Source: Microvirga sp.
GTDB taxonomy: Bacteria; Pseudomonadota; Alphaproteobacteria; Rhizobiales; Beijerinckiaceae
Reading direction: 5' to 3'
Assembly (NCBI GenBank): GCA_031181145.1
Contig: JAPSLB010000004.1
Location: forward strand, 1 to 64,000
Length of the DNA: 64,000 nt
Shown here: positions 1-64,000 of the stretch, one piece after another
How the letters are laid out: every line of letters starts with the position of its first letter
Numbering within the stretch: the first letter of the stretch is position 1
Notes under the pieces: generated by a model
Told to the model about the DNA's origin: nothing
Seen by the model: only the letters and a program-made list of their open reading frames with translations
The model's database searches: none
Translations under genes and position numbers: made by a program

Positions 1-538
1 TCTGCGGATCGCGCAGAAACTCCACCACCTCCTGCAGATCCTCCTTCGCCTCGTCGATCCCCGCCACGTCGTCAAACGTCACCCGGCCATGCGCCTCCGT
101 CAAAAGCTTCGCCTTCGACTTGCCGAAGCCCATGGCGCGGCCGGCGCCGTTCTGCATCTGCCGAGACAGGAACACCCAGGCGCCGATGAAGAGCGCGATG
201 GGCAGGATGTTCATGAGAACGGCGATGAACCAAGGGGTCGAATCGGATTGCGGACGGGCCGTGATCTGGACGCCCTTCTGCTGCAGCTTCGCGACCAGGT
301 TGGGGTCGTTGGGCGCGTAGGACGAGAAGGTACGGCCGTCGTTATAGGTGCCGCTGATCTCCGGGCCGGAGATGATGACGCTCGTGATGCGCCCGGCATC
401 GGCGTCATTCAGGAGCTGGCTGTAGGCGATGTCGCTGCCGCCGCCGCGTTGGCCTGGGCTCTGGAAAAGGGTGACGAGCGCCAGCACCAGCAGGAAAATG
501 ACAACCCACAAGGCGAAGTTGCGGAAATTTGAATTCAT
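1..538 (-). CDS. ftsH: ATP-dependent zinc metalloprotease FtsH, N-terminal part (cut by window edge)
   Basis: Translation from the ATG at 538 gives about 179 residues before the left edge. A short N-terminal membrane segment (about residues 8-24) is followed by a periplasmic domain of about 75 residues, a second membrane segment near residues 104-122, and the linker TFDDVAGIDEAKEDLQEVV that leads into the AAA+ domain. This is the standard FtsH order. The AAA+ and M41 zinc-protease domains lie outside the window. FtsH is a membrane hexamer that degrades misfolded membrane proteins and short-lived regulators. It lies 153 nt downstream of tilS on the same strand, a frequent arrangement in alphaproteobacteria. 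No strong Shine-Dalgarno is seen before the ATG. Confidence 0.96.
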   Translation of the reverse strand, partial: MNSNFRNFALWVVIFLLVLALVTLFQSPGQRGGGSDIAYSQLLNDADAGRITSVIISGPEISGTYNDGRTFSSYAPNDPNLVAKLQQKGVQITARPQSDSTPWFIAVLMNILPIALFIGAWVFLSRQMQNGAGRAMGFGKSKAKLLTEAHGRVTFDDVAGIDEAKEDLQEVVEFLRDPQ

Positions 539-691
539 CGGATCAGGTTCTGCCCCAGAGGGAGATGAAGCACGAGAAGGATATAAAATCTCCCCATGCG
601 GCTAAACTCAATGTAGGCACACCGTTTCCCATTGCCAAGGGAATGCGGCGTGCATACGGCATCATCCGTAGGTCTTGGCTAAGAGAATTGG

Positions 692-1741
692 CTAACGGCC
701 ACGCGAGCGGGGCGGTTCCGGCCGGAGCCTCAGGCGCCCGACCCGGTCGAGGTGAAGAAGAGCCCCCCCGATCGTCAGGCGCACCCCCCTCCCCGCCGAG
801 ATCGCCGCACGCAGACGTCCCAGGCAGGTTTCGAGCCGCTGCAGGCGGCTGCTTTCGAGCCCGATCCGGCCCAGAGCCTGTTCCAGAATCCGCAGGCTGA
901 TCTCGAACGGCTCCCCGGTGAGGCAGGCCGCCCGGAAGGAGAACTCCCCCTCTTCCGCCGCCGGGCCTGCAGCCTCCAAGGCTTGGCGGGCCTTGATCTC
1001 CAGAGCCTCTTCCGCCCGAGCAACCCGCTCCGCCAGCAGCGCCAAACGACCCGCCGTCAGCCCCTCCTCGGCCAGAAGGGGCATCAGCCTGCGCCATCGC
1101 ACACGGGCGAAGCGCTCGTCCGCATTGGACGGATCGATCACGAATCCCCAGCCGTTCCGCCGACAGAGCTCGACGAGCCTCGCCTTCGGCCAGTCGAGCA
1201 GGGGTCGTGCATGGGTGATCCCGTCGCGGCTCAGCTCCCGGCGCATGCCCTTCAGGCCGTTGAGCCCCGAGCCCTTGGCGAGGCGCATGAGGATCGTCTC
1301 CGCCTGATCGTCCAGCGTGTGGGCGGTGATCAGGTGAGATGCTCCGGCCTCGCGGGCCAGTTGGACCAGCAGGCGGTAGCGCGCCTCCCGCGCGGCATCC
1401 TGCAGACCGGTCGTGGGCTTGTCTCCCGTCCAGGCGAGGGTGCGATGGGACAGGCCCAGGGCCGCAGCCTCGCGGGCAACGAAGGCGGCTTCCTCGGCCG
1501 CTTCTGGCCTCAGGCCATGGTCCACGGTGGCGACCAGGAGGGCCGGGCGGTGCTCGGAGCCCCAGCGGGCGAGCAGATGCATCAGGGCGATGGAATCGGG
1601 TCCGCCGGAAACCGCGGCCAGAATGCCCGTGGCATGGTTCAGGTTGGAAAAGAGGGGCTCCGGATCACAGGCCGGGAGCAGGTCGTCAGGCGTAGGAGCG
1701 GCCACGGTTCGGGTGCTCGACTGATCGCCCGTCAGATGCAC
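692..1741 (-). CDS. tilS: tRNA(Ile)-lysidine synthase TilS
   Basis: 349 residues. TilS converts C34 of the CAU-anticodon tRNA(Ile) to lysidine using ATP and lysine, so that the tRNA reads AUA. The N-terminal PP-loop SGGPDS lies at residues 45-50. The conserved stretch TAHTLDDQAETILMRLAKG and the arginine-rich LSRDGITHARPLLDWPK also fit the family. The start overlaps the end of cpoB by 10 nt, so the two are probably translationally coupled. The order cpoB-tilS-ftsH is common in alphaproteobacteria. The C-terminal domain is shorter and more divergent than in E. coli TilS. Confidence 0.95.
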   Translation of the reverse strand: MHLTGDQSSTRTVAAPTPDDLLPACDPEPLFSNLNHATGILAAVSGGPDSIALMHLLARWGSEHRPALLVATVDHGLRPEAAEEAAFVAREAAALGLSHRTLAWTGDKPTTGLQDAAREARYRLLVQLAREAGASHLITAHTLDDQAETILMRLAKGSGLNGLKGMRRELSRDGITHARPLLDWPKARLVELCRRNGWGFVIDPSNADERFARVRWRRLMPLLAEEGLTAGRLALLAERVARAEEALEIKARQALEAAGPAAEEGEFSFRAACLTGEPFEISLRILEQALGRIGLESSRLQRLETCLGRLRAAISAGRGVRLTIGGALLHLDRVGRLRLRPEPPRSRGR

Positions 1742-2670
1742 TTGTTGCGCTTCTGCTCGCGCTCGGAGGCCTGGCGCACGTTGGCGGGAGCCTGCGGATA
1801 CTTGCGGTCGAGTTCGGCGAAGACGGCGCAGGCCCGGTCGCGGGCGCCCAGTCCGTTGAGAGCCGTGCCGAGACGGAGCATGGAATCGGGTGCCTTGGCG
1901 GCGCTCGGATGGTCGGCGGAGACGTTCAGGAACTGCTCGGCGGCCTCCCTGTAGCGACCCCGTTGCAGATAGGTCTCGCCGAGCCAGAACGTGGCCTCGG
2001 GCACCAACCCATCGCGGGGATTCGATTGGAGGAAGCGGCGGAAGCCCATCTCGGCCTGGTCATAATCCCTCTGCGAGAAGGCCGCGTAGGCCGCGTCGAA
2101 ATCGGCCCGGGGATCGCCCATGCTGGTCGCTGCGACGCTCGGGCCGGGCCGGGCCGGAAGCGCCCCCTGCGGCAGGGGCATTCCGCCGCCGAAGGCACCG
2201 GGGGCTGCCTCCTCTTCCTGGATCAACTCACCGATATCGGCGAATTGCCCGCCCTGCCCGCCCAGCTCGGTATCGGCCAGGGGCGCAGAGGGAGGGGTGG
2301 TGCCCAGCGGGCGCGGAGCGCCCGGGGCATAAGGATCCTGGGACGGATCGAACACGTCGCTGCGGCGCTGAGGCGGCGTCTGAGCCTGCGGCTGCGCGGG
2401 ACGAGGCGCCGGCGTGGCGGACGGGGCGGGCTTGGAGCCGCCGCGGCCGCCGATTTCCTGGAAGCGGAACTCCACGTCCTCCTGGAACTTGCGGAGCTGA
2501 TCCTTCAGCTGGCGGTTCTCGTAGTCGAGCTGCTCGAGCTGGCCAGACAGCTGGCGCATCTGGTTCTCGAGGCGGTTCAGGCGCACGATGGCATCGGCCG
2601 CATCCTGCGCGGCGGCGGGCGCTGCCCAGGCGAACGCCAGGGCGAAAAAGACGAGGAGGCGTCGTAACAT
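1732..2670 (-). CDS. cpoB: Tol-Pal system protein CpoB (YbgF)
   Basis: 312 residues. The ATG at 2670 opens a clear signal peptide (MLRRLLVFFALAFAWAAPAAA), so an upstream in-frame extension to 2760 is rejected. Domains in order: signal peptide 1-22, a coiled-coil heptad region at about 24-75 (trimerisation helix), a Pro/Gln-rich linker at about 80-165, and a TPR domain at about 190-312 with repeats such as YDQAEMGFRRFLQSNP. CpoB is periplasmic and in E. coli couples PBP1B peptidoglycan synthesis to Tol-driven outer-membrane constriction. It lies just downstream of pal and overlaps tilS by 10 nt. Confidence 0.93.
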   Translation of the reverse strand: MLRRLLVFFALAFAWAAPAAAQDAADAIVRLNRLENQMRQLSGQLEQLDYENRQLKDQLRKFQEDVEFRFQEIGGRGGSKPAPSATPAPRPAQPQAQTPPQRRSDVFDPSQDPYAPGAPRPLGTTPPSAPLADTELGGQGGQFADIGELIQEEEAAPGAFGGGMPLPQGALPARPGPSVAATSMGDPRADFDAAYAAFSQRDYDQAEMGFRRFLQSNPRDGLVPEATFWLGETYLQRGRYREAAEQFLNVSADHPSAAKAPDSMLRLGTALNGLGARDRACAVFAELDRKYPQAPANVRQASEREQKRNKCI

Positions 2671-2778
2671 GCTGGTTCCCGTTTGAGGTCGGATGCGAGG
2701 AGTGCCGATAACACAAAAGCGCCGCCACGGCGATAATGTGGCGGCGCTCTGCGGTTTCACGACCCTTCAGCCCGACGA

Positions 2779-3276
2779 TTACGAGCTGGCGCCACCGAGG
2801 ACGGTGACCGCGCGGCGGTTCTGGGACCAGCAGGAGATGTCGTTGCACACCGCCACCGGGCGCTCCTTGCCGTAGGACACGGTGCGGAAGCGGTTGCCGG
2901 GGATGCCGCGCGAGATCAGGTAGTCGCGCACGGTCTGGGCGCGGCGGGCCGAGAGCGAGAAGTTGTACTCGCGGGTGCCGCGCTCGTCGGCATGGCCTTC
3001 CACGATGAAGGTGTAGTTCGGGTAGCGCTGCAGCCACTGGGCTTGCTTGTCGAGGGTGGCGACGGCGGTGGGGGTGAGGTCGGTCGAGTCGGTCTCGAAG
3101 AACACCCGGTCGCCCACGTTCACGACAAAGTCCTGGGCGCTGCCGGGGGTCGCGGCACCACCGGCGCCGAAGCCGCCGGATCCATCGGCCATGCCATCTT
3201 TGTTGGAAGAACACGCTGCCGCCCCGAGAGCGAGGACAATGGCAGCGGCGAATTTGACGGCGCGCAGCGACATCAT
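2779..3276 (-). CDS. pal: Peptidoglycan-associated lipoprotein Pal
   Basis: 165 residues. The start at 3276 is chosen because AAGGAG lies 9 nt upstream and the product then begins with a short lipoprotein signal ending LGAAAC (Cys22). A Gly/Ala-rich tether leads to an OmpA-like domain with FFETDSTDLTP near residue 60 and GHADERGTREYNFSLSARRA near residues 94-113, which contains the Asp/Arg that bind diaminopimelate. Pal anchors the outer membrane to peptidoglycan and is recycled by TolB. Here it is separated from tolB by 2.4 kb containing two opposite-strand genes. Confidence 0.97.
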   Translation of the reverse strand: MMSLRAVKFAAAIVLALGAAACSSNKDGMADGSGGFGAGGAATPGSAQDFVVNVGDRVFFETDSTDLTPTAVATLDKQAQWLQRYPNYTFIVEGHADERGTREYNFSLSARRAQTVRDYLISRGIPGNRFRTVSYGKERPVAVCNDISCWSQNRRAVTVLGGASS

Positions 3277-3496
3277 TTGGCAATACTCCTTACACACACG
3301 TTTGCCGAACGTTGTGTCTTTCATATCGGGCGGATGGTTAAAGGAGGGTTCCGTCAACCTTGTGGGAGAAGCCGGGATTAAGGTGAATTATGGCCAAGTT
3401 GTGGAACTTCCGCTTAGGGTTAACAGGAAGTGAAGCCGGAACGGCTTCGCCCGCGCTCATCATGAGCCGAATACCTGCCTCGTGCGTTGAAAGGTC

Positions 3497-5008
3497 ATGA
3501 ATCTCTTGACGAACCAGCCTGGATCGACGCTTCAACCCTATCGCGCTGCCCTCGACGAGCTCCGCATGGAGCGCGCCTTCTCACGCATCGCCGACAGCGA
3601 CCTGCGCCATGGCAACGCGATCAGGCTGCTCAAGAACTCCAAGGAGAATTATCCCGCCTGGCTCGAGGCGATCCGCTCGGCGGAACGCGTGATCCATTTC
3701 GAGAACTTCATCATCGCGGACGACGAGACCGGCCGGATGTTCGCCCAAGCCCTGATCGAGCGGGCGCTGGCCGGCGTGAAGGTCCGCGTTCTCTACGATT
3801 GGCTCGGCTCGTCCTTCCGCGCCCTCCCCCCCTTCTGGAAGCGGCTGCGGGAAGCGGGTGTGGAGGCGCGGGTGTTCAACCCGCCCCGCCTGACGGACCC
3901 GTTCTGGATCCGGCGCAACCACCGCAAGCTGATCACCGTGGACGGCCGCATCGGCTTCGTGTCGGGCCTGTGCATCTCGGACAGTTGGGAAGGCGGCAAG
4001 GAGTCCGAACCCTGGCGCGACACGGGCATCTCGGTGGAAGGCCCCATGGTCGCCGATCTCGATGCAGCCTTTGCGGAAAGCTGGGTTCTCGCGGGCATGC
4101 GGGCGATCCCCAAGTCGGAACTGCCCGTCGCCGAGGAGATCCCGCAGGCGGGCAGTGTGGCGGCACGGCTGATCAGCGGCGAGCCCGGCATGTTCCGCAC
4201 CTATCGCGTGGATCAGTTCATCGCCGCCACCGCACAGCGCAACCTCTGGCTCACGGACGCGTATTTCGTCGCCACCACGTCCTACGTGCAGGCCCTCGGC
4301 GAAGCGGCGCGCGACGGGGTCGACGTGCGCCTGCTCGTGCCGGGGTCCAGCGATGTACCGGCTCTGCAGCCCATCGTTCGCGCGGGCTACCGCTCGCTTA
4401 TCGAGGCGGGCATCAGGGTGTTCGAATGGAACGGCTCGATGCTGCACGCAAAGACGGCCGTGGTCGACGGGCGCTGGGCGCGGGTGGGCTCCACCAATCT
4501 CAACTTCGCGAGCTGGGCCACCAACTGGGAGCTCGACGTCATCGTCGAGGACAAGGGCTTCGCCGAGGCGATGGAGGCGATGTATCTGGAGGATCTCGCC
4601 AATGCCACCGAGATCGTTCCCGGCTGGCAAGCCCGTCGCAGGCGGGCCCGGAACATGCGCTCCCGCCGCTCTCACCGGTTCAAGAGAGGCGGTGTGCGCA
4701 GGCTCGCCGCCGGCGCCCTCGCGCTGTCGAGCAGCATCGGCAAGGCGATGGGCTCGCGCTCGCTCACCGCAACCGAGACCAGCAGCATCGCCATCATCGG
4801 CTTTGCCCTTCTGGCACTGGCCGCCCTGATCACCGTATTCCCGGTGCTGATCATCTCTCCCGTCGTGATCGGCCTCGCCTGGTTCGGCCTGGCCTTGCTC
4901 ATCCGGGCCTTTCGCCTCAAGCGGCGCGTGCGCCTGAGGCGGCGCAAGATCGCGATCCGGCGGCGGTTGAGCAAGATCAAGGAAGAATCGGCCTCCGCTG
5001 GGAAATAA
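3497..5008 (+). CDS. Phospholipase D-like / cardiolipin synthase-type protein
   Basis: 503 residues with two HKD motifs of the phospholipase D superfamily: HRKLITVD at 142-149 and HAKTAVVD at 317-324, the latter followed by GSTNLN. The pair forms one active site that transfers phosphatidyl groups. Unlike Cls of E. coli there is no N-terminal membrane hairpin. Instead the C terminus carries two membrane segments (about 430-475) and a very basic tail. Substrate cannot be read from the sequence; cardiolipin synthase is the likeliest role and a phospholipase is the alternative. It is divergent from pal and followed 73 nt later by the HdeD-like gene. No strong Shine-Dalgarno is seen at the ATG. 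Confidence 0.85.
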   Translation: MNLLTNQPGSTLQPYRAALDELRMERAFSRIADSDLRHGNAIRLLKNSKENYPAWLEAIRSAERVIHFENFIIADDETGRMFAQALIERALAGVKVRVLYDWLGSSFRALPPFWKRLREAGVEARVFNPPRLTDPFWIRRNHRKLITVDGRIGFVSGLCISDSWEGGKESEPWRDTGISVEGPMVADLDAAFAESWVLAGMRAIPKSELPVAEEIPQAGSVAARLISGEPGMFRTYRVDQFIAATAQRNLWLTDAYFVATTSYVQALGEAARDGVDVRLLVPGSSDVPALQPIVRAGYRSLIEAGIRVFEWNGSMLHAKTAVVDGRWARVGSTNLNFASWATNWELDVIVEDKGFAEAMEAMYLEDLANATEIVPGWQARRRRARNMRSRRSHRFKRGGVRRLAAGALALSSSIGKAMGSRSLTATETSSIAIIGFALLALAALITVFPVLIISPVVIGLAWFGLALLIRAFRLKRRVRLRRRKIAIRRRLSKIKEESASAGK

Positions 5009-5081
5009 AGGAAACCAGCCGCCAAGCTTGGTATTGATTTAGATACCTCCCGTACGGAAGGCCTGACCGAAGGAGACGACG

Positions 5082-5693
5082 ATGGCGACCGGCCCCTCTT
5101 CCTATGATCCATTCTATCGCGCCGAATCCATGAGCGCGCTGCTGGCGCGCAACTGGTGGGCCGTGGCTCTGCGCGGCGTCTTCGCCGTGATCTTCGCGCT
5201 GATCGCCTTCTTCTGGCCGGGCGCGACGATCCTGTCCTTAGTATTGTTCTTCTCGGCCTACATGCTCGTCGACGGCGTCTTCGGCATCGTCTCAGGCATC
5301 CGCGCCGCCTCCAACCAGGAGCGCTGGGGGTTGCTGATCCTGGAAGGCGTTCTCAACATTCTCGTCGGCGCCGTCGCCTTTTTGATGCCCGGACTGACGG
5401 TGGTTTTCTTCGTCACGCTGCTTGCCTTCTGGTCGCTGATCACCGGTGTCCTGATGATCGTCGCCGCCTTCAAGCTGAACCCGGCCTTCGGGCGCGGCTG
5501 GCTGATCTTCAGCGGCCTCGTGTCGGTTCTCTTCGGCGTGGCGCTCCTGATCGCACCGCTCGTCGGCGCCGTGGTCCTGACCTGGTGGCTGGGCGCCTAT
5601 GCGCTCGTCTTCGGCATCGCGCTTATCGTTCTCGCCTTCAAGCTGCGCAGCCGGAGGGACGAACTGACCGGGAGCGCGTCGCTGCGCGCGTAA
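5082..5693 (+). CDS. HdeD family (DUF308) membrane protein
   Basis: 203 residues, almost entirely hydrophobic with about six transmembrane helices in three similar hairpins, which is the DUF308/HdeD pattern. A good Shine-Dalgarno (GAAGGAGA) precedes the ATG. E. coli HdeD is linked to acid resistance at high cell density, but the biochemical role is unknown. Its place 73 nt after the phospholipase D-like gene suggests one operon. The gene is convergent with tolB, with a hairpin terminator between them. Confidence 0.85.
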   Translation: MATGPSSYDPFYRAESMSALLARNWWAVALRGVFAVIFALIAFFWPGATILSLVLFFSAYMLVDGVFGIVSGIRAASNQERWGLLILEGVLNILVGAVAFLMPGLTVVFFVTLLAFWSLITGVLMIVAAFKLNPAFGRGWLIFSGLVSVLFGVALLIAPLVGAVVLTWWLGAYALVFGIALIVLAFKLRSRRDELTGSASLRA

Positions 5694-5701
5694 GCAAACG
5701 G

Positions 5702-5730
5702 AAAGGGGCGCCCGAGCGCCCCCTTTGTTT
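5702..5730. terminator. Bidirectional intrinsic terminator between hdeD-like gene and tolB
   Basis: Perfect 7-bp GC stem GGGGCGC/GCGCCCC with a 4-nt loop, flanked by AAA on one side and TTTGTTTT on the other. It sits exactly in the 41-nt gap between two convergent genes. Confidence 0.85.
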
Positions 5731-5734
5731 TCAC

Positions 5735-7063
5735 TTACTGACGCGTCTCGCTGAGCAGCGGAGACCAGGTCGGATCCGACGCGAAGGAGGGCGTCGGGAT
5801 AGGCTGCTCCACACGGCCCGTGATGTCCACCATGTAGAGCTTTCCGCCGGACTGGCCGCCCGGATCGCGGAAGAACATGATGTACTGGCCGTTGGGGGCC
5901 CAGACCGGGCTTTCGTTGTGGAAACCTTCGGTCAGGATGCGCTCGCCCGATCCGTCCGGCTTCATGATGCCGATGGCGAAGCCGCCGGCATGCTGCTTGG
6001 TGAAGGCGATGTAGTCGCCGCGCGGCGACCAGGCCGGCTGCGAATATGAGCCGTCGCCGAAGGAGATGCGGCGCTGGTTCGACCCGTCCACGCCCATCAC
6101 GTAGAGCTGCTGCTTGCCGCCGCGGTCGCTTTCGAACACGATCTGCGTGCCGTCCGGCGAGAACGAAGGCGAGGTGTCGATAGCGGCCGTCGAGGTCAGG
6201 CGCGTGGTCGCCTGCGAGCTCAGGTTCATCATGTAGATGTTGGCATTGCCGCCCTGCTGCAGGCTCATGACGATGCGCTGGCCGTCAGGCGCGAAGCGCG
6301 GGCTCGAGGTCATGTCGGGGAAATTGCCGACGATCTGGCGGGACCCCGTTTCAAGATTGATCACCTGCACGCGCGGCTGCTGGCCTTCCACCTGGGACAT
6401 GAAGGTGATTTCCTGCGTCACCGGCGAGTAGCGCGGCGTCACCACAAGGCTCTCGCCCTGGGTCAGGTAGCGCACATTGGCGCCGTCCTGGTCCATGATG
6501 GCGAGACGCTTGCGGCGGTTCTCCTTGGGGCCGGACTCCTCGACGAACACGATGCGCGTATCGAAGAACCCGCCGAAGCCCGTGACCTTCGTGTAGACCG
6601 CATCCGAGATGATGTGGCCGACACGACGCCAGAAATTGGCGTCCGTCACGTATTGCTGGCCGGTGAGCTGCTGACCGGAATCGATGTCCCACAGGCGGAA
6701 CTCGGCGCGCAGACGGCCCGACGGATCGCGCGAGACGCGGCCCGTCACGAGAGCCTGCGCGCCCGCCATCTTCCATGCGTCGAAGCGCGGCGCCGCATCG
6801 AAGGACGGGCGCTCCGGGAAGCGCGACTTGTCGAGGACGGCGAAATAGCCGGAGCGCTGCAGGTTGTTGGCGATGATGCCGGACACGCGCTGACCGAGAT
6901 CGCCCTCCCCCGAGAAATCGGCGATGGCGATGGGCATGGGCTGGAATTGTCCGCCCGGCCCGACGCGGAACGAAAGCTGCGCGTGGGCGGCAGGTGCGAG
7001 CGCGGCCATCGGAACGATGATGGAGAGCGCAACGAGAAGGCGGGAAACGAGGCGAGTGATCAT
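5735..7063 (-). CDS. tolB: Tol-Pal translocation protein TolB
   Basis: 442 residues from the ATG at 7063; an in-frame TTG at 7078 is an alternative start. A Sec signal peptide ends near AAHAQ. The N-terminal alpha/beta domain is followed by a WD40-like six-bladed beta-propeller with repeated signatures such as [19 protein letters not shown] and [13 protein letters not shown]. Periplasmic TolB binds Pal and TolA and links the inner-membrane TolQRA motor to the outer membrane. It lies 33 nt downstream of tolA. Confidence 0.97.
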
Positions 7064-7096
7064 GTTGTCATGTCTCAAGCGTTATGGGCTTAAAGA

Positions 7097-8254
7097 TCAG
7101 GAAAGATCGAACTGGACGTTCAGGATCTTCCAGTCCGAGTAAAACTGCATGTACTGGGACGGCACGCGATAGGGAGCGCAGCGCCGAACCGCGCGCAGGG
7201 CGGCGCTGGCCACGGCTTGGTCCGTGCTGCTGCTGCCGGCGCGCAGAACGGTCGGTTCGCTAGCGAGCGAACCGTCCTGGTTCAGGCGGATGTCGAGCAG
7301 CGGCGGCGTTCCGTCGCCCCCCGAGGCACTGATCGGCGCGGTGTAGCAGCGCTGGATCTGCTCCTGCAGGATGCCCATGAGCGCATCGCGCTGGCTCGGA
7401 TTGAGCTTCGCGGCCGAGCCGGTCGCGGTACCAAGGGAAGCGGTCTTTTGAACCTCGGTCCCAGTGGCTCCGCTCGACTGGCTCTTCTGCTTGTTGTCGA
7501 GGAACTGCTTGAGGTCGCCCATGTCGAGCTTCTTGGCCACCTGCGCTTCCTTGCGCGCCTTCGCCTCCGCTTCGGCCTTGGCTTTGGCTTCCGCGATCCT
7601 CTTGGCTTCCGCTTCTGCCTTCGCCTTGGCTTCGGCCTCCGCTTTCGCCCTGGCCTTCTGCTCGGCGACGCGCTTTGCTTCGGCGTCTGCCTTCGCCTTG
7701 GCCTCGGCCTTTGCTTTCGCCTCCGCTTCGGCCTTGGCCCGTTCGGCGGCCTTCGCCTTCTCGATGGCTTCGGCCTCCGCCTTCTCGGCCATCTTCCGCT
7801 CTTCCTCGGCCTTGGCTTCGGCGGCCTTCTGCTCGGCTGCCCGCGCCGGAGGAGGCGGTGGAGGCGGCGGGGCCGCAGCCGCTTCTTCCGCCTCGGCCAC
7901 CTTCATGTCCTCGGGACGCTTGGGCGGGGCGGGCGTGTCGAGCTTGTCCTCGCCGGGGGCGCGCTGCTCGGTCTTGTCGGCGATGCGGTCGGCGCGGGGC
8001 TTGGGCGTGGGCTGCACCGATTTGGCGTCCGTCTCGCCCTTGGTGATCTGCGAGAACTGGTTGTCGGTAATGACCTCGACCGGGATGCCCTCCTGCGCCT
8101 CGGGAAACTCGGAGGCATGAGGCAATCCGATCAGAGCGGCCGTCAGCAGCGCCACATGCGCGACGCCGGAAACCCAGAAGCCCGGTTCGGAGGGGTTGAA
8201 ACGATCCTTCAACGCCACGTGTCTTTGCCCCTTGTCTGTGCCCCTTGCGCTCAT
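7097..8254 (-). CDS. tolA: Energy-transducing protein TolA
   Basis: 385 residues. A single membrane anchor lies at about 26-46, a Pro-rich stretch (including PPPPPPPPAR) at about 130-140, then a long Ala/Glu/Lys helix at about 140-250 (domain II, built from repeats like AEAKAKAEAEA), and a C-terminal TonB-like domain from about residue 280 with LNPSQRDALMGILQEQIQRCY. TolA spans the periplasm and transmits proton-motive force from TolQR to TolB and Pal. It starts 5 nt after tolR. Confidence 0.95.
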   Translation of the reverse strand: MSARGTDKGQRHVALKDRFNPSEPGFWVSGVAHVALLTAALIGLPHASEFPEAQEGIPVEVITDNQFSQITKGETDAKSVQPTPKPRADRIADKTEQRAPGEDKLDTPAPPKRPEDMKVAEAEEAAAAPPPPPPPPARAAEQKAAEAKAEEERKMAEKAEAEAIEKAKAAERAKAEAEAKAKAEAKAKADAEAKRVAEQKARAKAEAEAKAKAEAEAKRIAEAKAKAEAEAKARKEAQVAKKLDMGDLKQFLDNKQKSQSSGATGTEVQKTASLGTATGSAAKLNPSQRDALMGILQEQIQRCYTAPISASGGDGTPPLLDIRLNQDGSLASEPTVLRAGSSSTDQAVASAALRAVRRCAPYRVPSQYMQFYSDWKILNVQFDLS

Positions 8255-8259
8255 CCCGC

Positions 8260-8700
8260 TCAGTTCTGCTCCACGGCTGTCACGAGCGCGACGCGCTTGT
8301 AGCCGGCGGTTGTCACGATGGACATGATCTGGGCGACGCGCCCGTAATCGACCTTCTTGTCGCCCCGCACGAAGATGCGCTCGTCGAAACCCGCCTTCGC
8401 CACCTCGGCGAGCTTGCCTACGATCGCCTCGTCCGTCAGCTCGGCCTCGCCCAGGAACACCTGCCCCGTTGCCTTGATGGAGAGCGTCACGGGCGCGGCG
8501 TCGGAATTGAGCGGTGCGGCCTTCGTTTCCGGCAGGTCGAGCGGCACGCCGGCGGTCATCATGGGAGCCGCCACCATGAAGATGATGAGGAGCACCAGCA
8601 TGACGTCGATGAACGGGGTCATGTTGATCTCGTTGATCGCGCCCCGCTTCCCGCGTCTCCTGCGACGTCTACCCGCCCCGCCTGCTGCAACCATGGCCAT
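8260..8700 (-). CDS. tolR: Biopolymer transport protein TolR (ExbD family)
   Basis: 146 residues. A basic cytoplasmic N terminus (RRRRRRGKRG) precedes INEINMTPFIDVMLVLLIIF, whose membrane-embedded Asp is the proton-carrying residue of the family. A periplasmic ExbD domain of about 95 residues follows. TolR works with TolQ as the proton channel that powers TolA. It lies 17 nt downstream of tolQ. Confidence 0.97.
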   Translation of the reverse strand: MAMVAAGGAGRRRRRRGKRGAINEINMTPFIDVMLVLLIIFMVAAPMMTAGVPLDLPETKAAPLNSDAAPVTLSIKATGQVFLGEAELTDEAIVGKLAEVAKAGFDERIFVRGDKKVDYGRVAQIMSIVTTAGYKRVALVTAVEQN

Positions 8701-8717
8701 CGCTTAAAGATCCTTCC

Positions 8718-9443
8718 TCAAGCCGCGCGCGACGAGGAGAGACGCTCGTCGATCTGACGCGACAGGATGGCGGAGAACTCGTCGGCGAAGCCCTCGAGCC
8801 GCGACTGCAGCTTGCCGACCTCCGACTGGAGCTTGTTGTAGGCGAGCACCGCCGGGATGGCCGCGAAGAGGCCGATGGCGGTGGCGAATAGCGCCTCCGC
8901 GATGCCGGGTGCGACGACCGCGAGGCTCGTGTTCTTCGAGGCGGCGATGGAGGTGAACGAATTCATGATGCCCACCACCGTGCCGAAGAGGCCGATATAG
9001 GGACCGGCCGAGCCGATGGAGGCCAGGATCATAAGGCGGGAATCGAGGCGCTCGACCTCGCGCTGGATGGTGACATCGAGAACCTTGTCGATGCGCTGCG
9101 AGAGGCTCTGGAACGAGCGCGCCGAGCCCTCGAAGGAACGCTTCCATTCGCGCATTGCGGCAACGAACACGGCGGCGAGCCCCGTCGCCGGGCGGCTCTG
9201 GAGGGACCGGAACAGCTCTTCCAGCGACTGACCGGACCAGAACACGTCCTCGAACCGGTCCATGGCGCGCTTGGTGCGGGCGTAGAGCAGGGTCTTGTCG
9301 ATGATGATGGCCCAACACCAGACGGAGGCTGCGAGCAGCCCCAGCATCACGAGCTTGACGACGAAATGCGCCTGCCAGAACAGGCCAAAGAAGGACATGT
9401 CGTGCGCCACAGGAGCGGCCTGGGCCACATCAGCCGGATTCAT
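8718..9443 (-). CDS. tolQ: Proton channel protein TolQ
   Basis: 241 residues with three membrane helices (about 25-45, 140-160 and 180-200) and the MotA/TolQ/ExbB core around [17 protein letters not shown] and [17 protein letters not shown]. It forms the pentameric channel around TolR. It is the first gene of tolQRAB; its promoter must lie in the roughly 270 nt between it and the excalibur pseudogene, or further upstream. Confidence 0.97.
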
Positions 9444-9711
9444 AAGTCTCGTCCTCGCTCTTCAGCAACCTTGGGAGGAAGTCCCAAGGCCCACCGCAGT
9501 CAGGTCTAGGAAAATCTTGTTGAGTTACCCTGCTCGTTCGCCCGCGAATCTGTCGAAAATAAGGGCGTGGACTCCCAGGGAGCCAATGACTTCCAGACTG
9601 TGGTCTTTTAGGCACCCGGTGTGGTTAAGGCTTGGTTTAAGCGGGGCCGGAAAGAGGCTGAACCGTCTCCTAAGCCCTTGAAGATACGGGTCTGCGCCGT
9701 TACGCCGCTGC
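9444..9711. other. Intergenic region upstream of tolQ, no gene seen
   Basis: No convincing open reading frame with coding-type third positions. This stretch should hold the tolQ promoter, but no clear -35/-10 pair could be assigned by eye. Confidence 0.5.
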
Positions 9712-10030
9712 TTACCGTAAGGTCGCCAACCAAGGCTCGCAGGACTGCCCGCCCCTGTCATCGTCGTGGCGAGGCCCGGCTACTGGGCCGGCCACGGTAG
9801 GATGGGGGTCAAACCGACAGCGCGCACGGCATCGCAGTTGGGGAAGGACGCCACGTGCTTCAGCGTCGCCAGAGGGGGCCGGGGCTCAGGCTCAGCAGGC
9901 CCCAGCTGAGCACGAAGGCGCCTAGGCCCGCCAGAGCGGAAACCCTGAGCCAAGGCGAAAGGCGCCGCCGCTCGAGCGCTCACTCGGAGCGGCGCGAGAT
10001 CGTCCGGAAGCGGCTCTTCGGGCGGCGCAT
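9712..10030 (-). pseudogene. Decayed excalibur calcium-binding domain gene
   Basis: Read on the minus strand from the ATG at 10030, three frames together spell one familiar protein. Frame 1 gives MRRPKSRFRTISRRSE, an in-frame TGA, then a basic stretch and a membrane helix (VSALAGLGAFVLSWGLL) ending in a second stop. Frame 2 then gives LKHVASFPNCDAVRAVGL, the start of an excalibur domain. A short stretch YRGRPSSRA follows in another frame, and RHDDDRGGQSCEPW in a further frame ends at a TAA near 9712. The parts are in the right order for a membrane-anchored excalibur protein (NC...ARA.G...DxDxxG..CE), but one nonsense codon and at least two shifts break it. Sequencing error is the alternative. 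Confidence 0.75.
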
Positions 10031-10160
10031 CTCCTCATCGGGACCACGACCGTGACAAAGCCTCCGGCTCTTCGGCAGAACGCTCATCCAGCCCCCGTTG
10101 CACGAGACCCGTTATAACATCTTCGATGAAAACCGTTAAGCGGGGCGCATGAGAACTCGG

Positions 10161-10613
10161 TCACCGGTCCGGAAGGGTCAGCGCCGCCCGCAGCTCGTCC
10201 GGGATCCGCACGGCGCGCCCGCCGCGGACGCAGGCGACCACCACGTCGGCGGCAACGAGAACCTCGTCGCCCCGGCGCACCTCCTGAGACAGCGTCATCG
10301 AGGCCCCGCGCATCTCCTTCGGCCGGGTGACCACGGTGAGCACGTCGTCCATGAGAGCCGCGCCCAGAAAGTCGATGCTCATCTTGCGGACCACGAAGGC
10401 GAGCCCGTCCATCTCTGCGTGAAGATTTGATTGCGCCACCTCGACGGCGCGCAACAGTTCCGTGCGCCCGCGCTCCAGGAAGCGCAAATAGCTCGCGTGA
10501 TACACGCGGGCGGAAAAGTCTGTGTCCTCGTAATAGACGCGGACCGGCAGAACATGCGCGCCGTCCCGCATGAGGCCGGACAGATGGGGCCAGAGATGTT
10601 CCGCCTCACTCAT
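10161..10613 (-). CDS. ybgC: Tol-Pal associated acyl-CoA thioesterase YbgC
   Basis: 150 residues, hot-dog fold of the 4-hydroxybenzoyl-CoA thioesterase type. The motif [29 protein letters not shown] contains the catalytic Asp of the family. The start at 10613 has GGAG six bases upstream and overlaps the end of ruvB by 8 nt, so the gene is probably coupled to ruvB. YbgC genes usually sit directly before tolQ. Here the excalibur remnant separates them. Confidence 0.92.
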
Positions 10614-11652
10614 CCCCGTCTCCATTGAACAGGCCGAACTGCGCGGTCGTCTCGCGCGTGGGCTCGGGGACGCCGAGATGCTTGAAGGCATGGGGCGTGA
10701 GGATGCGTCCGCGTGGGGTGCGCTGGACGAAGCCTTTCTGAATGAGATAGGGCTCGATGATGTCCTCGATGGCGTCGCGCGGCTCGGAGAGCGCCGCCGC
10801 GATCGTCTCGATGCCCACGGGGCCGCCGCCGAAGGAGCCGGCGATCATGGTCAGATATTTGCGATCCATCAGGTCGAGGCCGATGGGGTCCACGTCGAGC
10901 AGACGCAGCGACCGGTCCGCCAACTCGCGAGACACGATGTCGACTCCCTCGACGATGGCGAAATCGCGCACGCGGCGTAAGAGACGGCCCGCGATGCGCG
11001 GCGTGCCGCGGGCGCGGCGTGCGATCTCGTTCGCGCCCTCCTCGCTCATGTTCAGGCCGAGCACGCGCGCGCCGCGGCGCACGATGAGCTCCAATTCCTC
11101 GACGGTGTAGAACTCGAGGCGGATCGGGATGCCGAAGCGGTCGCGCAAGGGTGTCGTGAGCAGGCCCGCTCGGGTGGTGGCGCCCACCAGGGTGAATTTC
11201 GGCAGCTCGATCTTCACCGAGCGCGCCGCGGGGCCTTCGCCGATGATCAGGTCGAGCTGGTAATCCTCCATGGCGGGATAGAGGATTTCCTCCACCGCCG
11301 GGTTGAGGCGATGGATCTCGTCGATGAAGAGCACGTCGCGCTCTTCCAGATTGGTGAGCTGGGCCGCCAGGTCGCCCGCCTTGGCTATGACGGGACCAGA
11401 GGTGGAGCGGAAGTTCACGCCGAGTTCGCGGGCGACGATCTGCGCCAGCGTGGTCTTGCCGAGGCCGGGCGGGCCAACGAAGAGCACGTGATCGAGCGCA
11501 TCGCCCCGGGCCTTGGCGGCGTCGATGAAAACCTGAAGGTTGGCGCGCGCCGCGGCCTGGCCCGTGAAGTCGGAAAGCGACAGAGGCCGGATCGACGCGT
11601 CGACATCGTCCTCACGTTTTTCGGGGCTGAGCAGGCGGCGTGAATCGGTCAA
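10606..11652 (-). CDS. ruvB: Holliday junction branch migration helicase RuvB
   Basis: 348 residues. AAA+ ATPase with Walker [11 protein letters not shown] at about 60-69, Walker [11 protein letters not shown] near 110, the arginine-finger motif [18 protein letters not shown], and the C-terminal winged helix with [17 protein letters not shown]. RuvB hexamers pump DNA through the RuvA-bound Holliday junction. It lies 95 nt downstream of ruvA. Confidence 0.98.
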
Positions 11653-11747
11653 AGAGAGTTACCTTCCAAAGGCTTCATATAAACGGTGGGACACTAATAC
11701 GCCATTCTTAACGAGATCAAAACAGGAACACTTCGACCCTGTCCGGC

Positions 11748-12365
11748 TCAACGGGCCAGCTCCCTTAAGCCCAGCCGGATCAGCGTCTTCGCCTCGGCTT
11801 CCTCGCCCGCCTGCTTCATGGCGGCCGCCACAGCCGCCGAGGCCTGGACCTGCGGATAGCCGAGATTGACCAGGGCCGAGATGGCGTCTGCCACCGGCGC
11901 GGGGGCGCTCTTGTCCTCCACCGCGCCCGTGAGGCGGATCAGGGCCGGATCGACGGGGGTGAAGGCCGGAGCCTTGTCCTTGAGTTCCGAGACGATGCGC
12001 TGCGCGAGCTTCGGCCCGACGCCGGGCCCGCGGGCGACGGAGGCCTTGTCGCCGGTGGCGATGGCCGTCGCTAAGCCGCCGGGATCGAGCACGGAGAGGA
12101 TGCCGAGCGCCACCTTGGAGCCGACCCCCTGCACGCTCTGAAGGAGGCGGAACCATTCGCGCTCCGAATCCGACCGGAAGCCGAAGAGGCGGATCATGTC
12201 CTCGCGGACATGGGTCTCGATGGCCAGGGTGGCCGCCTCGCCGATGGGCGGCAGGTTCTGCAGCGTGCGGGAGGAGCAATGAACCACATAGCCGACCCCG
12301 TGCACGTCGATGATGACGAAGTCGTCGCCGTAGGAATCCACCACGCCTTTGAGTTTGCCGATCAC
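11748..12365 (-). CDS. ruvA: Holliday junction DNA-binding subunit RuvA
   Basis: 205 residues. An N-terminal OB-fold ([26 protein letters not shown] in part), a central helix-hairpin-helix pair with [16 protein letters not shown] and [17 protein letters not shown], and a small C-terminal domain III that contacts RuvB. It tetramerises on four-way junctions. The ruvC-ruvA-ruvB order is complete and all on the minus strand. Confidence 0.98.
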
Positions 12366-12470
12366 GTTCGTCTTTGCTCCTGCTCCCCTCCTCCTCGCAG
12401 GGAGGGATCAATGGTGGGCGCGCACAGTCGGGGCACGCCGTGTGCTCCAGGCTGCTCCCGAGCCATACAA

Positions 12471-12559
12471 CGTCATGGCCGGGCCTGTCCCGGCCATCCC
12501 GATGAAGAAAAGCACCGCGCCTCGCCGATCGGGATCACCGGCGCAGGGCCGATGATGAC
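12471..12559 (+). repeat. Bipartite palindromic intergenic repeat, copy 1
   Basis: Left arm CGTCATGGCCGGGCCTGTCC and onward forms an imperfect hairpin with CCCGGCCAT. The right arm ATCGGGATCACCGG...GGGCCGATGATGAC is shared with copies near 16.8, 25.1 and 42.5 kb. It sits in the ruvC-ruvA gap. Confidence 0.75.
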
Positions 12560-12579
12560 AGTGGTTGCTCTGTAACATC

Positions 12580-13083
12580 TCAAAGGCTGGCCGCCAAAGC
12601 GCGGGCCTTGCGGTGGTGGGCATGCGCGATGGCGATGGCGAGGGCGTCGGCCGCATCCGCCTTCTTGAAGTCCGCCTTGGGCAGCAGGATCTTCACCATG
12701 GCCTGCACCTGGTCCTTCTCGGCATGGCCGACGCCCACCACGGTCTTCTTGACCTGGTTCGCGCCGTATTCCGCCACGGGCAGGCCGTGGAGCGCGGGCA
12801 CCAGCAGAGACATGGCACGGGCCTGACCGAGCTTGAGAGTCGCCTGCGCGTCCTTGTTCACGAAGGTTTCCTCGACCGCGACCTCGTCGGGCGTCCAGGC
12901 GCGGATGACCTCGGTGATGCGGTCGTGGAGCTGCTTGAGGCGAAGCGCCAGATCGAGATCCCCGTCCGAGGTCACGACCCCGCAGGCCACGAAGGAAAGC
13001 TTCGTCCCCTCGACGGTGATGATGCCCCAGCCCGTGTTGCGCAGGCCGGGATCGAGGCCGAGGATGCGGACGCGCTCAGTCAA
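12580..13083 (-). CDS. ruvC: Crossover junction endodeoxyribonuclease RuvC
   Basis: 167 residues from a TTG start at 13083. The TTG is chosen because GGAGGAGGA lies just upstream at good spacing and the usual RuvC N terminus ([15 protein letters not shown]) follows immediately; longer starts would read through a dispersed repeat. The catalytic acidic residues of the RNase H-like fold are visible: Asp in GLDPG, Glu in [11 protein letters not shown], and the Asp pair in [15 protein letters not shown]. RuvC resolves Holliday junctions with RuvAB. The gap to ruvA carries a palindromic repeat. Confidence 0.95.
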
Positions 13084-13098
13084 GAAATCCTCCTCCAC

Positions 13099-13183
13099 CG
13101 TCATGCCCGGGCTCGTCCCTGGCATCCACGTCTTCATCCCGCTCAAAGGCGTGGATGGCCGGAGCAAGTCCGGCCGCGACGAC
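13099..13183 (+). repeat. Palindromic intergenic repeat, variant copy
   Basis: Begins CGTCATGCCCGGGCTCGTCC and ends GGATGGCCGGAGCAAGTCCGG, with the arms able to pair through GGCATCCACGTCTT and GGCGTGGATGGCC. It fills most of the yebC-ruvC gap and ends 15 nt from the ruvC start. Confidence 0.65.
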
Positions 13184-13192
13184 AATCCTCGC

Positions 13193-13939
13193 TTACCCGG
13201 CCATCTTCTGCATGAGGGCGTCGGAGAGTTCGAAGTTGCCGTAGACGTTCTGGACATCGTCGTGCTCTTCTAGCGATTCCATGAGCCTCATGAGCTTCTC
13301 GCCGGTCTCGTCGTCCACGGAAACCGGCGTCTGGGGCTTCCAGACGAGCTTGGAAGCCTTCGGCTCGCCGAACTTGTCCTCCAACGCCTTGGTGACCTCG
13401 TTCAGCGAGCCCTGGTCGCAATAGATCTCGTGGCCGTCCTCGGTGGAGACCACGTCGTCGGCGCCCGCCTCGATGGCGGCTTCCAGCATGGCGTCCGCGT
13501 CGGCGACACCGGCCGGGAATTCCACGAGGCCGACGCGGTCGAACATGAAGGACACCGCGCCGGTCTCGGCAAGATTACCGCCGCTCTTGGTGAAATAGGA
13601 GCGGATGTCGGAGGCCGTGCGGTTGCGGTTGTCGGTCATCGCCTCGACGATGATGGCAGCACCCCCGGGGCCGTAGCCCTCGTAACGGATCTCCTCGTAG
13701 TTCTCGCCGTCATTGCCCGACGCCTTGTTGATGGCGCGCTGAATGTTGTCCTTGGGCATGTTCTCGGCGCGGGCCGCGAGGATCGCGGCGCGCAGGCGTG
13801 GATTCATGTTCGGATCGGGCGCGCCCATCTTGGCCGCCACGGTGATTTCGCGGGCGAGCTTGGAGAAGAGCTTGGAGCGCATCGCATCCTGGCGCCCCTT
13901 GCGATGCATGATGTTCTTGAATTGCGAGTGTCCGGCCAT
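13193..13939 (-). CDS. YebC/PmpR family protein
   Basis: 248 residues beginning [18 protein letters not shown], the family signature. Also present are [26 protein letters not shown] and [14 protein letters not shown]. Family members bind DNA as regulators, and recent work on some members links them to translation at proline-rich stretches. Which applies here cannot be told from sequence. It lies upstream of ruvC, a widely conserved neighbourhood. Confidence 0.95.
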
Positions 13940-14071
13940 CGGGGCCTCCGAGATAACCGCCGAGAGCGGCCCGGTGACAGGCGCTCGTCAGGCTCGTGAA
14001 TGTTGACGATGGAGGGCTTATAAGGCGGCGAAGGGCCCGAGGCCAAGCCCCCCGGGGCGAATGCCGCCAAC

Positions 14072-14761
14072 TTAAAACCCGAGCCATGACGGGATATGGG
14101 CGATGGCGGCCATGACAAGGTGATAGGAGGCGCCCAGCACCGTCGCCGTGTAGGCGAGCCCCGCGAGCCCGATGAGATAGCCCAGAATCAGCAGATAGCC
14201 ATCCTCCTCCATCACCGCGATGGAGGCGATGACAAGGGCGATGGAGGGCGGGAAATTGGTGCCGGGGAAGGGAATGAGCACACAAAGGGCCACCAGGAAC
14301 GCGAAAAGCCCCACCATCCGGTCCCCCACAGGACCGAACAGAAGGGGCAGCCTCGGCCGGCAATAGCTTTCGAGTTTCTGAAGCTTGGGTTCGGCGATGT
14401 CGATCAGGCGCTTGAACTTCGCGACCGAGACCGTCTGGCGCAGGATGAAGGCGGGCAGCCAGGGCCGTTTGTGGCCCAGCATCATCTGGATCCCGAAGAT
14501 CAGAACCGGCGTCCCCACGATCCCCGCGATGCCGGGCACGTTCGGCACGCAATTGGGCAGGGAGAACAGGATCAGCACGAAGCCGAAGGCGCGCTCGCCG
14601 AAGGCTTCGATGATCTCACGGATGGAGATCACCTCCCCCTTGGCGTCGTCGATCACGGCGCGCAGCACGGCGGAGGCACTTTGGTGCTCGTGCGCCCGGT
14701 GAAAATCGCTGTCCTCGCGGTAAGGGCGTCTGGCGCTGGCAGGCTCTGTCTTGGCGTCCAC
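14072..14761 (-). CDS. ExoD-family exopolysaccharide synthesis membrane protein
   Basis: 229 residues from a GTG at 14761, preferred over ATGs further upstream because GGAGG lies six bases before it. The ExoD core is seen in GEVISIREIIEAFGERAFG, LFSLPNCVPNVPGIAG and LIPFPGTNFPPSIALVIASI, with about four membrane helices. Rhizobial ExoD affects exopolysaccharide and alkali tolerance; the molecular function is unknown. It is separated from yebC by 132 nt without obvious features. Confidence 0.85.
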   Translation of the reverse strand: MDAKTEPASARRPYREDSDFHRAHEHQSASAVLRAVIDDAKGEVISIREIIEAFGERAFGFVLILFSLPNCVPNVPGIAGIVGTPVLIFGIQMMLGHKRPWLPAFILRQTVSVAKFKRLIDIAEPKLQKLESYCRPRLPLLFGPVGDRMVGLFAFLVALCVLIPFPGTNFPPSIALVIASIAVMEEDGYLLILGYLIGLAGLAYTATVLGASYHLVMAAIAHIPSWLGF

Positions 14762-14835
14762 CGGTATCCTCCGTGGCGCAAAGATGGGAATGGTCCTCAT
14801 CCAAGCCAAGGCTCGAAGAGGCAAAATGGCTCCTG

Positions 14836-15657
14836 CTAGTCCCAGAATCGAGGCCAGGCTTCCTCAAGGTGAGGTCCGAGCCGGACCGCCGCCGCCCGCA
14901 CCGCAAGGCCGGTCCGATCGTCCGTTTCCACCGCGATCCCCGAGAGCGTGCCCTCGCCGAGTCCCGGCTCGAGCCGGGCGCCCGGGGTTTTTTGGAGGAA
15001 GCGGCGGATGGGCTCCTCCTTCTGCATGCCGAGGATGGAATCGTAATCGCCGCACATGCCCGCATCCGTCATATAGGCGGTGCCGCCGGGCAGGACCCGG
15101 TGATCGGCGGTGGGCACATGGGTGTGGGTGCCGACCACGAGACTTGCCCGCCCGTCGAGATAGTGACCCATGGCCTCCTTCTCGCTGGTGGCCTCCGCGT
15201 GGACATCCACGAGGATGGCGTCGGCCACCTGTCCCAGGGGGCAGTCGTCAAGGGCCTGATCGACCGCCGCGAAGGGATCGTCCAGCGCATCCATGTAGAG
15301 GCGCCCCATAACGTTCACCACCAGGATACGGGCTCCCGAGCGGGTCTCGATGAGGTTCGCCCCGCGTCCCGGCGTGCCGGGCGGGTAGTTCGCGGGGCGA
15401 AGGAGCCTCGGCTGGCGCTCGATGAACACGAGCGTCTCGCGCTGGTCCCAGGTGTGGTTGCCGAGGGTGATGGCGTCGGCGCCCGCGTTCAGGATCTCGT
15501 CGCAGATCGCCTCGGTGATGCCGAACCCCCCGGCCGAGTTCTCTCCGTTGATCACCACGCAATCGAGGCTCCAGCGCTCCCGAAGGCCCGGCAGCCGCTC
15601 GATCACCGCGTTGCGGCCGGCGCGCCCGACGATGTCGCCGAGGAAGAGGATACGCAT
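14836..15657 (-). CDS. YmdB-like metallophosphoesterase (TIGR00282 family)
   Basis: 273 residues. The N terminus MRILFLGDIVGRAGRNAV holds the first metal ligand Asp. ENSAGGFGIT, TLGNHTWDQRE, VDVHAEATSEKEA and VGTHTHVPTAD supply the rest of the dinuclear metal site. B. subtilis YmdB is a 2',3'- and 3',5'-cyclic nucleotide phosphodiesterase that affects biofilm development; the substrate here is not known. It begins 9 nt after the cyclo-ligase gene, so the two are probably one operon. Confidence 0.9.
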   Translation of the reverse strand: MRILFLGDIVGRAGRNAVIERLPGLRERWSLDCVVINGENSAGGFGITEAICDEILNAGADAITLGNHTWDQRETLVFIERQPRLLRPANYPPGTPGRGANLIETRSGARILVVNVMGRLYMDALDDPFAAVDQALDDCPLGQVADAILVDVHAEATSEKEAMGHYLDGRASLVVGTHTHVPTADHRVLPGGTAYMTDAGMCGDYDSILGMQKEEPIRRFLQKTPGARLEPGLGEGTLSGIAVETDDRTGLAVRAAAVRLGPHLEEAWPRFWD

Positions 15658-15666
15658 GATGGTCCT

Positions 15667-16251
15667 TTAAGCAGGCTTGGTCCGAATGAGCTCGGTTTCC
15701 GTGATCACGAGGTCGAGCAGGCGGTCATGCTCCTCGACCGGAACCTGCTCGATCTCCTGAACCGCATAAGCCAGGCCGATGGTCAAGACCGGATGCTGCG
15801 CCTCGAGCGCCGCGATGGCCCGATCAAAGTGTCCCTTGCCGTAGCCGATGCGCCCTCCCCTCCGGTCGAAGGCGGCCAAGGGCATGATGAGGCATTTTGG
15901 GAAAACCTCCGGGGCGTCCGGCCCGGGCTCGCGCACGCCGAAGCCGCCTTTGACCAGCACGTCGCCCGGCTGCCAGAGGCGCCAGCTCAAATGGGGGTGC
16001 AGAATTTGGGAAAGAGCCACGTCCTGCCCGCGCTCCAGGAGCGCCTCCAGGAGCGGGCGCGGATCGACCTCGCTGCGGATGGGCCAGTAGGCTCCCACGG
16101 GAGTGACGCCCCGCAGTTCGGGAAAACCGAGGGCTCGTTCGGTGATCGTCCGAGCCGCCTCCTCGCGGAAAGCCTTATCGAGCCCGTCCCGGCGGGCGAG
16201 CGCCTCGGTGCGGAGCTGTTCTTTCAAGACCGGCAGAGGAAGAGAATGCAT
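15667..16251 (-). CDS. fau: 5-formyltetrahydrofolate cyclo-ligase
   Basis: 194 residues. It converts 5-formyl-THF to 5,10-methenyl-THF with ATP. Family motifs include the C-terminal RGGRIGYGKGHFDRAIA nucleotide-binding loop and GLAYAVQEIEQVPVEEHDRLLDLVITE. It follows the predicted 6S RNA, and the order zapA-ssrS-fau is conserved from gamma- to alphaproteobacteria. Confidence 0.93.
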   Translation of the reverse strand: MHSLPLPVLKEQLRTEALARRDGLDKAFREEAARTITERALGFPELRGVTPVGAYWPIRSEVDPRPLLEALLERGQDVALSQILHPHLSWRLWQPGDVLVKGGFGVREPGPDAPEVFPKCLIMPLAAFDRRGGRIGYGKGHFDRAIAALEAQHPVLTIGLAYAVQEIEQVPVEEHDRLLDLVITETELIRTKPA

Positions 16252-16261
16252 ACGTGCGGAG

Positions 16262-16411
16262 CCACAAAAGCCGTCGGAGAAGCGATCCCGGGAACCTACA
16301 AAGTAGGTGGGCGCCGTATGTCCCGGCCCACGGACCGGGTCAGGGACAGCTCCCTTCAGGATCGATAAGGCCCCGGGGAATATGAACTCCTAACGCGCCC
16401 CGCAGCCCCGC
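16262..16411 (-). ncRNA. ssrS: 6S RNA (SsrS), predicted
   Basis: Placed by synteny (between zapA and the cyclo-ligase gene, same strand) and by foldable sequence. On the minus strand ATCGATCC can pair with GGGATCG, enclosing a GC hairpin CCCGGTCCGTGGGCCGGG and an ACCTAC/GTAGGT hairpin, and TTAGGAG can pair with CTTCTCC nearer the ends. This leaves an open central region like the RNA polymerase-binding bubble of 6S RNA. 6S RNA sequesters the sigma70 holoenzyme in stationary phase. The ends are approximate, inferred from a promoter upstream and the cyclo-ligase ATG downstream. Confidence 0.7.
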
Positions 16412-16417
16412 CTTTCC

Positions 16418-16446
16418 TATGTAGGGACGAAGGGAGCCGGTTGGAA
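16418..16446 (-). promoter_or_regulatory. Candidate promoter of the 6S RNA gene
   Basis: TTCCAA, 17-nt spacer, TACATA on the minus strand, about 7 nt before the predicted RNA start. It resembles a sigma70-type promoter with a weak -35. Confidence 0.4.
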
Positions 16447-16546
16447 GGGGAAAAGTGCACGAGGCTTCATCTTCTTGGAGGACGCGGGGGCGTGACCTAC
16501 CCCCAATGGGGTAAGGAGCCGACACCGTAGTTCTACGGATGGCACC

Positions 16547-16783
16547 ATGCCCACTCCCCCCAGCATCCTCTCCATGATGCGGGAGGTGCTGCACATGCTC
16601 GGCAACATCGATGCCGAGTATGAGATCCGGCTCGACCGGGTCGAGCAGAGCACCGCCAATCCGAGGCTGAAAGCCCATCTCAAGGGGAAGATCAGGGCCG
16701 CCCATCGCGAGCGGCGAGAGCCCTATGTGGAACTCCTGGCCTCGCTGCGCCAGCGCCGGCAGCGGCTGTCGCGCGATGCCTGA
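16547..16783 (+). CDS. Small basic helical protein, unrecognised
   Basis: 78 residues. I do not recognise a family. It looks coding because nearly all third positions are G or C over its whole length. The product is charged and predicted helical (EYEIRLDRVEQSTANPRLKA, then KIRAAHRERREPYVELLASL). There is no signal or membrane segment. No good Shine-Dalgarno precedes the ATG; an AAGGAG lies about 28 nt upstream, too far to serve it. It runs opposite to zapA and ssrS and interrupts their usual spacing. Confidence 0.65.
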   Translation: MPTPPSILSMMREVLHMLGNIDAEYEIRLDRVEQSTANPRLKAHLKGKIRAAHRERREPYVELLASLRQRRQRLSRDA

Positions 16784-16794
16784 GGCACTCACGC

Positions 16795-16880
16795 CGTCAT
16801 CGGCCTTCGCCGGTAATCCCGATGGGTGAGACACGACGCTCCCGCTGACTGGGATGGACGGAACAAGCCGGGCCATGACG
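16795..16880 (-). repeat. Bipartite palindromic intergenic repeat, copy 2
   Basis: Reads CGTCATCGGCCTTCGCCGGT and AATCCCGAT on the left and GATGGACGGAACAAGCCGGG...CCATGACG on the right. This is the reverse complement of the layout at 12471-12559 and 42526-42613. It fills the gap between the small plus-strand gene and zapA. Confidence 0.75.
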
Positions 16881-16897
16881 ATTGGGAACCAAGCGTC

Positions 16898-17266
16898 TTA
16901 TCCCTCCGGCGCGCTCGGAGCATTCAGGCTGCGCGCCAACCACTCGATCCGCTCGGCCGCCTTATGAACGCCCTGTGCCAGTCTCGTCTCGACCATCCGG
17001 GCGCGCTCGTCTCCGGACGAGGATTTCAGGCGGGCCAGCTCCGCCTCCAGGCTCACGAGGCGCTTCCTGGCCGCATCAAGCTCGTCGGCCTGGGCGATGG
17101 CCGCCATGACGTGAAGGCGCAGGTCGCCGATCTCGCCGAAGGCGGCGCGCATCTCCCCGATCTTGGCATCATAGGACTCGGCCAGCCGCTCCAGATGCGC
17201 CTGCTCGCCCTCGGCGCAGGCGATCCGATAGGTCTGCCCGGCGATGGCAACCGTGACGTAAGCCAT
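16898..17266 (-). CDS. zapA: Cell division protein ZapA
   Basis: 122 residues. The N terminus MAYVTVAIAGQTYRIACAEG and the following HLERLAESYDAKIGEMR are typical of ZapA; the C-terminal half is a coiled coil. ZapA bundles FtsZ filaments at the division ring. It starts 3 nt after a DUF4164 coiled-coil gene, which forms an operon with zapA in many Hyphomicrobiales. Confidence 0.93.
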   Translation of the reverse strand: MAYVTVAIAGQTYRIACAEGEQAHLERLAESYDAKIGEMRAAFGEIGDLRLHVMAAIAQADELDAARKRLVSLEAELARLKSSSGDERARMVETRLAQGVHKAAERIEWLARSLNAPSAPEG

Positions 17267-17269
17267 GGC

Positions 17270-17563
17270 CTAGCCCTCTTCCGGCTCGAGCTGACCGGCC
17301 TGGGCCAGCACGTTCTGGACCGCGAGAATCGCCAGCTGAACGCGCCTGCCCACGTCGTCCGTGGCGGCCTCGAAGCGATGGAGGCGAGTGAGAGCCCCGT
17401 CCAGCTCCTCGGCGAGGCGGGAGCGGTCGTCCTGCATGAGCTGGAGCTCGGTCTCCAGGCTGCCCCGGCGCTTTTCGGCGTCGAGACGGCGGGACACCGA
17501 GGCCTCGAGAAGCCCCAGGGCAGCATCGAGCCGTTTCATCGCATCGTCAAGGGGGGACGTCAT
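17270..17563 (-). CDS. DUF4164 coiled-coil protein
   Basis: 97 residues from the ATG at 17563 (GGAGG just upstream; an ATG at 17584 is possible). Almost entirely a heptad coiled coil ([20 protein letters not shown]). The function is unknown. Its tight coupling to zapA (3-nt gap) suggests a role at the divisome, perhaps resembling ZapB; that is inference. Confidence 0.8.
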
Positions 17564-17593
17564 TCTGCCTCCGGGAATCGGCATGAGACTAGC

Positions 17594-17629
17594 GCATCGT
17601 TCTGAAAAGTGGATCCGGTTTTCACTGAC
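17594..17629 (+). repeat. Dispersed 36-bp repeat (GAAAAGTGG family), copy 1
   Basis: GCATCGTTCTGAAAAGTGGA followed by TCCGGTTTTCACTGAC. Near-identical copies lie at 53883-53917 (inverted) and 37787-37820. The rest of the roughly 307-nt DUF4164-tkt gap shows no gene. A GC hairpin (GCCCCTTTGCGGGGC) lies near 17833. Confidence 0.6.
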
Positions 17630-17870
17630 GGGTGCCTCCAGGTCGCCGGCGCGGTCCCTCGTGTCCGCCTCGGCGATCCGCGTCCAGGAAGCGAGCGCAA
17701 GCTCCCCCTCGGTCCGCAGGTCTAGGCAGACGAGCCCGAAGGAGCAACGGTCCTTTGGAGGATTAGGCCCTGTGACGTCTTTGACTCAGCCCCCCCGCGT
17801 GTTAAGGAGCCCACGCCTTTTCCAGACAGACCCGCCCCTTTGCGGGGCTTCAAGATTTGTGGATCACGCC

Positions 17871-19874
17871 GTGCTGAACACCGTCCCCGCCGATCGCGTC
17901 ACCCATTCCGATCTGGCGAACGCCGTGCGCGTCCTCGCCATGGATGCCGTCGAACAAGCCAAATCCGGTCACCCCGGCCTGCCCATGGGCGCCGCCGACA
18001 TCGCAACGGTGCTGTTCACCAAGTTTCTTAAATACGACGCCACCGACCCGACCTGGCCCGACCGCGACCGGTTCATCCTCTCGGCCGGTCACGGCTCCAT
18101 GCTGCTCTACGCCCTCCTCCACCTGACCGGCGTGAAGGGCATGACCATCGAGGAGCTGAAGAACTTCCGCAAGCTCGACTCGAAGACCCCGGGCCATCCG
18201 GAAAACTTCATGACTCCGGGCGTCGAGACCACCACGGGCCCGCTCGGCCAGGGCATCGCCACGGCGGTGGGCTTCGCGCTCGCCGAGCGCATGCTGAACG
18301 CCGAATACGGCGACGATCTCGTGGACCACTACACCTATGTGCTCGCCTCCGACGGCGACCTCATGGAAGGAATCAGCCAGGAGGCCATCTCCCTTGCAGG
18401 CCACCTGAAGCTCAACCGGATGATCGTCCTCTGGGACGACAACGGCATCTCCATCGACGGCCCGCTCTCCATCTCCGACTCGGTCGATCAGGTGAAGCGC
18501 TTCCAGGCCTGCGGCTGGAACGCGGTACGCATCGACGGCCACGACCCGAAGGCGATCCAGCGCGCCATTTCCCGCGCGCAGAAGTCGGACAAGCCGACGC
18601 TCATCGCGTGCAAGACCACCATCGGCCTCGGCGCGCCGAAGAAGGCCGGCACCTCCAAGGCCCATGGCGAGCCCCTGGGCGCCGAGGAACTGGCGGGCGC
18701 CAAGGCCGCTTACGGCTGGAGCCATGAGCCCTTCGTGATCCCGGACAACATCCGCGACGCCTGGGCGAAGGCCGGCAAGAAGGGCCGCCGCCTGCGCAAG
18801 GCCTGGGCGGACCGGCTGAACGCCCTGCCCGCCGACCGGCGCGGCGAGTTCGAGCGCCGCGTCAAGGGCGTGCGCCCAGAGGGGCTCGGCGACGCCGTCG
18901 CCAGGCTGAAGGACCGTCTGGCGGCCGAGCCCCAGAACGTCGCCACCCGCAAGGCCAGCGAGATCGCGCTCGAGGTCATCACCGAGGCGGTGCCGGAGCT
19001 GGTGCTGGGCTCGGCGGACCTGACGCCCTCCAACAACACCAAGACCAAGAATCTCACCGCCATCTCGCCGGGCAATTTCGCGGGCCGCTACATCCATTAC
19101 GGCATCCGCGAGCACGGCATGGCGGCGGCCATGAACGGCATCGCGCTCCATGGCGGCTATGTGCCCGCCGGCGCGACCTTCCTGGTCTTCACCGATTATG
19201 CGCGTCCCGCCATGCGCATCGCCTCGCTCGCCGGCATTCCGGCAGTCTATGTCATGACCCACGATTCCATCGGCCTGGGCGAGGACGGTCCGACCCACCA
19301 GCCGGTGGAGCACCTGGCCGCCCTGCGCGCCATGCCCAAGATGCGCGTGTTCCGTCCGGCGGACGCCATGGAGACGGCCGAGGCCTGGCAGCTCGCCCTG
19401 GAGCGCACGGACGGGCCGACGACCCTGGCGCTCACCCGTCAGAACGTGCCGCAGGTCCGCAAGGACGGGGGGGCCAGGAACCTCTCCGCCACCGGAGCCT
19501 ACGAGCTCTCTCCGGCGAACGGCAAGGCCCGCGCCACCATCTTCTCCTCGGGGAGCGAGGTGGAGATCGCATTGGCGGCCCAGAAGCTGCTGGCCGAGCA
19601 GAATTTCGAAGCCCGCGTGGTCTCCGTGCCGTCCCTCGACCTGTTCCTGAGCCAGCCCGAGAAGGTGCGCCACGAGATCATCGGCGATACGCCGATCAAG
19701 GTCGCGGTCGAGGCCGCGGTCCGCTTCGGCTGGGATTCGGTGATCGGTCCCGATGGAATTTTCGTCGGCATGCATGGGTTTGGCGCGAGCGCGCCCTACA
19801 AGGACCTCTACAAGCACTTCGGCATTACGCCCGAGGCAGTGGCGGAAAAAGTTCTCAGGACCCATAATCTCTGA
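17871..19874 (+). CDS. tkt: Transketolase
   Basis: 667 residues from the GTG at 17871, chosen because [20 protein letters not shown] is the usual N terminus; a GTG at 17859 is also possible, and the in-frame extension back to 17361 is non-coding. Thiamine diphosphate and substrate motifs are present: [44 protein letters not shown] and [20 protein letters not shown] with the catalytic Glu. It moves two-carbon units in the pentose phosphate and Calvin cycles. It is first in the plus-strand run tkt-gap-pgk-fba. Confidence 0.96.
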
Positions 19875-19917
19875 GACTGGAAGAGGCCAAGGGCCTCATC
19901 ACAAGGGAGCTAAGACT

Positions 19918-20925
19918 ATGACGGTGAAGGTCGCGATCAACGGTTTCGGTCGCATCGGACGCAACATTCTCCGCGGCATCGTGGAGAGCGGCCGGAAGGA
20001 TATCGAGGTGGTTGCCATCAACGACCTCGGCCCGGTCGAGACGAACGCCCACCTGCTTCGCTTCGATTCCGTCCATGGCCGCTTCCCGGCGGACGTGCAG
20101 GTCGACGGCGAGTTCCTCGTGATCAACGGCCAGCGCATCCGCGTGACCGCCATCAAGGATCCGGCGACCCTGCCGCACAAGGATCTCGGCGTCGACATCG
20201 CGATGGAATGCACGGGCATCTTCACCTCCAAGGAGAAGGCCTCCGCCCACCTCACGGCGGGCGCCAAGCGCGTCATCGTCTCGGCTCCCGCGGACGGCGC
20301 CGACCTGACGGTCGTCTACGGCGTGAACCACGACAAGCTCACGAAGGATCACGTCGTCATCTCGAACGCCTCCTGCACCACGAACTGCCTCGCCCCCGTG
20401 GCGAAGGTGCTTCACGAGACGGTGGGCATCGAGAAGGGCTTCATGACGACGATCCACTCGTACACCAACGATCAGCCGACCCTCGATCAGATGCATAAGG
20501 ACCTCTACCGCGCCCGCGCGGCGGCCCTGAACATGATCCCGACCTCCACGGGCGCCGCGAAGGCCGTGGGCCTCGTCCTGCCGGAGCTCAACGGCAAGCT
20601 CGACGGCTCCTCGATCCGCGTGCCGACCCCGAACGTCTCCGTGGTCGACTTCAAGTTCGTCGCCAAGAAGGCGACGACGAAGGAGGAGATCAACGAGGCG
20701 ATCAAGCGCGCGGCCGATCAGGAGCTCAAGGGCATCCTCGGCTACACCAACCAGCCGAACGTCTCGTCGGACTTCAACCACGACCCGCACTCCTCCGTGT
20801 TCCACCTCGACCAGACCAAGGTGATGGAGGGCAACTTCGTGCGCGTGCTGTCCTGGTACGACAACGAGTGGGGCTTCTCGAACCGAATGGCGGACACCGC
20901 CATCGCCATGGCGAAGCTCATCTAA
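19918..20925 (+). CDS. gap: Glyceraldehyde-3-phosphate dehydrogenase, type I
   Basis: 335 residues. Rossmann motif [10 protein letters not shown] at 8-17, Asp36 in VVAINDLG (favouring NAD), catalytic Cys153 in SNASCTTNC, the catalytic His in HSYTNDQ and the phosphate site in [16 protein letters not shown] Shine-Dalgarno AAGGGAG precedes the ATG. It lies 43 nt after tkt and 14 nt before pgk. Confidence 0.98.
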
Positions 20926-20939
20926 GGAGGGTTGCTGCA

Positions 20940-22130
20940 ATGACCGCCTTCCGCACGCTCGACCAAGCCGACGTCAAGGGAAAACGCGTTCTCGTCCGGG
21001 TGGACCTCAACGTCCCCATGGAGAACGGCAAGGTGACGGACGCAACACGCATCGAGCGCGTCCTTCCCACCATCCGGGAGCTCGCCGACAAGGGCGGCAG
21101 GGTGATCCTCCTCGCCCATTTCGGACGCCCGAAGGGACGCGACCCCAAGGAGTCCCTGAAGCCGGTCGCGGAAGCGGTCTCGCAGCATCTTGGGAAAACG
21201 ATAGCCTTCGCCGATGACTGCATCGGCGAAGCAGCCTCCAGCGCCGTCGCCGCCCTCAAGGACGGCGACGTGCTTCTTCTCGAAAACACCCGTTTCCATG
21301 CGGGCGAGGAGAGGAACGAACCGTCCTTCGTCCAGGAGCTGGCGAAGCTCGGGGACATCTATGTGAACGACGCCTTCTCGGCTGCCCACCGCGCCCACGC
21401 GTCCACCGAGGGCCTTGCCCGCGTGCTGCCGGCCTACGCCGGCCGCACCATGCAGGCGGAGCTCGATGCGCTCACCACGGGCCTGGAAGCCCCCAAGCGC
21501 CCCGTGGTCGCCATCGTGGGCGGCGCGAAGGTTTCCACCAAGATCGACCTTCTGGAAAACCTCGTGACGAAGGTCGACGCCCTCGTCATCGGCGGTGGCA
21601 TGGCCAACACCTTCGTGCACGCGACGGGCCTCAGCATCGGCAAATCGCTGGCGGAGAAGGACCTCGCCGCGACCGCGATGCGCATCATCGAGAAGGCGCG
21701 CGCCTCAAATTGCGCGATCATCCTGCCCGTCGACGGGGTCTGCGCCTACGAGTTCAAGGCGGGCGCCCACAATCAGACCTACGGCATCGATGCGATCCCC
21801 GAGGACCAGATGATTCTCGACGTGGGCTCTCAATCGGTCGAGCGCATCTGCGCCGCCATCAACGACGCGGCGACGCTCGTGTGGAACGGCCCGCTCGGCG
21901 CGTTCGAGATCCCGCCCTTCGATCAGGGCTCGGTCGCGGCCGCCCGCCACGCGGCCCGGCGCACGAAGGAAGGCAAGCTCGTCTCGGTTGCCGGCGGCGG
22001 CGATACGGTTGCCGCGCTCAACCACGCTGGCGTTGCGGAAAGCTTCTCCTATGTATCCACCGCAGGCGGCGCTTTCCTCGAATGGCTCGAGGGCAAGGCG
22101 CTTCCTGGCGTGGAAGCCCTGCGCGCTTGA
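20940..22130 (+). CDS. pgk: Phosphoglycerate kinase
   Basis: 396 residues. Substrate loop [19 protein letters not shown], the hinge [16 protein letters not shown] and the nucleotide motif [16 protein letters not shown] are all present. It transfers phosphate from 1,3-bisphosphoglycerate to ADP. AAGGAGG just before the ATG and a 14-nt gap to gap support an operon. Confidence 0.98.
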
Positions 22131-22145
22131 CCGTTCCGCTCGGGC

Positions 22146-22184
22146 GGAGGGGGTAACCCCCTCCACCGGGAGAAAATCCCGGCG
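22146..22184. other. Tandem GC hairpins after pgk
   Basis: GGAGGGGG-TAA-CCCCCTCC is followed one base later by CCGGGA-GAAAA-TCCCGG within an ACCGGGA/TCCCGG(C)GG context. No T-tract follows, so this may be an mRNA processing or stability signal, or a weak terminator between pgk and fba. Confidence 0.45.
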
Positions 22185-22253
22185 GAATGGCTTAAGCTCA
22201 GGTTCAGCCTTCACGCGCTTTTTAAGAAGCCAAGATCAATCGGAGAGGACGAA

Positions 22254-23342
22254 ATGGCCCGCATCACCATGAGGCAGCTTCTGGATCACGCCGCCGAGCA
22301 CGGCTACGGCGTGCCTGCCTTCAACATCAACAACATGGAGCAGGCGCTTGCGATCATGGCGGCCGCCAACGAGGTCGATGCGCCGGTGATCATCCAGGCG
22401 AGCCGCGGGGCGCGCTCCTACGCCAACGACGTCATGCTCAAGCACATGATGGACGCCGTCACCGAGATCTATCCGCACATCCCGGTCTGCGTGCATCTCG
22501 ACCACGGCAACGAGCCCGCCACCTGCATGACCGCCATCCAGGCCGGCTTCACCTCAGTGATGATGGACGGCTCGCTCAAGGCCGACGGCAAGACCCCGGC
22601 CGATTGGGACTATAATGTCGGCGTCACCAAGAAGGTGGTCGAGATGGCCCATCTCGGCGGCATCTCCGTGGAAGGCGAGCTCGGCGTGCTCGGCTCCCTC
22701 GAGAGCGGTCAGGGCGAGGCCGAAGACGGCCACGGCGCCGAGGGCACGCTGTCGCACGATCAGCTTTTGACGAACCCGGACGAGGCCGTGAAGTTCGTGG
22801 CCGAGACCAAGGTCGACGCGCTCGCCATCGCCATGGGTACTTCCCACGGCGCCTACAAGTTCACCCGCAAGCCCGACGGCGCGATCCTTGCCATGCATGT
22901 GATCGAGGAGATCCACAAGAAGCTCCCGAACACGCACCTCGTAATGCACGGCTCGTCCTCCGTGCCGCAGGAGCTGCAGGACATCATCAACGAGTACGGC
23001 GGCCAGATGAAGCCGACCTGGGGCGTTCCGGTGGAAGAGATCCAGCGCGGCATCAAGCACGGCGTGCGCAAGATCAACATCGACACCGACAACCGCATGG
23101 CGATGACCGGCCAGATCCGCAAGGTCCTGACCGAGAACCCCGGCGAATTCGACCCGCGCAAGTATCTGAAGCCCGCCATGGAGGCGATGACGAAGCTCTG
23201 CAAGCAACGCCTGCAGGAGTTCAACACCGCCGGCCAGGCTTCGAAGATCAAGCGCGTGTATACGCTCGCCGAGATGGCCAAGCGCTACGCCTCGGGCGAA
23301 CTCGATCCGACCTTCGGAGCGACCAAGCAGGCGGCCGAGTGA
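22254..23342 (+). CDS. fba: Fructose-bisphosphate aldolase, class II (Calvin-cycle subtype)
   Basis: 362 residues. Zinc-dependent aldolase: the catalytic Asp83 and zinc ligand His84 lie in VHLDHGNEP, with [28 protein letters not shown] and the phosphate site [10 protein letters not shown]. The length and the [16 protein letters not shown] ending match the CbbA-like subtype. GAGAGGACGAA precedes the ATG. It closes the carbon-metabolism run; an intrinsic terminator lies about 100 nt downstream. Confidence 0.96.
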
Positions 23343-23357
23343 AGGCACCTGAAACCC

Positions 23358-23389
23358 CGTCATGGCCCGGCTCGTCCCGGCCGTGACGG
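23358..23389 (+). repeat. Half-unit of the palindromic intergenic repeat
   Basis: CGTCATGGCCCGGCTCGTCC followed by CGGCCGTGACGG, an imperfect palindrome matching one arm of the bipartite repeat. Confidence 0.6.
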
Positions 23390-23439
23390 AGAGCGATCTC
23401 GTTCAACCGCTCACACAGTCGCCTTAATCCTCACCGACA

Positions 23440-23471
23440 AGCGGGGCCTCGCAAGATGGCCCCGTTTTCGT
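23440..23471 (+). terminator. Intrinsic terminator after fba
   Basis: Stem CGGGGCC/GGCCCCG with a 9-nt loop followed by TTTTCGTT, the best terminator in the tkt-fba region. Confidence 0.8.
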
Positions 23472-23511
23472 TATGGGATGCCTGTCCTTTTCCATTCGAG
23501 TTCCGCGATCG

Positions 23512-24162
23512 ATGTCCGAATCTGCCCGCCTCTACCTCATCACCCCCGTTGTGGAAGACGCCTCCTTCGCTCCCACCCTGGCCGAGGCCTGCAAGGGCGG
23601 GGCGGCGGCGGCCGTGCTGCTGCGTCTGCCCGCTTCCGACGAGCGCAGCCTCGTCAATCTGGTGAAGGCCGTAGCCCCCTCGGCCCAGGAGCATGGAGCG
23701 GCCCTCATCGTCTCCACCGAGGGCGAGGCGGATCTGGCCAACGTGGCCGTGCGCGGCGGCGCCGATGGGGCCCATGTCTCGGGCGCGGACCCGGAACTCG
23801 TCCGGGAACTGCGCGAGCGCCTGAAAGGCGACCGCGCCATCGGCGTGAGCGGCATCCGCACCAAGGACGACGCCATGACGCTTGGCGAAGCCGGGGTCGA
23901 TTACCTTCTCTTTGGCGAGCCGCGCCGCGACGGCTCCCTGCCCTCCCTGGAGAGCGTCGCCGAGCGCGCCGCCTGGTGGGCCGAGATCTTCGAGACGCCT
24001 TGCGTGGCCTTTGCGCCCGGGCTCGAGGCTGTCCAGATCCTGGCGGCTACGCAGGCGGAATTCGTCGCCCTCGGGGACGCGGTGTGGAACCATCCGGACG
24101 GACCGGCCGCGGCCGTGAAGGCGGCGGCCGCGATCCTGAAGCGGCCGGAGGCCTCGCGTTGA
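23512..24162 (+). CDS. ThiE-like thiamine phosphate synthase homologue, divergent
   Basis: 216 residues from the ATG at 23512. The TIM-barrel opening RLYLITP and GADGAHVSGADPELVRELRE match the ThiE/TenI superfamily. However, the usual pyrophosphate-binding TxTK after the GP motif is absent (the protein has DYLLFGEPRRDGSLPSLES), and the expected His of the GxSTH motif is replaced (IGVSGIRTKDDA). It may therefore not make thiamine phosphate. The stop codon overlaps the start of the Sel1 gene (TGATG), so the two are translationally coupled. Confidence 0.7.
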   Translation: MSESARLYLITPVVEDASFAPTLAEACKGGAAAAVLLRLPASDERSLVNLVKAVAPSAQEHGAALIVSTEGEADLANVAVRGGADGAHVSGADPELVRELRERLKGDRAIGVSGIRTKDDAMTLGEAGVDYLLFGEPRRDGSLPSLESVAERAAWWAEIFETPCVAFAPGLEAVQILAATQAEFVALGDAVWNHPDGPAAAVKAAAAILKRPEASR

Positions 24163-25061
24163 TGCGGGTCTCCGGACTGATCGGCGGCGTCCTGTTGCTG
24201 GCTTCCGTTGCGGGAGCCGCCGCGACCGAGCCCGATCTCGCCTATGGCGCCTATCAGCGCGGCCTCTACCAGACGGCATTCCGCGAGGCGACCCTGCGGC
24301 TGGAGAGGAACAAGAACGACGCCGCCGCCCTGACGCTCCTGGGCGAGCTCTACAACCAGGGCCTCGGAGTGACACTCGATCCAAAGAAAGCCGCCGAATG
24401 GTATCTCCTGGCGGCCCAGCGCGGCGACGCGAATGCCATGGCCTCCCTCGGGCTCATGACCCTCGACGGACGCGGCGTCGAGAAGAACCCCGTCCAGGGC
24501 AAGGCCTGGCTCGAACGGGCCGCCGCCAAGGGCAACGCGGTCGCCAGCTACAACCTAGCTCTCCTGCTTCTCACGAGCGGCTCCGACATGGACCTGGAGC
24601 AAGCGGTCGAACTTCTGCGCAAGGCCGCCAATGCGGAGATCCCCGACGCGCAGCATGCCCTCGGCGTGCTCTATCTCCAGGGCCGGGGCGTGGCCAAGGA
24701 CGCCTCCGAGGCCGCCCGCCTGTTCGAGCGCGCCGCGAAGAACGGCAGCTCCGTGGGCGAGGTGGAATACGCCATCCTGCTCTTCAACGGCGAGGGCGTC
24801 GCGAGAAGCGAGTCGCAGGCTGCCCGCTATTTCCGCCGCGCCGCCGCCAAGGGAAACGCCATCGCCCAGAACCGCCTGGCCCGCCTGCTGGCGGCGGGAC
24901 GCGGCGTGCCCGCCAACAAGGTGGATGCCGCCGCCTGGCACATCCTGGCCGCGGCTCAGGGCCTCACCGACCAGTGGCTCGACAACGCCCTCAAGGACCT
25001 CACCGCCGAGGAGCGGACCCGCGCCGAGAAGCTCGCCGCCGAACGGCTCGGGATGCGGTGA
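24162..25061 (+). CDS. Exported Sel1-repeat (TPR-like) protein
   Basis: 299 residues. Signal peptide about 1-20 (MRVSGLIGGVLLLASVAGAA). About six Sel1 repeats follow, with the A..LG.LY..G.GV..D..KA..W...AA..G pattern (for example LGVLYLQGRGVAKDASEAA). Sel1 repeats form helical scaffolds for protein contacts; the partner is unknown. Coupled by overlap to the ThiE-like gene. A palindromic repeat follows. Confidence 0.88.
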   Translation: MRVSGLIGGVLLLASVAGAAATEPDLAYGAYQRGLYQTAFREATLRLERNKNDAAALTLLGELYNQGLGVTLDPKKAAEWYLLAAQRGDANAMASLGLMTLDGRGVEKNPVQGKAWLERAAAKGNAVASYNLALLLLTSGSDMDLEQAVELLRKAANAEIPDAQHALGVLYLQGRGVAKDASEAARLFERAAKNGSSVGEVEYAILLFNGEGVARSESQAARYFRRAAAKGNAIAQNRLARLLAAGRGVPANKVDAAAWHILAAAQGLTDQWLDNALKDLTAEERTRAEKLAAERLGMR

Positions 25062-25073
25062 GAGAGCTTCTCC

Positions 25074-25165
25074 CGTCGTCACGGGCACGAGGCCGGCGAT
25101 GCTGGCGCATTGAGGCTCAGTGCTTTTCTTCGTCAGGATGGCCTGGACAAGCCCGGCCATGACGG
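25074..25165 (-). repeat. Bipartite palindromic intergenic repeat, copy 3
   Basis: CGTCGTCACGGGCACGAGGC and CGGCGATGCTGGCG on the left, GATGGCCTGGACAAGCCCGG and CCATGACGG on the right, the same orientation as the copy at 16795. It lies in the 241-nt gap before the inositol monophosphatase gene; nothing else is seen in that gap. Confidence 0.7.
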
Positions 25166-25302
25166 AGAACGATCGCTTGCACAAAATCGCATGGGTGCAG
25201 GATCAATTGGGCACCGGCCCGGTTATCCCCCGCTTGACGCCAACCCTCCTGTAGTTCATCGACCACTTTCCTCGTTTTTGCTCTTTGCCAGGACTTATCC
25301 CC

Positions 25303-26097
25303 ATGATCCGCTCGCCCCTCATGACCGTCATGACCGATGCCGTGATGAAGGCTTCGCGCTCCCTCAAGCGCGATTTCGGCGAGGTGGAGAATCTGCAGGT
25401 TTCCCGCAAAGGCCCCGGCGACTTCGTGTCCGCCGCCGACCGCAAGGCGGAGAAGATCCTCCGCGAAGCGCTCGAGAAAGCCCGCCCCGGCTACGGCTTC
25501 GTCATGGAGGAACAGGGCATCGTCGAAGGCACCGACACGAGCCATCGCTGGCACATCGACCCGCTCGACGGCACCACGAACTTCCTTCACGGCCTGCCGC
25601 AATTCGCGATTTCCGTGGCCCTCGAGCGCGACGGCCAGATCGTCGCAGGCGTGATTTACGATCCGGCGAAGGACGAGCTGTTCATCGCCGAGAAGGGCAA
25701 AGGCGCCTATCTCAACAACCGCCGCATCCGCGTGGCGGCCCGCACCGAGGTGCCGGATGCGGTCGTGGCCTGCGGGCTGCCGCATATCGGCAAGGGCGAT
25801 CACGGCCTTTTCCTACGCGAATGCGCCTCCGTGATGGCCCATGTGGGCGGCATGCGCCGGTGGGGCGCCGCGGCCCTCGATCTCGCCTATGTGGCCTGCG
25901 GACGTTTCGATGCCTATTGGGAGCGCGGCCTGAATTCCTGGGACATGGCGGCAGGCATCCTCATGGTGCGCGAGGCCGGCGGCTTCGTGTCCGACGCGGA
26001 CGGCGCTCCGAACCCGCTCGCCTCCGGCTCCATCGCCTGCGGCAACGAGACCATGCACCGCGAGCTTCTCAAGCTCCTGAAGAAAGCTAAGGGTTGA
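25303..26097 (+). CDS. suhB: Inositol monophosphatase family protein (SuhB-like)
   Basis: 264 residues from the ATG at 25303, with AGGA nine bases upstream. The three metal motifs of the family are visible: MEEQG, WHIDPLDGTTNFLHGLPQF and LNSWDMAAGILMVREAGG. It hydrolyses inositol phosphate or similar phosphomonoesters; in E. coli SuhB also joins the rRNA antitermination complex. Which role applies is not evident. Confidence 0.92.
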   Translation: MIRSPLMTVMTDAVMKASRSLKRDFGEVENLQVSRKGPGDFVSAADRKAEKILREALEKARPGYGFVMEEQGIVEGTDTSHRWHIDPLDGTTNFLHGLPQFAISVALERDGQIVAGVIYDPAKDELFIAEKGKGAYLNNRRIRVAARTEVPDAVVACGLPHIGKGDHGLFLRECASVMAHVGGMRRWGAAALDLAYVACGRFDAYWERGLNSWDMAAGILMVREAGGFVSDADGAPNPLASGSIACGNETMHRELLKLLKKAKG

Positions 26098-26214
26098 TCC
26101 TCGACCATCGATATTTTTGTTCGTGTCCCCAGGCGAGGGTGAGCTCACGCTTGATCCCCGCCTCTGGGGCGGTCACATTAGAACCGTCCCGAAGCACATG
26201 AGCACAGGATAACG

Positions 26215-27174
26215 ATGGCGGACCAACCTCTTACCCCACCGCGGATCTATCTCGTCCGCATGGCGGTCTTTCTGGTTCTGGCAGGGTTCATCGCCTTCAT
26301 CCTGTACCGGCAGATCTGGGCCGCCTTCCAGGCGAATCCGGGCCTCAACGCTCTGATCCTGGGCGTCATGTTCATCGGCATCATCCTCGCCATCCGGCAG
26401 GTCTGGCGCCTGTTCCCTGAGGTGCGGTGGGTCAATACCCTGCGGCAGACGGAGGAAGGGCTGGTCGCCCCCACCCCGCCCGTGCTGCTGGCCCCCATGG
26501 CCGCCTTCGTCAGCAACCGGTCCGGGGACTCGCTGTCCATCGCGGCCATGCGTTCCCTGCTGGATTCCGTCGGCGCCCGCCTTGACGAAGGCCGCGAGAT
26601 CCTGCGCTACATGGCGGGCCTGCTGGTTTTCCTCGGCCTTCTCGGCACCTTCTGGGGCCTGATCGACACCGTGGGCTCGGTCGGCGATATCATCGGATCC
26701 CTGCGGACGGGCCAGGATACCGCCGCCATCTTCGACGAGCTGAAGAACTCCCTCGCGGGCCCCCTCCAGGGCATGGGCTTGGCCTTCTCGGCCTCGCTCT
26801 TCGGCCTCGCGGGCTCCCTCGTCCTCGGCTTCCTCGATCTCCAGGCCGGTCAGGCCCAGAGCCGCTTCTACACGGAACTTGAGGATTGGCTCGCCACCAC
26901 GACCTCCGATATGCCCGCCGACGCCTCCCCGCGCTCCACCACCTCCCATGACCTGACGGTGGCGCTCAACCGGCTCACGGCCGCTGTAAACGACGGCGCG
27001 GGCGGGCGAGCGGCGACCCAGGCCATGGCGAACCTCGCCGAAGGCGTCCAGGGCCTCGTCCAGCACATGCGGGCCGAGCAGCAGATGATCCGCGACTGGG
27101 TGGAGGCCCAGGCCGCCCGCGAGAAGGAACTGAAGCAGGTGCTCGACCGTATTGCCCGTGAAAGGCTGCCCTGA
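26215..27174 (+). CDS. MotA/TolQ/ExbB-family proton channel subunit, non-flagellar
   Basis: 319 residues. Membrane segments near 12-30, 42-60, 142-160 and 185-210. The second pair (FLGLLGTFWGLIDTVGSVG and FSASLFGLAGSLVLGFLDL) is the MotA/ExbB core. The cytoplasmic loop between the pairs and the C-terminal tail (about 225-319, helical) are long. The stop overlaps the start of the next gene by one base. Together they look like a two-gene stator that uses ion flow to act on peptidoglycan. No flagellar or Tol gene is adjacent, and the true role is unknown. Confidence 0.85.
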   Translation: MADQPLTPPRIYLVRMAVFLVLAGFIAFILYRQIWAAFQANPGLNALILGVMFIGIILAIRQVWRLFPEVRWVNTLRQTEEGLVAPTPPVLLAPMAAFVSNRSGDSLSIAAMRSLLDSVGARLDEGREILRYMAGLLVFLGLLGTFWGLIDTVGSVGDIIGSLRTGQDTAAIFDELKNSLAGPLQGMGLAFSASLFGLAGSLVLGFLDLQAGQAQSRFYTELEDWLATTTSDMPADASPRSTTSHDLTVALNRLTAAVNDGAGGRAATQAMANLAEGVQGLVQHMRAEQQMIRDWVEAQAAREKELKQVLDRIARERLP

Positions 27175-28202
27175 TGCCGGCATCAAGCACGGGTGGACGC
27201 CGCCGCGGGCGCCTCAGCCAGATCAACTACTGGCCGGGCTTCGTCGACGCCCTGTCCACCCTGCTGCTTGCCATCATCTTCCTGATCTCGGTTTTCACGG
27301 TGGGGCAGTTCTTCCTGTCCACGGAGATTTCAGGCCGCGATACGGTGCTCGAGCGGCTCAACCGGCAGATCGCGGAACTGACCGATCTTCTCTCCCTCGA
27401 ACGCTCCGGCCGCCGCACGGTGGAGGAGAACCTCGCCGCCCTGCAAAGCACCCTGAAGACAAACGAGGCCGAGCGGGCCCGCCTGCAGGGGCTTCTCGAT
27501 TCCGGCAATGCGGCACAGAACCAGGCGGGCGAGCTTAACGCGGCCCTGGAGGCCGAAAGACAGGCTGCGGGACGTGCTCTCAGCCAAGTGGAGATCCTCA
27601 ACCAGCAGATCGCCGCCATGCGGCGCCAGCTCGCGGCGCTGGAGGAGGCTCTCGCAGCATCCGAGAACCGCGACAGGGAGAGCCAGGCCCGGATCGCCGA
27701 TCTCGGCAGCCGCCTCAACGTGGCCCTGGCCCAGCGGGTGCAGGAGCTGGCCCGCTATCGCTCGGACTTCTTCGGCCGCCTGCGTCAGATTCTCGGCAAT
27801 CGGCCGGATGTGCGCATCGTCGGCGACCGCTTCGTCTTCCAGTCGGAAGTGCTCTTTCCCGTCGGTCAGGCGACCCTGCGCCCCGAAGCCTCGGGCGAGC
27901 TCGACCGTATCGCGACCGCGCTCACGGAGCTGGAACGCCAAGTTCCACCGGATATTCCATGGGTGATCCGCGTCGACGGGCATACGGACCAGCGCCCTAT
28001 CAACACCCCTCAGTTTCCCTCGAACTGGGCCCTCTCCTCCGCGCGCGCCATCGCCGTGGTGCAGGCCCTCGTCGCCCGGGGCGTGCAGCCCCAGCATCTC
28101 GTCGCCGCAGGGTTCGGCGAGTTCCAGCCCCTCGACAACGGCACGACGGAAGAGGCCTACGCGCGCAACCGGCGCATCGAGCTGAAGCTGACGGAGCGAT
28201 GA
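27174..28202 (+). CDS. MotB/OmpA-like peptidoglycan-binding partner of the channel subunit
   Basis: 342 residues. A single N-terminal membrane helix with a buried acidic residue (YWPGFVDALSTLLLAIIFLI) resembles the proton-accepting Asp of MotB/TolR. A long coiled coil (about 55-195) follows, then a C-terminal OmpA domain with VDGHTDQRPI and NWALSSARAIAVVQALV that should bind peptidoglycan. The start overlaps the previous stop (TGATG), which implies coupled synthesis. The architecture is that of a stator B subunit with an unusually long coiled-coil spacer. Confidence 0.87.
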   Translation: MPASSTGGRRRGRLSQINYWPGFVDALSTLLLAIIFLISVFTVGQFFLSTEISGRDTVLERLNRQIAELTDLLSLERSGRRTVEENLAALQSTLKTNEAERARLQGLLDSGNAAQNQAGELNAALEAERQAAGRALSQVEILNQQIAAMRRQLAALEEALAASENRDRESQARIADLGSRLNVALAQRVQELARYRSDFFGRLRQILGNRPDVRIVGDRFVFQSEVLFPVGQATLRPEASGELDRIATALTELERQVPPDIPWVIRVDGHTDQRPINTPQFPSNWALSSARAIAVVQALVARGVQPQHLVAAGFGEFQPLDNGTTEEAYARNRRIELKLTER

Positions 28203-28205
28203 GGA

Positions 28206-28385
28206 TCAGGCGCTTTTGCCGAGCGCGCGGGCGACGTCCTTCACCTGGACGCCGACACGCTTGACCGTATCCAGGATCTGCTGGCGTGGGACGCCCCATT
28301 TGTCGGACCAGTAGCGCATCTCCCAATCCTCATGGAGATTGATGCGCGCGGAATCCTGTGGGTGTCTCCTGAAGGTGGCCGCCAT
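28206..28385 (-). CDS. DUF3606 small protein
   Basis: 59 residues from the ATG at 28385, which has GGGAGG upstream. The sequence INLHEDWEMRYWSDKWGV and ILDTVKRVGVQVKDVARAL is the DUF3606 pattern, a short helical domain of unknown function. It is convergent with the stator pair, whose last stop is 3 nt away. Confidence 0.85.
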   Translation of the reverse strand: MAATFRRHPQDSARINLHEDWEMRYWSDKWGVPRQQILDTVKRVGVQVKDVARALGKSA

Positions 28386-28471
28386 CCTTGACCTCCCTCG
28401 TCGTTTCAGGAGCCGATCTGCGTCGGCCCAGGAACAACCCCGGGAGCAGGACACGGTTCGCTGCGACACAT

Positions 28472-30271
28472 CTACTCGGCGGCGAGGCCTGGCTCCCGCT
28501 CGCCCGTGAACTGGAGCCGGGCGAGACGCGCATAGAGGCCGCCCTCGGCGAGCAGGGTTTCGTGCGTCCCCTCCTCCACGATCCATCCCTTGTCCATGAC
28601 GAGGATGCGGTCCGCCGATCGCACGGTGGCGAGCCGATGGGCGATCACCAGGGTGGTGCGGCCTTCCATGAGCCGGTCGAGAGCCTCCTGCACCTTGCGC
28701 TCGCTTTCCGCATCCAGCGCCGAAGTGGCCTCGTCGAGGAGCAGGATCGGCGCGTCCTTGAGGATGGCCCGGGCAATGGCGAGGCGCTGGCGCTGGCCGC
28801 CGGAGAGGGTCACGCCGCGCTCCCCGATGAGGGTGTCGTAGCCCTGCGGCAGGGCCTGGACGAAGCCGTGGGCGGAGGCCAGCTCCGCCGCGCGGCGCAC
28901 CTCCTCCTCAGAAGCCTCGGGACGGCCGTAGCGGATATTGTCGAGAACGCTCGCGGCGAAAATCGTGGGCTCCTGCGGCACCAGGGCCATACGGGCGCGC
29001 AGGGCGAAGGGATCGGCCTCGGTGATCGGCACCCCGTCGACCCGGATCGTGCCGCTCTGCGGATCGTAGAAGCGCAGCAGCAGCTGGAGGATGGTGCTCT
29101 TGCCCGCTCCCGAGGGGCCGACGATGGCGACCCGCTCGCCCGGCGCCACCGTAAAGCTCAGGCCATGGAGGGCACGCTGCTCGGCGCGGGTGGGATAGGC
29201 GAAGTGCACGTCCTCGAAAACCACGGTGCCGAACGAAGGCTCAGGCAGGGGCTTCGGCTCGCGGGGCCTTTCGATGGCGGGCTTGGCGGCGAGGATCTCG
29301 CCCAGACGCTCCGCCGCGCCCGCCGCCTGCGACAGCTCGCCGTAGACCTCGGAGAGCTGGCCGAGGGAACTTGCGGCGAAGACCGCATAGAGCACGAATT
29401 GCGAGAGCCGTCCGCCCGTCATCTCGCCTGCGAGCACATCCTGGGCGCCGTACCAGAGCACTGCCACCACGCTTGCCGAAACCATGAAGATGCCCGCGCC
29501 CGTCAGGAAGGCGCGCATGGTGGTGGACAGACGCGCGGCGTCGAAAGCCTCCTCGGCGGCCAGCGCGAAGCGGGACGCGGTGAGGCTCTCCATACCGAAT
29601 GCCTGCATGGTCCGGACGGCGCCGATGGCTTCCGCCGCATAGGCCGAGGCATCGGCAAGTCTGTCCTGCGCCGCCCGTGAGCGCCGCCGCACCGCCCGTC
29701 CCGAGAGGACGAGAGGCAGAACGATCACCGGAATGGCCAGGAGCACGAGAGCCGAGAGCTTCGGGCTTGTGATGACCATGAGCACCGCGGCGCCGAAGAA
29801 CAGGAAGAAATTGCGCAGCGCGATCGAGATGCTCACCCCGAAGGCGGCCTTTACCTGGGTCGTGTCGGCGGTGAGACGCGAGACGATCTCCCCGCTCTTG
29901 GTCTGGTCGAAGAAGGCAGGATCGAGAGCGGTCAGATGCCGGAACACGGCGGAGCGCAAGTCCGCCACGACCCGCTCACCCAGGGTGATGACGAAATAGT
30001 AGCGAAGGGCGCTCGAGAGCGCGAGCACGGCCACCACCACGACCAGCAGGGCGAAATAGGCATTGATGTAGGCGCGGCCCTCTTCCGAGAACCCGAAATC
30101 CACCACCCGGCGCACGGCGATGGGCACCACGAGGGTGGCCGCCGAGGCCATGATGAGCGCGGCTAGCGCCGCTGCGATCCGGCCCTTGTAAGCGAGGCCG
30201 TAGGGAACGAGCGGTTTCAGGGCACTGAGCGCGGCTTTGGGGCGGTGCTGTGGGTTTGGCAGATCGGCCAT
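28472..30271 (-). CDS. ABC exporter, fused permease and ATPase (ABCB/MsbA type)
   Basis: 599 residues from the ATG at 30271, with AAGG upstream. Six membrane helices lie in about 35-310, with an intracellular loop GERVVADLRSAVFRHLTALDPAFFD. The nucleotide-binding domain has Walker A GPSGAGKS at 385-392, signature LSGGQ at 489-493 and Walker B ILLLDE at 509-514. It is a half-transporter that should homodimerise and export lipids or hydrophobic compounds; the substrate is unknown. Divergent from rpmE. Confidence 0.92.
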   Translation of the reverse strand: MADLPNPQHRPKAALSALKPLVPYGLAYKGRIAAALAALIMASAATLVVPIAVRRVVDFGFSEEGRAYINAYFALLVVVVAVLALSSALRYYFVITLGERVVADLRSAVFRHLTALDPAFFDQTKSGEIVSRLTADTTQVKAAFGVSISIALRNFFLFFGAAVLMVITSPKLSALVLLAIPVIVLPLVLSGRAVRRRSRAAQDRLADASAYAAEAIGAVRTMQAFGMESLTASRFALAAEEAFDAARLSTTMRAFLTGAGIFMVSASVVAVLWYGAQDVLAGEMTGGRLSQFVLYAVFAASSLGQLSEVYGELSQAAGAAERLGEILAAKPAIERPREPKPLPEPSFGTVVFEDVHFAYPTRAEQRALHGLSFTVAPGERVAIVGPSGAGKSTILQLLLRFYDPQSGTIRVDGVPITEADPFALRARMALVPQEPTIFAASVLDNIRYGRPEASEEEVRRAAELASAHGFVQALPQGYDTLIGERGVTLSGGQRQRLAIARAILKDAPILLLDEATSALDAESERKVQEALDRLMEGRTTLVIAHRLATVRSADRILVMDKGWIVEEGTHETLLAEGGLYARLARLQFTGEREPGLAAE

Positions 30272-30328
30272 GGCAGCCTTCGTTTGCGGAATTCGCGGAT
30301 CGGAGCGGTTTAACACCTTTGCCCCGGC

Positions 30329-30357
30329 TTGTTTCAAGGTTCTAAGTGAGGTATAGG
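30329..30357 (+). promoter_or_regulatory. Candidate promoter for rpmE
   Basis: TTGTTT, 17-nt spacer, TATAGG, about 70 nt before the rpmE start, in the divergent gap to the ABC exporter. Confidence 0.4.
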
Positions 30358-30434
30358 CGCGCATTCACCAATTCAGGCTCGATCTTACGCTGCGGGCTGA
30401 CCAGATGTGGCTGGCCGCGAGAAGGACTATGGCA

Positions 30435-30674
30435 ATGGCGCGCAAAGAAACCGATCACCCCGACTACCACTTCATCAAGGTGGTCATGACCAACGGCACC
30501 GAGTACACCACTCGCTCGACCTACGGCAAAGAGGGCGACACCCTCAACCTCGACATCGACCCCAACACCCATCCGGCCTGGACCGGCGGCCAGCAGCAGC
30601 TGCTCGACCGCGGCGGCCGCGTGTCGCGCTTCACCTCGAAGTTCGGCAACCTCGGCATCGGCGCTAAGAAGTAA
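30435..30674 (+). CDS. rpmE: Large ribosomal subunit protein bL31
   Basis: 79 residues. The ATG at 30435 is preferred over 30429 because AAGGA then stands 8 nt upstream. Family sequence [34 protein letters not shown] and [11 protein letters not shown]. There is no cysteine, so this is the zinc-independent (C-minus) form. An intrinsic terminator follows. Confidence 0.97.
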
Positions 30675-30705
30675 TCCGGCTCTCCGGATCTTCACGAAAT
30701 GCAAT

Positions 30706-30733
30706 GAAGCCCCGCTCTCGCGGGGCTTTTTCT
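30706..30733 (+). terminator. Intrinsic terminator after rpmE
   Basis: AAGCCCCGC-TCTC-GCGGGGCTTTTTCTTT: strong stem and T-tract at the end of rpmE. Confidence 0.9.
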
Positions 30734-30739
30734 TTGCCG

Positions 30740-31273
30740 TCACTCCGTCGGCGCGAAGGCCTTTTCCAGCAGGCCGATCTGGGCCGCCACCGGGTTCTGT
30801 CCCTGCGGCTGCGGCGGCGCCGATTCCAGCTCCGAGAGGAGACGCTCGAGATGAAGGATGCGGGCGTGGAGGCGGGTCGCGAGCCCGATCAGCTCCCGCA
30901 GGCGCGCCGGGAGGGCCTCGTATTCCACAAGCGTGGTGGCGGTCTCAGTCGAGTTCAGGCGCACGCGCGCCTTCTCGGCGCGGGCCTGGTCCGAGGTAAT
31001 CTCGCCCTCGGCGACGGCCCGCTGGAGCAGAAGCCAGGAGGCGATCTGCATGAGGCGGGTGGTCAGGCGCATGCTCTCGCTTGCATAGGCCACGCTCGCC
31101 TCACGCCGAAGAAGCCGCGATTCCTCACGGCCCTGGCCGTCGAGGTAAGCGGCTGTTTCCTCGACCAGCTCCATTCCTTCCTGGAACAGCGCCGTGAAGG
31201 CCTCAGACCCCACAAAGCTCTGCCCGAAGCGGACAGGGTCCATGTCTAGTTTGATCACGTCGGGTTCGCTCAC
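30740..31273 (-). CDS. rcdA: RcdA-family protein (DUF1465), CtrA degradation adaptor
   Basis: 177 residues, mostly helical, with a disordered Pro/Gln tail. Family-like stretches include FTALFQEGMELVEETAAYL, MRLTTRLMQIASWLLLQRAV and RLHARILHLERLLSEL. The DUF1465 family contains Caulobacter RcdA, which helps the ClpXP protease destroy the cell-cycle regulator CtrA. Upstream on its strand lie a near-consensus CtrA box (31365-31380) and, further back, an exact one (31530-31545), which fits CtrA feedback. Family membership is clear; the adaptor role here is inferred. Confidence 0.85.
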   Translation of the reverse strand: MSEPDVIKLDMDPVRFGQSFVGSEAFTALFQEGMELVEETAAYLDGQGREESRLLRREASVAYASESMRLTTRLMQIASWLLLQRAVAEGEITSDQARAEKARVRLNSTETATTLVEYEALPARLRELIGLATRLHARILHLERLLSELESAPPQPQGQNPVAAQIGLLEKAFAPTE

Positions 31274-31364
31274 CCACCGTCTCCCAAGACGCTTCGCCTG
31301 GCTCCTCGCCAGGCAATGTTCGATGTCGGAAGGAAATATAGAACGAGCGCTTGCAGGATGCTCA

Positions 31365-31380
31365 GGTAACCTCTTCTTAA
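31365..31380 (-). promoter_or_regulatory. Near-consensus CtrA box upstream of rcdA
   Basis: Minus-strand TTAA-GAAGAGG-TTACC, one base off the CtrA consensus TTAA-N7-TTAAC, about 95 nt before the rcdA start codon. Confidence 0.45.
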
Positions 31381-31402
31381 GGTTAAGCGCGAGAAGTCCG
31401 AC

Positions 31403-31428
31403 AAAAAACGAGCCGCGCGGGGCGGCTC
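31403..31428 (-). terminator. Intrinsic terminator of the putative sRNA
   Basis: 7-bp stem GAGCCGC/GCGGCTC, 5-nt loop, then G and TTTTTT on the minus strand. It could also simply end DUF1192 transcripts. Confidence 0.85.
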
Positions 31429-31509
31429 TTCAAGTCCAACAGGGAGGCGTCGAATAAGAGTGGGAGGAAGAACCACTCGGAGTGTCCAGCGGGAGAAGAC
31501 CGGACACCC
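31403..31509 (-). ncRNA. Putative trans-acting small RNA with CU-rich (anti-Shine-Dalgarno) loops
   Basis: The minus strand of the DUF1192-rcdA gap folds into three hairpins. Hairpin 1: stem GGGTGTCC/GGACACTC with loop GGTCTTCTCCCGCT. Hairpin 2: stem GAGTGG/CCACTC with loop TTCTTCCTC. A single-stranded GCCTCCCTG follows, then a terminator stem GAGCCGC/GCGGCTC with six T. The loops are complementary to Shine-Dalgarno sequences, a design seen in rhizobial sRNAs such as the alpha-r14 class. An exact CtrA box lies about 20 nt upstream, where an activator would sit. The ends are approximate. No coding potential is seen. Confidence 0.6.
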
Positions 31510-31529
31510 TCATCAAGCGCTCTGAACCG

Positions 31530-31545
31530 TTAAAAACACGTTAAC
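31530..31545. promoter_or_regulatory. Exact CtrA box
   Basis: TTAA-AAACACG-TTAAC on the plus strand (TTAA-CGTGTTT-TTAAC on the minus) matches TTAA-N7-TTAAC exactly on both strands. It overlaps the last codons of the DUF1192 gene and stands at a promoter-like distance from the putative sRNA on the minus strand. Confidence 0.75.
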
Positions 31546-31747
31546 CTTGACCGAGCCGGAAGAAGGCGCTGGCAGCGGCGCGGGAATTTTCCTTGGCGGC
31601 CTTCGCCTCCTTCAGGCGGGCGATTTCCTTTTCCAGCAACGCAACACGCTCGTCGAGCTCATCCACGGAGAGCATCGACAGGTCCTGGCCGATCTCATGG
31701 GCACTCAACGCGGTCCGCGGTTCGTCGGCGAAGGGATCGAGGGCCAT
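31541..31747 (-). CDS. DUF1192 small coiled-coil protein
   Basis: 68 residues with the DUF1192 pattern MLSVDELDERVALLEKEIAR, an acidic N terminus and a short leucine-heptad helix. The function is unknown. GGAGGAGAATGCC precedes the ATG. Divergent from the quinone oxidoreductase gene. Confidence 0.88.
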   Translation of the reverse strand: MALDPFADEPRTALSAHEIGQDLSMLSVDELDERVALLEKEIARLKEAKAAKENSRAAASAFFRLGQG

Positions 31748-31849
31748 GGCATTCTCCTCCTGAAGAGATTTCGTTCAAACGTTAATCCGGCATGCACTCC
31801 TTGCCAACTTCGCCCTATATGAGCGGAGCTTGACCAAAGGAGGGAAATT

Positions 31850-32848
31850 ATGGAGCCGATTCCAGGCACGATGCGCGCAGTGATCGCCGATGGCAGCGGC
31901 GGCCCGGAGGTCCTGAAAGTGGTCGAGCGGCCGGTGCCCCAGCCCAAGGAAGGCGAGATCCTGGTCCGGGTGAGAGCCGCGGGCGTGAACCGCCCGGACG
32001 TGATCCAGCGCCAGGGCGGCTATCCCCCTCCTCCGGGCGCGCCGGACATCCTCGGCCTTGAGCTCGCCGGCGAAGTGGTCGGCTCGGACCCGAACGCCAA
32101 TCGCTTTCCGCTCGGCGCCAGGGTCATGGCCCTGGTGGCCGGCGGCGCTTACGCCGATTTCGCCGTCGTTCACGAGAGCAACGCCCTGCCCGTCCCCGAA
32201 GGGCTGTCCTTAGAGGAAGCCGGCGCGATTCCGGAGACCTATTTCACCGTCTGGACCAACGTGTTCGAACGCGGCGGCCTGAAGCCCGGCGAGACGCTCC
32301 TCGTCCATGGCGGCACCTCAGGCATAGGCACCACCGCCATCCAGCTCGCCAAGGCTTTCGGGGCGACCGTGATCGCCACCGCGGGCAGTCCGGAAAAATG
32401 CGAAGCCTGCCGGCGGCTCGGCGCGGACGTGGCGGTCAATTACCGCACCGAGGATTTCGTCGCCGTGGTGAAGGACAAAACCGAGGGACGGGGTGCGGAC
32501 GTGATTCTCGATATGGTCGGGGGCGACTACATCCCGTGCAATCACGAGGCGGCGGCCCAGGACGGGCGCATCGTCCAAATTGCTTTCCTCAAGGGCAGCA
32601 AGGTCGAACTGGACTTTCGCCGCCTCATGCTCAAGCGCCTCACCCACACGGGCTCGACCCTGCGCTCCCGCTCGGTCGCCGAGAAGGCCGCCATCGCGGA
32701 GGCGCTCGAAGCCAAGGTGCTGCCCTTGCTGGAGGAGGGGCGATGCAAGCCCGTGATGGATTCGACCTTTGCCCTGGACGACGTGGCCAAGGCTCATGCC
32801 CGCATGGATGCCGGCGAGCATATCGGAAAAATCGTTCTGCGCCTGTAG
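31850..32848 (+). CDS. NAD(P)H-quinone oxidoreductase, zinc-free MDR (PIG3/Qor type)
   Basis: 332 residues. N-terminal GroES-like domain (MRAVIADGSGGPEVLKVVER), then a Rossmann domain with VHGGTSGIGTTAIQLAKAFG and YRTEDFVAVVKDKTEG. No structural or catalytic zinc ligands are seen. AAAGGAGGG precedes the ATG. Reduces quinones or related electrophiles; the exact substrate is unknown. A terminator-like hairpin follows near 32904. Confidence 0.9.
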   Translation: MEPIPGTMRAVIADGSGGPEVLKVVERPVPQPKEGEILVRVRAAGVNRPDVIQRQGGYPPPPGAPDILGLELAGEVVGSDPNANRFPLGARVMALVAGGAYADFAVVHESNALPVPEGLSLEEAGAIPETYFTVWTNVFERGGLKPGETLLVHGGTSGIGTTAIQLAKAFGATVIATAGSPEKCEACRRLGADVAVNYRTEDFVAVVKDKTEGRGADVILDMVGGDYIPCNHEAAAQDGRIVQIAFLKGSKVELDFRRLMLKRLTHTGSTLRSRSVAEKAAIAEALEAKVLPLLEEGRCKPVMDSTFALDDVAKAHARMDAGEHIGKIVLRL

Positions 32849-32903
32849 CGCATCGGCGCGATAGCGGCTCCGGGCCTCCGCACCCTTCGATGCGGGTCGC
32901 TCC

Positions 32904-32946
32904 AAAAGCCCCGCGTCGGGCAGGTTCCGGGCACGGGGCTACTTTT
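32904..32946 (+). terminator. Possible terminator after the quinone oxidoreductase gene
   Basis: AGCCCCG and CGGGGCT arms with a 20-nt loop, followed by ACTTTT. The loop is long, so this is only moderate support. Confidence 0.5.
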
Positions 32947-32966
32947 CACGCCCGGTGCGTTAACGT

Positions 32967-32995
32967 TTGCAACATCGCCCCACGCTCCCTATAAT
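32967..32995 (+). promoter_or_regulatory. Strong sigma70-type promoter for trcR
   Basis: TTGCAA, exactly 17 nt, then a perfect TATAAT. It predicts a start near 33003 and a leader of about 110 nt that contains two small palindromes (CTCACAATGTGAG and CTCCGGTCCGGACCGG). Confidence 0.7.
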
Positions 32996-33113
32996 CATCT
33001 TGTTTCCCTCACAATGTGAGACGAGATGCTCCGGTCCGGACCGGTTCGGAGCGCAAGAGAGTTTTGCCGTGCGGCGCCGATGTCCGGTGCCCGGCTCCAA
33101 GGAGGTTCGCCCC

Positions 33114-33827
33114 ATGTCCCAGGGACCGCTGATGCCGAAGGCGACGGCCGTTTGGCTCGTCGAGAACACATCCCTGTCGTTCGACCAGATCGCCGATTTC
33201 TGCAAGCTCCACCCGCTCGAGGTGAAGGGCATCGCGGATGGCGAGGTTGCGGCAGGCATCAAGGGACTCGACCCGATCACCACGGGCCAGCTGACCCGCG
33301 AGGAAATCGAGAAAGCCCAGGAGAACCCCAATCATCGCCTGCGCCTCGCCGAATCGCGGGTGAAGCTGCCCGAGCAGAAGCGGGTGAAGAAGGGTCCGCG
33401 CTACACCCCCGTCTCGCGCCGTCACGACCGCCCCAACGCGATCCTCTGGCTCGTGCGCAACCATCCCGAGCTCAAGGACGCGCAGATCATGCGCCTGGTG
33501 GGCACCACAAAGACCACGATCCAGCAGGTCCGCGACCGCACCCATTGGAACTCGGCGAGCCTCACCCCGATGGATCCGGTGACGCTCGGCCTGTGCTCGC
33601 AGATCGACCTGGATTTCGAGGTGCAGCGCGCCGCCAAGGACCGTCCGCAGGTGGAGCCGCAGGAATACGGCGGCACCCTGATGCCGGCCGAGGTCACCAC
33701 GGCCGAGCCCACTCGCGACGAGCCCTTCGCCGACATGAGCCGCCCGAAGCCTCAGGAAGACGATATCGACGTGAACTCGGTCTTCGCCAAGCTCAAGCAG
33801 CTCAAGCGCTCGGACGACGAGGAATAA
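33114..33827 (+). CDS. trcR: Cell-cycle transcriptional regulator TrcR (DUF1013)
   Basis: 237 residues from the ATG at 33114, which has AAGGAGG upstream; the in-frame extension to 32967 is leader. Characteristic DUF1013 text: PKATAVWLVENTSLSFDQIA, then RPNAILWLVRNHPELKDAQI and GTTKTTIQQVRDRTHWN, which look like two helix-turn-helix-type segments, and an acidic tail ending in SVFAKLKQLKRSDDEE. TrcR is a conserved alphaproteobacterial regulator associated with cell-cycle transcription. It is 1.8 kb from rcdA and the CtrA box. Confidence 0.88.
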   Translation: MSQGPLMPKATAVWLVENTSLSFDQIADFCKLHPLEVKGIADGEVAAGIKGLDPITTGQLTREEIEKAQENPNHRLRLAESRVKLPEQKRVKKGPRYTPVSRRHDRPNAILWLVRNHPELKDAQIMRLVGTTKTTIQQVRDRTHWNSASLTPMDPVTLGLCSQIDLDFEVQRAAKDRPQVEPQEYGGTLMPAEVTTAEPTRDEPFADMSRPKPQEDDIDVNSVFAKLKQLKRSDDEE

Positions 33828-33835
33828 GAAACGCG

Positions 33836-33861
33836 AAAGGCCCGGAGCGATCCGGGCCTTT
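33836..33861. terminator. Bidirectional terminator after trcR
   Basis: AAAGGCCCGGA-GCGA-TCCGGGCCTTT, an 11-bp perfect stem between convergent genes. Confidence 0.85.
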
Positions 33862-33927
33862 ACGGCAGTGTGGGCGAAGGAGGGCCGACTCTCCGCGAAA
33901 AATGCGGCTCGACCACGAAGGGTCGCA

Positions 33928-34458
33928 TCAATCCAGCACTTGGCACACTTTCGGAACGCCGGGCGCCGGGTCTCCGAACATGGCGTTGTTGCAGCGCACG
34001 CCATTCCGGAAAACGCCTTCGGCAAAGTGCCAGCCGGCCCCATAACGGACCCGTTTGCTGCCATGGAAATTGCAGAAGCCGTTCTCGGGGGCGCAGGTTC
34101 TCCAGGCCACCCTGCCGCGCACGGGCCCGCCTCCCCAGCCGTCTCTGCCCCAACCCTCTCTTCCCCAGTGGCGAGGATCCTCCCAGCCTCCAGATCCCCG
34201 CCGGGCGACATAGGCGCAACGTTTGGCGATTCCCGGGGCCGGATCGCCGAACACGTCGTTCGCGCAGCGAATCCCCGGCCCCCTGACGTTCATTGCCGTG
34301 CTGCGGCCCGGAACGCCGTACACGACGCGGGTCGAATAGGGCACCCGGCAATACCCGTTCTCCTCCGCGCAAGGGATCAAATTCTGGGCGAGAGCGGCCT
34401 GCCCGCCAGCGGCCAACAGGCCGATCCCGAGTGCTGCCGCCGTCAGCGAACGAAGCAT
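33928..34458 (-). CDS. Secreted protein with two cysteine-bearing CAxENGxC...FGDPAPG repeats
   Basis: 176 residues from the ATG at 34458, with GGAGGAG upstream. The signal peptide is about 1-25. The mature part has two copies of a domain of about 55 residues: CAEENGYCRVP...VVYG...GIRCANDVFGDPAPGIAKRC and CAPENGFCNFH...VRYG...GVRCNNAMFGDPAPGVPKVC. A Gly/Trp/Arg-rich linker (REGWGRDGWGGG) joins them. Four cysteines per copy probably form two disulphides. I have seen the motif in extracellular proteins but cannot name the family or a ligand. Carbohydrate binding is possible and unproven. Confidence 0.8.
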   Translation of the reverse strand: MLRSLTAAALGIGLLAAGGQAALAQNLIPCAEENGYCRVPYSTRVVYGVPGRSTAMNVRGPGIRCANDVFGDPAPGIAKRCAYVARRGSGGWEDPRHWGREGWGRDGWGGGPVRGRVAWRTCAPENGFCNFHGSKRVRYGAGWHFAEGVFRNGVRCNNAMFGDPAPGVPKVCQVLD

Positions 34459-34540
34459 GAGTTTCTCCTCCATCTGCTGCATTCACGATAGGCGGATCCG
34501 ATTAAAATTGTAATAACATGTCCGCCGGCGCGTAGGCTCC

Positions 34541-36463
34541 TCACGCCGACATGCCGCTTATTCCCCTGCTCTTCAGCGCGCTGCCGATCTCGTCGAGGAT
34601 CGCGGGATCGTCGATGGTGGCGGGCATGCCCCATGGGTCGCCGTCGGCGATCTTCTTCATGGTGCCGCGCAGGATCTTACCGGAGCGGGTCTTCGGCAGG
34701 CGCGGCACGGTGATCGCGAGCTTGAAGGCCGCCACGGGGCCGATCTTCTCGCGCACCAGACCGACCAGCTCCCTCTCGATCTCGGCAGACGTCTGCTGCG
34801 TACCGGATTTCAGCACCACGAAGCCGCAGGGCACCTCACCCTTGAGCGAGTCCCTCACGCCGATCACGGCGCATTCCGCAACCGCCGGATGGGAGGCCAG
34901 AACCTCCTCCATGCCGCCTGTCGAGAGGCGATGGCCCGCGACGTTGATGATGTCGTCCGTGCGTCCCATCACCCAGACGTAGCCGTCCTCGTCGATATAG
35001 CCCGCGTCCGACGTGTTGTAGTAGCCCGGATAGACGGAGAGGTAGGATTCCCTGAAGCGATCCTCCGCCTGCCAGAGGGTCGGCAGGGCGCCGGGCGGCA
35101 GCGGCAGCTTGATGACGATGGCCCCCATGGTGCCGGGCGGAACCGCCTTGCCGCCCTCGTCCAGAACCTCGACCGCGTAGCCCGGCAGAGGCATCGTGGG
35201 CGATCCGTGCTTGATCGGAAGTGCCCCGAGCCCCAGCGGGTTTCCGACCACGGGCCAGCCGGTCTCGGTCTGCCACCAATGGTCGACCACCGGCACCTGC
35301 AGGATGTCCTCGGCCCATTTCACCGTGTCGGGATCGGCCCGCTCGCCCGCAAGGAACAGGGCCCGGAAAGAAGAGATTTCGTATTTCTTCAGAAGATCCG
35401 CCTTCGAATCTTCCTTCTTGATGGCGCGGAAGGCGGTGGGCGCGGTGAACATCGTCACGACTCCATGATCGGAGATCACGCGCCAATAGGCGCCTGCGTC
35501 CGGCGTTCCCACGGGCTTGCCCTCGTAGAGGATGGCCGTGCAGCCGTGGAGCAAAGGGCCGTAGACGATGTAGGAGTGGCCGACCACCCAGCCGACGTCG
35601 GAGGCGGCCCAGAACACCTCCCCCGGCGCGACGCCGAAGAAGTTGCCCATGCTCCACTTGAGCGCGACCATGTGGCCGCCATTGTCGCGCACGACGCCCT
35701 TGGGCTTGCCGGTGGTGCCGGAGGTGTAGAGTACGTAGAGCGGATCGGTGGCGGCCACCGGCACGCAATCGGCCTTCTTGCCCGCGGCTTTGGCCTTCGC
35801 GATCTCCTGCGCCCAGTCGAGATCGCGCCCCTCGACGCGCGAGCATTCGAGCTGCGGGCGCTGATAGATCAGGCATGCATCGGGTTTGGAGGCGCAGAGC
35901 TGAATGGCCTCGTCGAGCAGCGGCTTGTAGGCGACTATCTTTGCGCCTTCGATGCCGCAGGAGGCGGAGAGGACGACCTTCGGCTTCGCATCGTCGATGC
36001 GGGTCGCCAGTTCCTTCGCGGCGAAGCCGCCGAACACCACGGAGTGGATCGCCCCGATTCGCGCGCAGGCCAGCATGGCGAAAGCGGCTTCCGGGATCAT
36101 CGGCATATAGACGATGACCCGGTCGCCTTTCTCGACGCCCATGTCCTGCAGCACGGCGGCGAGTGTCGCCACTTCGCCCTGCAATTCGGCGTAGGAGATG
36201 GTGCGCTTGGAATCCGTGACCGGGCTGTCGTAGATGATCGCCGCTTGGTCGCCGCGCGTTGCCATGTGCCGGTCGACGGCGTTGTGGCACGTGTTGCATT
36301 GTGCCCCGACGAACCATCGCCCATAGACCCCGGCCCCGGGATCGAAGATCCTGTCGGCTGGCTTGAACCAGTCGATCTCCTGGGCGGCCTCGCGCCAGAA
36401 CCCTTCGGGATCCGACTTCCAGCGCGCATAGACCTCATGGTAGCGGCTTTGGGTTGATGGCAT
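34541..36463 (-). CDS. prpE: Propionyl-CoA/acetyl-CoA synthetase (PrpE type)
   Basis: 640 residues. AMP-forming acyl-CoA synthetase with YTSGTTGKPKGV (P-loop), WWQTETGWPVVGNP, YYNTSDAGYIDEDGYVWVMG and the C-terminal RLPKTRSGKILR, whose Lys is the usual acetylation-control site. The N terminus YHEVYARWKSDPEGFWREA and the lack of an Acs-type extension favour PrpE over Acs. Substrate preference cannot be settled by eye. Divergent from the TauE-family gene. Confidence 0.9.
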   Translation of the reverse strand: MPSTQSRYHEVYARWKSDPEGFWREAAQEIDWFKPADRIFDPGAGVYGRWFVGAQCNTCHNAVDRHMATRGDQAAIIYDSPVTDSKRTISYAELQGEVATLAAVLQDMGVEKGDRVIVYMPMIPEAAFAMLACARIGAIHSVVFGGFAAKELATRIDDAKPKVVLSASCGIEGAKIVAYKPLLDEAIQLCASKPDACLIYQRPQLECSRVEGRDLDWAQEIAKAKAAGKKADCVPVAATDPLYVLYTSGTTGKPKGVVRDNGGHMVALKWSMGNFFGVAPGEVFWAASDVGWVVGHSYIVYGPLLHGCTAILYEGKPVGTPDAGAYWRVISDHGVVTMFTAPTAFRAIKKEDSKADLLKKYEISSFRALFLAGERADPDTVKWAEDILQVPVVDHWWQTETGWPVVGNPLGLGALPIKHGSPTMPLPGYAVEVLDEGGKAVPPGTMGAIVIKLPLPPGALPTLWQAEDRFRESYLSVYPGYYNTSDAGYIDEDGYVWVMGRTDDIINVAGHRLSTGGMEEVLASHPAVAECAVIGVRDSLKGEVPCGFVVLKSGTQQTSAEIERELVGLVREKIGPVAAFKLAITVPRLPKTRSGKILRGTMKKIADGDPWGMPATIDDPAILDEIGSALKSRGISGMSA

Positions 36464-36585
36464 GGCGTTTCCCCGTTGCTGTCACCGCATGAGACTTGTG
36501 TTTGCCATTGTGGTAGCAGGCAGCGCAGCCGTGGTCAGCGACGACTTTCGGCCAGTCGACTTTCGGCGAGTTCCCCGGGCTTCGA

Positions 36586-37344
36586 ATGATCACCAATCCC
36601 TTGTTCTATGCCGCCGCCATCCCGGCGGTCACCCTCCTGGGGCTTGCCAAAGGCGGCTTTTCGGGGCTCGGGCTTCTCTCGCTTCCCCTGATGGCGCTGG
36701 TAGTCTCGCCGGTGCAGGCGGCCGCCATCACACTGCCGATCCTGATCGTGCAGGATGTGGTCTCCGTCTGGGCGTACTGGCGAACCTGGGACAAGCGCAA
36801 CGTAGCGCTTCTGGTGGCAGGAGCGGTCGCCGGCATCCTCATGGGCTACCTTCTGGCGGCACAGGTGTCGGATGCGGCCATCAAGCTCGCCGTGGGCGTG
36901 ATCTCCATCTGCTTCGCCATTCGGCGGATGATCCTGGAGCGCAGCGCCACTCCACCGGACGCCGCGCCGGCCGACATGCCGCGCGGGCTGTTCTGGGGCT
37001 GGGTGACGGGCTTTACCAGCATGATCGCCCATGCGGGCGGACCGCCCTTCCAGATCTATGTGATGCCGCAGAAGCTGCCTCGAGACGTGTTCGTCGGCAC
37101 CGGCGCGGTTCTGTTTGCCATCCTCAACTGGATCAAGGTGCCGCCCTATATGGCGCTCGGACAGCTCACGTCCGAGAATCTGGCGACCGCAGCCGCCCTC
37201 TTCCCGGTAGCCATCGCCTCCACGTGGGCAGGCGTCCTGCTCGTGCGGCGGGTTTCGGGCCAGAGCTTCTACACTGCCGTATACTCGCTTCTGGTGCTGG
37301 TCGGCGGGAAGCTCGCCTATGACGGGGCAATCGCCCTCATCTGA
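36586..37344 (+). CDS. TauE/SafE-family sulfite or organosulfonate exporter
   Basis: 252 residues, about eight membrane helices. The TauE repeats are seen as LLGLAKGGFSGLGLLSLPLM and the matching FTSMIAHAGGPPFQIYVMP in the second half. The family exports small sulfur-containing anions; the substrate here is not known. Confidence 0.88.
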   Translation: MITNPLFYAAAIPAVTLLGLAKGGFSGLGLLSLPLMALVVSPVQAAAITLPILIVQDVVSVWAYWRTWDKRNVALLVAGAVAGILMGYLLAAQVSDAAIKLAVGVISICFAIRRMILERSATPPDAAPADMPRGLFWGWVTGFTSMIAHAGGPPFQIYVMPQKLPRDVFVGTGAVLFAILNWIKVPPYMALGQLTSENLATAAALFPVAIASTWAGVLLVRRVSGQSFYTAVYSLLVLVGGKLAYDGAIALI

Positions 37345-37353
37345 GTTACATCG

Positions 37354-37392
37354 CGAAAAAGCCGCCGCTCCTTGAAGGAGGCGACGGCTCTT
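37354..37392 (-). terminator. Terminator between TauE-family gene and DUF465 gene
   Basis: Outer stem AGCCG/CGGCT and inner CTCCTT/AAGGAG, followed on the minus strand by TTTTTCGC. It may serve both convergent genes. Confidence 0.75.
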
Positions 37393-37416
37393 GGTGGGAA
37401 TGCCGTAAAAGTGGTC

Positions 37417-37599
37417 TTAATGCACCGCCGTATCTGAGCTTCTCAGGCGGGCGATCTCGTCCTTCAGTTGGAGTTTTTTCCGCTTCAGCTCCGCGAGTCT
37501 CATGTCGTCCATGGCTGGTCTGTTGAGGGCGTCCTGGATCTCGCGTTCGAGAGCCCGATGCTTCCGTTCGAGCTCCGTCAGGTGATTCTGCAGCGGCAT
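37417..37599 (-). CDS. DUF465 (YdcH-like) small protein 1
   Basis: 60 residues from the ATG at 37599, with AGGAGGA upstream. Pattern HLTELERKHRALEREIQDAL, then MRLAELKRKKLQLKDEIARL, a helical hairpin of the DUF465 family, function unknown. It is divergent from a second DUF465 gene 266 nt away. Confidence 0.88.
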   Translation of the reverse strand: MPLQNHLTELERKHRALEREIQDALNRPAMDDMRLAELKRKKLQLKDEIARLRSSDTAVH

Positions 37600-37786
37600 G
37601 TCAGTTCCTCCTGTCTGATTACTGACAGGTATATTTTGCCAACCACAGTGTGGCGAGTCGAAGGCAAGAAGCCACAAAATCGAGAGTAGAAGATGCGCTC
37701 CTCGGCTTGCTCTCAGGGAGCCTTGGGAGCATAATTCCGCCCTCTCGCCGGATCCCTTGGCGCATCGTCGGAACCGAAGGTCCGCG

Positions 37787-37820
37787 GCAGCGAAAAGTGG
37801 TCCGGTTTTCTGCGCTAACG
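37787..37820 (+). repeat. Dispersed GAAAAGTGG repeat, copy 2
   Basis: GCAGCGAAAAGTGGTCCGGT followed by TTTCTGCGCTAAC, related to 17594-17629. It is flanked by two GATGCG/GCATCG half-palindromes (37763 and 37829). Confidence 0.5.
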
Positions 37821-37865
37821 ATGCGCTCGTCGCAAGAGAGCATCGGACATTTGGATCGATTTTCA

Positions 37866-38066
37866 ATGACCGAATTGGCTGAACTGGAAGCGGAATTGGC
37901 GCGCCTCAAGCAGGAGCACCGCGACCTCGACATGGCAATCGACGCTCTCGAGAGCATGATCGCCGGGGATCAGCTCCAGGTTCAACGCCTCAAGAAGCGG
38001 AAACTCGCCCTGAAGGATCAGATCATCCAGCTGGAAGACCAGCTCACACCCGACATCATCGCCTGA
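37866..38066 (+). CDS. DUF465 (YdcH-like) small protein 2
   Basis: 66 residues. [20 protein letters not shown] and [20 protein letters not shown] match DUF465. No clear Shine-Dalgarno. It shares the divergent gap with the first DUF465 gene, so the pair may be an old duplication. A GGCTGCG/CGCAGCC hairpin follows at about 38069-38094. Confidence 0.85.
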
Positions 38067-38163
38067 AAGGCTGCGCTTTCCCTCGGTCGCAGCCTTGCCT
38101 GCCGGGGACGCCTTCGTTATGTCCGGGTTTCGAACCCTTGGGCCTGAGAAGCCGGAGCACATC

Positions 38164-38655
38164 ATGGCGAGCGTCCCCGTTGCCATCATCATGGGCAGTC
38201 AGTCGGACTGGGCGACCATGCGCCATGCCGCCGAAACCCTCGACGCGCTCGGCGTCGCCTACGATGCCCGCATCGTCTCGGCTCACCGGACCCCCGACCG
38301 TCTGGTCGCCTTCGCCAAGGGCGCCAGGGCGGAAGGCTTCCAGGTGATCATCGCAGGCGCGGGCGGCGCGGCGCATCTTCCCGGCATGACCGCCTCCATG
38401 ACCCCCCTTCCCGTCTTCGGCGTTCCGGTGGAGTCGAAAGCCCTCTCGGGGCAGGACAGCCTTCTCTCCATCGTGCAGATGCCCGCCGGCATCCCGGTGG
38501 GGACGCTCGCCATCGGCAAGGCGGGGGCCGTGAACGCGGCGCTGCTCTCCGCCGCCGTTCTCGCCCTCCACGATCCCGCTCTGGCCGAACGGCTCGATGC
38601 TTGGCGCAAGCGCCAAAGCGACAGCGTAGCCGAACGCCCCTCCGACGAAGGCTGA
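38164..38655 (+). CDS. purE: 5-(carboxyamino)imidazole ribonucleotide mutase PurE
   Basis: 163 residues from the ATG at 38164, with GGAG upstream. Class I PurE motifs: [29 protein letters not shown] and [12 protein letters not shown]. It rearranges N5-CAIR to CAIR in purine synthesis. It is followed 6 nt later by purK, so the two form an operon. Confidence 0.97.
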
Positions 38656-38661
38656 AGACCC

Positions 38662-39741
38662 ATGATCCGTCCTGGCTGCACGATCGGTATTCTCGGTGGC
38701 GGGCAGCTCGGCCGCATGATGGCTCTGGCTGCGGCACAGCTCGGCCTGAAGGTGCATGTCTACGCCCCGGATGAGAACAGCCCCGCCTTCGACGTGGCGG
38801 CCGAGGTCACCATCGCCCCTTACGAGGACGAGGCGGCTCTGGTGCGCTTCGCCAGGGCCGTGGACGTGGTCACTTACGAGTTCGAGAACGTGCCGAGCGA
38901 GACCGCCTCGATCCTGAGCGCCCATACGCTGCTGGCACCCAATGCCCAGGCACTCGCCGTCTCACAGGACCGGTTCCTGGAAAAAACCTTTATCGCCGGT
39001 CTCGGCATCCCGGTCGCCCCTTTCGCGGCCTTCTCGGACGAGGCGGAACTGGCCGAGGCCGTCGGGCGGCTGGGGCGGCCCGCCGTGCTCAAGACCCGGC
39101 GCTTCGGCTATGACGGCAAGGGCCAGGTGATGATCCGGCCCGAGACCGACTTGACCGCCGCATGGGCCGAGGTGGGGCACGCCTCCGCCATCGTCGAGGG
39201 CTTCGTGCCCTTCGAGCGGGAGGTCTCGGTCGTGGCGGCCCGCACCGCCTTCGGAGCCTTCGCGGCCTATGATCTGTGCGCCAACGAGCACCGGCATCAT
39301 ATCCTCGACACCACGCGGGTCCCGGCGGGCGTCTCGGAGACGACCGAGGCCGAGGCCATGCGGATCGCCCGAACCATCGCCGATGCCCTGGACTACGTGG
39401 GCGTGCTCGCGGTGGAGCTGTTCCTGGTGACCGGAAACGGCCAGGAACACCTGGTGGTCAACGAGATTGCTCCCCGGGTGCACAATTCCGGCCACTGGAC
39501 TCTCGGCGGGGCCGTGACCTCCCAGTTCGAGCAGCATGTCCGGGCCGTCTGCGGCTGGCCCCTCGGGGCGGCCTCACGCCTGGGCCGCGTGGAGATGCGC
39601 AACCTTATCGGCCACGATGTGGATGAATGGGAGCGCATTTTGGCAGAGCCGGGCGCCCATCTGCACCTCTACGGCAAGGCCGAGGCCAGGGCAGGCCGCA
39701 AGATGGGCCATGTGACGAAGGTTTTTCCGGAGAAGGCTTGA
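38662..39741 (+). CDS. purK: 5-(carboxyamino)imidazole ribonucleotide synthase PurK
   Basis: 359 residues, ATP-grasp fold. Family motifs: [42 protein letters not shown] and [14 protein letters not shown]. It makes N5-CAIR from AIR, bicarbonate and ATP. 6-nt gap from purE. Confidence 0.97.
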
Positions 39742-39908
39742 ACCTTTCGGATTTGCCCGCGTTGTCATCCTGGCTCGGCGCTTTTGTCGGAAGGAACCCT
39801 GGACAGGCAAGGCTTCTTCTGCTATCGACGCCAGCCAATAGAGGTGCGCGTGACGCGCCTCGTTTTTCTTTTACACAATCGAAATGGCTCAAAATACGAG
39901 GAATTCGC

Positions 39909-40139
39909 GTGCAGGTTCTTGTCCGGGATAACAACGTCGATCAGGCGCTCCGCGCTCTCAAGAAGAAGATGCAGCGTGAGGGCATCTTCCGCGAGATGAA
40001 GCTCCGCGGCCACTACGAGAAGCCGTCTGAGAAGAAGGCCCGTGAGAAGGCCGAGGCCGTCCGCCGCGCCCGCAAGCTCATCCGCAAGCGCATGCAGCGT
40101 GAAGGCCTTCTGCCTTCCAAGCCGCGCCCCACTCGCTGA
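39909..40139 (+). CDS. rpsU: Small ribosomal subunit protein bS21
   Basis: 76 residues from the GTG at 39909, with GAGGA at good spacing. [20 protein letters not shown], then a highly basic helix with [14 protein letters not shown]. It is a late-joining small-subunit protein. The preceding 167-nt gap from purK shows no gene. A good terminator follows. Confidence 0.95.
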
Positions 40140-40183
40140 GATCTTGACGCAGGCCTTTTGAGGCTAGCCCATCGATTGTGAAG

Positions 40184-40222
40184 CAGCGCCCTCTGCGCCA
40201 GCAGGGGCGCTGTTTGCATTTC
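40184..40222 (+). terminator. Intrinsic terminator after rpsU
   Basis: CAGCGCCC and GGGCGCTG arms with a 13-nt loop followed by TTTGCATTT. Confidence 0.75.
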
Positions 40223-40260
40223 TAGGTCCGGCTCGGCTTCTCTAGGTCCGGCTTGGCTTC
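40221..40260 (+). repeat. 20-bp tandem duplication
   Basis: TCTAGGTCCGGCTCGGCTTC is followed at once by TCTAGGTCCGGCTTGGCTTC, 19 of 20 identical, in the rpsU-TPR gap. Confidence 0.9.
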
Positions 40261-40418
40261 GGGAGCCGGATCCCGGCGACCTTTTCACTCAGGCGCCTGA
40301 AGGCGGTCTGACTTTTTTCCTCTATGCTGCCTTGCTGTTGCCGTGTTTCACGGCTGTTAAGGTTTATTCGCTAAACCTCTCCCTCAACCGTATTGAGTTA
40401 AAGAAGTTGGAGACGAAG

Positions 40419-41285
40419 GTGATCGCCCCATCGATTCGCCGCTTTGCGCCCCTGAGCCTGGCCCTGACAGCCCTGAGTCTCGCCGCCTGCAGCACGATCG
40501 GGGGCGGTGCTCCCACCCAGCGGATCGCCGTGGTGGAAGAGGACACGCAGGGTACGAGCCAAGTGAACATCGCATCCCTCTCGGATGTCATCCAGCGCAA
40601 CCCGAACGACCCGGGCGCCTACAACACCCGCGGCGCGGCCTATGCCCGTATCGGCCGCTACAGCGACGCCATCACCGATTTCTCGAAAGCCATCCAGCTC
40701 GACTCCAACTACGCTCCGGCTTATACGAACCGCGCCCTGGCCCTGCGCCAGACGAACCGGAACGATCAGGCGCTGGCGGATTTCAGCCGCTCGATCCAGG
40801 CCGATCCGAATTACGGTCCGGCCTATATCGGCCGCGCCAATCTGCTGCGCGTCCAGGGGCGGTATCAGGAGGCCTTGAACGACCTGAACATGGCCACCCG
40901 CCTCCTGCCCGAATCGGCCGAGGCGCTGCACGCGCGCGGCCTGCTCTACCAGCGCCAGGGCATGCACCAGCAGGCGATCCTGGACTTCGACGCCACCATC
41001 GACCGCAACCCCTTCGTGGCGGCCCCCTACGCGGCCCGCGGCCAGAGCTACGTGGCGACGAACCAGTTCGACAAGGCCATCGAGGACTTCAACGCGGCGC
41101 TCAACGTCAACAACAGGGACGCCGATTCCTGGGCCTGGCGCGGCGTGGCGCTCGAGCGCAAGGGCGACCGCCAGCAGGCCATCGAGAGCTACCAGCGCGC
41201 GCTTGCCATCGACAGCTCGAACTCGGTGGCCCGCCAGGGCAGCTCCCGCCTCCAGGGTGGCGTAGCGGGCCTGTTCCGCAGCTAA
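40419..41285 (+). CDS. TPR-repeat lipoprotein
   Basis: 288 residues from a GTG at 40419, with GGAG seven bases upstream. This start gives a basic N terminus and a lipobox (LSLAACS), while the in-frame ATG at 40332 would bury the signal. About six TPR units follow (for example GRYSDAITDFSKAIQLDSNY). It resembles NlpI-type outer-membrane TPR lipoproteins that act as adaptors for cell-wall hydrolases; the partner here is unknown. Confidence 0.85.
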   Translation: MIAPSIRRFAPLSLALTALSLAACSTIGGGAPTQRIAVVEEDTQGTSQVNIASLSDVIQRNPNDPGAYNTRGAAYARIGRYSDAITDFSKAIQLDSNYAPAYTNRALALRQTNRNDQALADFSRSIQADPNYGPAYIGRANLLRVQGRYQEALNDLNMATRLLPESAEALHARGLLYQRQGMHQQAILDFDATIDRNPFVAAPYAARGQSYVATNQFDKAIEDFNAALNVNNRDADSWAWRGVALERKGDRQQAIESYQRALAIDSSNSVARQGSSRLQGGVAGLFRS

Positions 41286-41302
41286 GGGCCGGGGACAGCA
41301 GC

Positions 41303-41887
41303 GTGCATCTTGCCGCTCCCCGCCTGTGCGATATCGCCAGCATTCAATATCTTCTGGAAGCGCATGCGGACCTGCATGCGCTTCTTGCACATGTGGAAAG
41401 CCTCAATCTGCCGGATTGCTGGATCGGTGCGGGCTTCGTCCGAAACACAATTTGGGACGTGCTCCATGGCCGCGCCATCGATGCTTCACAGCTCAGCGAT
41501 ATAGACGTCGTCTACCTTGATCCCGCAGAGGCGAACGAGGAGCGGGATGCCGCCCTTGAGCGCCGGCTCCAAGTCCTGAAACCCGGCCTTTCCTGGCAGG
41601 TGAGGAACCAAGCCCGCATGCACCATCGCAATGGGGACGCGCCCTACCGGAGCACGCTTGATGCTATCGCACACTGGCCCGAAACCGCCACGGCTCTCGC
41701 CGCGCGAGCGATCCGTGGCCGCGTCGAAGTGATCGCTCCTCACGGCATCGAAGATCTCATCGGTCTGATCGTGAGGCCGACTCCTGCTTTCGCCCACAAG
41801 CTGCCCATTTATTGGGAGCGGATAAAGATTAAGCAATGGGCCGCTCGTTGGCCCAGGCTCACAATCCTGGCAACGCCAAGGAAGTAA
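41303..41887 (+). CDS. Nucleotidyltransferase family protein (DUF925/NTP_transf_6)
   Basis: 194 residues from a GTG at 41303. GAGFVRNTIWDVLHG and LSDIDVVYLDP supply the loop and metal-binding Asp pair of this family. The substrate is unknown. Convergent with the acetyltransferase gene, with an 8-nt gap. Confidence 0.82.
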   Translation: MHLAAPRLCDIASIQYLLEAHADLHALLAHVESLNLPDCWIGAGFVRNTIWDVLHGRAIDASQLSDIDVVYLDPAEANEERDAALERRLQVLKPGLSWQVRNQARMHHRNGDAPYRSTLDAIAHWPETATALAARAIRGRVEVIAPHGIEDLIGLIVRPTPAFAHKLPIYWERIKIKQWAARWPRLTILATPRK

Positions 41888-41895
41888 GGGCTCCC

Positions 41896-42375
41896 TCATA
41901 ATTCCTTCTTCAGGAACGACACGTAAGGCTCGAAGCCGAACTGCGTATAGGTGTGCACGGCGCGCTCGTTAGCCACGAGAGCGCCGATCATGAGGCGCTT
42001 CAGGCCCGCCTCCCGGGTGAGGCGCTCCGCCTCGTTGAGCAGCATCTGGCCGATCCCCCTGCCCCGCCATTCCGCGTGAACGATCAGGTCCGTCACCGTG
42101 CCGTGGCTGCGGACCTTGTCCGTCACGTAGGCCGCGTCCTGATCGAGCGAGAAGCCCATGGCGCCCACGGCAATGCCGTCATCCTCTGCAAGGACGATCC
42201 TCCCGTTGCGCCGGGCGAGCCGCATCATGAGCTCGTCGTAATAGGTACTGGCGGCATCGTAGTCCCGCCGCCGGTCGCCCACGAGTTCGGCCTCGAACAG
42301 GTTGAGCTGATGGATCAGCTCGACGACAGCGTCGCGGTCCTGGGGCAAGGCGGTGCGAAGGGTGATGGAGGGCAT
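41896..42375 (-). CDS. GNAT-family N-acetyltransferase
   Basis: 159 residues. The acetyl-CoA motif is VTDLIVHAEWRGRGIGQMLL, followed by GLKRLMIGALVANERAVHTY and FGFEPYVSFLKKEL. The substrate cannot be told. Confidence 0.9.
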   Translation of the reverse strand: MPSITLRTALPQDRDAVVELIHQLNLFEAELVGDRRRDYDAASTYYDELMMRLARRNGRIVLAEDDGIAVGAMGFSLDQDAAYVTDKVRSHGTVTDLIVHAEWRGRGIGQMLLNEAERLTREAGLKRLMIGALVANERAVHTYTQFGFEPYVSFLKKEL

Positions 42376-42439
42376 GAAGAGACTTCCGGCGTCACGCGTG
42401 TGGGGCCTTTAAAACAGCTTTCGAGCGTTTCGTCATGTC

Positions 42440-42485
42440 GTCTGACGCCATAGCCGGGACCTGCGGCACAGGACCGGTGATGACG
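42440..42485 (+). repeat. Half-unit of the palindromic intergenic repeat
   Basis: GACGCCATAGCCGGGACCTG followed by CGGCACAGGACCGGTGATGACG, a diverged partial copy directly upstream of the full copy at 42526. Confidence 0.5.
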
Positions 42486-42525
42486 CAGTGGAGGAGATGA
42501 CGAGGTGGGGAATGACACTCTCTCT

Positions 42526-42613
42526 CGTCATGGCCGGGCTCGTCCCGACCATTCCGATGGGGAGAAGCGCGACACTTCAGTCGAGCGGGATCACCGGCAC
42601 AAGGCCGATGATG
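42526..42613 (+). repeat. Bipartite palindromic intergenic repeat, copy 4
   Basis: CGTCATGGCCGGGCTCGTCC, then GACCATTCCGAT, a short middle, GGGATCACCGGCACAAGGCC and GATGATG. Same layout and orientation as 12471-12559. Confidence 0.75.
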
Positions 42614-42637
42614 CCGTGGGAGGGATGACGACCGGAA

Positions 42638-44035
42638 TCAGAGGCTCTTCAGGATCTCGTCCACTACCTTCTTGGCGTCGCCGAAGAGCATCATGGTGTT
42701 GTCGCGGAAGAACAGCTCGTTCTCCACGCCCGCATAGCCGGAGCCCATGCCGCGCTTGATGAACAGCACGGTCTTGGCCCTCTCCACGTCGAGGATCGGC
42801 ATGCCGTAGATCGGCGACGAGGGATCGGTCTTCGCGGCCGGGTTCGTGACGTCGTTGGCGCCGATCACGAAGGCTACGTCGGCCTGCGGGAACTCGCCAT
42901 TGATGTCCTCGAGCTCGAACACCTCGTCGTAGGGCACGTTGGCTTCCGCCAGCAGCACGTTCATGTGCCCCGGCATGCGGCCCGCCACCGGGTGAATGGC
43001 GTATTTCACCTCGACGCCTTCGGCTTTCAGTTCATCCGCCATCTCGCGCAGGGCATGCTGCGCCTGCGCCACCGCCATGCCGTAGCCCGGCACGATGATG
43101 ACCTTGGAGGCATTCTTCATGATGAAGGCGGCATCGTCCGCCGATCCCTGCTTCACGGGCCGCGTCTCGACCGCGCCTGCCACAGCACCCGCCGTCTCGC
43201 CGCCGAAGCCGCCGAGGATGACCGAGATGAAGGAGCGGTTCATGCCCTTGCACATGATGTAGGACAGGATCGCGCCCGAGGAGCCTACCAGCGCACCCGT
43301 GATGATGAGCGCGAGGTTGCCCAGGGTGAAGCCGATGCCCGCCGCCGCCCAGCCGGAATAGGAGTTGAGCATCGACACCACGACGGGCATGTCGGCGCCG
43401 CCGATGGGGATGATCAGCGTCACGCCCAGGACGAAGGACACCAGCACGATGAGCCAGAAAGCCGTGTGGCTCTCGGTGCGGATGAAGGCGACGAGCAGCA
43501 CCAGCAGCAGCAGTCCCAGGCCGACATTGATGAGGTGCCGGCTCGGCAGCAGGATCGGCTTGCCGGACATGCGCCCGTCAAGCTTCAGGAACGCGATCAC
43601 CGAGCCCGTGAAGGTGATGGCTCCGATCGCCACCCCGAGCCCCATCTCGAAGAGCGAACCGCCGTGGATCGTCCCCGGCGCGCCGATGCCGAAGGCCTGC
43701 GGCGCATAGAGAGCGCCCGCCGCCACCAGCACGGCGGCGAGGCCCACGAGGGAGTGGAAGGCGGCCACGAGCTGCGGCATGGCCGTCATGGGCACGCGCC
43801 GGGCAACGACCGCGCCGACTCCGCCGCCGATGGCGAGGCCGAGAACCACGAGGGCCCACCCCCCGAAGCCGCTCGGGGGGGAGACGAACAGGGTCGTCAG
43901 AATGGCGATTCCCATGCCCACCATGCCGAAGAGATTGCCCTGACGGGATGTGGTGGGATGGGACAGGCCGCGCAGCGCCAGGATGAACAGGACACCGGAG
44001 ACGAGATAGAGGATCGAGGCAAGATTCGCCGACAT
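42638..44035 (-). CDS. pntB: NAD(P) transhydrogenase subunit beta
   Basis: 465 residues. About eight or nine membrane helices (domain II) with GGADMPVVVSMLNSYSGWAA, then the NADP-binding domain III with VIIVPGYGMAVAQAQHALRE, HPVAGRMPGHMNVLLAEA and VIGANDVTNP. It uses the proton gradient to make NADPH from NADH. 4-nt gap from pntAB. Confidence 0.97.
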   Translation of the reverse strand: MSANLASILYLVSGVLFILALRGLSHPTTSRQGNLFGMVGMGIAILTTLFVSPPSGFGGWALVVLGLAIGGGVGAVVARRVPMTAMPQLVAAFHSLVGLAAVLVAAGALYAPQAFGIGAPGTIHGGSLFEMGLGVAIGAITFTGSVIAFLKLDGRMSGKPILLPSRHLINVGLGLLLLVLLVAFIRTESHTAFWLIVLVSFVLGVTLIIPIGGADMPVVVSMLNSYSGWAAAGIGFTLGNLALIITGALVGSSGAILSYIMCKGMNRSFISVILGGFGGETAGAVAGAVETRPVKQGSADDAAFIMKNASKVIIVPGYGMAVAQAQHALREMADELKAEGVEVKYAIHPVAGRMPGHMNVLLAEANVPYDEVFELEDINGEFPQADVAFVIGANDVTNPAAKTDPSSPIYGMPILDVERAKTVLFIKRGMGSGYAGVENELFFRDNTMMLFGDAKKVVDEILKSL

Positions 44036-44039
44036 GGCC

Positions 44040-44489
44040 TCAACCCTTCCTGCGGTACATGGCGAGCATGCGCTGGGTCACCAGAAAGCCGCCGAAGATG
44101 TTGATGCTGGCGAGGATCAGGCCGATGAAGCCGAGCGCCCGTGCCCAGATCGGCCCGTCACCGAGGCTGTCGGCAACATTGACGCCTACCGCCAGCAGCG
44201 CACCGACCACGATCACCGAGGAGATCGCGTTCGTCACCGACATGAGCGGCGTATGCAGGGCGGGCGTCACCTGCCAGACCACGTAATAGCCGACGAAGAT
44301 CGCCAGCACGAAGATAGCCAGGCGGAACACGGTGGGATCCACCGCGCCGTGGGTCACCGTGGATACGGCCGCTCCTGCGGCGGCGGCCACCTGATCGGCC
44401 AGGACCTGCGCCTGTTCCGCGGCGCGCTGGGCCGTTTCGGCCGCCGCGCGGGCCTGCTCGACGGCCTGTTCGGGCGTGAGTGTCGCCAT
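44040..44489 (-). CDS. pntAB: NAD(P) transhydrogenase subunit alpha, membrane part
   Basis: 149 residues. An Ala/Gln-rich cytoplasmic helix (about 1-45) is followed by four membrane helices, including [20 protein letters not shown] and [20 protein letters not shown]. In alphaproteobacteria the alpha subunit is naturally split into PntAA and PntAB, so this is not a frameshift. Confidence 0.95.
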
Positions 44490-44507
44490 GAGATTCCCCT
44501 CGGACGT

Positions 44508-45644
44508 TTAAGCTGTGGGCTGGAAGGCGGGATGAACCACCGCGCCGTCCCGGGTCAGGCACGTGGCCTTCACCAGTTCGTCGTCCCACTTCACGGACAG
44601 CGCCTTACTTTCCTTGTCGACCAGCGTCTCGACGAAGGCGTAGAGATTCTTCGCGTACAGGCTGGAAGCGGTGGCGGCCAGCCGCCCGGGCATGTTGTGA
44701 TGACCGATGATCTTCACGCCATTGTGGGTTGCGATCTCGCCCGGCTCGGAGAGCTCGCAATTGCCGCCGCGCTCCACCGCGAGATCCACGATCACCGAGC
44801 CCGGCTTCATGGATTCCACCATGGCGCGGGTGACGAGCCTGGGCGCGGGACGGCCCGGGATGAGGGCCGTGGTGATGACGATGTCCTGCTTGGCGATGTG
44901 CGAGGTGACCAGCGCGGCCTGCTTCTCGCGGTACTCCGCCGACATCTCCTTGGCGTAGCCGCCGGCCGTCTCGGCCTGCCTGAACTCCTCGTCCTCCACG
45001 GCGATGAACTTGGCGCCCAGGCTTTCCACCTGCTCCTTGGCGGCCGGACGCACGTCGGTGGCGGTCACCACCGCACCGAGACGGCGGGCCGTGGCGATGG
45101 CCTGGAGGCCCGCGACGCCCGCGCCCATGACGAAGACGCGGGCCGCCGGCACGGTGCCGGCCGCCGTCATCATCATCGGAATGGCACGGCCATATTCGGC
45201 GGAGGCGTCGATCACGGCGCGATAGCCGGCGAGATTGGCCTGCGAGGACAGGACGTCCATGACCTGCGCGCGGGTGATGCGGGGCATCAGCTCCATGGCG
45301 AAGGCCGCGACCCCGGCTTCGGCCAGGCTCTTGAGCGCCGCGTCCTGGCCGTAAGGGTCCATGATGGCGACGACGAGCGCCCCCGGCTTCACGCCGGCAA
45401 GCTCGCCATCCGCAGGGCGGCGCACCTTGAGGACGATGTCGGAGTCCCGCAGAGCGTCTTCGCGGGAGGGCGCGATCACGGCCCCCGCGGCCTCGAACTC
45501 GGCATCCGGGAAGCCCGCCTTGGCTCCGGCGCCTGCCTGAACGGACACGTCGGCCCCCAGGCCCTTGTACTTCTTGACCGTCTCGGGGGTCGCGGCGACG
45601 CGGGTCTCCGCTCCCTCGGTCTCGGAAAGAACGGCGATTCGCAT
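44508..45644 (-). CDS. pntAA: NAD(P) transhydrogenase subunit alpha, NAD-binding part
   Basis: 378 residues from the ATG at 45644, with AGGGGG upstream. Domain I with MRIAVLSETEGAETRVAATP, VFVMGAGVAGLQAIATARRL (Rossmann) and LIPGRPAPRLVTRAMVESM. It binds NADH at the cytoplasmic face. It lies 18 nt upstream of pntAB. A hairpin terminator separates it from the upstream oxidase subunit gene. Confidence 0.97.
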   Translation of the reverse strand: MRIAVLSETEGAETRVAATPETVKKYKGLGADVSVQAGAGAKAGFPDAEFEAAGAVIAPSREDALRDSDIVLKVRRPADGELAGVKPGALVVAIMDPYGQDAALKSLAEAGVAAFAMELMPRITRAQVMDVLSSQANLAGYRAVIDASAEYGRAIPMMMTAAGTVPAARVFVMGAGVAGLQAIATARRLGAVVTATDVRPAAKEQVESLGAKFIAVEDEEFRQAETAGGYAKEMSAEYREKQAALVTSHIAKQDIVITTALIPGRPAPRLVTRAMVESMKPGSVIVDLAVERGGNCELSEPGEIATHNGVKIIGHHNMPGRLAATASSLYAKNLYAFVETLVDKESKALSVKWDDELVKATCLTRDGAVVHPAFQPTA

Positions 45645-45667
45645 GATGCCCCCTGCGATCGGTTGAG

Positions 45668-45702
45668 ACAAAGAAAAGGCCCTGAAAACAGGGCCTTGTT
45701 AC
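45668..45702 (-). terminator. Terminator or attenuator between the subunit IV-like gene and pntAA
   Basis: AAGGCCCTG-TTTT-CAGGGCCTT followed by TTCTTT on the minus strand. A 9-bp perfect stem lies between two genes on the same strand. Confidence 0.8.
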
Positions 45703-45706
45703 TCGG

Positions 45707-46000
45707 TCAGTAAAGGATGAGTGCAAGCAGCAGAAGAACACCCACGGCGGCCGGGGCACGAACCCCGATCGATGGAGCGATGGCTCCGATCGCCCCGGAG
45801 GCCAGCGAGAGGATGACCCCGAAAATCGCCGTCAGCCAGGCATGCTTGATGCCGCCGACCGCCAGAGCCAGCACGTGACAGATGACGACGGCCGTCGCGA
45901 TCTCGGCAAACCGCACGAACCCGGTGTAGGTCACCTCATGGGCAGGGCCGTCCATATCCGGACTGTAACCCCCATGCGGCGCATGTTTTGTATCGGCCAT
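45707..46000 (-). CDS. aa3-type cytochrome oxidase subunit IV-like membrane protein
   Basis: 97 residues. The acidic N terminus and HEVTYTGFVRFAEIATAVVI resemble the small bacterial aa3-oxidase subunit IV, which usually has one helix and about 50-70 residues. Here two more hydrophobic segments follow (AWLTAIFGVILSLASGAIGA and AVGVLLLLALILY). No other oxidase gene is nearby; it sits upstream of pntAA. Confidence 0.75.
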   Translation of the reverse strand: MADTKHAPHGGYSPDMDGPAHEVTYTGFVRFAEIATAVVICHVLALAVGGIKHAWLTAIFGVILSLASGAIGAIAPSIGVRAPAAVGVLLLLALILY

Positions 46001-46111
46001 GATTCAACGCCCTATTAGCATCGGTTGTTAATTGCTGCGTTTAGCGCATGCGGTGAGGAGCCGCAATCTTTCCAAGCAACTCCGAGGAAACTTTATGAAC
46101 GCCCGGGGCCG

Positions 46112-47329
46112 TCATTTTATCCCCAGGAACTCTCGCCATTGCGGCAGGCAGACCGTCTCGTAGTCGTAGCGCTCCACCGCGATCCTTCGCGCCTCCTTCG
46201 CCATGGCGGCGGACTTCTCCCCTTCCGCCAGCGCCTCCCCCACCCGCCCCGCCAGGGCCTCGTGGTCGAAGAAGGGGAAGAGGCGCCCGTTCACCCCATC
46301 CGTGACGATCTCCCGGACCGGCTCAGTATCCGAGGCGACGATCCTGCATTCGAGCGCCATGGCCTCGATGGAGGACCAGGACAGGACGAAGGGGTAGGTC
46401 ATATAGACATGGGCGGAGGAGATCTGGAGCACTCTCACGAACTGCTCGTAGGGCAGGTTTCCGACGAGATGGACCCGGGACCAATCCACCGGCCGGTCGA
46501 TCCTGGACTTGAAATGCTCGTACCAGGACCGCCCTCCCGGGGCCGCGCCCGAGTAGCTGTTGCCCTTGCCGCCGATGACGACCACCTGGAGCTCAGGGTC
46601 GATGTCGAGCAGGTAAGGCAGGCTCCTGAAGACGATGTGCGCCCCACGCATCGGCTCGATGTTGCGGGTCACGTAGGTGACGACCGGCTTCCGGCGGCTC
46701 AGCCTCGGACCCTCCTTGCCAAGCTGGATTCCCACCGCCGGGTCCGGAACGAGCCGCTTGGTGTCGATGCCGTCATGGATGACGGCGACCCGGTCCCGGA
46801 TGTAGGACGGGAATGTATCGCGCTGATAGCGGGTGGGCGCGACGGCCAGGTCGGCGGCGTCCAGCGCCCCGAGCTGCATAGAGTTCTTTAGGCGAAGACG
46901 CCAGATCACCTCCTCGTCGGTGACGGGAAACTCGGGGTCGAAATCGAGATCCTGCCCCTTCGCGTTGTAATAGTACTCGAAATAGGCTACGTGCCGGGCC
47001 TTGGGCCAGACATCCTTCAGGAACAGGTTCTCGCCCCAGCCCGTATTCACCACCACCACGTCGGGCTCGAATCCCTGTTTCGCCAGCTCCCGCGCCTTGC
47101 GCGCGACGCCGTAGGCCCGCCGGAGGCGGGGGACGACCGGGGAGAAGCGCGCCTCATGCTGCGGCTCCTCGGGGCCCGGAACCGGTTGATAGGGGTGGTA
47201 CGTCACTCCCGGCAGGCGGCATTGCTTCACCATGCCCAAGGCCACGACCTCGTGTCCCTCGGCGACGAAGCTCTGCGACAGGCGCAGGAACTGGCCCGGA
47301 AAGTTCTGATGGACGAAGACGATCTTCAT
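46112..47329 (-). CDS. Glycosyltransferase family 4 protein
   Basis: 405 residues. GT-B fold: N-terminal KIVFVHQNFPGQFLRLSQSF, then a donor domain with VTRNIEPMRGAHIVFRSLPY and the retaining-GT motif SWSSIEAMALECRIVASDTE. It transfers a sugar from a nucleotide donor to an unknown acceptor. No polysaccharide cluster is adjacent. Confidence 0.88.
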   Translation of the reverse strand: MKIVFVHQNFPGQFLRLSQSFVAEGHEVVALGMVKQCRLPGVTYHPYQPVPGPEEPQHEARFSPVVPRLRRAYGVARKARELAKQGFEPDVVVVNTGWGENLFLKDVWPKARHVAYFEYYYNAKGQDLDFDPEFPVTDEEVIWRLRLKNSMQLGALDAADLAVAPTRYQRDTFPSYIRDRVAVIHDGIDTKRLVPDPAVGIQLGKEGPRLSRRKPVVTYVTRNIEPMRGAHIVFRSLPYLLDIDPELQVVVIGGKGNSYSGAAPGGRSWYEHFKSRIDRPVDWSRVHLVGNLPYEQFVRVLQISSAHVYMTYPFVLSWSSIEAMALECRIVASDTEPVREIVTDGVNGRLFPFFDHEALAGRVGEALAEGEKSAAMAKEARRIAVERYDYETVCLPQWREFLGIK

Positions 47330-47387
47330 GGTTGCCTCTGACGCTGGGGTAAGCCTTTACGGCCGTTCCACGCAGAACGCAACTCAA

Positions 47388-48755
47388 TTACACAGGCATC
47401 GGCAACCCCGACGCCGCCAGAACCGCCGCCTGACGCTGTGCCAGGCCGTCGAGCGAGAACCGCTCGATCTCGGCTTCGAAGAGCCGGTGGTAGTTCAGCT
47501 CGGCCTTCAGATGCAGGAACACGGCCCCAAGGCCGACCGCCGCCCGGTCCATGAAGACGAATTCGCGCGGCACTGTCACAGGTCCCTTCTCTTTCAGCGC
47601 CTTGTGCACCTCGAAGGCTTGGCGGCGACCGTACTCGCCGGGCTTCACGCCATCGGCCACCGTGCGGACCCGGTCGTCGAGAAGTGGGGCGTAGATGAAG
47701 CGCGCCCAGATGTTGAGGATGTCGATCAGCTCGTTCGACAGGTTCCGGAAACCCCAGGTCTCGTAGGCGTGGACGATCCGGGCGCGATCATCCGTCTGTA
47801 GGCCCCGGTAGAGATCCACCACTCCGCCGACGAACCGCGGGTGGAAGATGCGGATGCAGCCGTAATCGAGAAGGTTGATCCCCGTCGCCTCGCGGCCCTC
47901 GGAGAAGACCGTGTAATTGCCCAGGTGCGGATCGCCATGGATGACGGCCGCGTGGCTGAAGGGATGCCACCAGGCCTTGAACATGGCGACCGCCAGCCGG
48001 TTGCGGATCTCGACAGGGCTCTCGGTGAATTGCAGGATCCTCTCGCCCTCGAGCCATTGCAGCGACAGGAGCCGCTTCGTGGAAAGCTCCGGGTAGACCT
48101 TCGGAACGCGCACGTTCTCCACATCCGCCAGCGCATCGGCATAAAGCGACGCGTGCTTGGCCTCGCGCTCGTAATCGAGCTCCTCGCGCACGCGCTCGCC
48201 GATCTCCTTGGCGATTTCGCGGGTGTCGATGGCGGAATCCATGCGCCGGTGCAGGGCGAAGACGAACTCGAGCTGGTTCAGGTCAGCCTCTACGGCCGAT
48301 TGCATATCCGGATATTGCAGCTTGCAGGCGAGTTTCTCGCCGTCCTTCGTGGTGGCCTGATGCACCTGGCCCAGGGATGCGGCCGCGGAAGGGTTGAGAT
48401 CGAAGGAGCCGAAGCGGCCCTGCCATTGCGGCCCCAGCTCCGCCTGCATGCGCCGCTTGACGAAGGCCGCCCCCATGGGCGGCGCCTCGCTTTGCAGCTT
48501 CTGCAGTTCGGCGGCGTATTCCGGCGGAATGAGATCGGGAATGGTGGCGAGCAGCTGCGCCACCTTCATGATCGGACCTTTCAGCCCTCCCAAGGCCTGC
48601 GCGAGCGCCGCCGCGTTGGACGCGTCGCGCGCATCGCCGCCGAAGAGGCGAGCGCCCGCCATGCGCGCGGCCACGCCGCCCATGTTTGCGCCGACGCGCG
48701 CATAGCGCGCCGCGCGGGCCGTGAAGCGGTTCGCCTCGTTGTCGCGATCAGCCAT
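47388..48755 (-). CDS. ABC1/UbiB (AarF) family atypical kinase
   Basis: 455 residues. The ABC1 core is seen in GGLKGPIMKVAQLLATIPDL, the Ala-rich nucleotide loop PSAAASLGQVHQA, KLACKLQYPDMQSA and the catalytic-type HGDPHLGNY...INLLDYGCIR. Members support ubiquinone synthesis or membrane lipid handling. Without ubi neighbours the exact role is open. Confidence 0.88.
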   Translation of the reverse strand: MADRDNEANRFTARAARYARVGANMGGVAARMAGARLFGGDARDASNAAALAQALGGLKGPIMKVAQLLATIPDLIPPEYAAELQKLQSEAPPMGAAFVKRRMQAELGPQWQGRFGSFDLNPSAAASLGQVHQATTKDGEKLACKLQYPDMQSAVEADLNQLEFVFALHRRMDSAIDTREIAKEIGERVREELDYEREAKHASLYADALADVENVRVPKVYPELSTKRLLSLQWLEGERILQFTESPVEIRNRLAVAMFKAWWHPFSHAAVIHGDPHLGNYTVFSEGREATGINLLDYGCIRIFHPRFVGGVVDLYRGLQTDDRARIVHAYETWGFRNLSNELIDILNIWARFIYAPLLDDRVRTVADGVKPGEYGRRQAFEVHKALKEKGPVTVPREFVFMDRAAVGLGAVFLHLKAELNYHRLFEAEIERFSLDGLAQRQAAVLAASGLPMPV

Positions 48756-48843
48756 GGGAGAATGTCTTTCCGATCATGTTACGAACATGCCGGCGAGCCT
48801 CTTCGAGGAAGAAGCCCTTCGGCACATTGCGCCAGAACAAGCA

Positions 48844-50688
48844 TCACGCCGTCTTTTCCATGGCCTCCAGCTCGCCGATCAGCCGCTCGATCATGGCGAG
48901 GCCGATCTGCCAGAAGGATGGATCGCGCGCATCGAGCCCGAACGGAGCGAGAAGCTCCGTGTAGGGCTTGGAGCCGCCCGCCGAGAGAAGCGCGAAATAG
49001 CGGTCCACGAAACCTTCGTCGGAACGCTCGTAGATGCCGTAGAGCGAGTTCACGAGGCAGTCGCCGAACGCATAGGCGTAGACGTAGAACGGCGAGTGGA
49101 TGAAATGGGGAATGTAGGTCCAGAAGGTTTCGTAGCCGGAGCCAAGGCGGATCGAGGGCCCGAGCGATTCATCCTGCACGGACATCCAGAGCTCGCAGAG
49201 CTTCTCTGAGGTCAGCTCGCCGTTGCGGCGTTCCACGTGCACCTTGCGCTCGAAGGAATAGAACGCGATCTGGCGCACCACGGTGTTGATCATGTCCTCG
49301 ACCTTGGCGGCCAGCATGGCCTTGCGCTGCACCGGGTTGGTGGTCTGGTCGAGCAGGCGGCGGAAGGTGAGCATCTCGCCGAACACGCTCGCCGTTTCTG
49401 CCAGCGTCAGCGGCGTCGGCGCCATGAGGGCACCGTTGGGCGCGGCGAGTACCTGATGAACGCCATGACCGAGCTCATGCGCAAGCGTCATCACATCGCG
49501 CGGCTTGCCCTGGTAGTTGAGCAGCACGTAGGGGTGGGCCGACGGAACGGTCGGGTGCGCGAAGGCGCCGGGCGCCTTGCCCGGGCGCGTCGGCGCGTCG
49601 ATCCATTCCTCGTCGAAGAAGCGGCGCGCGATGTCGGCCATGCGCGGCGAGAAGGCGGAATAGGCGGAAAGCACCGTCTCGCGCGCCTCGTCCCACGGAA
49701 TGGTCCGTTGCTCCACCTTCGGGAGCGGCGCGTTGCGGTCCCAATGGTCGAGCTTGTCCTTGCCAAACCACCGCGCTTTAAGGGCGTAGTAGCGATGCGA
49801 GAGGCGCGGATAGGCCTCGCGCACGGCCGCCACCAGCGCGTCCACCACCTCGCGCTCGACGCGGTTGGCGAGGTGGCGAGAATCCGCCACGTCCTGGAAA
49901 CCGCGCCAGCGATCCGAGATTTCCTTGTCCTTGGCGAGCGTGTTCGTGATCAGGGTGAAGGTGCGCAGATGCGCCTTGAAGGTCCTGGCGAGCGCGTCGG
50001 AAGCGTCCTTGCGCACGCTCTCGTCCGGGTCCTGCAGCTTGTTGAGCGTCGGCTCGATGGGCAGTTCCTCGCCGCGCACCGTGAAGCGCAAGGAAGCGAT
50101 GGTCTCGTCGAACAGCCGGTTCCACGCGGAGCGCCCGGTCACGGACTTCTCGTGGAAGAGCTGCTCGATCTTGTCGTCGAGCTGATAGGGTTTGTCCCTT
50201 CGCAGATCCTCCATCCAGGGCTTGTAGTGCGAGAGCGGCGCCTGAGCCACCGCCTTGTCCAGCACCTCGTCGTCGATGCGGTTGAGTTCAAGGCCGAAGA
50301 ACAGGAGCTCGGTGGAAGCAGTGGTGAGACGCTCCTGGGTGTCGCCGTAGAACTTCGCGCGGACCGGATCGGTGGTATCCCCGGAATAGACCAGGCCCGC
50401 ATAGGACATGATGCGCCCGAGAAGATCCTCCAGGGCCTCGTAGCGCCGGATCACGTCGGTCAAAGCCTGAGGAGCGGTCTCGCTCCGCGCCATTACATCG
50501 AGCTTGCCCCGATAGGCCGCCGCGAAAGCCTTGCACTCCTCCTCGGCTCTGGCGAGATCGCCTTTGAACGCGTCGCTGTCCATCCCCGGGTAGAGATGGG
50601 ACAGGTTCCATTCCGGGAGTGTGCCGAGACCGGCCTGAGCGGCGCCGGTTGAGGATGTCTGATGCACGGATGAAGCTCTCTGAGACAT
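48844..50688 (-). CDS. pepF: Oligoendopeptidase F (M3B metallopeptidase)
   Basis: 614 residues from the ATG at 50688; a longer frame to 51045 runs through the divergent promoter region and the next gene. The zinc motif HELGHGVHQ lies in TLAHELGHGVHQVLAAPNG, with EMLTFRRLLDQ downstream supplying the third-ligand region. It is a cytoplasmic peptidase of short peptides. Divergent from the Fis-type regulator. Confidence 0.93.
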   Translation of the reverse strand: MSQRASSVHQTSSTGAAQAGLGTLPEWNLSHLYPGMDSDAFKGDLARAEEECKAFAAAYRGKLDVMARSETAPQALTDVIRRYEALEDLLGRIMSYAGLVYSGDTTDPVRAKFYGDTQERLTTASTELLFFGLELNRIDDEVLDKAVAQAPLSHYKPWMEDLRRDKPYQLDDKIEQLFHEKSVTGRSAWNRLFDETIASLRFTVRGEELPIEPTLNKLQDPDESVRKDASDALARTFKAHLRTFTLITNTLAKDKEISDRWRGFQDVADSRHLANRVEREVVDALVAAVREAYPRLSHRYYALKARWFGKDKLDHWDRNAPLPKVEQRTIPWDEARETVLSAYSAFSPRMADIARRFFDEEWIDAPTRPGKAPGAFAHPTVPSAHPYVLLNYQGKPRDVMTLAHELGHGVHQVLAAPNGALMAPTPLTLAETASVFGEMLTFRRLLDQTTNPVQRKAMLAAKVEDMINTVVRQIAFYSFERKVHVERRNGELTSEKLCELWMSVQDESLGPSIRLGSGYETFWTYIPHFIHSPFYVYAYAFGDCLVNSLYGIYERSDEGFVDRYFALLSAGGSKPYTELLAPFGLDARDPSFWQIGLAMIERLIGELEAMEKTA

Positions 50689-50855
50689 TGCTGAAGCGGG
50701 GTTGAAAGAGGTTGAACCACATATTGGCGGCCTGGCCTTCGGGATCAACCCGGGCGGCGGGATCCGGATCCCTCCAAAAGACCAAGGCGTTAAGGCCCGG
50801 TTTACCCTTCTCGCCCAGCATCGCGGGAACGATTCCCTCATAACGCGTCCGCCGC

Positions 50856-51890
50856 ATGCCCCTCCACCGTTTTTTCGCAGACGACATCCGCGCCCTTCGC
50901 CAAGGCGCGGCCGGCCTCGTCGCGGACTCCGACCGGGAGAGGACTGCACGGCTCGCCGACCGGGCGGCGCGCTCGACCCTGCCCGCCCTGATCGAAGGGG
51001 AGGCGGGAAGCGGCGCCAAGGCTCTGGCCAAAGCGATTCACGCAAGCGGCGAGCGGAAGGCGCGCTCCTTCATCGCCTTCCGGACGGAGGAGGCCCTTTC
51101 CGGAGCAGCCCCCCTGGAAGCCGCCCTCCTCCGCCACATGAGGGAAGCTCACGGCGGCACGCTGTTCCTGGATAACGTCGAGTGCCTGACCGCGGCGGCG
51201 CAGGAGTGCCTGGCGGATGTCCTGCTCCAGCCTGAGGCCGGCCCGCGCGCGGGCAGGCGCTTCGACATCAGGTTCATCGCGAGCGCCGGGTTCGACCTCT
51301 CGGGCAAGGTGCGCGAAGGCCGGTTTCGGCAGGATCTCTATCATCGGCTTCAGGCCATGACTCTCTCCTTGCGGCCGTTGAGGGCCCGGAGAGAGGCCAT
51401 TGCCGAATGGGCCGTTTCCTTCGCCGAGCGCTTCGCCGTTGATGAGGGCAAGACGGTTGAAGGATTGTCTGCCGACGCGCTGACCCTGCTCGCCCGCTAC
51501 GACTGGCCCGGCAATCTCCAGCAGCTCGAGAATGCGGTCTATCGCGCCGTCGTTCTGGCGGATGGAGCTATTCTGACGCCTCGCGAGTTTCCGCAAGTAG
51601 CAGCCCATGTTGAAGGCTTCCGCGTCAACATCCCGCCGCTCCCGCCGGCGCGGACGCTCGCGCCTGTTCAGGCGCAAGGACCTGCCGCGAAGGAAGACCC
51701 GCACGCCCTTTCACTCATTCGTGAAAGCGGAGACATGCTGACATTGGCGGAGTTGGAAGAGCGCGCCATTCGCTTCGCACTCGTGCATTATCAAGGACAT
51801 ATGTCGGCCATCTCGCGCCATCTCGGGATCGGTCGCTCGACCCTTTACCGAAAATTGAAGGAACTTGGCTTAAACGATGCAGCCGCATGA
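50856..51890 (+). CDS. NtrC-like AAA+/Fis regulator with degenerate ATPase
   Basis: 344 residues. The fold follows sigma54 activators: an AAA+ region (about 20-240) with GGTLFLDNVECL, RFRQDLYHRLQAMTLSLRPL and YDWPGNLQQLENAVYRAVVL, then a C-terminal Fis-type helix-turn-helix (ISRHLGIGRSTLYRKLKEL). Key parts are changed. The Walker A loop reads GEAGSGAKA, with Ala where the Lys should be. The Walker B Glu is Asn (LFLDN). The GAFTGA loop that contacts sigma54 is missing between about residues 75 and 100. It is therefore unlikely to activate sigma54 and may be a plain DNA-binding regulator. It precedes the L,D-transpeptidase gene. Confidence 0.85.
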   Translation: MPLHRFFADDIRALRQGAAGLVADSDRERTARLADRAARSTLPALIEGEAGSGAKALAKAIHASGERKARSFIAFRTEEALSGAAPLEAALLRHMREAHGGTLFLDNVECLTAAAQECLADVLLQPEAGPRAGRRFDIRFIASAGFDLSGKVREGRFRQDLYHRLQAMTLSLRPLRARREAIAEWAVSFAERFAVDEGKTVEGLSADALTLLARYDWPGNLQQLENAVYRAVVLADGAILTPREFPQVAAHVEGFRVNIPPLPPARTLAPVQAQGPAAKEDPHALSLIRESGDMLTLAELEERAIRFALVHYQGHMSAISRHLGIGRSTLYRKLKELGLNDAAA

Positions 51891-51996
51891 CGTCTTCGTG
51901 CGTTAAGCGTGGCAGACGTGTGCCCGCACACTGACGAAATCATTTGATGCGGAGGATGCAACGTCCTCCAACCCCATTGCGTGAAGGAGATGGGTC

Positions 51997-53775
51997 ATGC
52001 GTGATCTGCGCAAGACGGCACTATGGCTCGGCCTGATCGGATCGGCCTCGCTCTTGTCTCTTTCCACCACAGCGCAGACCGCGACGGGCGATTCACTCGA
52101 TGGCTCCCGGACCGTTCCTGGACAAATATCTGCCGAGCCCTCGTATCGCAACGTAGACTCTCGACCCGCACCGGCGCAGGAGAAATCTTCTCTCCAGCCC
52201 ATTCCCTTGCCCGAGCCCGCACAGGTTCATCTCGACATCGGCGATCTGAAGCCCGAGCCCGCCATCGACATTCCGCTGCCCGAAGCGGCTCCCGTCACGG
52301 CCCTCATGCAGCAGGACGTGCTGCGCATGACCGTCGAAGGGCTGCTCGCAGATGATGCCGCCATGCGTGACCTGCGTCTGTCTCAAAAAGAGCGCGAGTC
52401 CTTGAAGGCTTTCTATGCGCAGGCCGAGCGCCCGCTGGCCTGGTCGCAGGACGGCGCCTTCACGCAAGCGGCCATGGGTGCGATCGCACGGTTGACGTCC
52501 GCGGATGAGGACGGCCTGGATCCGACCGATTATCCCCTGCCCGACGTGAAACTGCGCAAGGCTGCTTCTCCGGCGCAATGGGCCGAGGCCGATCTGAAGC
52601 TCTCCGCCTCGGTGATCCGGTATGCACGCGATGCGCGGGGCGGACGCATCGAGCCGTCCCGCCTGTCGCCGCTGGTCACGCCGACCCTGACGCTCCCGGA
52701 CGCCGATGAGGTTCTCAGGAACGTCGCCTTCGCAAAGAACGCGAATGCGGCGCTGGTCTCCTACAATCCGCCGCATGCGGGGTATCGCGTCCTGAAGGAG
52801 CATCTCGCCGATCTGCGCGCCAGCCATCCGTCCACCCCGAGCGTGCGCGTGCCCAAGGGCCCTGCCCTCCGGGTGGGCATGAAGGACCCTCGCGTCCCGC
52901 TGATCCGCGCTCACTTCAACCTGAAGGACGAGAACGACGACCGGAACATCTACGACAAGCGACTGGCCTCGGCGGTGGCCGCCTTCCAGAAGGAAAAGGG
53001 CTTGCCTACCAACGGGATACTCACGGCGCAGACGGTGGCCGCCCTCTCCGGCCCATCGCTGGCGAGGCGTGAGGCGGATCTGATCGCCAACATGGAGCGC
53101 TGGCGCTGGCTGCCGCGGGATCTCGGCTCGCGCCACATCATGGTGAACGTCCCCGAGTTCCGCCTGCAGCTCACGGATGGCGGCAAGGTCGTGCATGAGG
53201 CGCGGGTGATCGTCGGCAAGGAACAGTCACAGACGCCGGTCTTCTCCGAAGACATGAAGTACCTTGTGGTCAATCCGTCCTGGACGATTCCGCCGTCCAT
53301 CATGAAGAAGGAGATTCTGCCCGGCCTCGCGAACGATCCGGATTACGCCGCAAAAAAGGGCTACAAGGTCATCCGCAAGAACGGCCGCCTCATCGTTCAG
53401 CAGCCTCCGGGCGAGCGCAATGCGCTGGGATACGTGAAGTTCATGTTCCCGAACCACCACGCCGTCTATCTGCACGATACGCCCAACCGCAATCTCTTCT
53501 CGGCCGCCAAGCGCGCCTTCAGCCATGGCTGCGTGCGCGTGGACAAGCCCTTCGAGCTTGCGGAGATCATCATGGGTGAAGACAGCAAGTGGACAGAGAA
53601 GAGGCTGCGCGGCCTGATCGGCAAGGGCGAGCGCACGATCTTCCTGCCGAAGCCGCTTCCGGTGCACCTGGCCTATTTCACTCTGACAGTCGACGAGAGA
53701 GGCTCCCTCAAGGCCTTTCCGGATCTCTACGGTCTGGACCAGAAGGTCCGAACGGCCCTGAACCTCGCGCGGTAA
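51997..53775 (+). CDS. L,D-transpeptidase (YcbB/LdtD-like), exported
   Basis: 592 residues. N-terminal signal (about 1-28), a Pro-rich region, a domain of about 100-270 typical of the YcbB group, a peptidoglycan-binding domain near 295-355, and a YkuD catalytic domain at about 380-520 with HDTPNRNLFSAAKRAFSHGC; the active Cys is residue 512 in SHGCVR. It forms 3-3 cross-links in peptidoglycan or attaches proteins to it. It follows the degenerate NtrC-like regulator (106-nt gap), which may control it. Confidence 0.93.
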   Translation: MRDLRKTALWLGLIGSASLLSLSTTAQTATGDSLDGSRTVPGQISAEPSYRNVDSRPAPAQEKSSLQPIPLPEPAQVHLDIGDLKPEPAIDIPLPEAAPVTALMQQDVLRMTVEGLLADDAAMRDLRLSQKERESLKAFYAQAERPLAWSQDGAFTQAAMGAIARLTSADEDGLDPTDYPLPDVKLRKAASPAQWAEADLKLSASVIRYARDARGGRIEPSRLSPLVTPTLTLPDADEVLRNVAFAKNANAALVSYNPPHAGYRVLKEHLADLRASHPSTPSVRVPKGPALRVGMKDPRVPLIRAHFNLKDENDDRNIYDKRLASAVAAFQKEKGLPTNGILTAQTVAALSGPSLARREADLIANMERWRWLPRDLGSRHIMVNVPEFRLQLTDGGKVVHEARVIVGKEQSQTPVFSEDMKYLVVNPSWTIPPSIMKKEILPGLANDPDYAAKKGYKVIRKNGRLIVQQPPGERNALGYVKFMFPNHHAVYLHDTPNRNLFSAAKRAFSHGCVRVDKPFELAEIIMGEDSKWTEKRLRGLIGKGERTIFLPKPLPVHLAYFTLTVDERGSLKAFPDLYGLDQKVRTALNLAR

Positions 53776-53882
53776 CCATCCTCGAGCTGGAGCCTCGAGC
53801 AAGGGCTCCACAATGCGGCCCTCGTTCCGAGATCGAACGCTCCTCCAAGCGGCGCATCCACGAATGCGGCAGAGGGTCCGCG

Positions 53883-53917
53883 TCAGCGAAAGCCGGACCC
53901 ACTTTTCCACATGATGC
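53883..53917 (-). repeat. Dispersed GAAAAGTGG repeat, copy 3 (inverted)
   Basis: Reverse complement GCATCATGTGGAAAAGTGGG and TCCGGCTTTCGCTGAC closely matches 17594-17629. It lies in the 260-nt gap after the transpeptidase gene. Confidence 0.6.
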
Positions 53918-53942
53918 GCCGGGCCACCTTTTTTGTGCCCAC

Positions 53943-53958
53943 TTAACCTAAAGGTAAC
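53943..53958 (+). promoter_or_regulatory. Near-consensus CtrA box upstream of the DUF882 gene
   Basis: TTAA-CCTAAAG-GTAAC, one base off TTAA-N7-TTAAC and partly palindromic, about 80-90 nt before the GTG start. Confidence 0.35.
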
Positions 53959-54035
53959 CGTCTTCGGCAAAGATCCTTTCACTATATGCGATTACCGCAT
54001 TTCTCCGAGATGCGGCGAGTAAGACGAGTATCCCA

Positions 54036-55736
54036 GTGAGAGTATTGCGTTCCGACGGCTTGGTGCGTCGCGCCGGCATTGGTCTTGCGGCCATTTTGGC
54101 CGTCATGGTCGGCGGTGTGCGCGGCACGCAGGATGCCATCGCCAACGGCGATACGCGCACCCTGACCTTCTACCACAACAACACCAAGGAAACTCTCACC
54201 GTCACTTTCCGGCGCAACGGCCAATACGATTCAGGCGCCCTGCAGCAGCTCAACTGGTTCCTGCGCGACTGGCGGCGGGGCGAGGCGACGCGCATGGATC
54301 CGCGCCTGTTCGACACGGTGTGGGAAGTCTATCGGGAGGTGGGCTCGAGAGCGCCCGTCCATGTGAACTCGGCCTATCGCTCGCCCCGAACCAATGCCAT
54401 GCTGCGCCGCCGCTCCAGCGGGGTAGCCAAGAACAGCCAGCACATGCAGGGCAAGGCTCTCGACTTCTACCTGCCCGATGTGCCTGCCGCGCGTCTGCGC
54501 GCCGTCGGCATGAAGCTTCAGAGGGGTGGCGTCGGCTATTATCCCAACGCCTACACGCCTTTCGTGCATCTGGACGTCGGCAGCGTGCGCGCCTGGCCAC
54601 GCATGACCCGCGACCAGCTCGCGCGCATCTTCCCCGACGGCAAGACGGTGCATATCCCCGCCGACGGCAGGCCTCTCCCGGGTTACGAAATGGCCAGGGC
54701 CGAAGTACTCGCCAGGGGCGGCACGGTGGCGGGCTACAGCGCCTATGCGGACGCCGAAGAGGCTATCGCCGGGCAGCAGCCGCAACGCAAGAGCTTCTGG
54801 GCCACCCTCTTCGGTCTGGGCGACGACGAGGCAGAGGACGTGGAGGAGATCCGCACGGCGTCGCGTCCCAGCAGCACCCTCATGGCGTCCCGCAGCGCGT
54901 CGGGCAACTACTACGCGGATGACGGCAACGCGTCGCCCATGGCCGCCCTGCGCCAGTACGAGAACAGGAATGCTCCGGCCGCGCGCCGAGCCCCAGTGCA
55001 AGCCCCCGTGGCGGTGGCGCAGGCGCGCCCCGAGCCCCCGCCCGCGCCTGCGGTCGTGGCTGCGATGGCGCCGGCTCTGCGCGAGGATCTTTCGCCTCCT
55101 GCGGCGGCTCCCCTTCCCCCCACCCGGATCAGCGGCCTGCCGAGCACGGTCGAGACCGCAAGCGGCCCGACGCTCGCCTGGCAGCAGGGGCCGGGCGTGC
55201 AGAACGATCTCTCGATCGGCAAGGGCATGGCCTTCGCGCCGCTGCCGCCGCGCCGCCCGGGCGCGGGACCGGACGACGCGGCAGAGACCACCGCCCTCGC
55301 CTATGCGCCGCTGCCGCCGGCACGCCCCGGCGCGCTCGCCGCGACGAACCCGATCCCGGTGTTGAGCGAGTTGCGCGGCTCGGCGGAGGTTGCGGTCGCA
55401 AGCTCCGCCCCCCTGCCTCCCCGACGTCCCGAACGCGCCATCGTCGTGGCCGCCGCGAACCCCGTCGATATTCCCGTGACGGGCTCGACGCCGAAGCCCC
55501 CTGCAAAAACCCCGCCGAAGGATCTCAAGGTGAAGACGGCTGCCGTTCCTGAGGTCAAGGCGCCTGCGGCCAAAGCTCCTCCGGCCAAGGCGCCGGAGAA
55601 GCCGGTAAGCGCGCTGAGCGCCCTGATGTCGGCCGAGCCCAGCATCCATATAGGCTTCTCCAGCAAACCGGTGGGCGATCTGGCGACGAACAGGTTCACA
55701 GGACCGGCGGTCAAGCCGCTCCCGGTGGTGCAATGA
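54036..55736 (+). CDS. DUF882 / M15-like D,D-carboxypeptidase-type protein with long Pro/Ala tail
   Basis: 566 residues from a GTG at 54036. Signal or anchor about 12-38. The DUF882 domain (about 40-200) has VNSAYRSPRTN, SQHMQGKALDFYLPD and PFVHLDVGSVRAW, the His/Asp/His zinc pattern of M15 peptidases. The remaining 350 residues are Pro/Ala-rich with repeats such as PLPPRRPG and PAKAPEKP, probably extended in the periplasm. It may trim peptidoglycan, in keeping with the upstream L,D-transpeptidase. Confidence 0.87.
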   Translation: MRVLRSDGLVRRAGIGLAAILAVMVGGVRGTQDAIANGDTRTLTFYHNNTKETLTVTFRRNGQYDSGALQQLNWFLRDWRRGEATRMDPRLFDTVWEVYREVGSRAPVHVNSAYRSPRTNAMLRRRSSGVAKNSQHMQGKALDFYLPDVPAARLRAVGMKLQRGGVGYYPNAYTPFVHLDVGSVRAWPRMTRDQLARIFPDGKTVHIPADGRPLPGYEMARAEVLARGGTVAGYSAYADAEEAIAGQQPQRKSFWATLFGLGDDEAEDVEEIRTASRPSSTLMASRSASGNYYADDGNASPMAALRQYENRNAPAARRAPVQAPVAVAQARPEPPPAPAVVAAMAPALREDLSPPAAAPLPPTRISGLPSTVETASGPTLAWQQGPGVQNDLSIGKGMAFAPLPPRRPGAGPDDAAETTALAYAPLPPARPGALAATNPIPVLSELRGSAEVAVASSAPLPPRRPERAIVVAAANPVDIPVTGSTPKPPAKTPPKDLKVKTAAVPEVKAPAAKAPPAKAPEKPVSALSALMSAEPSIHIGFSSKPVGDLATNRFTGPAVKPLPVVQ

Positions 55737-55737
55737 A

Positions 55738-55768
55738 GAAAGGCCCCCTGTTCGGGGCCCTTCTCACG
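55738..55768. terminator. Bidirectional terminator between DUF882 and DUF1989 genes
   Basis: AAAGGCCCC and GGGGCCCTT arms with a short loop, between convergent genes; T-rich ends on both sides are short. Confidence 0.65.
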
Positions 55769-55769
55769 T

Positions 55770-56630
55770 TCAGTCGCCGTGCCTGCGGCTATAGCCGTTG
55801 CGAGCCGGAGACGCCCATCCGGCAGGCGTCGCCTTCGGCTTGTAGATCTCGACGAGCAGCGGATGGCACACGGCCGTATCGCTCGAATGCTCCGAGCTGC
55901 AATCGCCGCCGGGACAGGCCGACAAGGCGCCGAGAAGATCGATCTCCGCGAAGAGCTCGAGATAATCACCCGGGCGCACGGGGCTCGCCTTCATAAAGTA
56001 CTGTCCCGTGTCGCGGGTGAAGCCGGTGCACATGAAGACGTTGAGCACGTCGTGCACGGCGGTTTCCACCGCCTTGCGCGGGCGGCCGACCTTGTCGGCG
56101 AGCGCGCGCGTGAGGTTCGAGTGGCAGCAATGGTGATACTCGTGTCCGGAAAGGAGCTTGTGCGTGTAGGGGTCGCAGCGCGTTCCGATCACGTCGTGCA
56201 CGGAGCCGCCGAACTCGTCGAACCCATACCAGTCGAGCGTATCATGCGTGATGGTCGCCATGGGCCTCAGATAGGGCAGGCATGACCAGAGCTGGTCCCC
56301 AGTGGACAGATGCGTGCCGTGAAGGGCGCGCGTCTTGCCGGAGAAGAAGCGTTCGTCGAGGTCCTCCGCCGCCCACAGGTTCAGGTCTCCGACCTGCGGT
56401 CCTTCGATGCTCACAATGCGAAAGAAGGAGCCGGCCGGCACGGGGAAGCAGCGCGCCTCGCGCGGCGGAACGACCACCTCGTCCACCTTCTTCCACCCCT
56501 CCCGGGCGGCCTGATAGGCGGCAAGATCCGGCCTGGGAAGGGTGTCGACCGGATAGCAGATGACTGGCGGAATCCTCCGGCGCTCCTCGGCATCCTGGGG
56601 CTGCGGGACTTCGTTGCGCGCTTTCTTCAT
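55770..56630 (-). CDS. DUF1989 (urea carboxylase-associated) family protein
   Basis: 286 residues. Family text includes VVPPREARCFPVPAGSFFRI, VGDLNLWAAEDLDERFFSGK and VLNVFMCTGFTRDTG, with a Cys-containing metal-type cluster SACPGGDCSS. Some DUF1989 proteins are carboxyguanidine deiminase subunits beside urea carboxylase. Here there is no carboxylase or allophanate hydrolase nearby and it is a single long copy, so the function is open. Confidence 0.82.
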   Translation of the reverse strand: MKKARNEVPQPQDAEERRRIPPVICYPVDTLPRPDLAAYQAAREGWKKVDEVVVPPREARCFPVPAGSFFRIVSIEGPQVGDLNLWAAEDLDERFFSGKTRALHGTHLSTGDQLWSCLPYLRPMATITHDTLDWYGFDEFGGSVHDVIGTRCDPYTHKLLSGHEYHHCCHSNLTRALADKVGRPRKAVETAVHDVLNVFMCTGFTRDTGQYFMKASPVRPGDYLELFAEIDLLGALSACPGGDCSSEHSSDTAVCHPLLVEIYKPKATPAGWASPARNGYSRRHGD

Positions 56631-56928
56631 GCACCTCTCCTGGGGATCCGATGGTCCGTCGTCACGATATAGAAGGGCGGCGCAGACGGCGACAACACAA
56701 GAGTTCTAAGAGAGCTTTCGCTGACTCCAGACCTCCCGTCCAATCGCGGCTGAGCCGGGAACGCCTTCGCTTGCCGGATCTGCAGCAGGCGTGAGCGGCG
56801 TCCGGAGCGCATTGCCGGTACTCCCTTCGGGCATCCCTCCCCTTCCGCCCTATGCATCGCCTGCTTAAGGGTGATCGATTCACGTGTTCCGCGGCTCTAC
56901 ATATCACCCGTGATGCATGGAGCAGACC
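56631..56928. other. 298-nt intergenic region
   Basis: No gene, repeat or clear terminator seen. It should hold the promoters of the divergent DUF1989 gene and the 46-residue membrane protein. Confidence 0.4.
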
Positions 56929-57069
56929 ATGGACGACGAGGATGACGACAGGCTGCTCGGGATTCTGCCCGGTTCGCCTGCCAGCAACGATCTCGCCCGG
57001 ATCATGGATTGGGTCGGCCTGTCGGCCGCTATGGGCATGATTGTGTTCGCGGTGGTCCTGGCTGCGTGA
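56929..57069 (+). CDS. 46-residue membrane microprotein, unrecognised
   Basis: Begins MDDEDDDRLLGILPGSPASN; a hydrophobic C-terminal helix (about 29-46, WVGLSAAMGMIVFAVVLAA) ends at a TGA. GGAG stands six bases before the ATG. The layout is an acidic cytoplasmic head and one tail-type membrane helix. No family recognised. It lies 141 nt before the PAS histidine kinase gene and could be co-transcribed. Confidence 0.6.
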   Translation: MDDEDDDRLLGILPGSPASNDLARIMDWVGLSAAMGMIVFAVVLAA

Positions 57070-57210
57070 CCGGCCCTCGCAGGAGGGCTCCCGCGTCCGG
57101 AAAATCAAGTCCGGCCCGGCTTTGCCGCGTTGCGCCTTGGAACATTGATCTCACCCGACAATTCCTAACCAAGATATCTCGGAAACGAGCCCGATCAGGA
57201 GCGGAACTCC

Positions 57211-58923
57211 GTGGATGCGCTCTTCAACCAGGCGACAGTCGGCCTTGCAGAGTGCGATCTGAGTGGATGCATTCTGCGGGCGAACGACTACTTCTGCGAC
57301 ATGCTTGCGCGCAGCCGCGAGGAATTGCTCGGGCGCCATCTCAGCGACATTGTTCATCCGGATGATCTGCCACGGACCGAAGCGCTTCTCGCCGGGCTGT
57401 TGAGGGAGGATCGTTACGAGGTCGAGAAACGGTACCTGCGTCCTGACAATTCCATCGTCTGGACTCACACCGCTGCGACCCTGATCCGCGACCAGGCGGG
57501 CCGGCCGGAGAAGGCGCTGGCCGTATGCATCGATGTATCATACTATAGGCAACTCGAACAGATCCTGCGGGAGAGCGAGGAACGCTTCCGCCTTCTGGCG
57601 AATTCGGTGCCGGACCTCGTCTGGATCACCGACGCCGAGGGCTACGTCACCTACACCAACGAGCGCTGGACCAAGTACACGGGCCTCCCTCGGGATGAGG
57701 CGCTCGGCGAGGGATGGATCAGAACCGTTCACCCCGACGACGTCGAACGGACGCTGCAGGTTTGGGCCGAGATTCGCGCGCGCGGCACGAGCTATGAAAC
57801 GGAGTTTCGATATCGTCGACACGACGGCGTCTATCGTTGGCACGTCGTCAGAGCCAATCCTCATCGCCACGCTATGAGCGGCGATATTCTGGCCTGGTTC
57901 GGCAGCTCCACAGACATTCATGAACGCAAGCTGACAGAGGCGGTGCTGCGCGAAAGCGAGCAGAGGCTTCGCGCCACCTATGAGCAGGCGGCTATCGGGA
58001 TCGGCGAAGTCGACATCGATGGCCGGTTCATTCGGGTCAATGAGCGGCTTTGCACGATCAGCGGCTACGACCGCGCCGAACTGCTCGCCATGTCTCTGGG
58101 GGATATCACGCATCCGGAGGACCGGAGTGCCGAAATCGAGATGTTTCGCAAGCAGATGTCGGGAGAAATCCCATCCTACTCCATCGAGAAGCGCATCATT
58201 CACAAGGACGGGCACCCCGTCTGGATCGGGGTTTCGGCGTCCCGGGTGGACGATATGAACGAGCGTCCGATGTACGGCATCCGGGTCATTCGCGACATCT
58301 CCGTCAGGAAGCGCGCCGAGGCGAGCCAAGACCTGCTCATCAACGAGTTGAACCATCGGGTGAAGAACACGCTAACGACCGTGCAGTCCATCGCGCGGCA
58401 GACCCTGCACAATGCATGTACGCCTGCGCAGGCCGCGGAAGACCTGGAAAGCCGTCTCCTGGCCCTGTCCCGGGCCCACGATGTCCTGACCCGCGAGAAT
58501 TGGGAAGGGGCGCGCTTCTCGGACATCGTCACGGAGGCCATTGCACCTTACCTGAACCGGGGCAAGGGACGCTTCCATATGAAGGGGCCGGAAACCCGCC
58601 TGACACCGCAGCAGGCTCTCGCCCTTGCCATGGCGCTCCAGGAACTCGCCGTCAACGCCGCCAAGTACGGCTCCCTGTCCAACGACGAGGGCCTGGTGAG
58701 CATCGAATGGTACCATAAGGAGGCAGCAGACGGATTGCACCTGCTCCTCACCTGGAAGGAAAGCGGCGGCCCAGCGGTGGAGCCCCCGACCCGGCGCGGC
58801 TTCGGCACGCGGCTCATCGAGCGCAGTCTCGCCCGCGAGCTCGAGGCGCAGATGAAGATCGACTTCCTGCCGGAGGGGGTCGTCTTCACGGCGAACATCC
58901 CCGGCATGAGCGGAGATGTCTAG
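57211..58923 (+). CDS. HWE-type sensor histidine kinase with three PAS domains
   Basis: 570 residues from a GTG at 57211. PAS/PAC units at about 1-115, 122-245 and 250-370 (for example DLVWITDAEGYVTYTNERWT). Then the HWE kinase: phospho-acceptor His382 in LINELNHRVKNTLTTVQSIA, the WE signature in LTRENWEGARFSDIV, and the ATPase with LQELAVNAAKYGSLS and GFGTRLIERSL. There are no membrane segments, so it is a soluble sensor. The signal (light, redox or ligand) and partner regulator are unknown; no receiver gene is adjacent. Confidence 0.93.
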   Translation: MDALFNQATVGLAECDLSGCILRANDYFCDMLARSREELLGRHLSDIVHPDDLPRTEALLAGLLREDRYEVEKRYLRPDNSIVWTHTAATLIRDQAGRPEKALAVCIDVSYYRQLEQILRESEERFRLLANSVPDLVWITDAEGYVTYTNERWTKYTGLPRDEALGEGWIRTVHPDDVERTLQVWAEIRARGTSYETEFRYRRHDGVYRWHVVRANPHRHAMSGDILAWFGSSTDIHERKLTEAVLRESEQRLRATYEQAAIGIGEVDIDGRFIRVNERLCTISGYDRAELLAMSLGDITHPEDRSAEIEMFRKQMSGEIPSYSIEKRIIHKDGHPVWIGVSASRVDDMNERPMYGIRVIRDISVRKRAEASQDLLINELNHRVKNTLTTVQSIARQTLHNACTPAQAAEDLESRLLALSRAHDVLTRENWEGARFSDIVTEAIAPYLNRGKGRFHMKGPETRLTPQQALALAMALQELAVNAAKYGSLSNDEGLVSIEWYHKEAADGLHLLLTWKESGGPAVEPPTRRGFGTRLIERSLARELEAQMKIDFLPEGVVFTANIPGMSGDV

Positions 58924-58936
58924 AGCATCGTGCGGA

Positions 58937-58970
58937 GAGGCCCCGCCCGGCCGGGCGGGGCCGGTCTTTC
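58937..58970 (+). terminator. Intrinsic terminator after the histidine kinase
   Basis: GGCCCCGCCC-GGCC-GGGCGGGGCC followed by GGTCTTTCGT, a very stable stem between convergent genes. Confidence 0.75.
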
Positions 58971-58971
58971 G

Positions 58972-60735
<1,764 letters not shown>

Positions 60736-60825
60736 TTGTTCCTCCCGAATGATGCCCTACCCGGCCTTTGCCGTTGTCTCCTTCGGCCCGGGCGACCCGA
60801 AGGAATTATTGGGACCCGCCTCCCC

Positions 60826-61107
60826 TCACACCGTGCGAAACACCAGCGCGGCATAAAGGAGCGACAGGCCCGAAGCCCACCACAGTCCGGGACCGACAAG
60901 TCCAAGCCACGCGAGGTGGATGAAGGCGGAGCCCAGGAGAGAAATGAAAAGGCGGTCGCCGCGCGTGGTCGGAATGCGCAGGATGCCCACCCGCTCGGTT
61001 TCGGGGCGGTAGATCGCGAGCAGGGTCATGACGACGAGCAGGCCCGCGATGCCCGCGAAGAACAGACCCGTCTGCCAGGTCCACGCCATCCAGCTCAGGT
61101 CGGGCAT
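60826..61107 (-). CDS. glpU: DUF2160 membrane protein (GlpU-like)
   Basis: 93 residues from the ATG at 61107, with GAGGAGG upstream. Three hydrophobic helices (about 5-28, 48-64, 70-90). DUF2160 proteins occur almost only inside this type of glycerol ABC operon, role unknown. Starts 10 nt after glpQ. Confidence 0.82.
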   Translation of the reverse strand: MPDLSWMAWTWQTGLFFAGIAGLLVVMTLLAIYRPETERVGILRIPTTRGDRLFISLLGSAFIHLAWLGLVGPGLWWASGLSLLYAALVFRTV

Positions 61108-61117
61108 GCGCGCCTCC

Positions 61118-62002
61118 TCAGACCCGCCCCAGGGCAAAGCCCTTGGCGATGTAGTTGCGGACGAACCAGATCACGAGCGCGCCGGGAATGATGGTGAGGA
61201 CGCCCGCCGCCGCGAGCAGCCCCCAGTCCATGCCGGAGGCCGACACCGTGCGCGTCATCGTGGCCGCGATGGGTTTGGCGTTGACCGTCGTCAGCGTACG
61301 CGCCAGCAGCAGCTCCACCCAGGAGAACATGAAGCAGAAGAACGCCGCAACGCCGACGCCCGACGCAATGAGCGGCATGAAGATCTTCACGAAGAAGCGC
61401 GGGAAGGAATAACCGTCGATGGCCGCCGTCTCGTCGATCTCGCGCGGCACGCCAGACATGAAGCCTTCGAGGATCCAGACCGCGAGGGGTACATTGAAGA
61501 GGCAATGCGCCAGCGCCACGGCCCACGGCGTGTCAAAGAGGCCGATGGCGGAGTAGAGATTGAAGAAGGGCAGCGCGAAGACCGCGGGCGGCGCCATGCG
61601 GTTGGTGAGAAGCCAGAAGAACAGGTGCTTGTCGCCAAGGAACCGGTAGCGGGAGAACGCATAGGCGGCGGGCAGCGCAAAGGCGATCGACAGCACCGTG
61701 TTGATCAGCACGTAGGTGAGCGAGTTGATATAGCCCGAGTACCAGCTCCGGTCCGTGAAGATCGTGACGTAGTTGTCGAAGGTGAGGTTCTGCGGCCAGA
61801 GGGTGAGGCCCGAGGTGATCTCCGTGTTCGTCTTCAGGCTCATGATCACGAGCCAGTAGATCGGCAGCATCAGGAACAGGAGATAGAGCGTCATCACCGC
61901 CACGCGCCCGTTCACGCGCGGGCCCGCGAGGGCCTTGTTCGCCGCCAGCGGGGCTGCCTTCGCCTTGACGTCGTGCGACCTGATAACGACGGAATCTGTC
62001 AT
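61118..62002 (-). CDS. glpQ: ABC transporter permease (GlpQ-like)
   Basis: 294 residues, six membrane helices. The EAA loop contacting the ATPase is GFMSGVPREIDETAAIDGYS, typical of MalG-type permeases. Overlaps glpP by 4 nt (ATGA). It forms the heteromeric channel with GlpP. Confidence 0.9.
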   Translation of the reverse strand: MTDSVVIRSHDVKAKAAPLAANKALAGPRVNGRVAVMTLYLLFLMLPIYWLVIMSLKTNTEITSGLTLWPQNLTFDNYVTIFTDRSWYSGYINSLTYVLINTVLSIAFALPAAYAFSRYRFLGDKHLFFWLLTNRMAPPAVFALPFFNLYSAIGLFDTPWAVALAHCLFNVPLAVWILEGFMSGVPREIDETAAIDGYSFPRFFVKIFMPLIASGVGVAAFFCFMFSWVELLLARTLTTVNAKPIAATMTRTVSASGMDWGLLAAAGVLTIIPGALVIWFVRNYIAKGFALGRV

Positions 62003-62895
62003 GCCTCGGCTCTTTCCTTCTTAGCATCCACGTTGATCATGATGGTGTAGAAGACCCAGCAGATGGCGAGGATGATCAGGTTGTAGACGAGCGACATGGC
62101 GGCCGCCTTGCCGAGATCGAACTGCCCAAGGGCGAGCTTCACCAGATCGATGGACAGGAAGGTCGTGGCGTTGCCGGGACCGCCGCCGGTGAGAACGAAG
62201 GGCTCAGTGTAGATCATGAACGAATCCATGAAGCGCAGGAGCACCGCGATCAGCAGCACCCGGCGCATCTTCGGCAGCTGAATGGTGCGGAACACGGCCC
62301 AGCGCGAGGCGCCGTCGATGCGCGCAGCCTGATAATAGGCGTCGGGAATGGATTTCAGGCCCGCATAGCACAGGAGCGCGACCAGGCTCGTCCAGTGCCA
62401 CACATCCATGACCACGATGGTGATCCATGCATCCAGCGGGTCGCCGGTATAATTGTAGTCGATCCCGAGATGGTTCACGAGCCATCCGAGCAAACCGATG
62501 TCGCCGCGGGCGAAAACCTGCCAGATCGTGCCGACCACATTCCACGGAATCAGTAGCGGCAGGGCCATCAAAACGAGGCTGAGCGCCACGGTCCAGCCCT
62601 CGCGGGGCATGGAGAGGGCCACCAGGATTCCGAGCGGCACCTCGATCAGAAGGATGATCGCGGAGAACAGCAGCGTGCGCCAGAGCGCGTCGAAGAAGCG
62701 CCCGCCCAGATCCGTATCCCGGTCGAGCAGTTCCTGGAACCATCCCACGCCGTTCCAGAAGAACTGGTTGTTTCCGAAGGTGTCCTGGACGGAATAGTTC
62801 ACCACCGTCATCAGCGGCAGAACCGCCGAGAAGGCGACGATGAGAAAGACGGGCAGGACCAGGAGCCAGGCCTTGTTGTTGGCGGTCTTCGTCAT
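61999..62895 (-). CDS. glpP: ABC transporter permease (GlpP-like)
   Basis: 298 residues from the ATG at 62895, which overlaps the glpT stop (ATGA) and has GGGAGGGAAGG upstream within glpT. Six membrane helices; the EAA loop is GLKSIPDAYYQAARIDGASR. MalF-type partner of GlpQ. Confidence 0.9.
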   Translation of the reverse strand: MTKTANNKAWLLVLPVFLIVAFSAVLPLMTVVNYSVQDTFGNNQFFWNGVGWFQELLDRDTDLGGRFFDALWRTLLFSAIILLIEVPLGILVALSMPREGWTVALSLVLMALPLLIPWNVVGTIWQVFARGDIGLLGWLVNHLGIDYNYTGDPLDAWITIVVMDVWHWTSLVALLCYAGLKSIPDAYYQAARIDGASRWAVFRTIQLPKMRRVLLIAVLLRFMDSFMIYTEPFVLTGGGPGNATTFLSIDLVKLALGQFDLGKAAAMSLVYNLIILAICWVFYTIMINVDAKKERAEA

Positions 62896-63992
62896 GCGGC
62901 CTTCCCTCCCAGCGGCTCGCCGGCGACAAGGCGCCCATCGGCGTAGATGTGGATGTGATGCGGATCGAGGCGGAGCGAAGCCTCCTCCCCGCCGACCGCG
63001 AGGCTCTCCGGAACGCTCGCGGCGAGCATTTGCCCGTTCATGTCCACCCGCGCGATGCGCGCGCGGCCGATATCGTCGATCCGGCGGATCCTGACGGGCA
63101 GACCTGCGCCCCTCGGCTGAAGCTGGACGAATTCGGGCCGGATGCCGAGTTCGATCCGCTCGCTCTTCGCGAGGTTCAGGTAGCCGCGCTGAAGCCGAAC
63201 GGGCTCGTTGCCCAGATAGGCGGTGTCGCCCTCCACGCGACAAGGCAGGATGTTCATGCCCGGCGAGCCGATGAAATGGCCGACGAAGGTGTGAGCGGGG
63301 CGCACGAACAGCTCCTCCGGCGTTCCGGTCTGCACGACGGAGCCGTCATGCATGACGACGACCTTGTCGGCGAAGGTGAGCGCCTCGGTCTGATCGTGCG
63401 TGACGTAGATCATGGTGATGTCGAGCGCCCGGTGGATCTCCTTCAACGTGGAGCGCAGCTGCCACTTGAGATGCGGGTCGATCACGGTCAGCGGTTCGTC
63501 GAAGAGGATCGCCGTCACGTCGGACCGCACGAGTCCGCGGCCGAGCGAGATTTTCTGCTTCATATCCGCCGTGAGATTGCTGGCCCTGCGGTCGAGAACG
63601 GACGTCAGGTCCAGCAGGCGCGCGATCTCTTCCACCCGCCTGGCCGTTCTGTCCTTCGGGACACGGCGGTTCTTGAGAGGGAACGCGAGGTTCTCGCGCA
63701 CCGTCATCGTGTCGTACACGACCGGGAACTGGAACACCTGCGCGATGTTCCGGGCTTCCGTGGCCAAGTCCGTCACATCGCGGTCGTCGAACAGGATGCG
63801 ACCGCGGGTCGGCCGCACGAGCCCCGAGATGATGTTGAGCAGAGTGGTCTTTCCGCAGCCCGAAGGACCCAGCAGCGCGTAGGCGCCGCCCTGGGCCCAT
63901 ACGTGATTGATCTCCTTCAGGGCATAATCCTGCGGCGTTCGCGGATCGGAATTGTAGGCATGGGCGAGATGGTCGAGAGTGATGCGCGCCAT
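62892..63992 (-). CDS. glpT: ABC transporter ATPase (GlpT-like) with altered signature
   Basis: 366 residues. Walker A GPSGCGKT at 42-49, Q-loop VFQFPVVYD near 87-94 and Walker B AILFDE at 161-166. The C-terminal regulatory domain (about 240-366) has GIRPEFVQL. Where LSGGQ should be, the protein has LTADMKQ (140-146), and the D-loop reads LTVIDP. The glpS partner ATPase presumably lies just beyond the right edge. The protein is complete, ending 8 nt from the edge. Confidence 0.87.
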   Translation of the reverse strand: MARITLDHLAHAYNSDPRTPQDYALKEINHVWAQGGAYALLGPSGCGKTTLLNIISGLVRPTRGRILFDDRDVTDLATEARNIAQVFQFPVVYDTMTVRENLAFPLKNRRVPKDRTARRVEEIARLLDLTSVLDRRASNLTADMKQKISLGRGLVRSDVTAILFDEPLTVIDPHLKWQLRSTLKEIHRALDITMIYVTHDQTEALTFADKVVVMHDGSVVQTGTPEELFVRPAHTFVGHFIGSPGMNILPCRVEGDTAYLGNEPVRLQRGYLNLAKSERIELGIRPEFVQLQPRGAGLPVRIRRIDDIGRARIARVDMNGQMLAASVPESLAVGGEEASLRLDPHHIHIYADGRLVAGEPLGGKAA

Positions 63993-64000
63993 GGCCCTCT

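Follow-up and report, generated by a model that had tools for sequence, protein, structure and literature searches.

A small RNA gene with a CtrA-type promoter box beside rcdA in Microvirga and its relatives

Between a DUF1192 gene and rcdA in a Microvirga sp. contig lies a terminated small RNA gene preceded by a CtrA-type box, an observation that is confirmed in the sequence and is beyond chance by comparison. It was studied within a window of 64,000 nucleotides, by which we mean the whole stretch of DNA analysed. An earlier note had proposed a terminated small RNA with its own CtrA-type-box promoter beside rcdA; comparison of homologues bears this out as to sequence, structure and position, and with them come the terminator, the conservation of the box and the synteny. 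Taken as a whole, the explanation that we consider probable is that of an independently transcribed, trans-acting small RNA (sRNA) of about 105 nt, made from a CtrA-box promoter and pairing with Shine-Dalgarno regions. CtrA as the binder, activation as its effect and action in trans on ribosome binding sites are the parts of this explanation that we infer.

In the mechanism proposed, the CtrA box would lie over the -35 region of the RNA promoter, and such a promoter would cause the RNA to be made when phosphorylated CtrA is abundant. Transcription would end at the strong terminator before rcdA. The C/U-rich linker (GACGCCUCCCUGUU) would then base-pair with the Shine-Dalgarno regions of several mRNAs, with help from the loop of the second hairpin in many lineages, and translation of the paired mRNAs would be lowered, giving CtrA a post-transcriptional arm.

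Anatomy, conservation and family of the RNA

Read directly from the letters of the window, the RNA gene consists of two hairpins (SL1 and SL2), a C/U-rich linker and an intrinsic terminator, with a promoter of about 20 nt between the box and SL1 (Table 1). In this the earlier note described the locus accurately: the two stem-loops, the CCUCCC and the terminator are found within 107 nt with the positions and content it gave, the distance of about 20 nt from box to SL1 agrees with the sequence, and the neighbours it named match PF06698 and PF07323, the latter being DUF1465, which we take to be the RcdA family. Its loop for SL1, however, is smaller in the minimum free energy (MFE) fold than the 14 nt claimed. 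The MFE of a 123-nt stretch was -46.2 kcal/mol (z = -2.67), a value equalled by 3 of 200 shuffles. A mechanical open reading frame of 68 aa (31270-31476, minus strand) overlaps the RNA. Also near the sRNA, at 32967-33827 on the plus strand, is a gene for TrcR (PF06242), to which Pfam gives the name transcriptional cell cycle regulator.

Table 1. Features of the RNA locus, in positions of the window
Feature	Positions	Strand	Remarks
RNA gene	31403-31509	-	about 107 nt
CtrA-type box TTAACGTGTTTTTAAC	31529-31545	-	TTAA-N7-TTAAC on both strands; overlaps the end of the DUF1192 gene
Presumed -10 region GCTTGAT	31512-31518	-	weak in this genome; clearer in relatives
SL1	31480-31509	-	11-bp stem; loop CUUCUCCC in the MFE fold
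SL2	31458-31478	-	stem GAGUGG/CCACUC, loop UUCUUCCUC; stem covaries across relatives
Conserved linker GACGCCTCCCTGTT	31438-31451	-	contains anti-Shine-Dalgarno-like CCUCCC at 31442-31447; likely pairing seed
Intrinsic terminator GAGCCGC...GCGGCUC, then U-run	31403-31428	-	stem 31410-31428, then G + T6
Second CtrA-like site TTAAGAAGAGGTTACC	31365-31380	-	7/8 letters; between the RNA terminator and rcdA; possibly rcdA's own promoter
rcdA (DUF1465, PF07323)	30740-31273	-	CtrA-degradation adaptor family; context
DUF1192 protein (PF06698)	31541-31747	-	upstream neighbour; context

Homologous loci were gathered by blastn (L001-L025), by a pattern in which part of the linker and of the terminator is prescribed (L026-L143) and by covariance models (L144-L203). 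L202, L203 and the duplicate L185 stand outside the analysis, and L118, which gave no match, is apparently a coding sequence that the pattern picked up falsely. From 201 matches, leaving out L026 (cut at its 5' end) gave 200 rows, and setting aside 4 with too little upstream sequence gave 196. Structure was judged on an alignment, A1, for which 62 representatives were chosen and 60 aligned, L111 and L138 being omitted; SL1, SL2 and the terminator are all retained in it. Since the pattern behind L026-L143 prescribes some of the linker and terminator columns, their invariance in A1 is in part an effect of how the sequences were chosen. Among 83 homologues found by similarity and not by that motif, 80 carry the TCCCTG linker.

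In this diverse set of 60 homologues, standard pairs make up 95.5% of pair cells, and two-sided changes occur in 10 of the 20 pairs. Such changes fill 48 cells compared with 12.3 +/- 3.0 in shuffles, and none of 500 shuffles reached any of five measures, with the proviso that relatedness of the sequences inflates the covariation counts. Sliding the partner register by 1-3 columns lowers pairing to 34-51%, a comparison biased towards the unslid register, because the structure was itself read from the sequences. The 48 cells are divided between SL1 (14), SL2 (18) and the innermost terminator pair (16), which 18 sequences leave unpaired; there is very little variation in the remaining seven terminator pairs. 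Both hairpins have compensatory base changes, and the structure is under selection. The SL1 loop is another matter. Its long CU-rich form is lineage-specific, and many relatives have short loops such as UCAU, so the earlier note's anti-Shine-Dalgarno loop in SL1 does not hold up as a conserved element. By a regular expression, CUCC or UCCU occurs in the SL2 loop of 93 of the 200 homologues.

At Rfam gathering thresholds over the window the RNA stretch had no match, the only one above cut-off being a 6S RNA (RF00013, 88.6 bits) at 16255-16411 on the minus strand. A permissive search, however, aligned the RNA with RF02356 (BjrC1505) at 45.4 bits (E 2.1e-7), the gathering cut-off being 50. Model positions 1-140 aligned along their full length, with SL2, linker and terminator in common, and a match to our own model, the box and rcdA are all present at the loci that score highest with RF02356 (L144-L158, L160). 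The two differ in that SL1 of the window RNA is longer with a CU-rich loop, and in that RF02356 counts the promoter and box region as RNA: its model starts about 40 nt further upstream, so that the box falls inside it, and pairs of the promoter-side 5' stem are largely non-standard in the window copy. As these first ~40 positions lie on promoter and CtrA box in the window, the Rfam model probably takes in promoter DNA as RNA; were its 5' end real, the box would be internal to the RNA. On this homology the RNA is best described as a divergent member of a catalogued family, below the formal Rfam cut-off, and not as a new family. This corrects the earlier note. BjrC1505 was reportedly described as a Bradyrhizobium sRNA by Madhugiri in 2012. 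In the open-licence literature searched, so far as its text was available, we found BjrC1505 only as a table mention in one paper and with no described function.

The family is widespread in the order. RF02356 was found at E <= 0.001 in 331 of 397 genomes sampled from it (287 above cut-off) and in 0 of 14 control genomes, a set that includes Caulobacter vibrioides. A covariance model of the RNA part only, R1, was built from the 60 sequences of A1; in the source genome it has a single match below E 0.01 (62.8 bits, E 1.1e-10), the next best being at E 0.0465. R1 matches occur in 38 of 41 genomes, including 24 of the 25 own or same-genus genomes, and homologues by DNA similarity in 25 of the 41 (own genome included). 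Sampling across the class gave R1 matches in 54 of 289 genomes, of which some near E 1e-3 may be chance. Carriers among the matches listed include Mesorhizobium, Phyllobacterium, Bosea, Microvirga, Roseibium, Hyphomicrobium and Devosia, with Sneathiella outside the order. The stretches compared for two named Microvirga loci, L132 and L137, look the same as those for L003 and L020 from the window's own genus, in keeping with a Microvirga origin. R1 also matches Shinella and Methylobacterium bullatum (50.5 bits with RF02356 for the latter), and had no match in Sphingomonas at E up to 1. A tblastn search of a plasmid collection led to a record labelled Sinorhizobium meliloti pSymB (3.7 Mb) with the order DUF1192-gap-DUF1465. 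With filters off, its gap matches R1 at 42.5 bits (E 2.5e-8), and RF02356 gave no match there at E up to 0.1. The S. meliloti gap has two perfect boxes, TTAACCGCAAATTAAG ahead of the RNA and TTAACCCTTTCTTAAG after its terminator, on the rcdA side.

Two loci carry tandem sRNA copies about 100 nt apart, L138 at 7514-7613 and 7714-7810 (minus strand) and L190 at 30-128 and 228-327 (plus strand); three of these four copies have a perfect upstream box, the fourth having no upstream sequence. Four further loci, L196-L199, have R1 matches with AAGCCTCCCTGT and a terminator, without box, rcdA or DUF1192, and are possibly another RNA family with a common linker-terminator module, as in SorX and SorY discussed below.

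The CtrA-type box and the genes around it

That the box is an exact CtrA site, as the earlier note read it, was verified on both strands: TTAA-N7-TTAAC lies at 31529-31544 (minus) and 31530-31545 (plus), with 0 matches in 100 dinucleotide-shuffled windows. It is the one perfect TTAA-N7-TTAA in the 64-kb window, where 8 other sites have one mismatch. Among the homologues, 189 of 196 have a box of at least 7 of 8 letters in the 70 nt upstream (107 perfect; the other 7 lack a box), and in 150 of the 189 its centre is 27-29 nt before the R1 model start. The same criterion is satisfied by 0.44% of 3425 random windows from the same loci and 0.92% of 865 windows of 74 nt before long open reading frames. 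When the A+T-rich upstream stretches themselves are dinucleotide-shuffled, 11.7% of 3920 shuffles satisfy it. The box occurs in 33 of 34 named taxa (hand-picked, one locus each) and in 47 of 51 representatives less than 75% alike. A logo of box-aligned homologues is circular for the TTAA positions themselves, which were used for selection; outside them the homologues share a C after the first TTAA (0.72), TT at 18-19 from the box start (0.70, 0.79) and TA at 26-27 (0.70, 0.79). In relatives a TA..T element thus occupies the -10 position, at 26-31 nt from the start of the box, and there is little conservation further upstream. At the window's own promoter, where the -10 is weak, a search for the sigma-70 consensus found no match.

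In Caulobacter promoters the CtrA site lies over the -35 region, and the near-fixed box distance together with the TA..T element fits such a placement here. The source genome has a CtrA orthologue (85% identity). Since a CtrA binding motif stands in the promoter of this putatively regulatory RNA, it is likely that CtrA controls it. Presence of ctrA and of the RNA does not coincide everywhere: G033 and G040, both incomplete genomes, carry the RNA with no ctrA passing E 1e-60, and G002 and G027 have ctrA without an R1 match. G002 is of the same genus, and its case is an apparent loss.

The motif could instead be the site of another factor, or one at which CtrA represses or silences, so that the RNA is not activated by CtrA. 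We think this improbable. The evidence that names CtrA is the motif, CtrA is known to repress promoters too, and the annotated 5' end of RF02356 lies upstream of the box, all of which speak for this reading. It has to contend with a spacing between box and TA..T element that fits activation over -35, and with a motif identical to the published CtrA consensus, TTAA-N7-TTAAC, as given in the available part of the source (PMC7200025). A very remote reading takes the box as part of the RNA, its two TTAA forming the short stem drawn in the RF02356 consensus structure. The Rfam family does put pairs in this region, and 129 of the 189 boxes could form all four pairs if G-U is included. However, 60 of the 82 one-mismatch boxes break a would-be pair with no compensating change (22 keep a G-U), which makes the box an unlikely RNA stem, and in the window copy that Rfam stem contains many non-standard pairs.

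The position before rcdA raises a different alternative, unlikely in our judgement, in which the RNA is a prematurely terminated rcdA 5' leader: a single CtrA promoter would serve rcdA, and the hairpins would be an attenuator or yield a leader-derived RNA acting mainly in cis. Synteny favours this: 174 of 200 rows have a same-strand rcdA no more than 600 nt downstream, or 167 of 188 when only rows with 700 nt or more of downstream sequence are counted. A same-strand DUF1192 gene lies no more than 700 nt upstream in 128 of 200, and the first 25 loci have both genes in every case. Leader-derived sRNAs are known, for example UpsM from the leader of the Rhodobacter sphaeroides dcw cluster, according to the portion of that paper available (PMC5089854). 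Furthermore, mapping of transcription start sites (TSSs) in S. meliloti accepted an sRNA with a same-strand gene downstream only if it began more than 300 nt from the start codon, as the accessible text of that study has it (PMC3616915); with the R1 start 278 nt before the annotated rcdA start, the S. meliloti RNA would be filed under rcdA as its leader. Against a leader, the distance separating the RNA from the aligned portion of rcdA ranges from 12 to 588 nt, L138 has tandem copies, and RNA and box also occur together elsewhere than beside rcdA. Neither rcdA nor DUF1192 is present at twelve loci whose sequence extends at least 400 nt upstream and 700 nt downstream; L196-L199 are the box-less ones, and the other eight keep the box, centred at -28 to -48 (L043, L039, L067, L101, L191, L193, L200 and L201, where L039, L067 and L191 are alike and not independent). 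Their neighbours include DUF2794 (L043), a dehydrogenase (L039, L191), valS/yebC (L200) and a PLP enzyme (L201). In L101 an AMP-binding enzyme lies upstream and a convergent SH3-domain gene downstream, so no leader is left to attenuate. Because the box stays with the RNA away from rcdA and DUF1192, once before a convergent gene, a stand-alone CtrA-driven sRNA is favoured over an rcdA leader. A leader also sits poorly with the second box: 84 of 173 RNA-rcdA gaps have one of at least 7 of 8 letters beyond the terminator, compared with 7% of length-matched windows. Roughly half of the loci would thus seem to have two successive CtrA-type promoters, the first serving the RNA and the second rcdA. 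The window has such a second site as well (Table 1), which amends the single-site picture of the earlier note.

Possible targets and likeness to known RNAs

For the stand-alone sRNA, the conserved CCUCCC of the linker and the CUCC/UCCU of the SL2 loop suggest pairing with Shine-Dalgarno regions, and blocking of ribosome sites by this putative sRNA is plausible. The RNA has what is looked for in anti-Shine-Dalgarno sRNAs, a conserved C/U-rich motif outside stable stems, and a weak third stem drawn by RNAalifold may place the CCUCCC in a loop. The earlier note's idea of C/U-rich pairing found no backing in target prediction on two candidate leaders: pairing was no better than shuffled with ctrA leaders (22 orthologues, mean z -0.19; rows for a few genomes, e.g., G003, are unreliable because the seed window ran into the terminator) or with rcdA leaders (117 non-redundant leaders, mean z -0.10). 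For gcrA leaders mean z was +0.83, from only 3 of 21 loci with a start codon found, which is too few.

A scan of the own genome for AACAGGGAGGCG with at most one mismatch gave 54 places, one of them the RNA's own antisense, as against 26 for the reversed control; among 30 loci inspected, 3 lay before an open reading frame of at least 80 aa, none convincing. A pattern resembling ribosome binding sites gave 104 places in 41 genomes versus 13 when reversed, an excess that Shine-Dalgarno likeness alone can give. Inspection of 30 of the 104 revealed no recurrent target except a homologous gene pair in close relatives, L313 and L320. These genes, which encode glycine-rich proteins in two same-genus genomes, begin with ACAGGGAGGCAGCAATG, which covers the ribosome site and is complementary to the sRNA linker over 10 nt; they represent a possible target in that lineage. 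As no target emerged from the ctrA, rcdA and pattern scans, the trans mechanism is argued from the anatomy of the RNA.

Several described RNAs resemble this one in part; what follows, where cited, reflects the sections of those papers that were available. CcnA of Caulobacter is a non-coding RNA that is putatively CtrA-activated, with a predicted CtrA site, and its CCCC loop is said to act on the ctrA and gcrA leaders (PMC8959179, PMC4287350). It is 182 nt long and located at the replication origin. The window RNA adjoins rcdA, its pairing with ctrA was no better than shuffled, and its family had no match in the control set with Caulobacter vibrioides; to judge from the published locus, CcnA is probably a different RNA. 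GspR and EcpR1 of S. meliloti, likewise sRNAs acting on cell-cycle genes, were rejected on their published loci: one lies between SMc03844 and SMc03845 and the other downstream of divK-pleD, respectively, GspR represses ctrA, and EcpR1 has a sigma-70 promoter stimulated by ppGpp (PMC5928217, PMC4414408). SmelA075 and SmelA099 have a C/U-rich anti-Shine-Dalgarno motif in common with our RNA and differ in having three or four hairpins, each with the loop CCUCCUCCC (PMC3927594). SorX and SorY of Rhodobacter (RF02784, RF02651) have CCUCCCUGUUGGAC(C/U)U beside the terminator; only this 3' part is alike, with scores of 20.8 bits against a cut-off of 46.6 and 18.6 against 111.

Sinorhizobium meliloti and the CtrA circuit

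Published work on S. meliloti offers a CtrA-depletion strain and CtrA ChIP data, and its available part places CtrA by ChIP-seq at the rcdA promoter, yet reports no response of rcdA to CtrA depletion and mentions no sRNA measured at this site (PMC4433202). A CtrA-driven sRNA in the rcdA gap could explain binding without an rcdA response. The second box, rcdA's own, may be an equally good place for the ChIP peak, and since many homologous gaps have a second box near rcdA, the peak may be that of the rcdA-side box. In agrobacteria, rcdA has several TSSs and the predicted CtrA sites of the genes studied are further upstream than those of Caulobacter, as stated in the accessible text (PMC10469942). 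Caulobacter has 6 non-coding RNAs among its CtrA-bound, cell-cycle-regulated TSSs according to the part of the report at hand (PMC4287350), so that CtrA control of RNAs is not new as such. Our search of open-licence literature, within the text accessible there, found no link between BjrC1505 and CtrA or between an RNA of the rcdA locus and CtrA.

A broader reading, which we put forward tentatively and with more doubt than belief, is that this sRNA family is a conserved post-transcriptional output of CtrA in Hyphomicrobiales and some neighbouring orders, silencing mRNAs in CtrA-high cells, with a separate box driving rcdA and the ChIP signal at S. meliloti rcdA coming partly from the RNA's promoter. 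On the same tentative footing, that promoter would have passed unnoticed in S. meliloti because annotation rules fold the RNA into the rcdA leader. Should CtrA control of the RNA hold, a catalogued RNA family would acquire a regulator and be placed within a well-studied circuit, and the CtrA regulon in Hyphomicrobiales would include an RNA arm, as proposed for Caulobacter's CcnA. The RNA may be a hidden part of the CtrA circuit, adjoining a gene that aids the destruction of CtrA.
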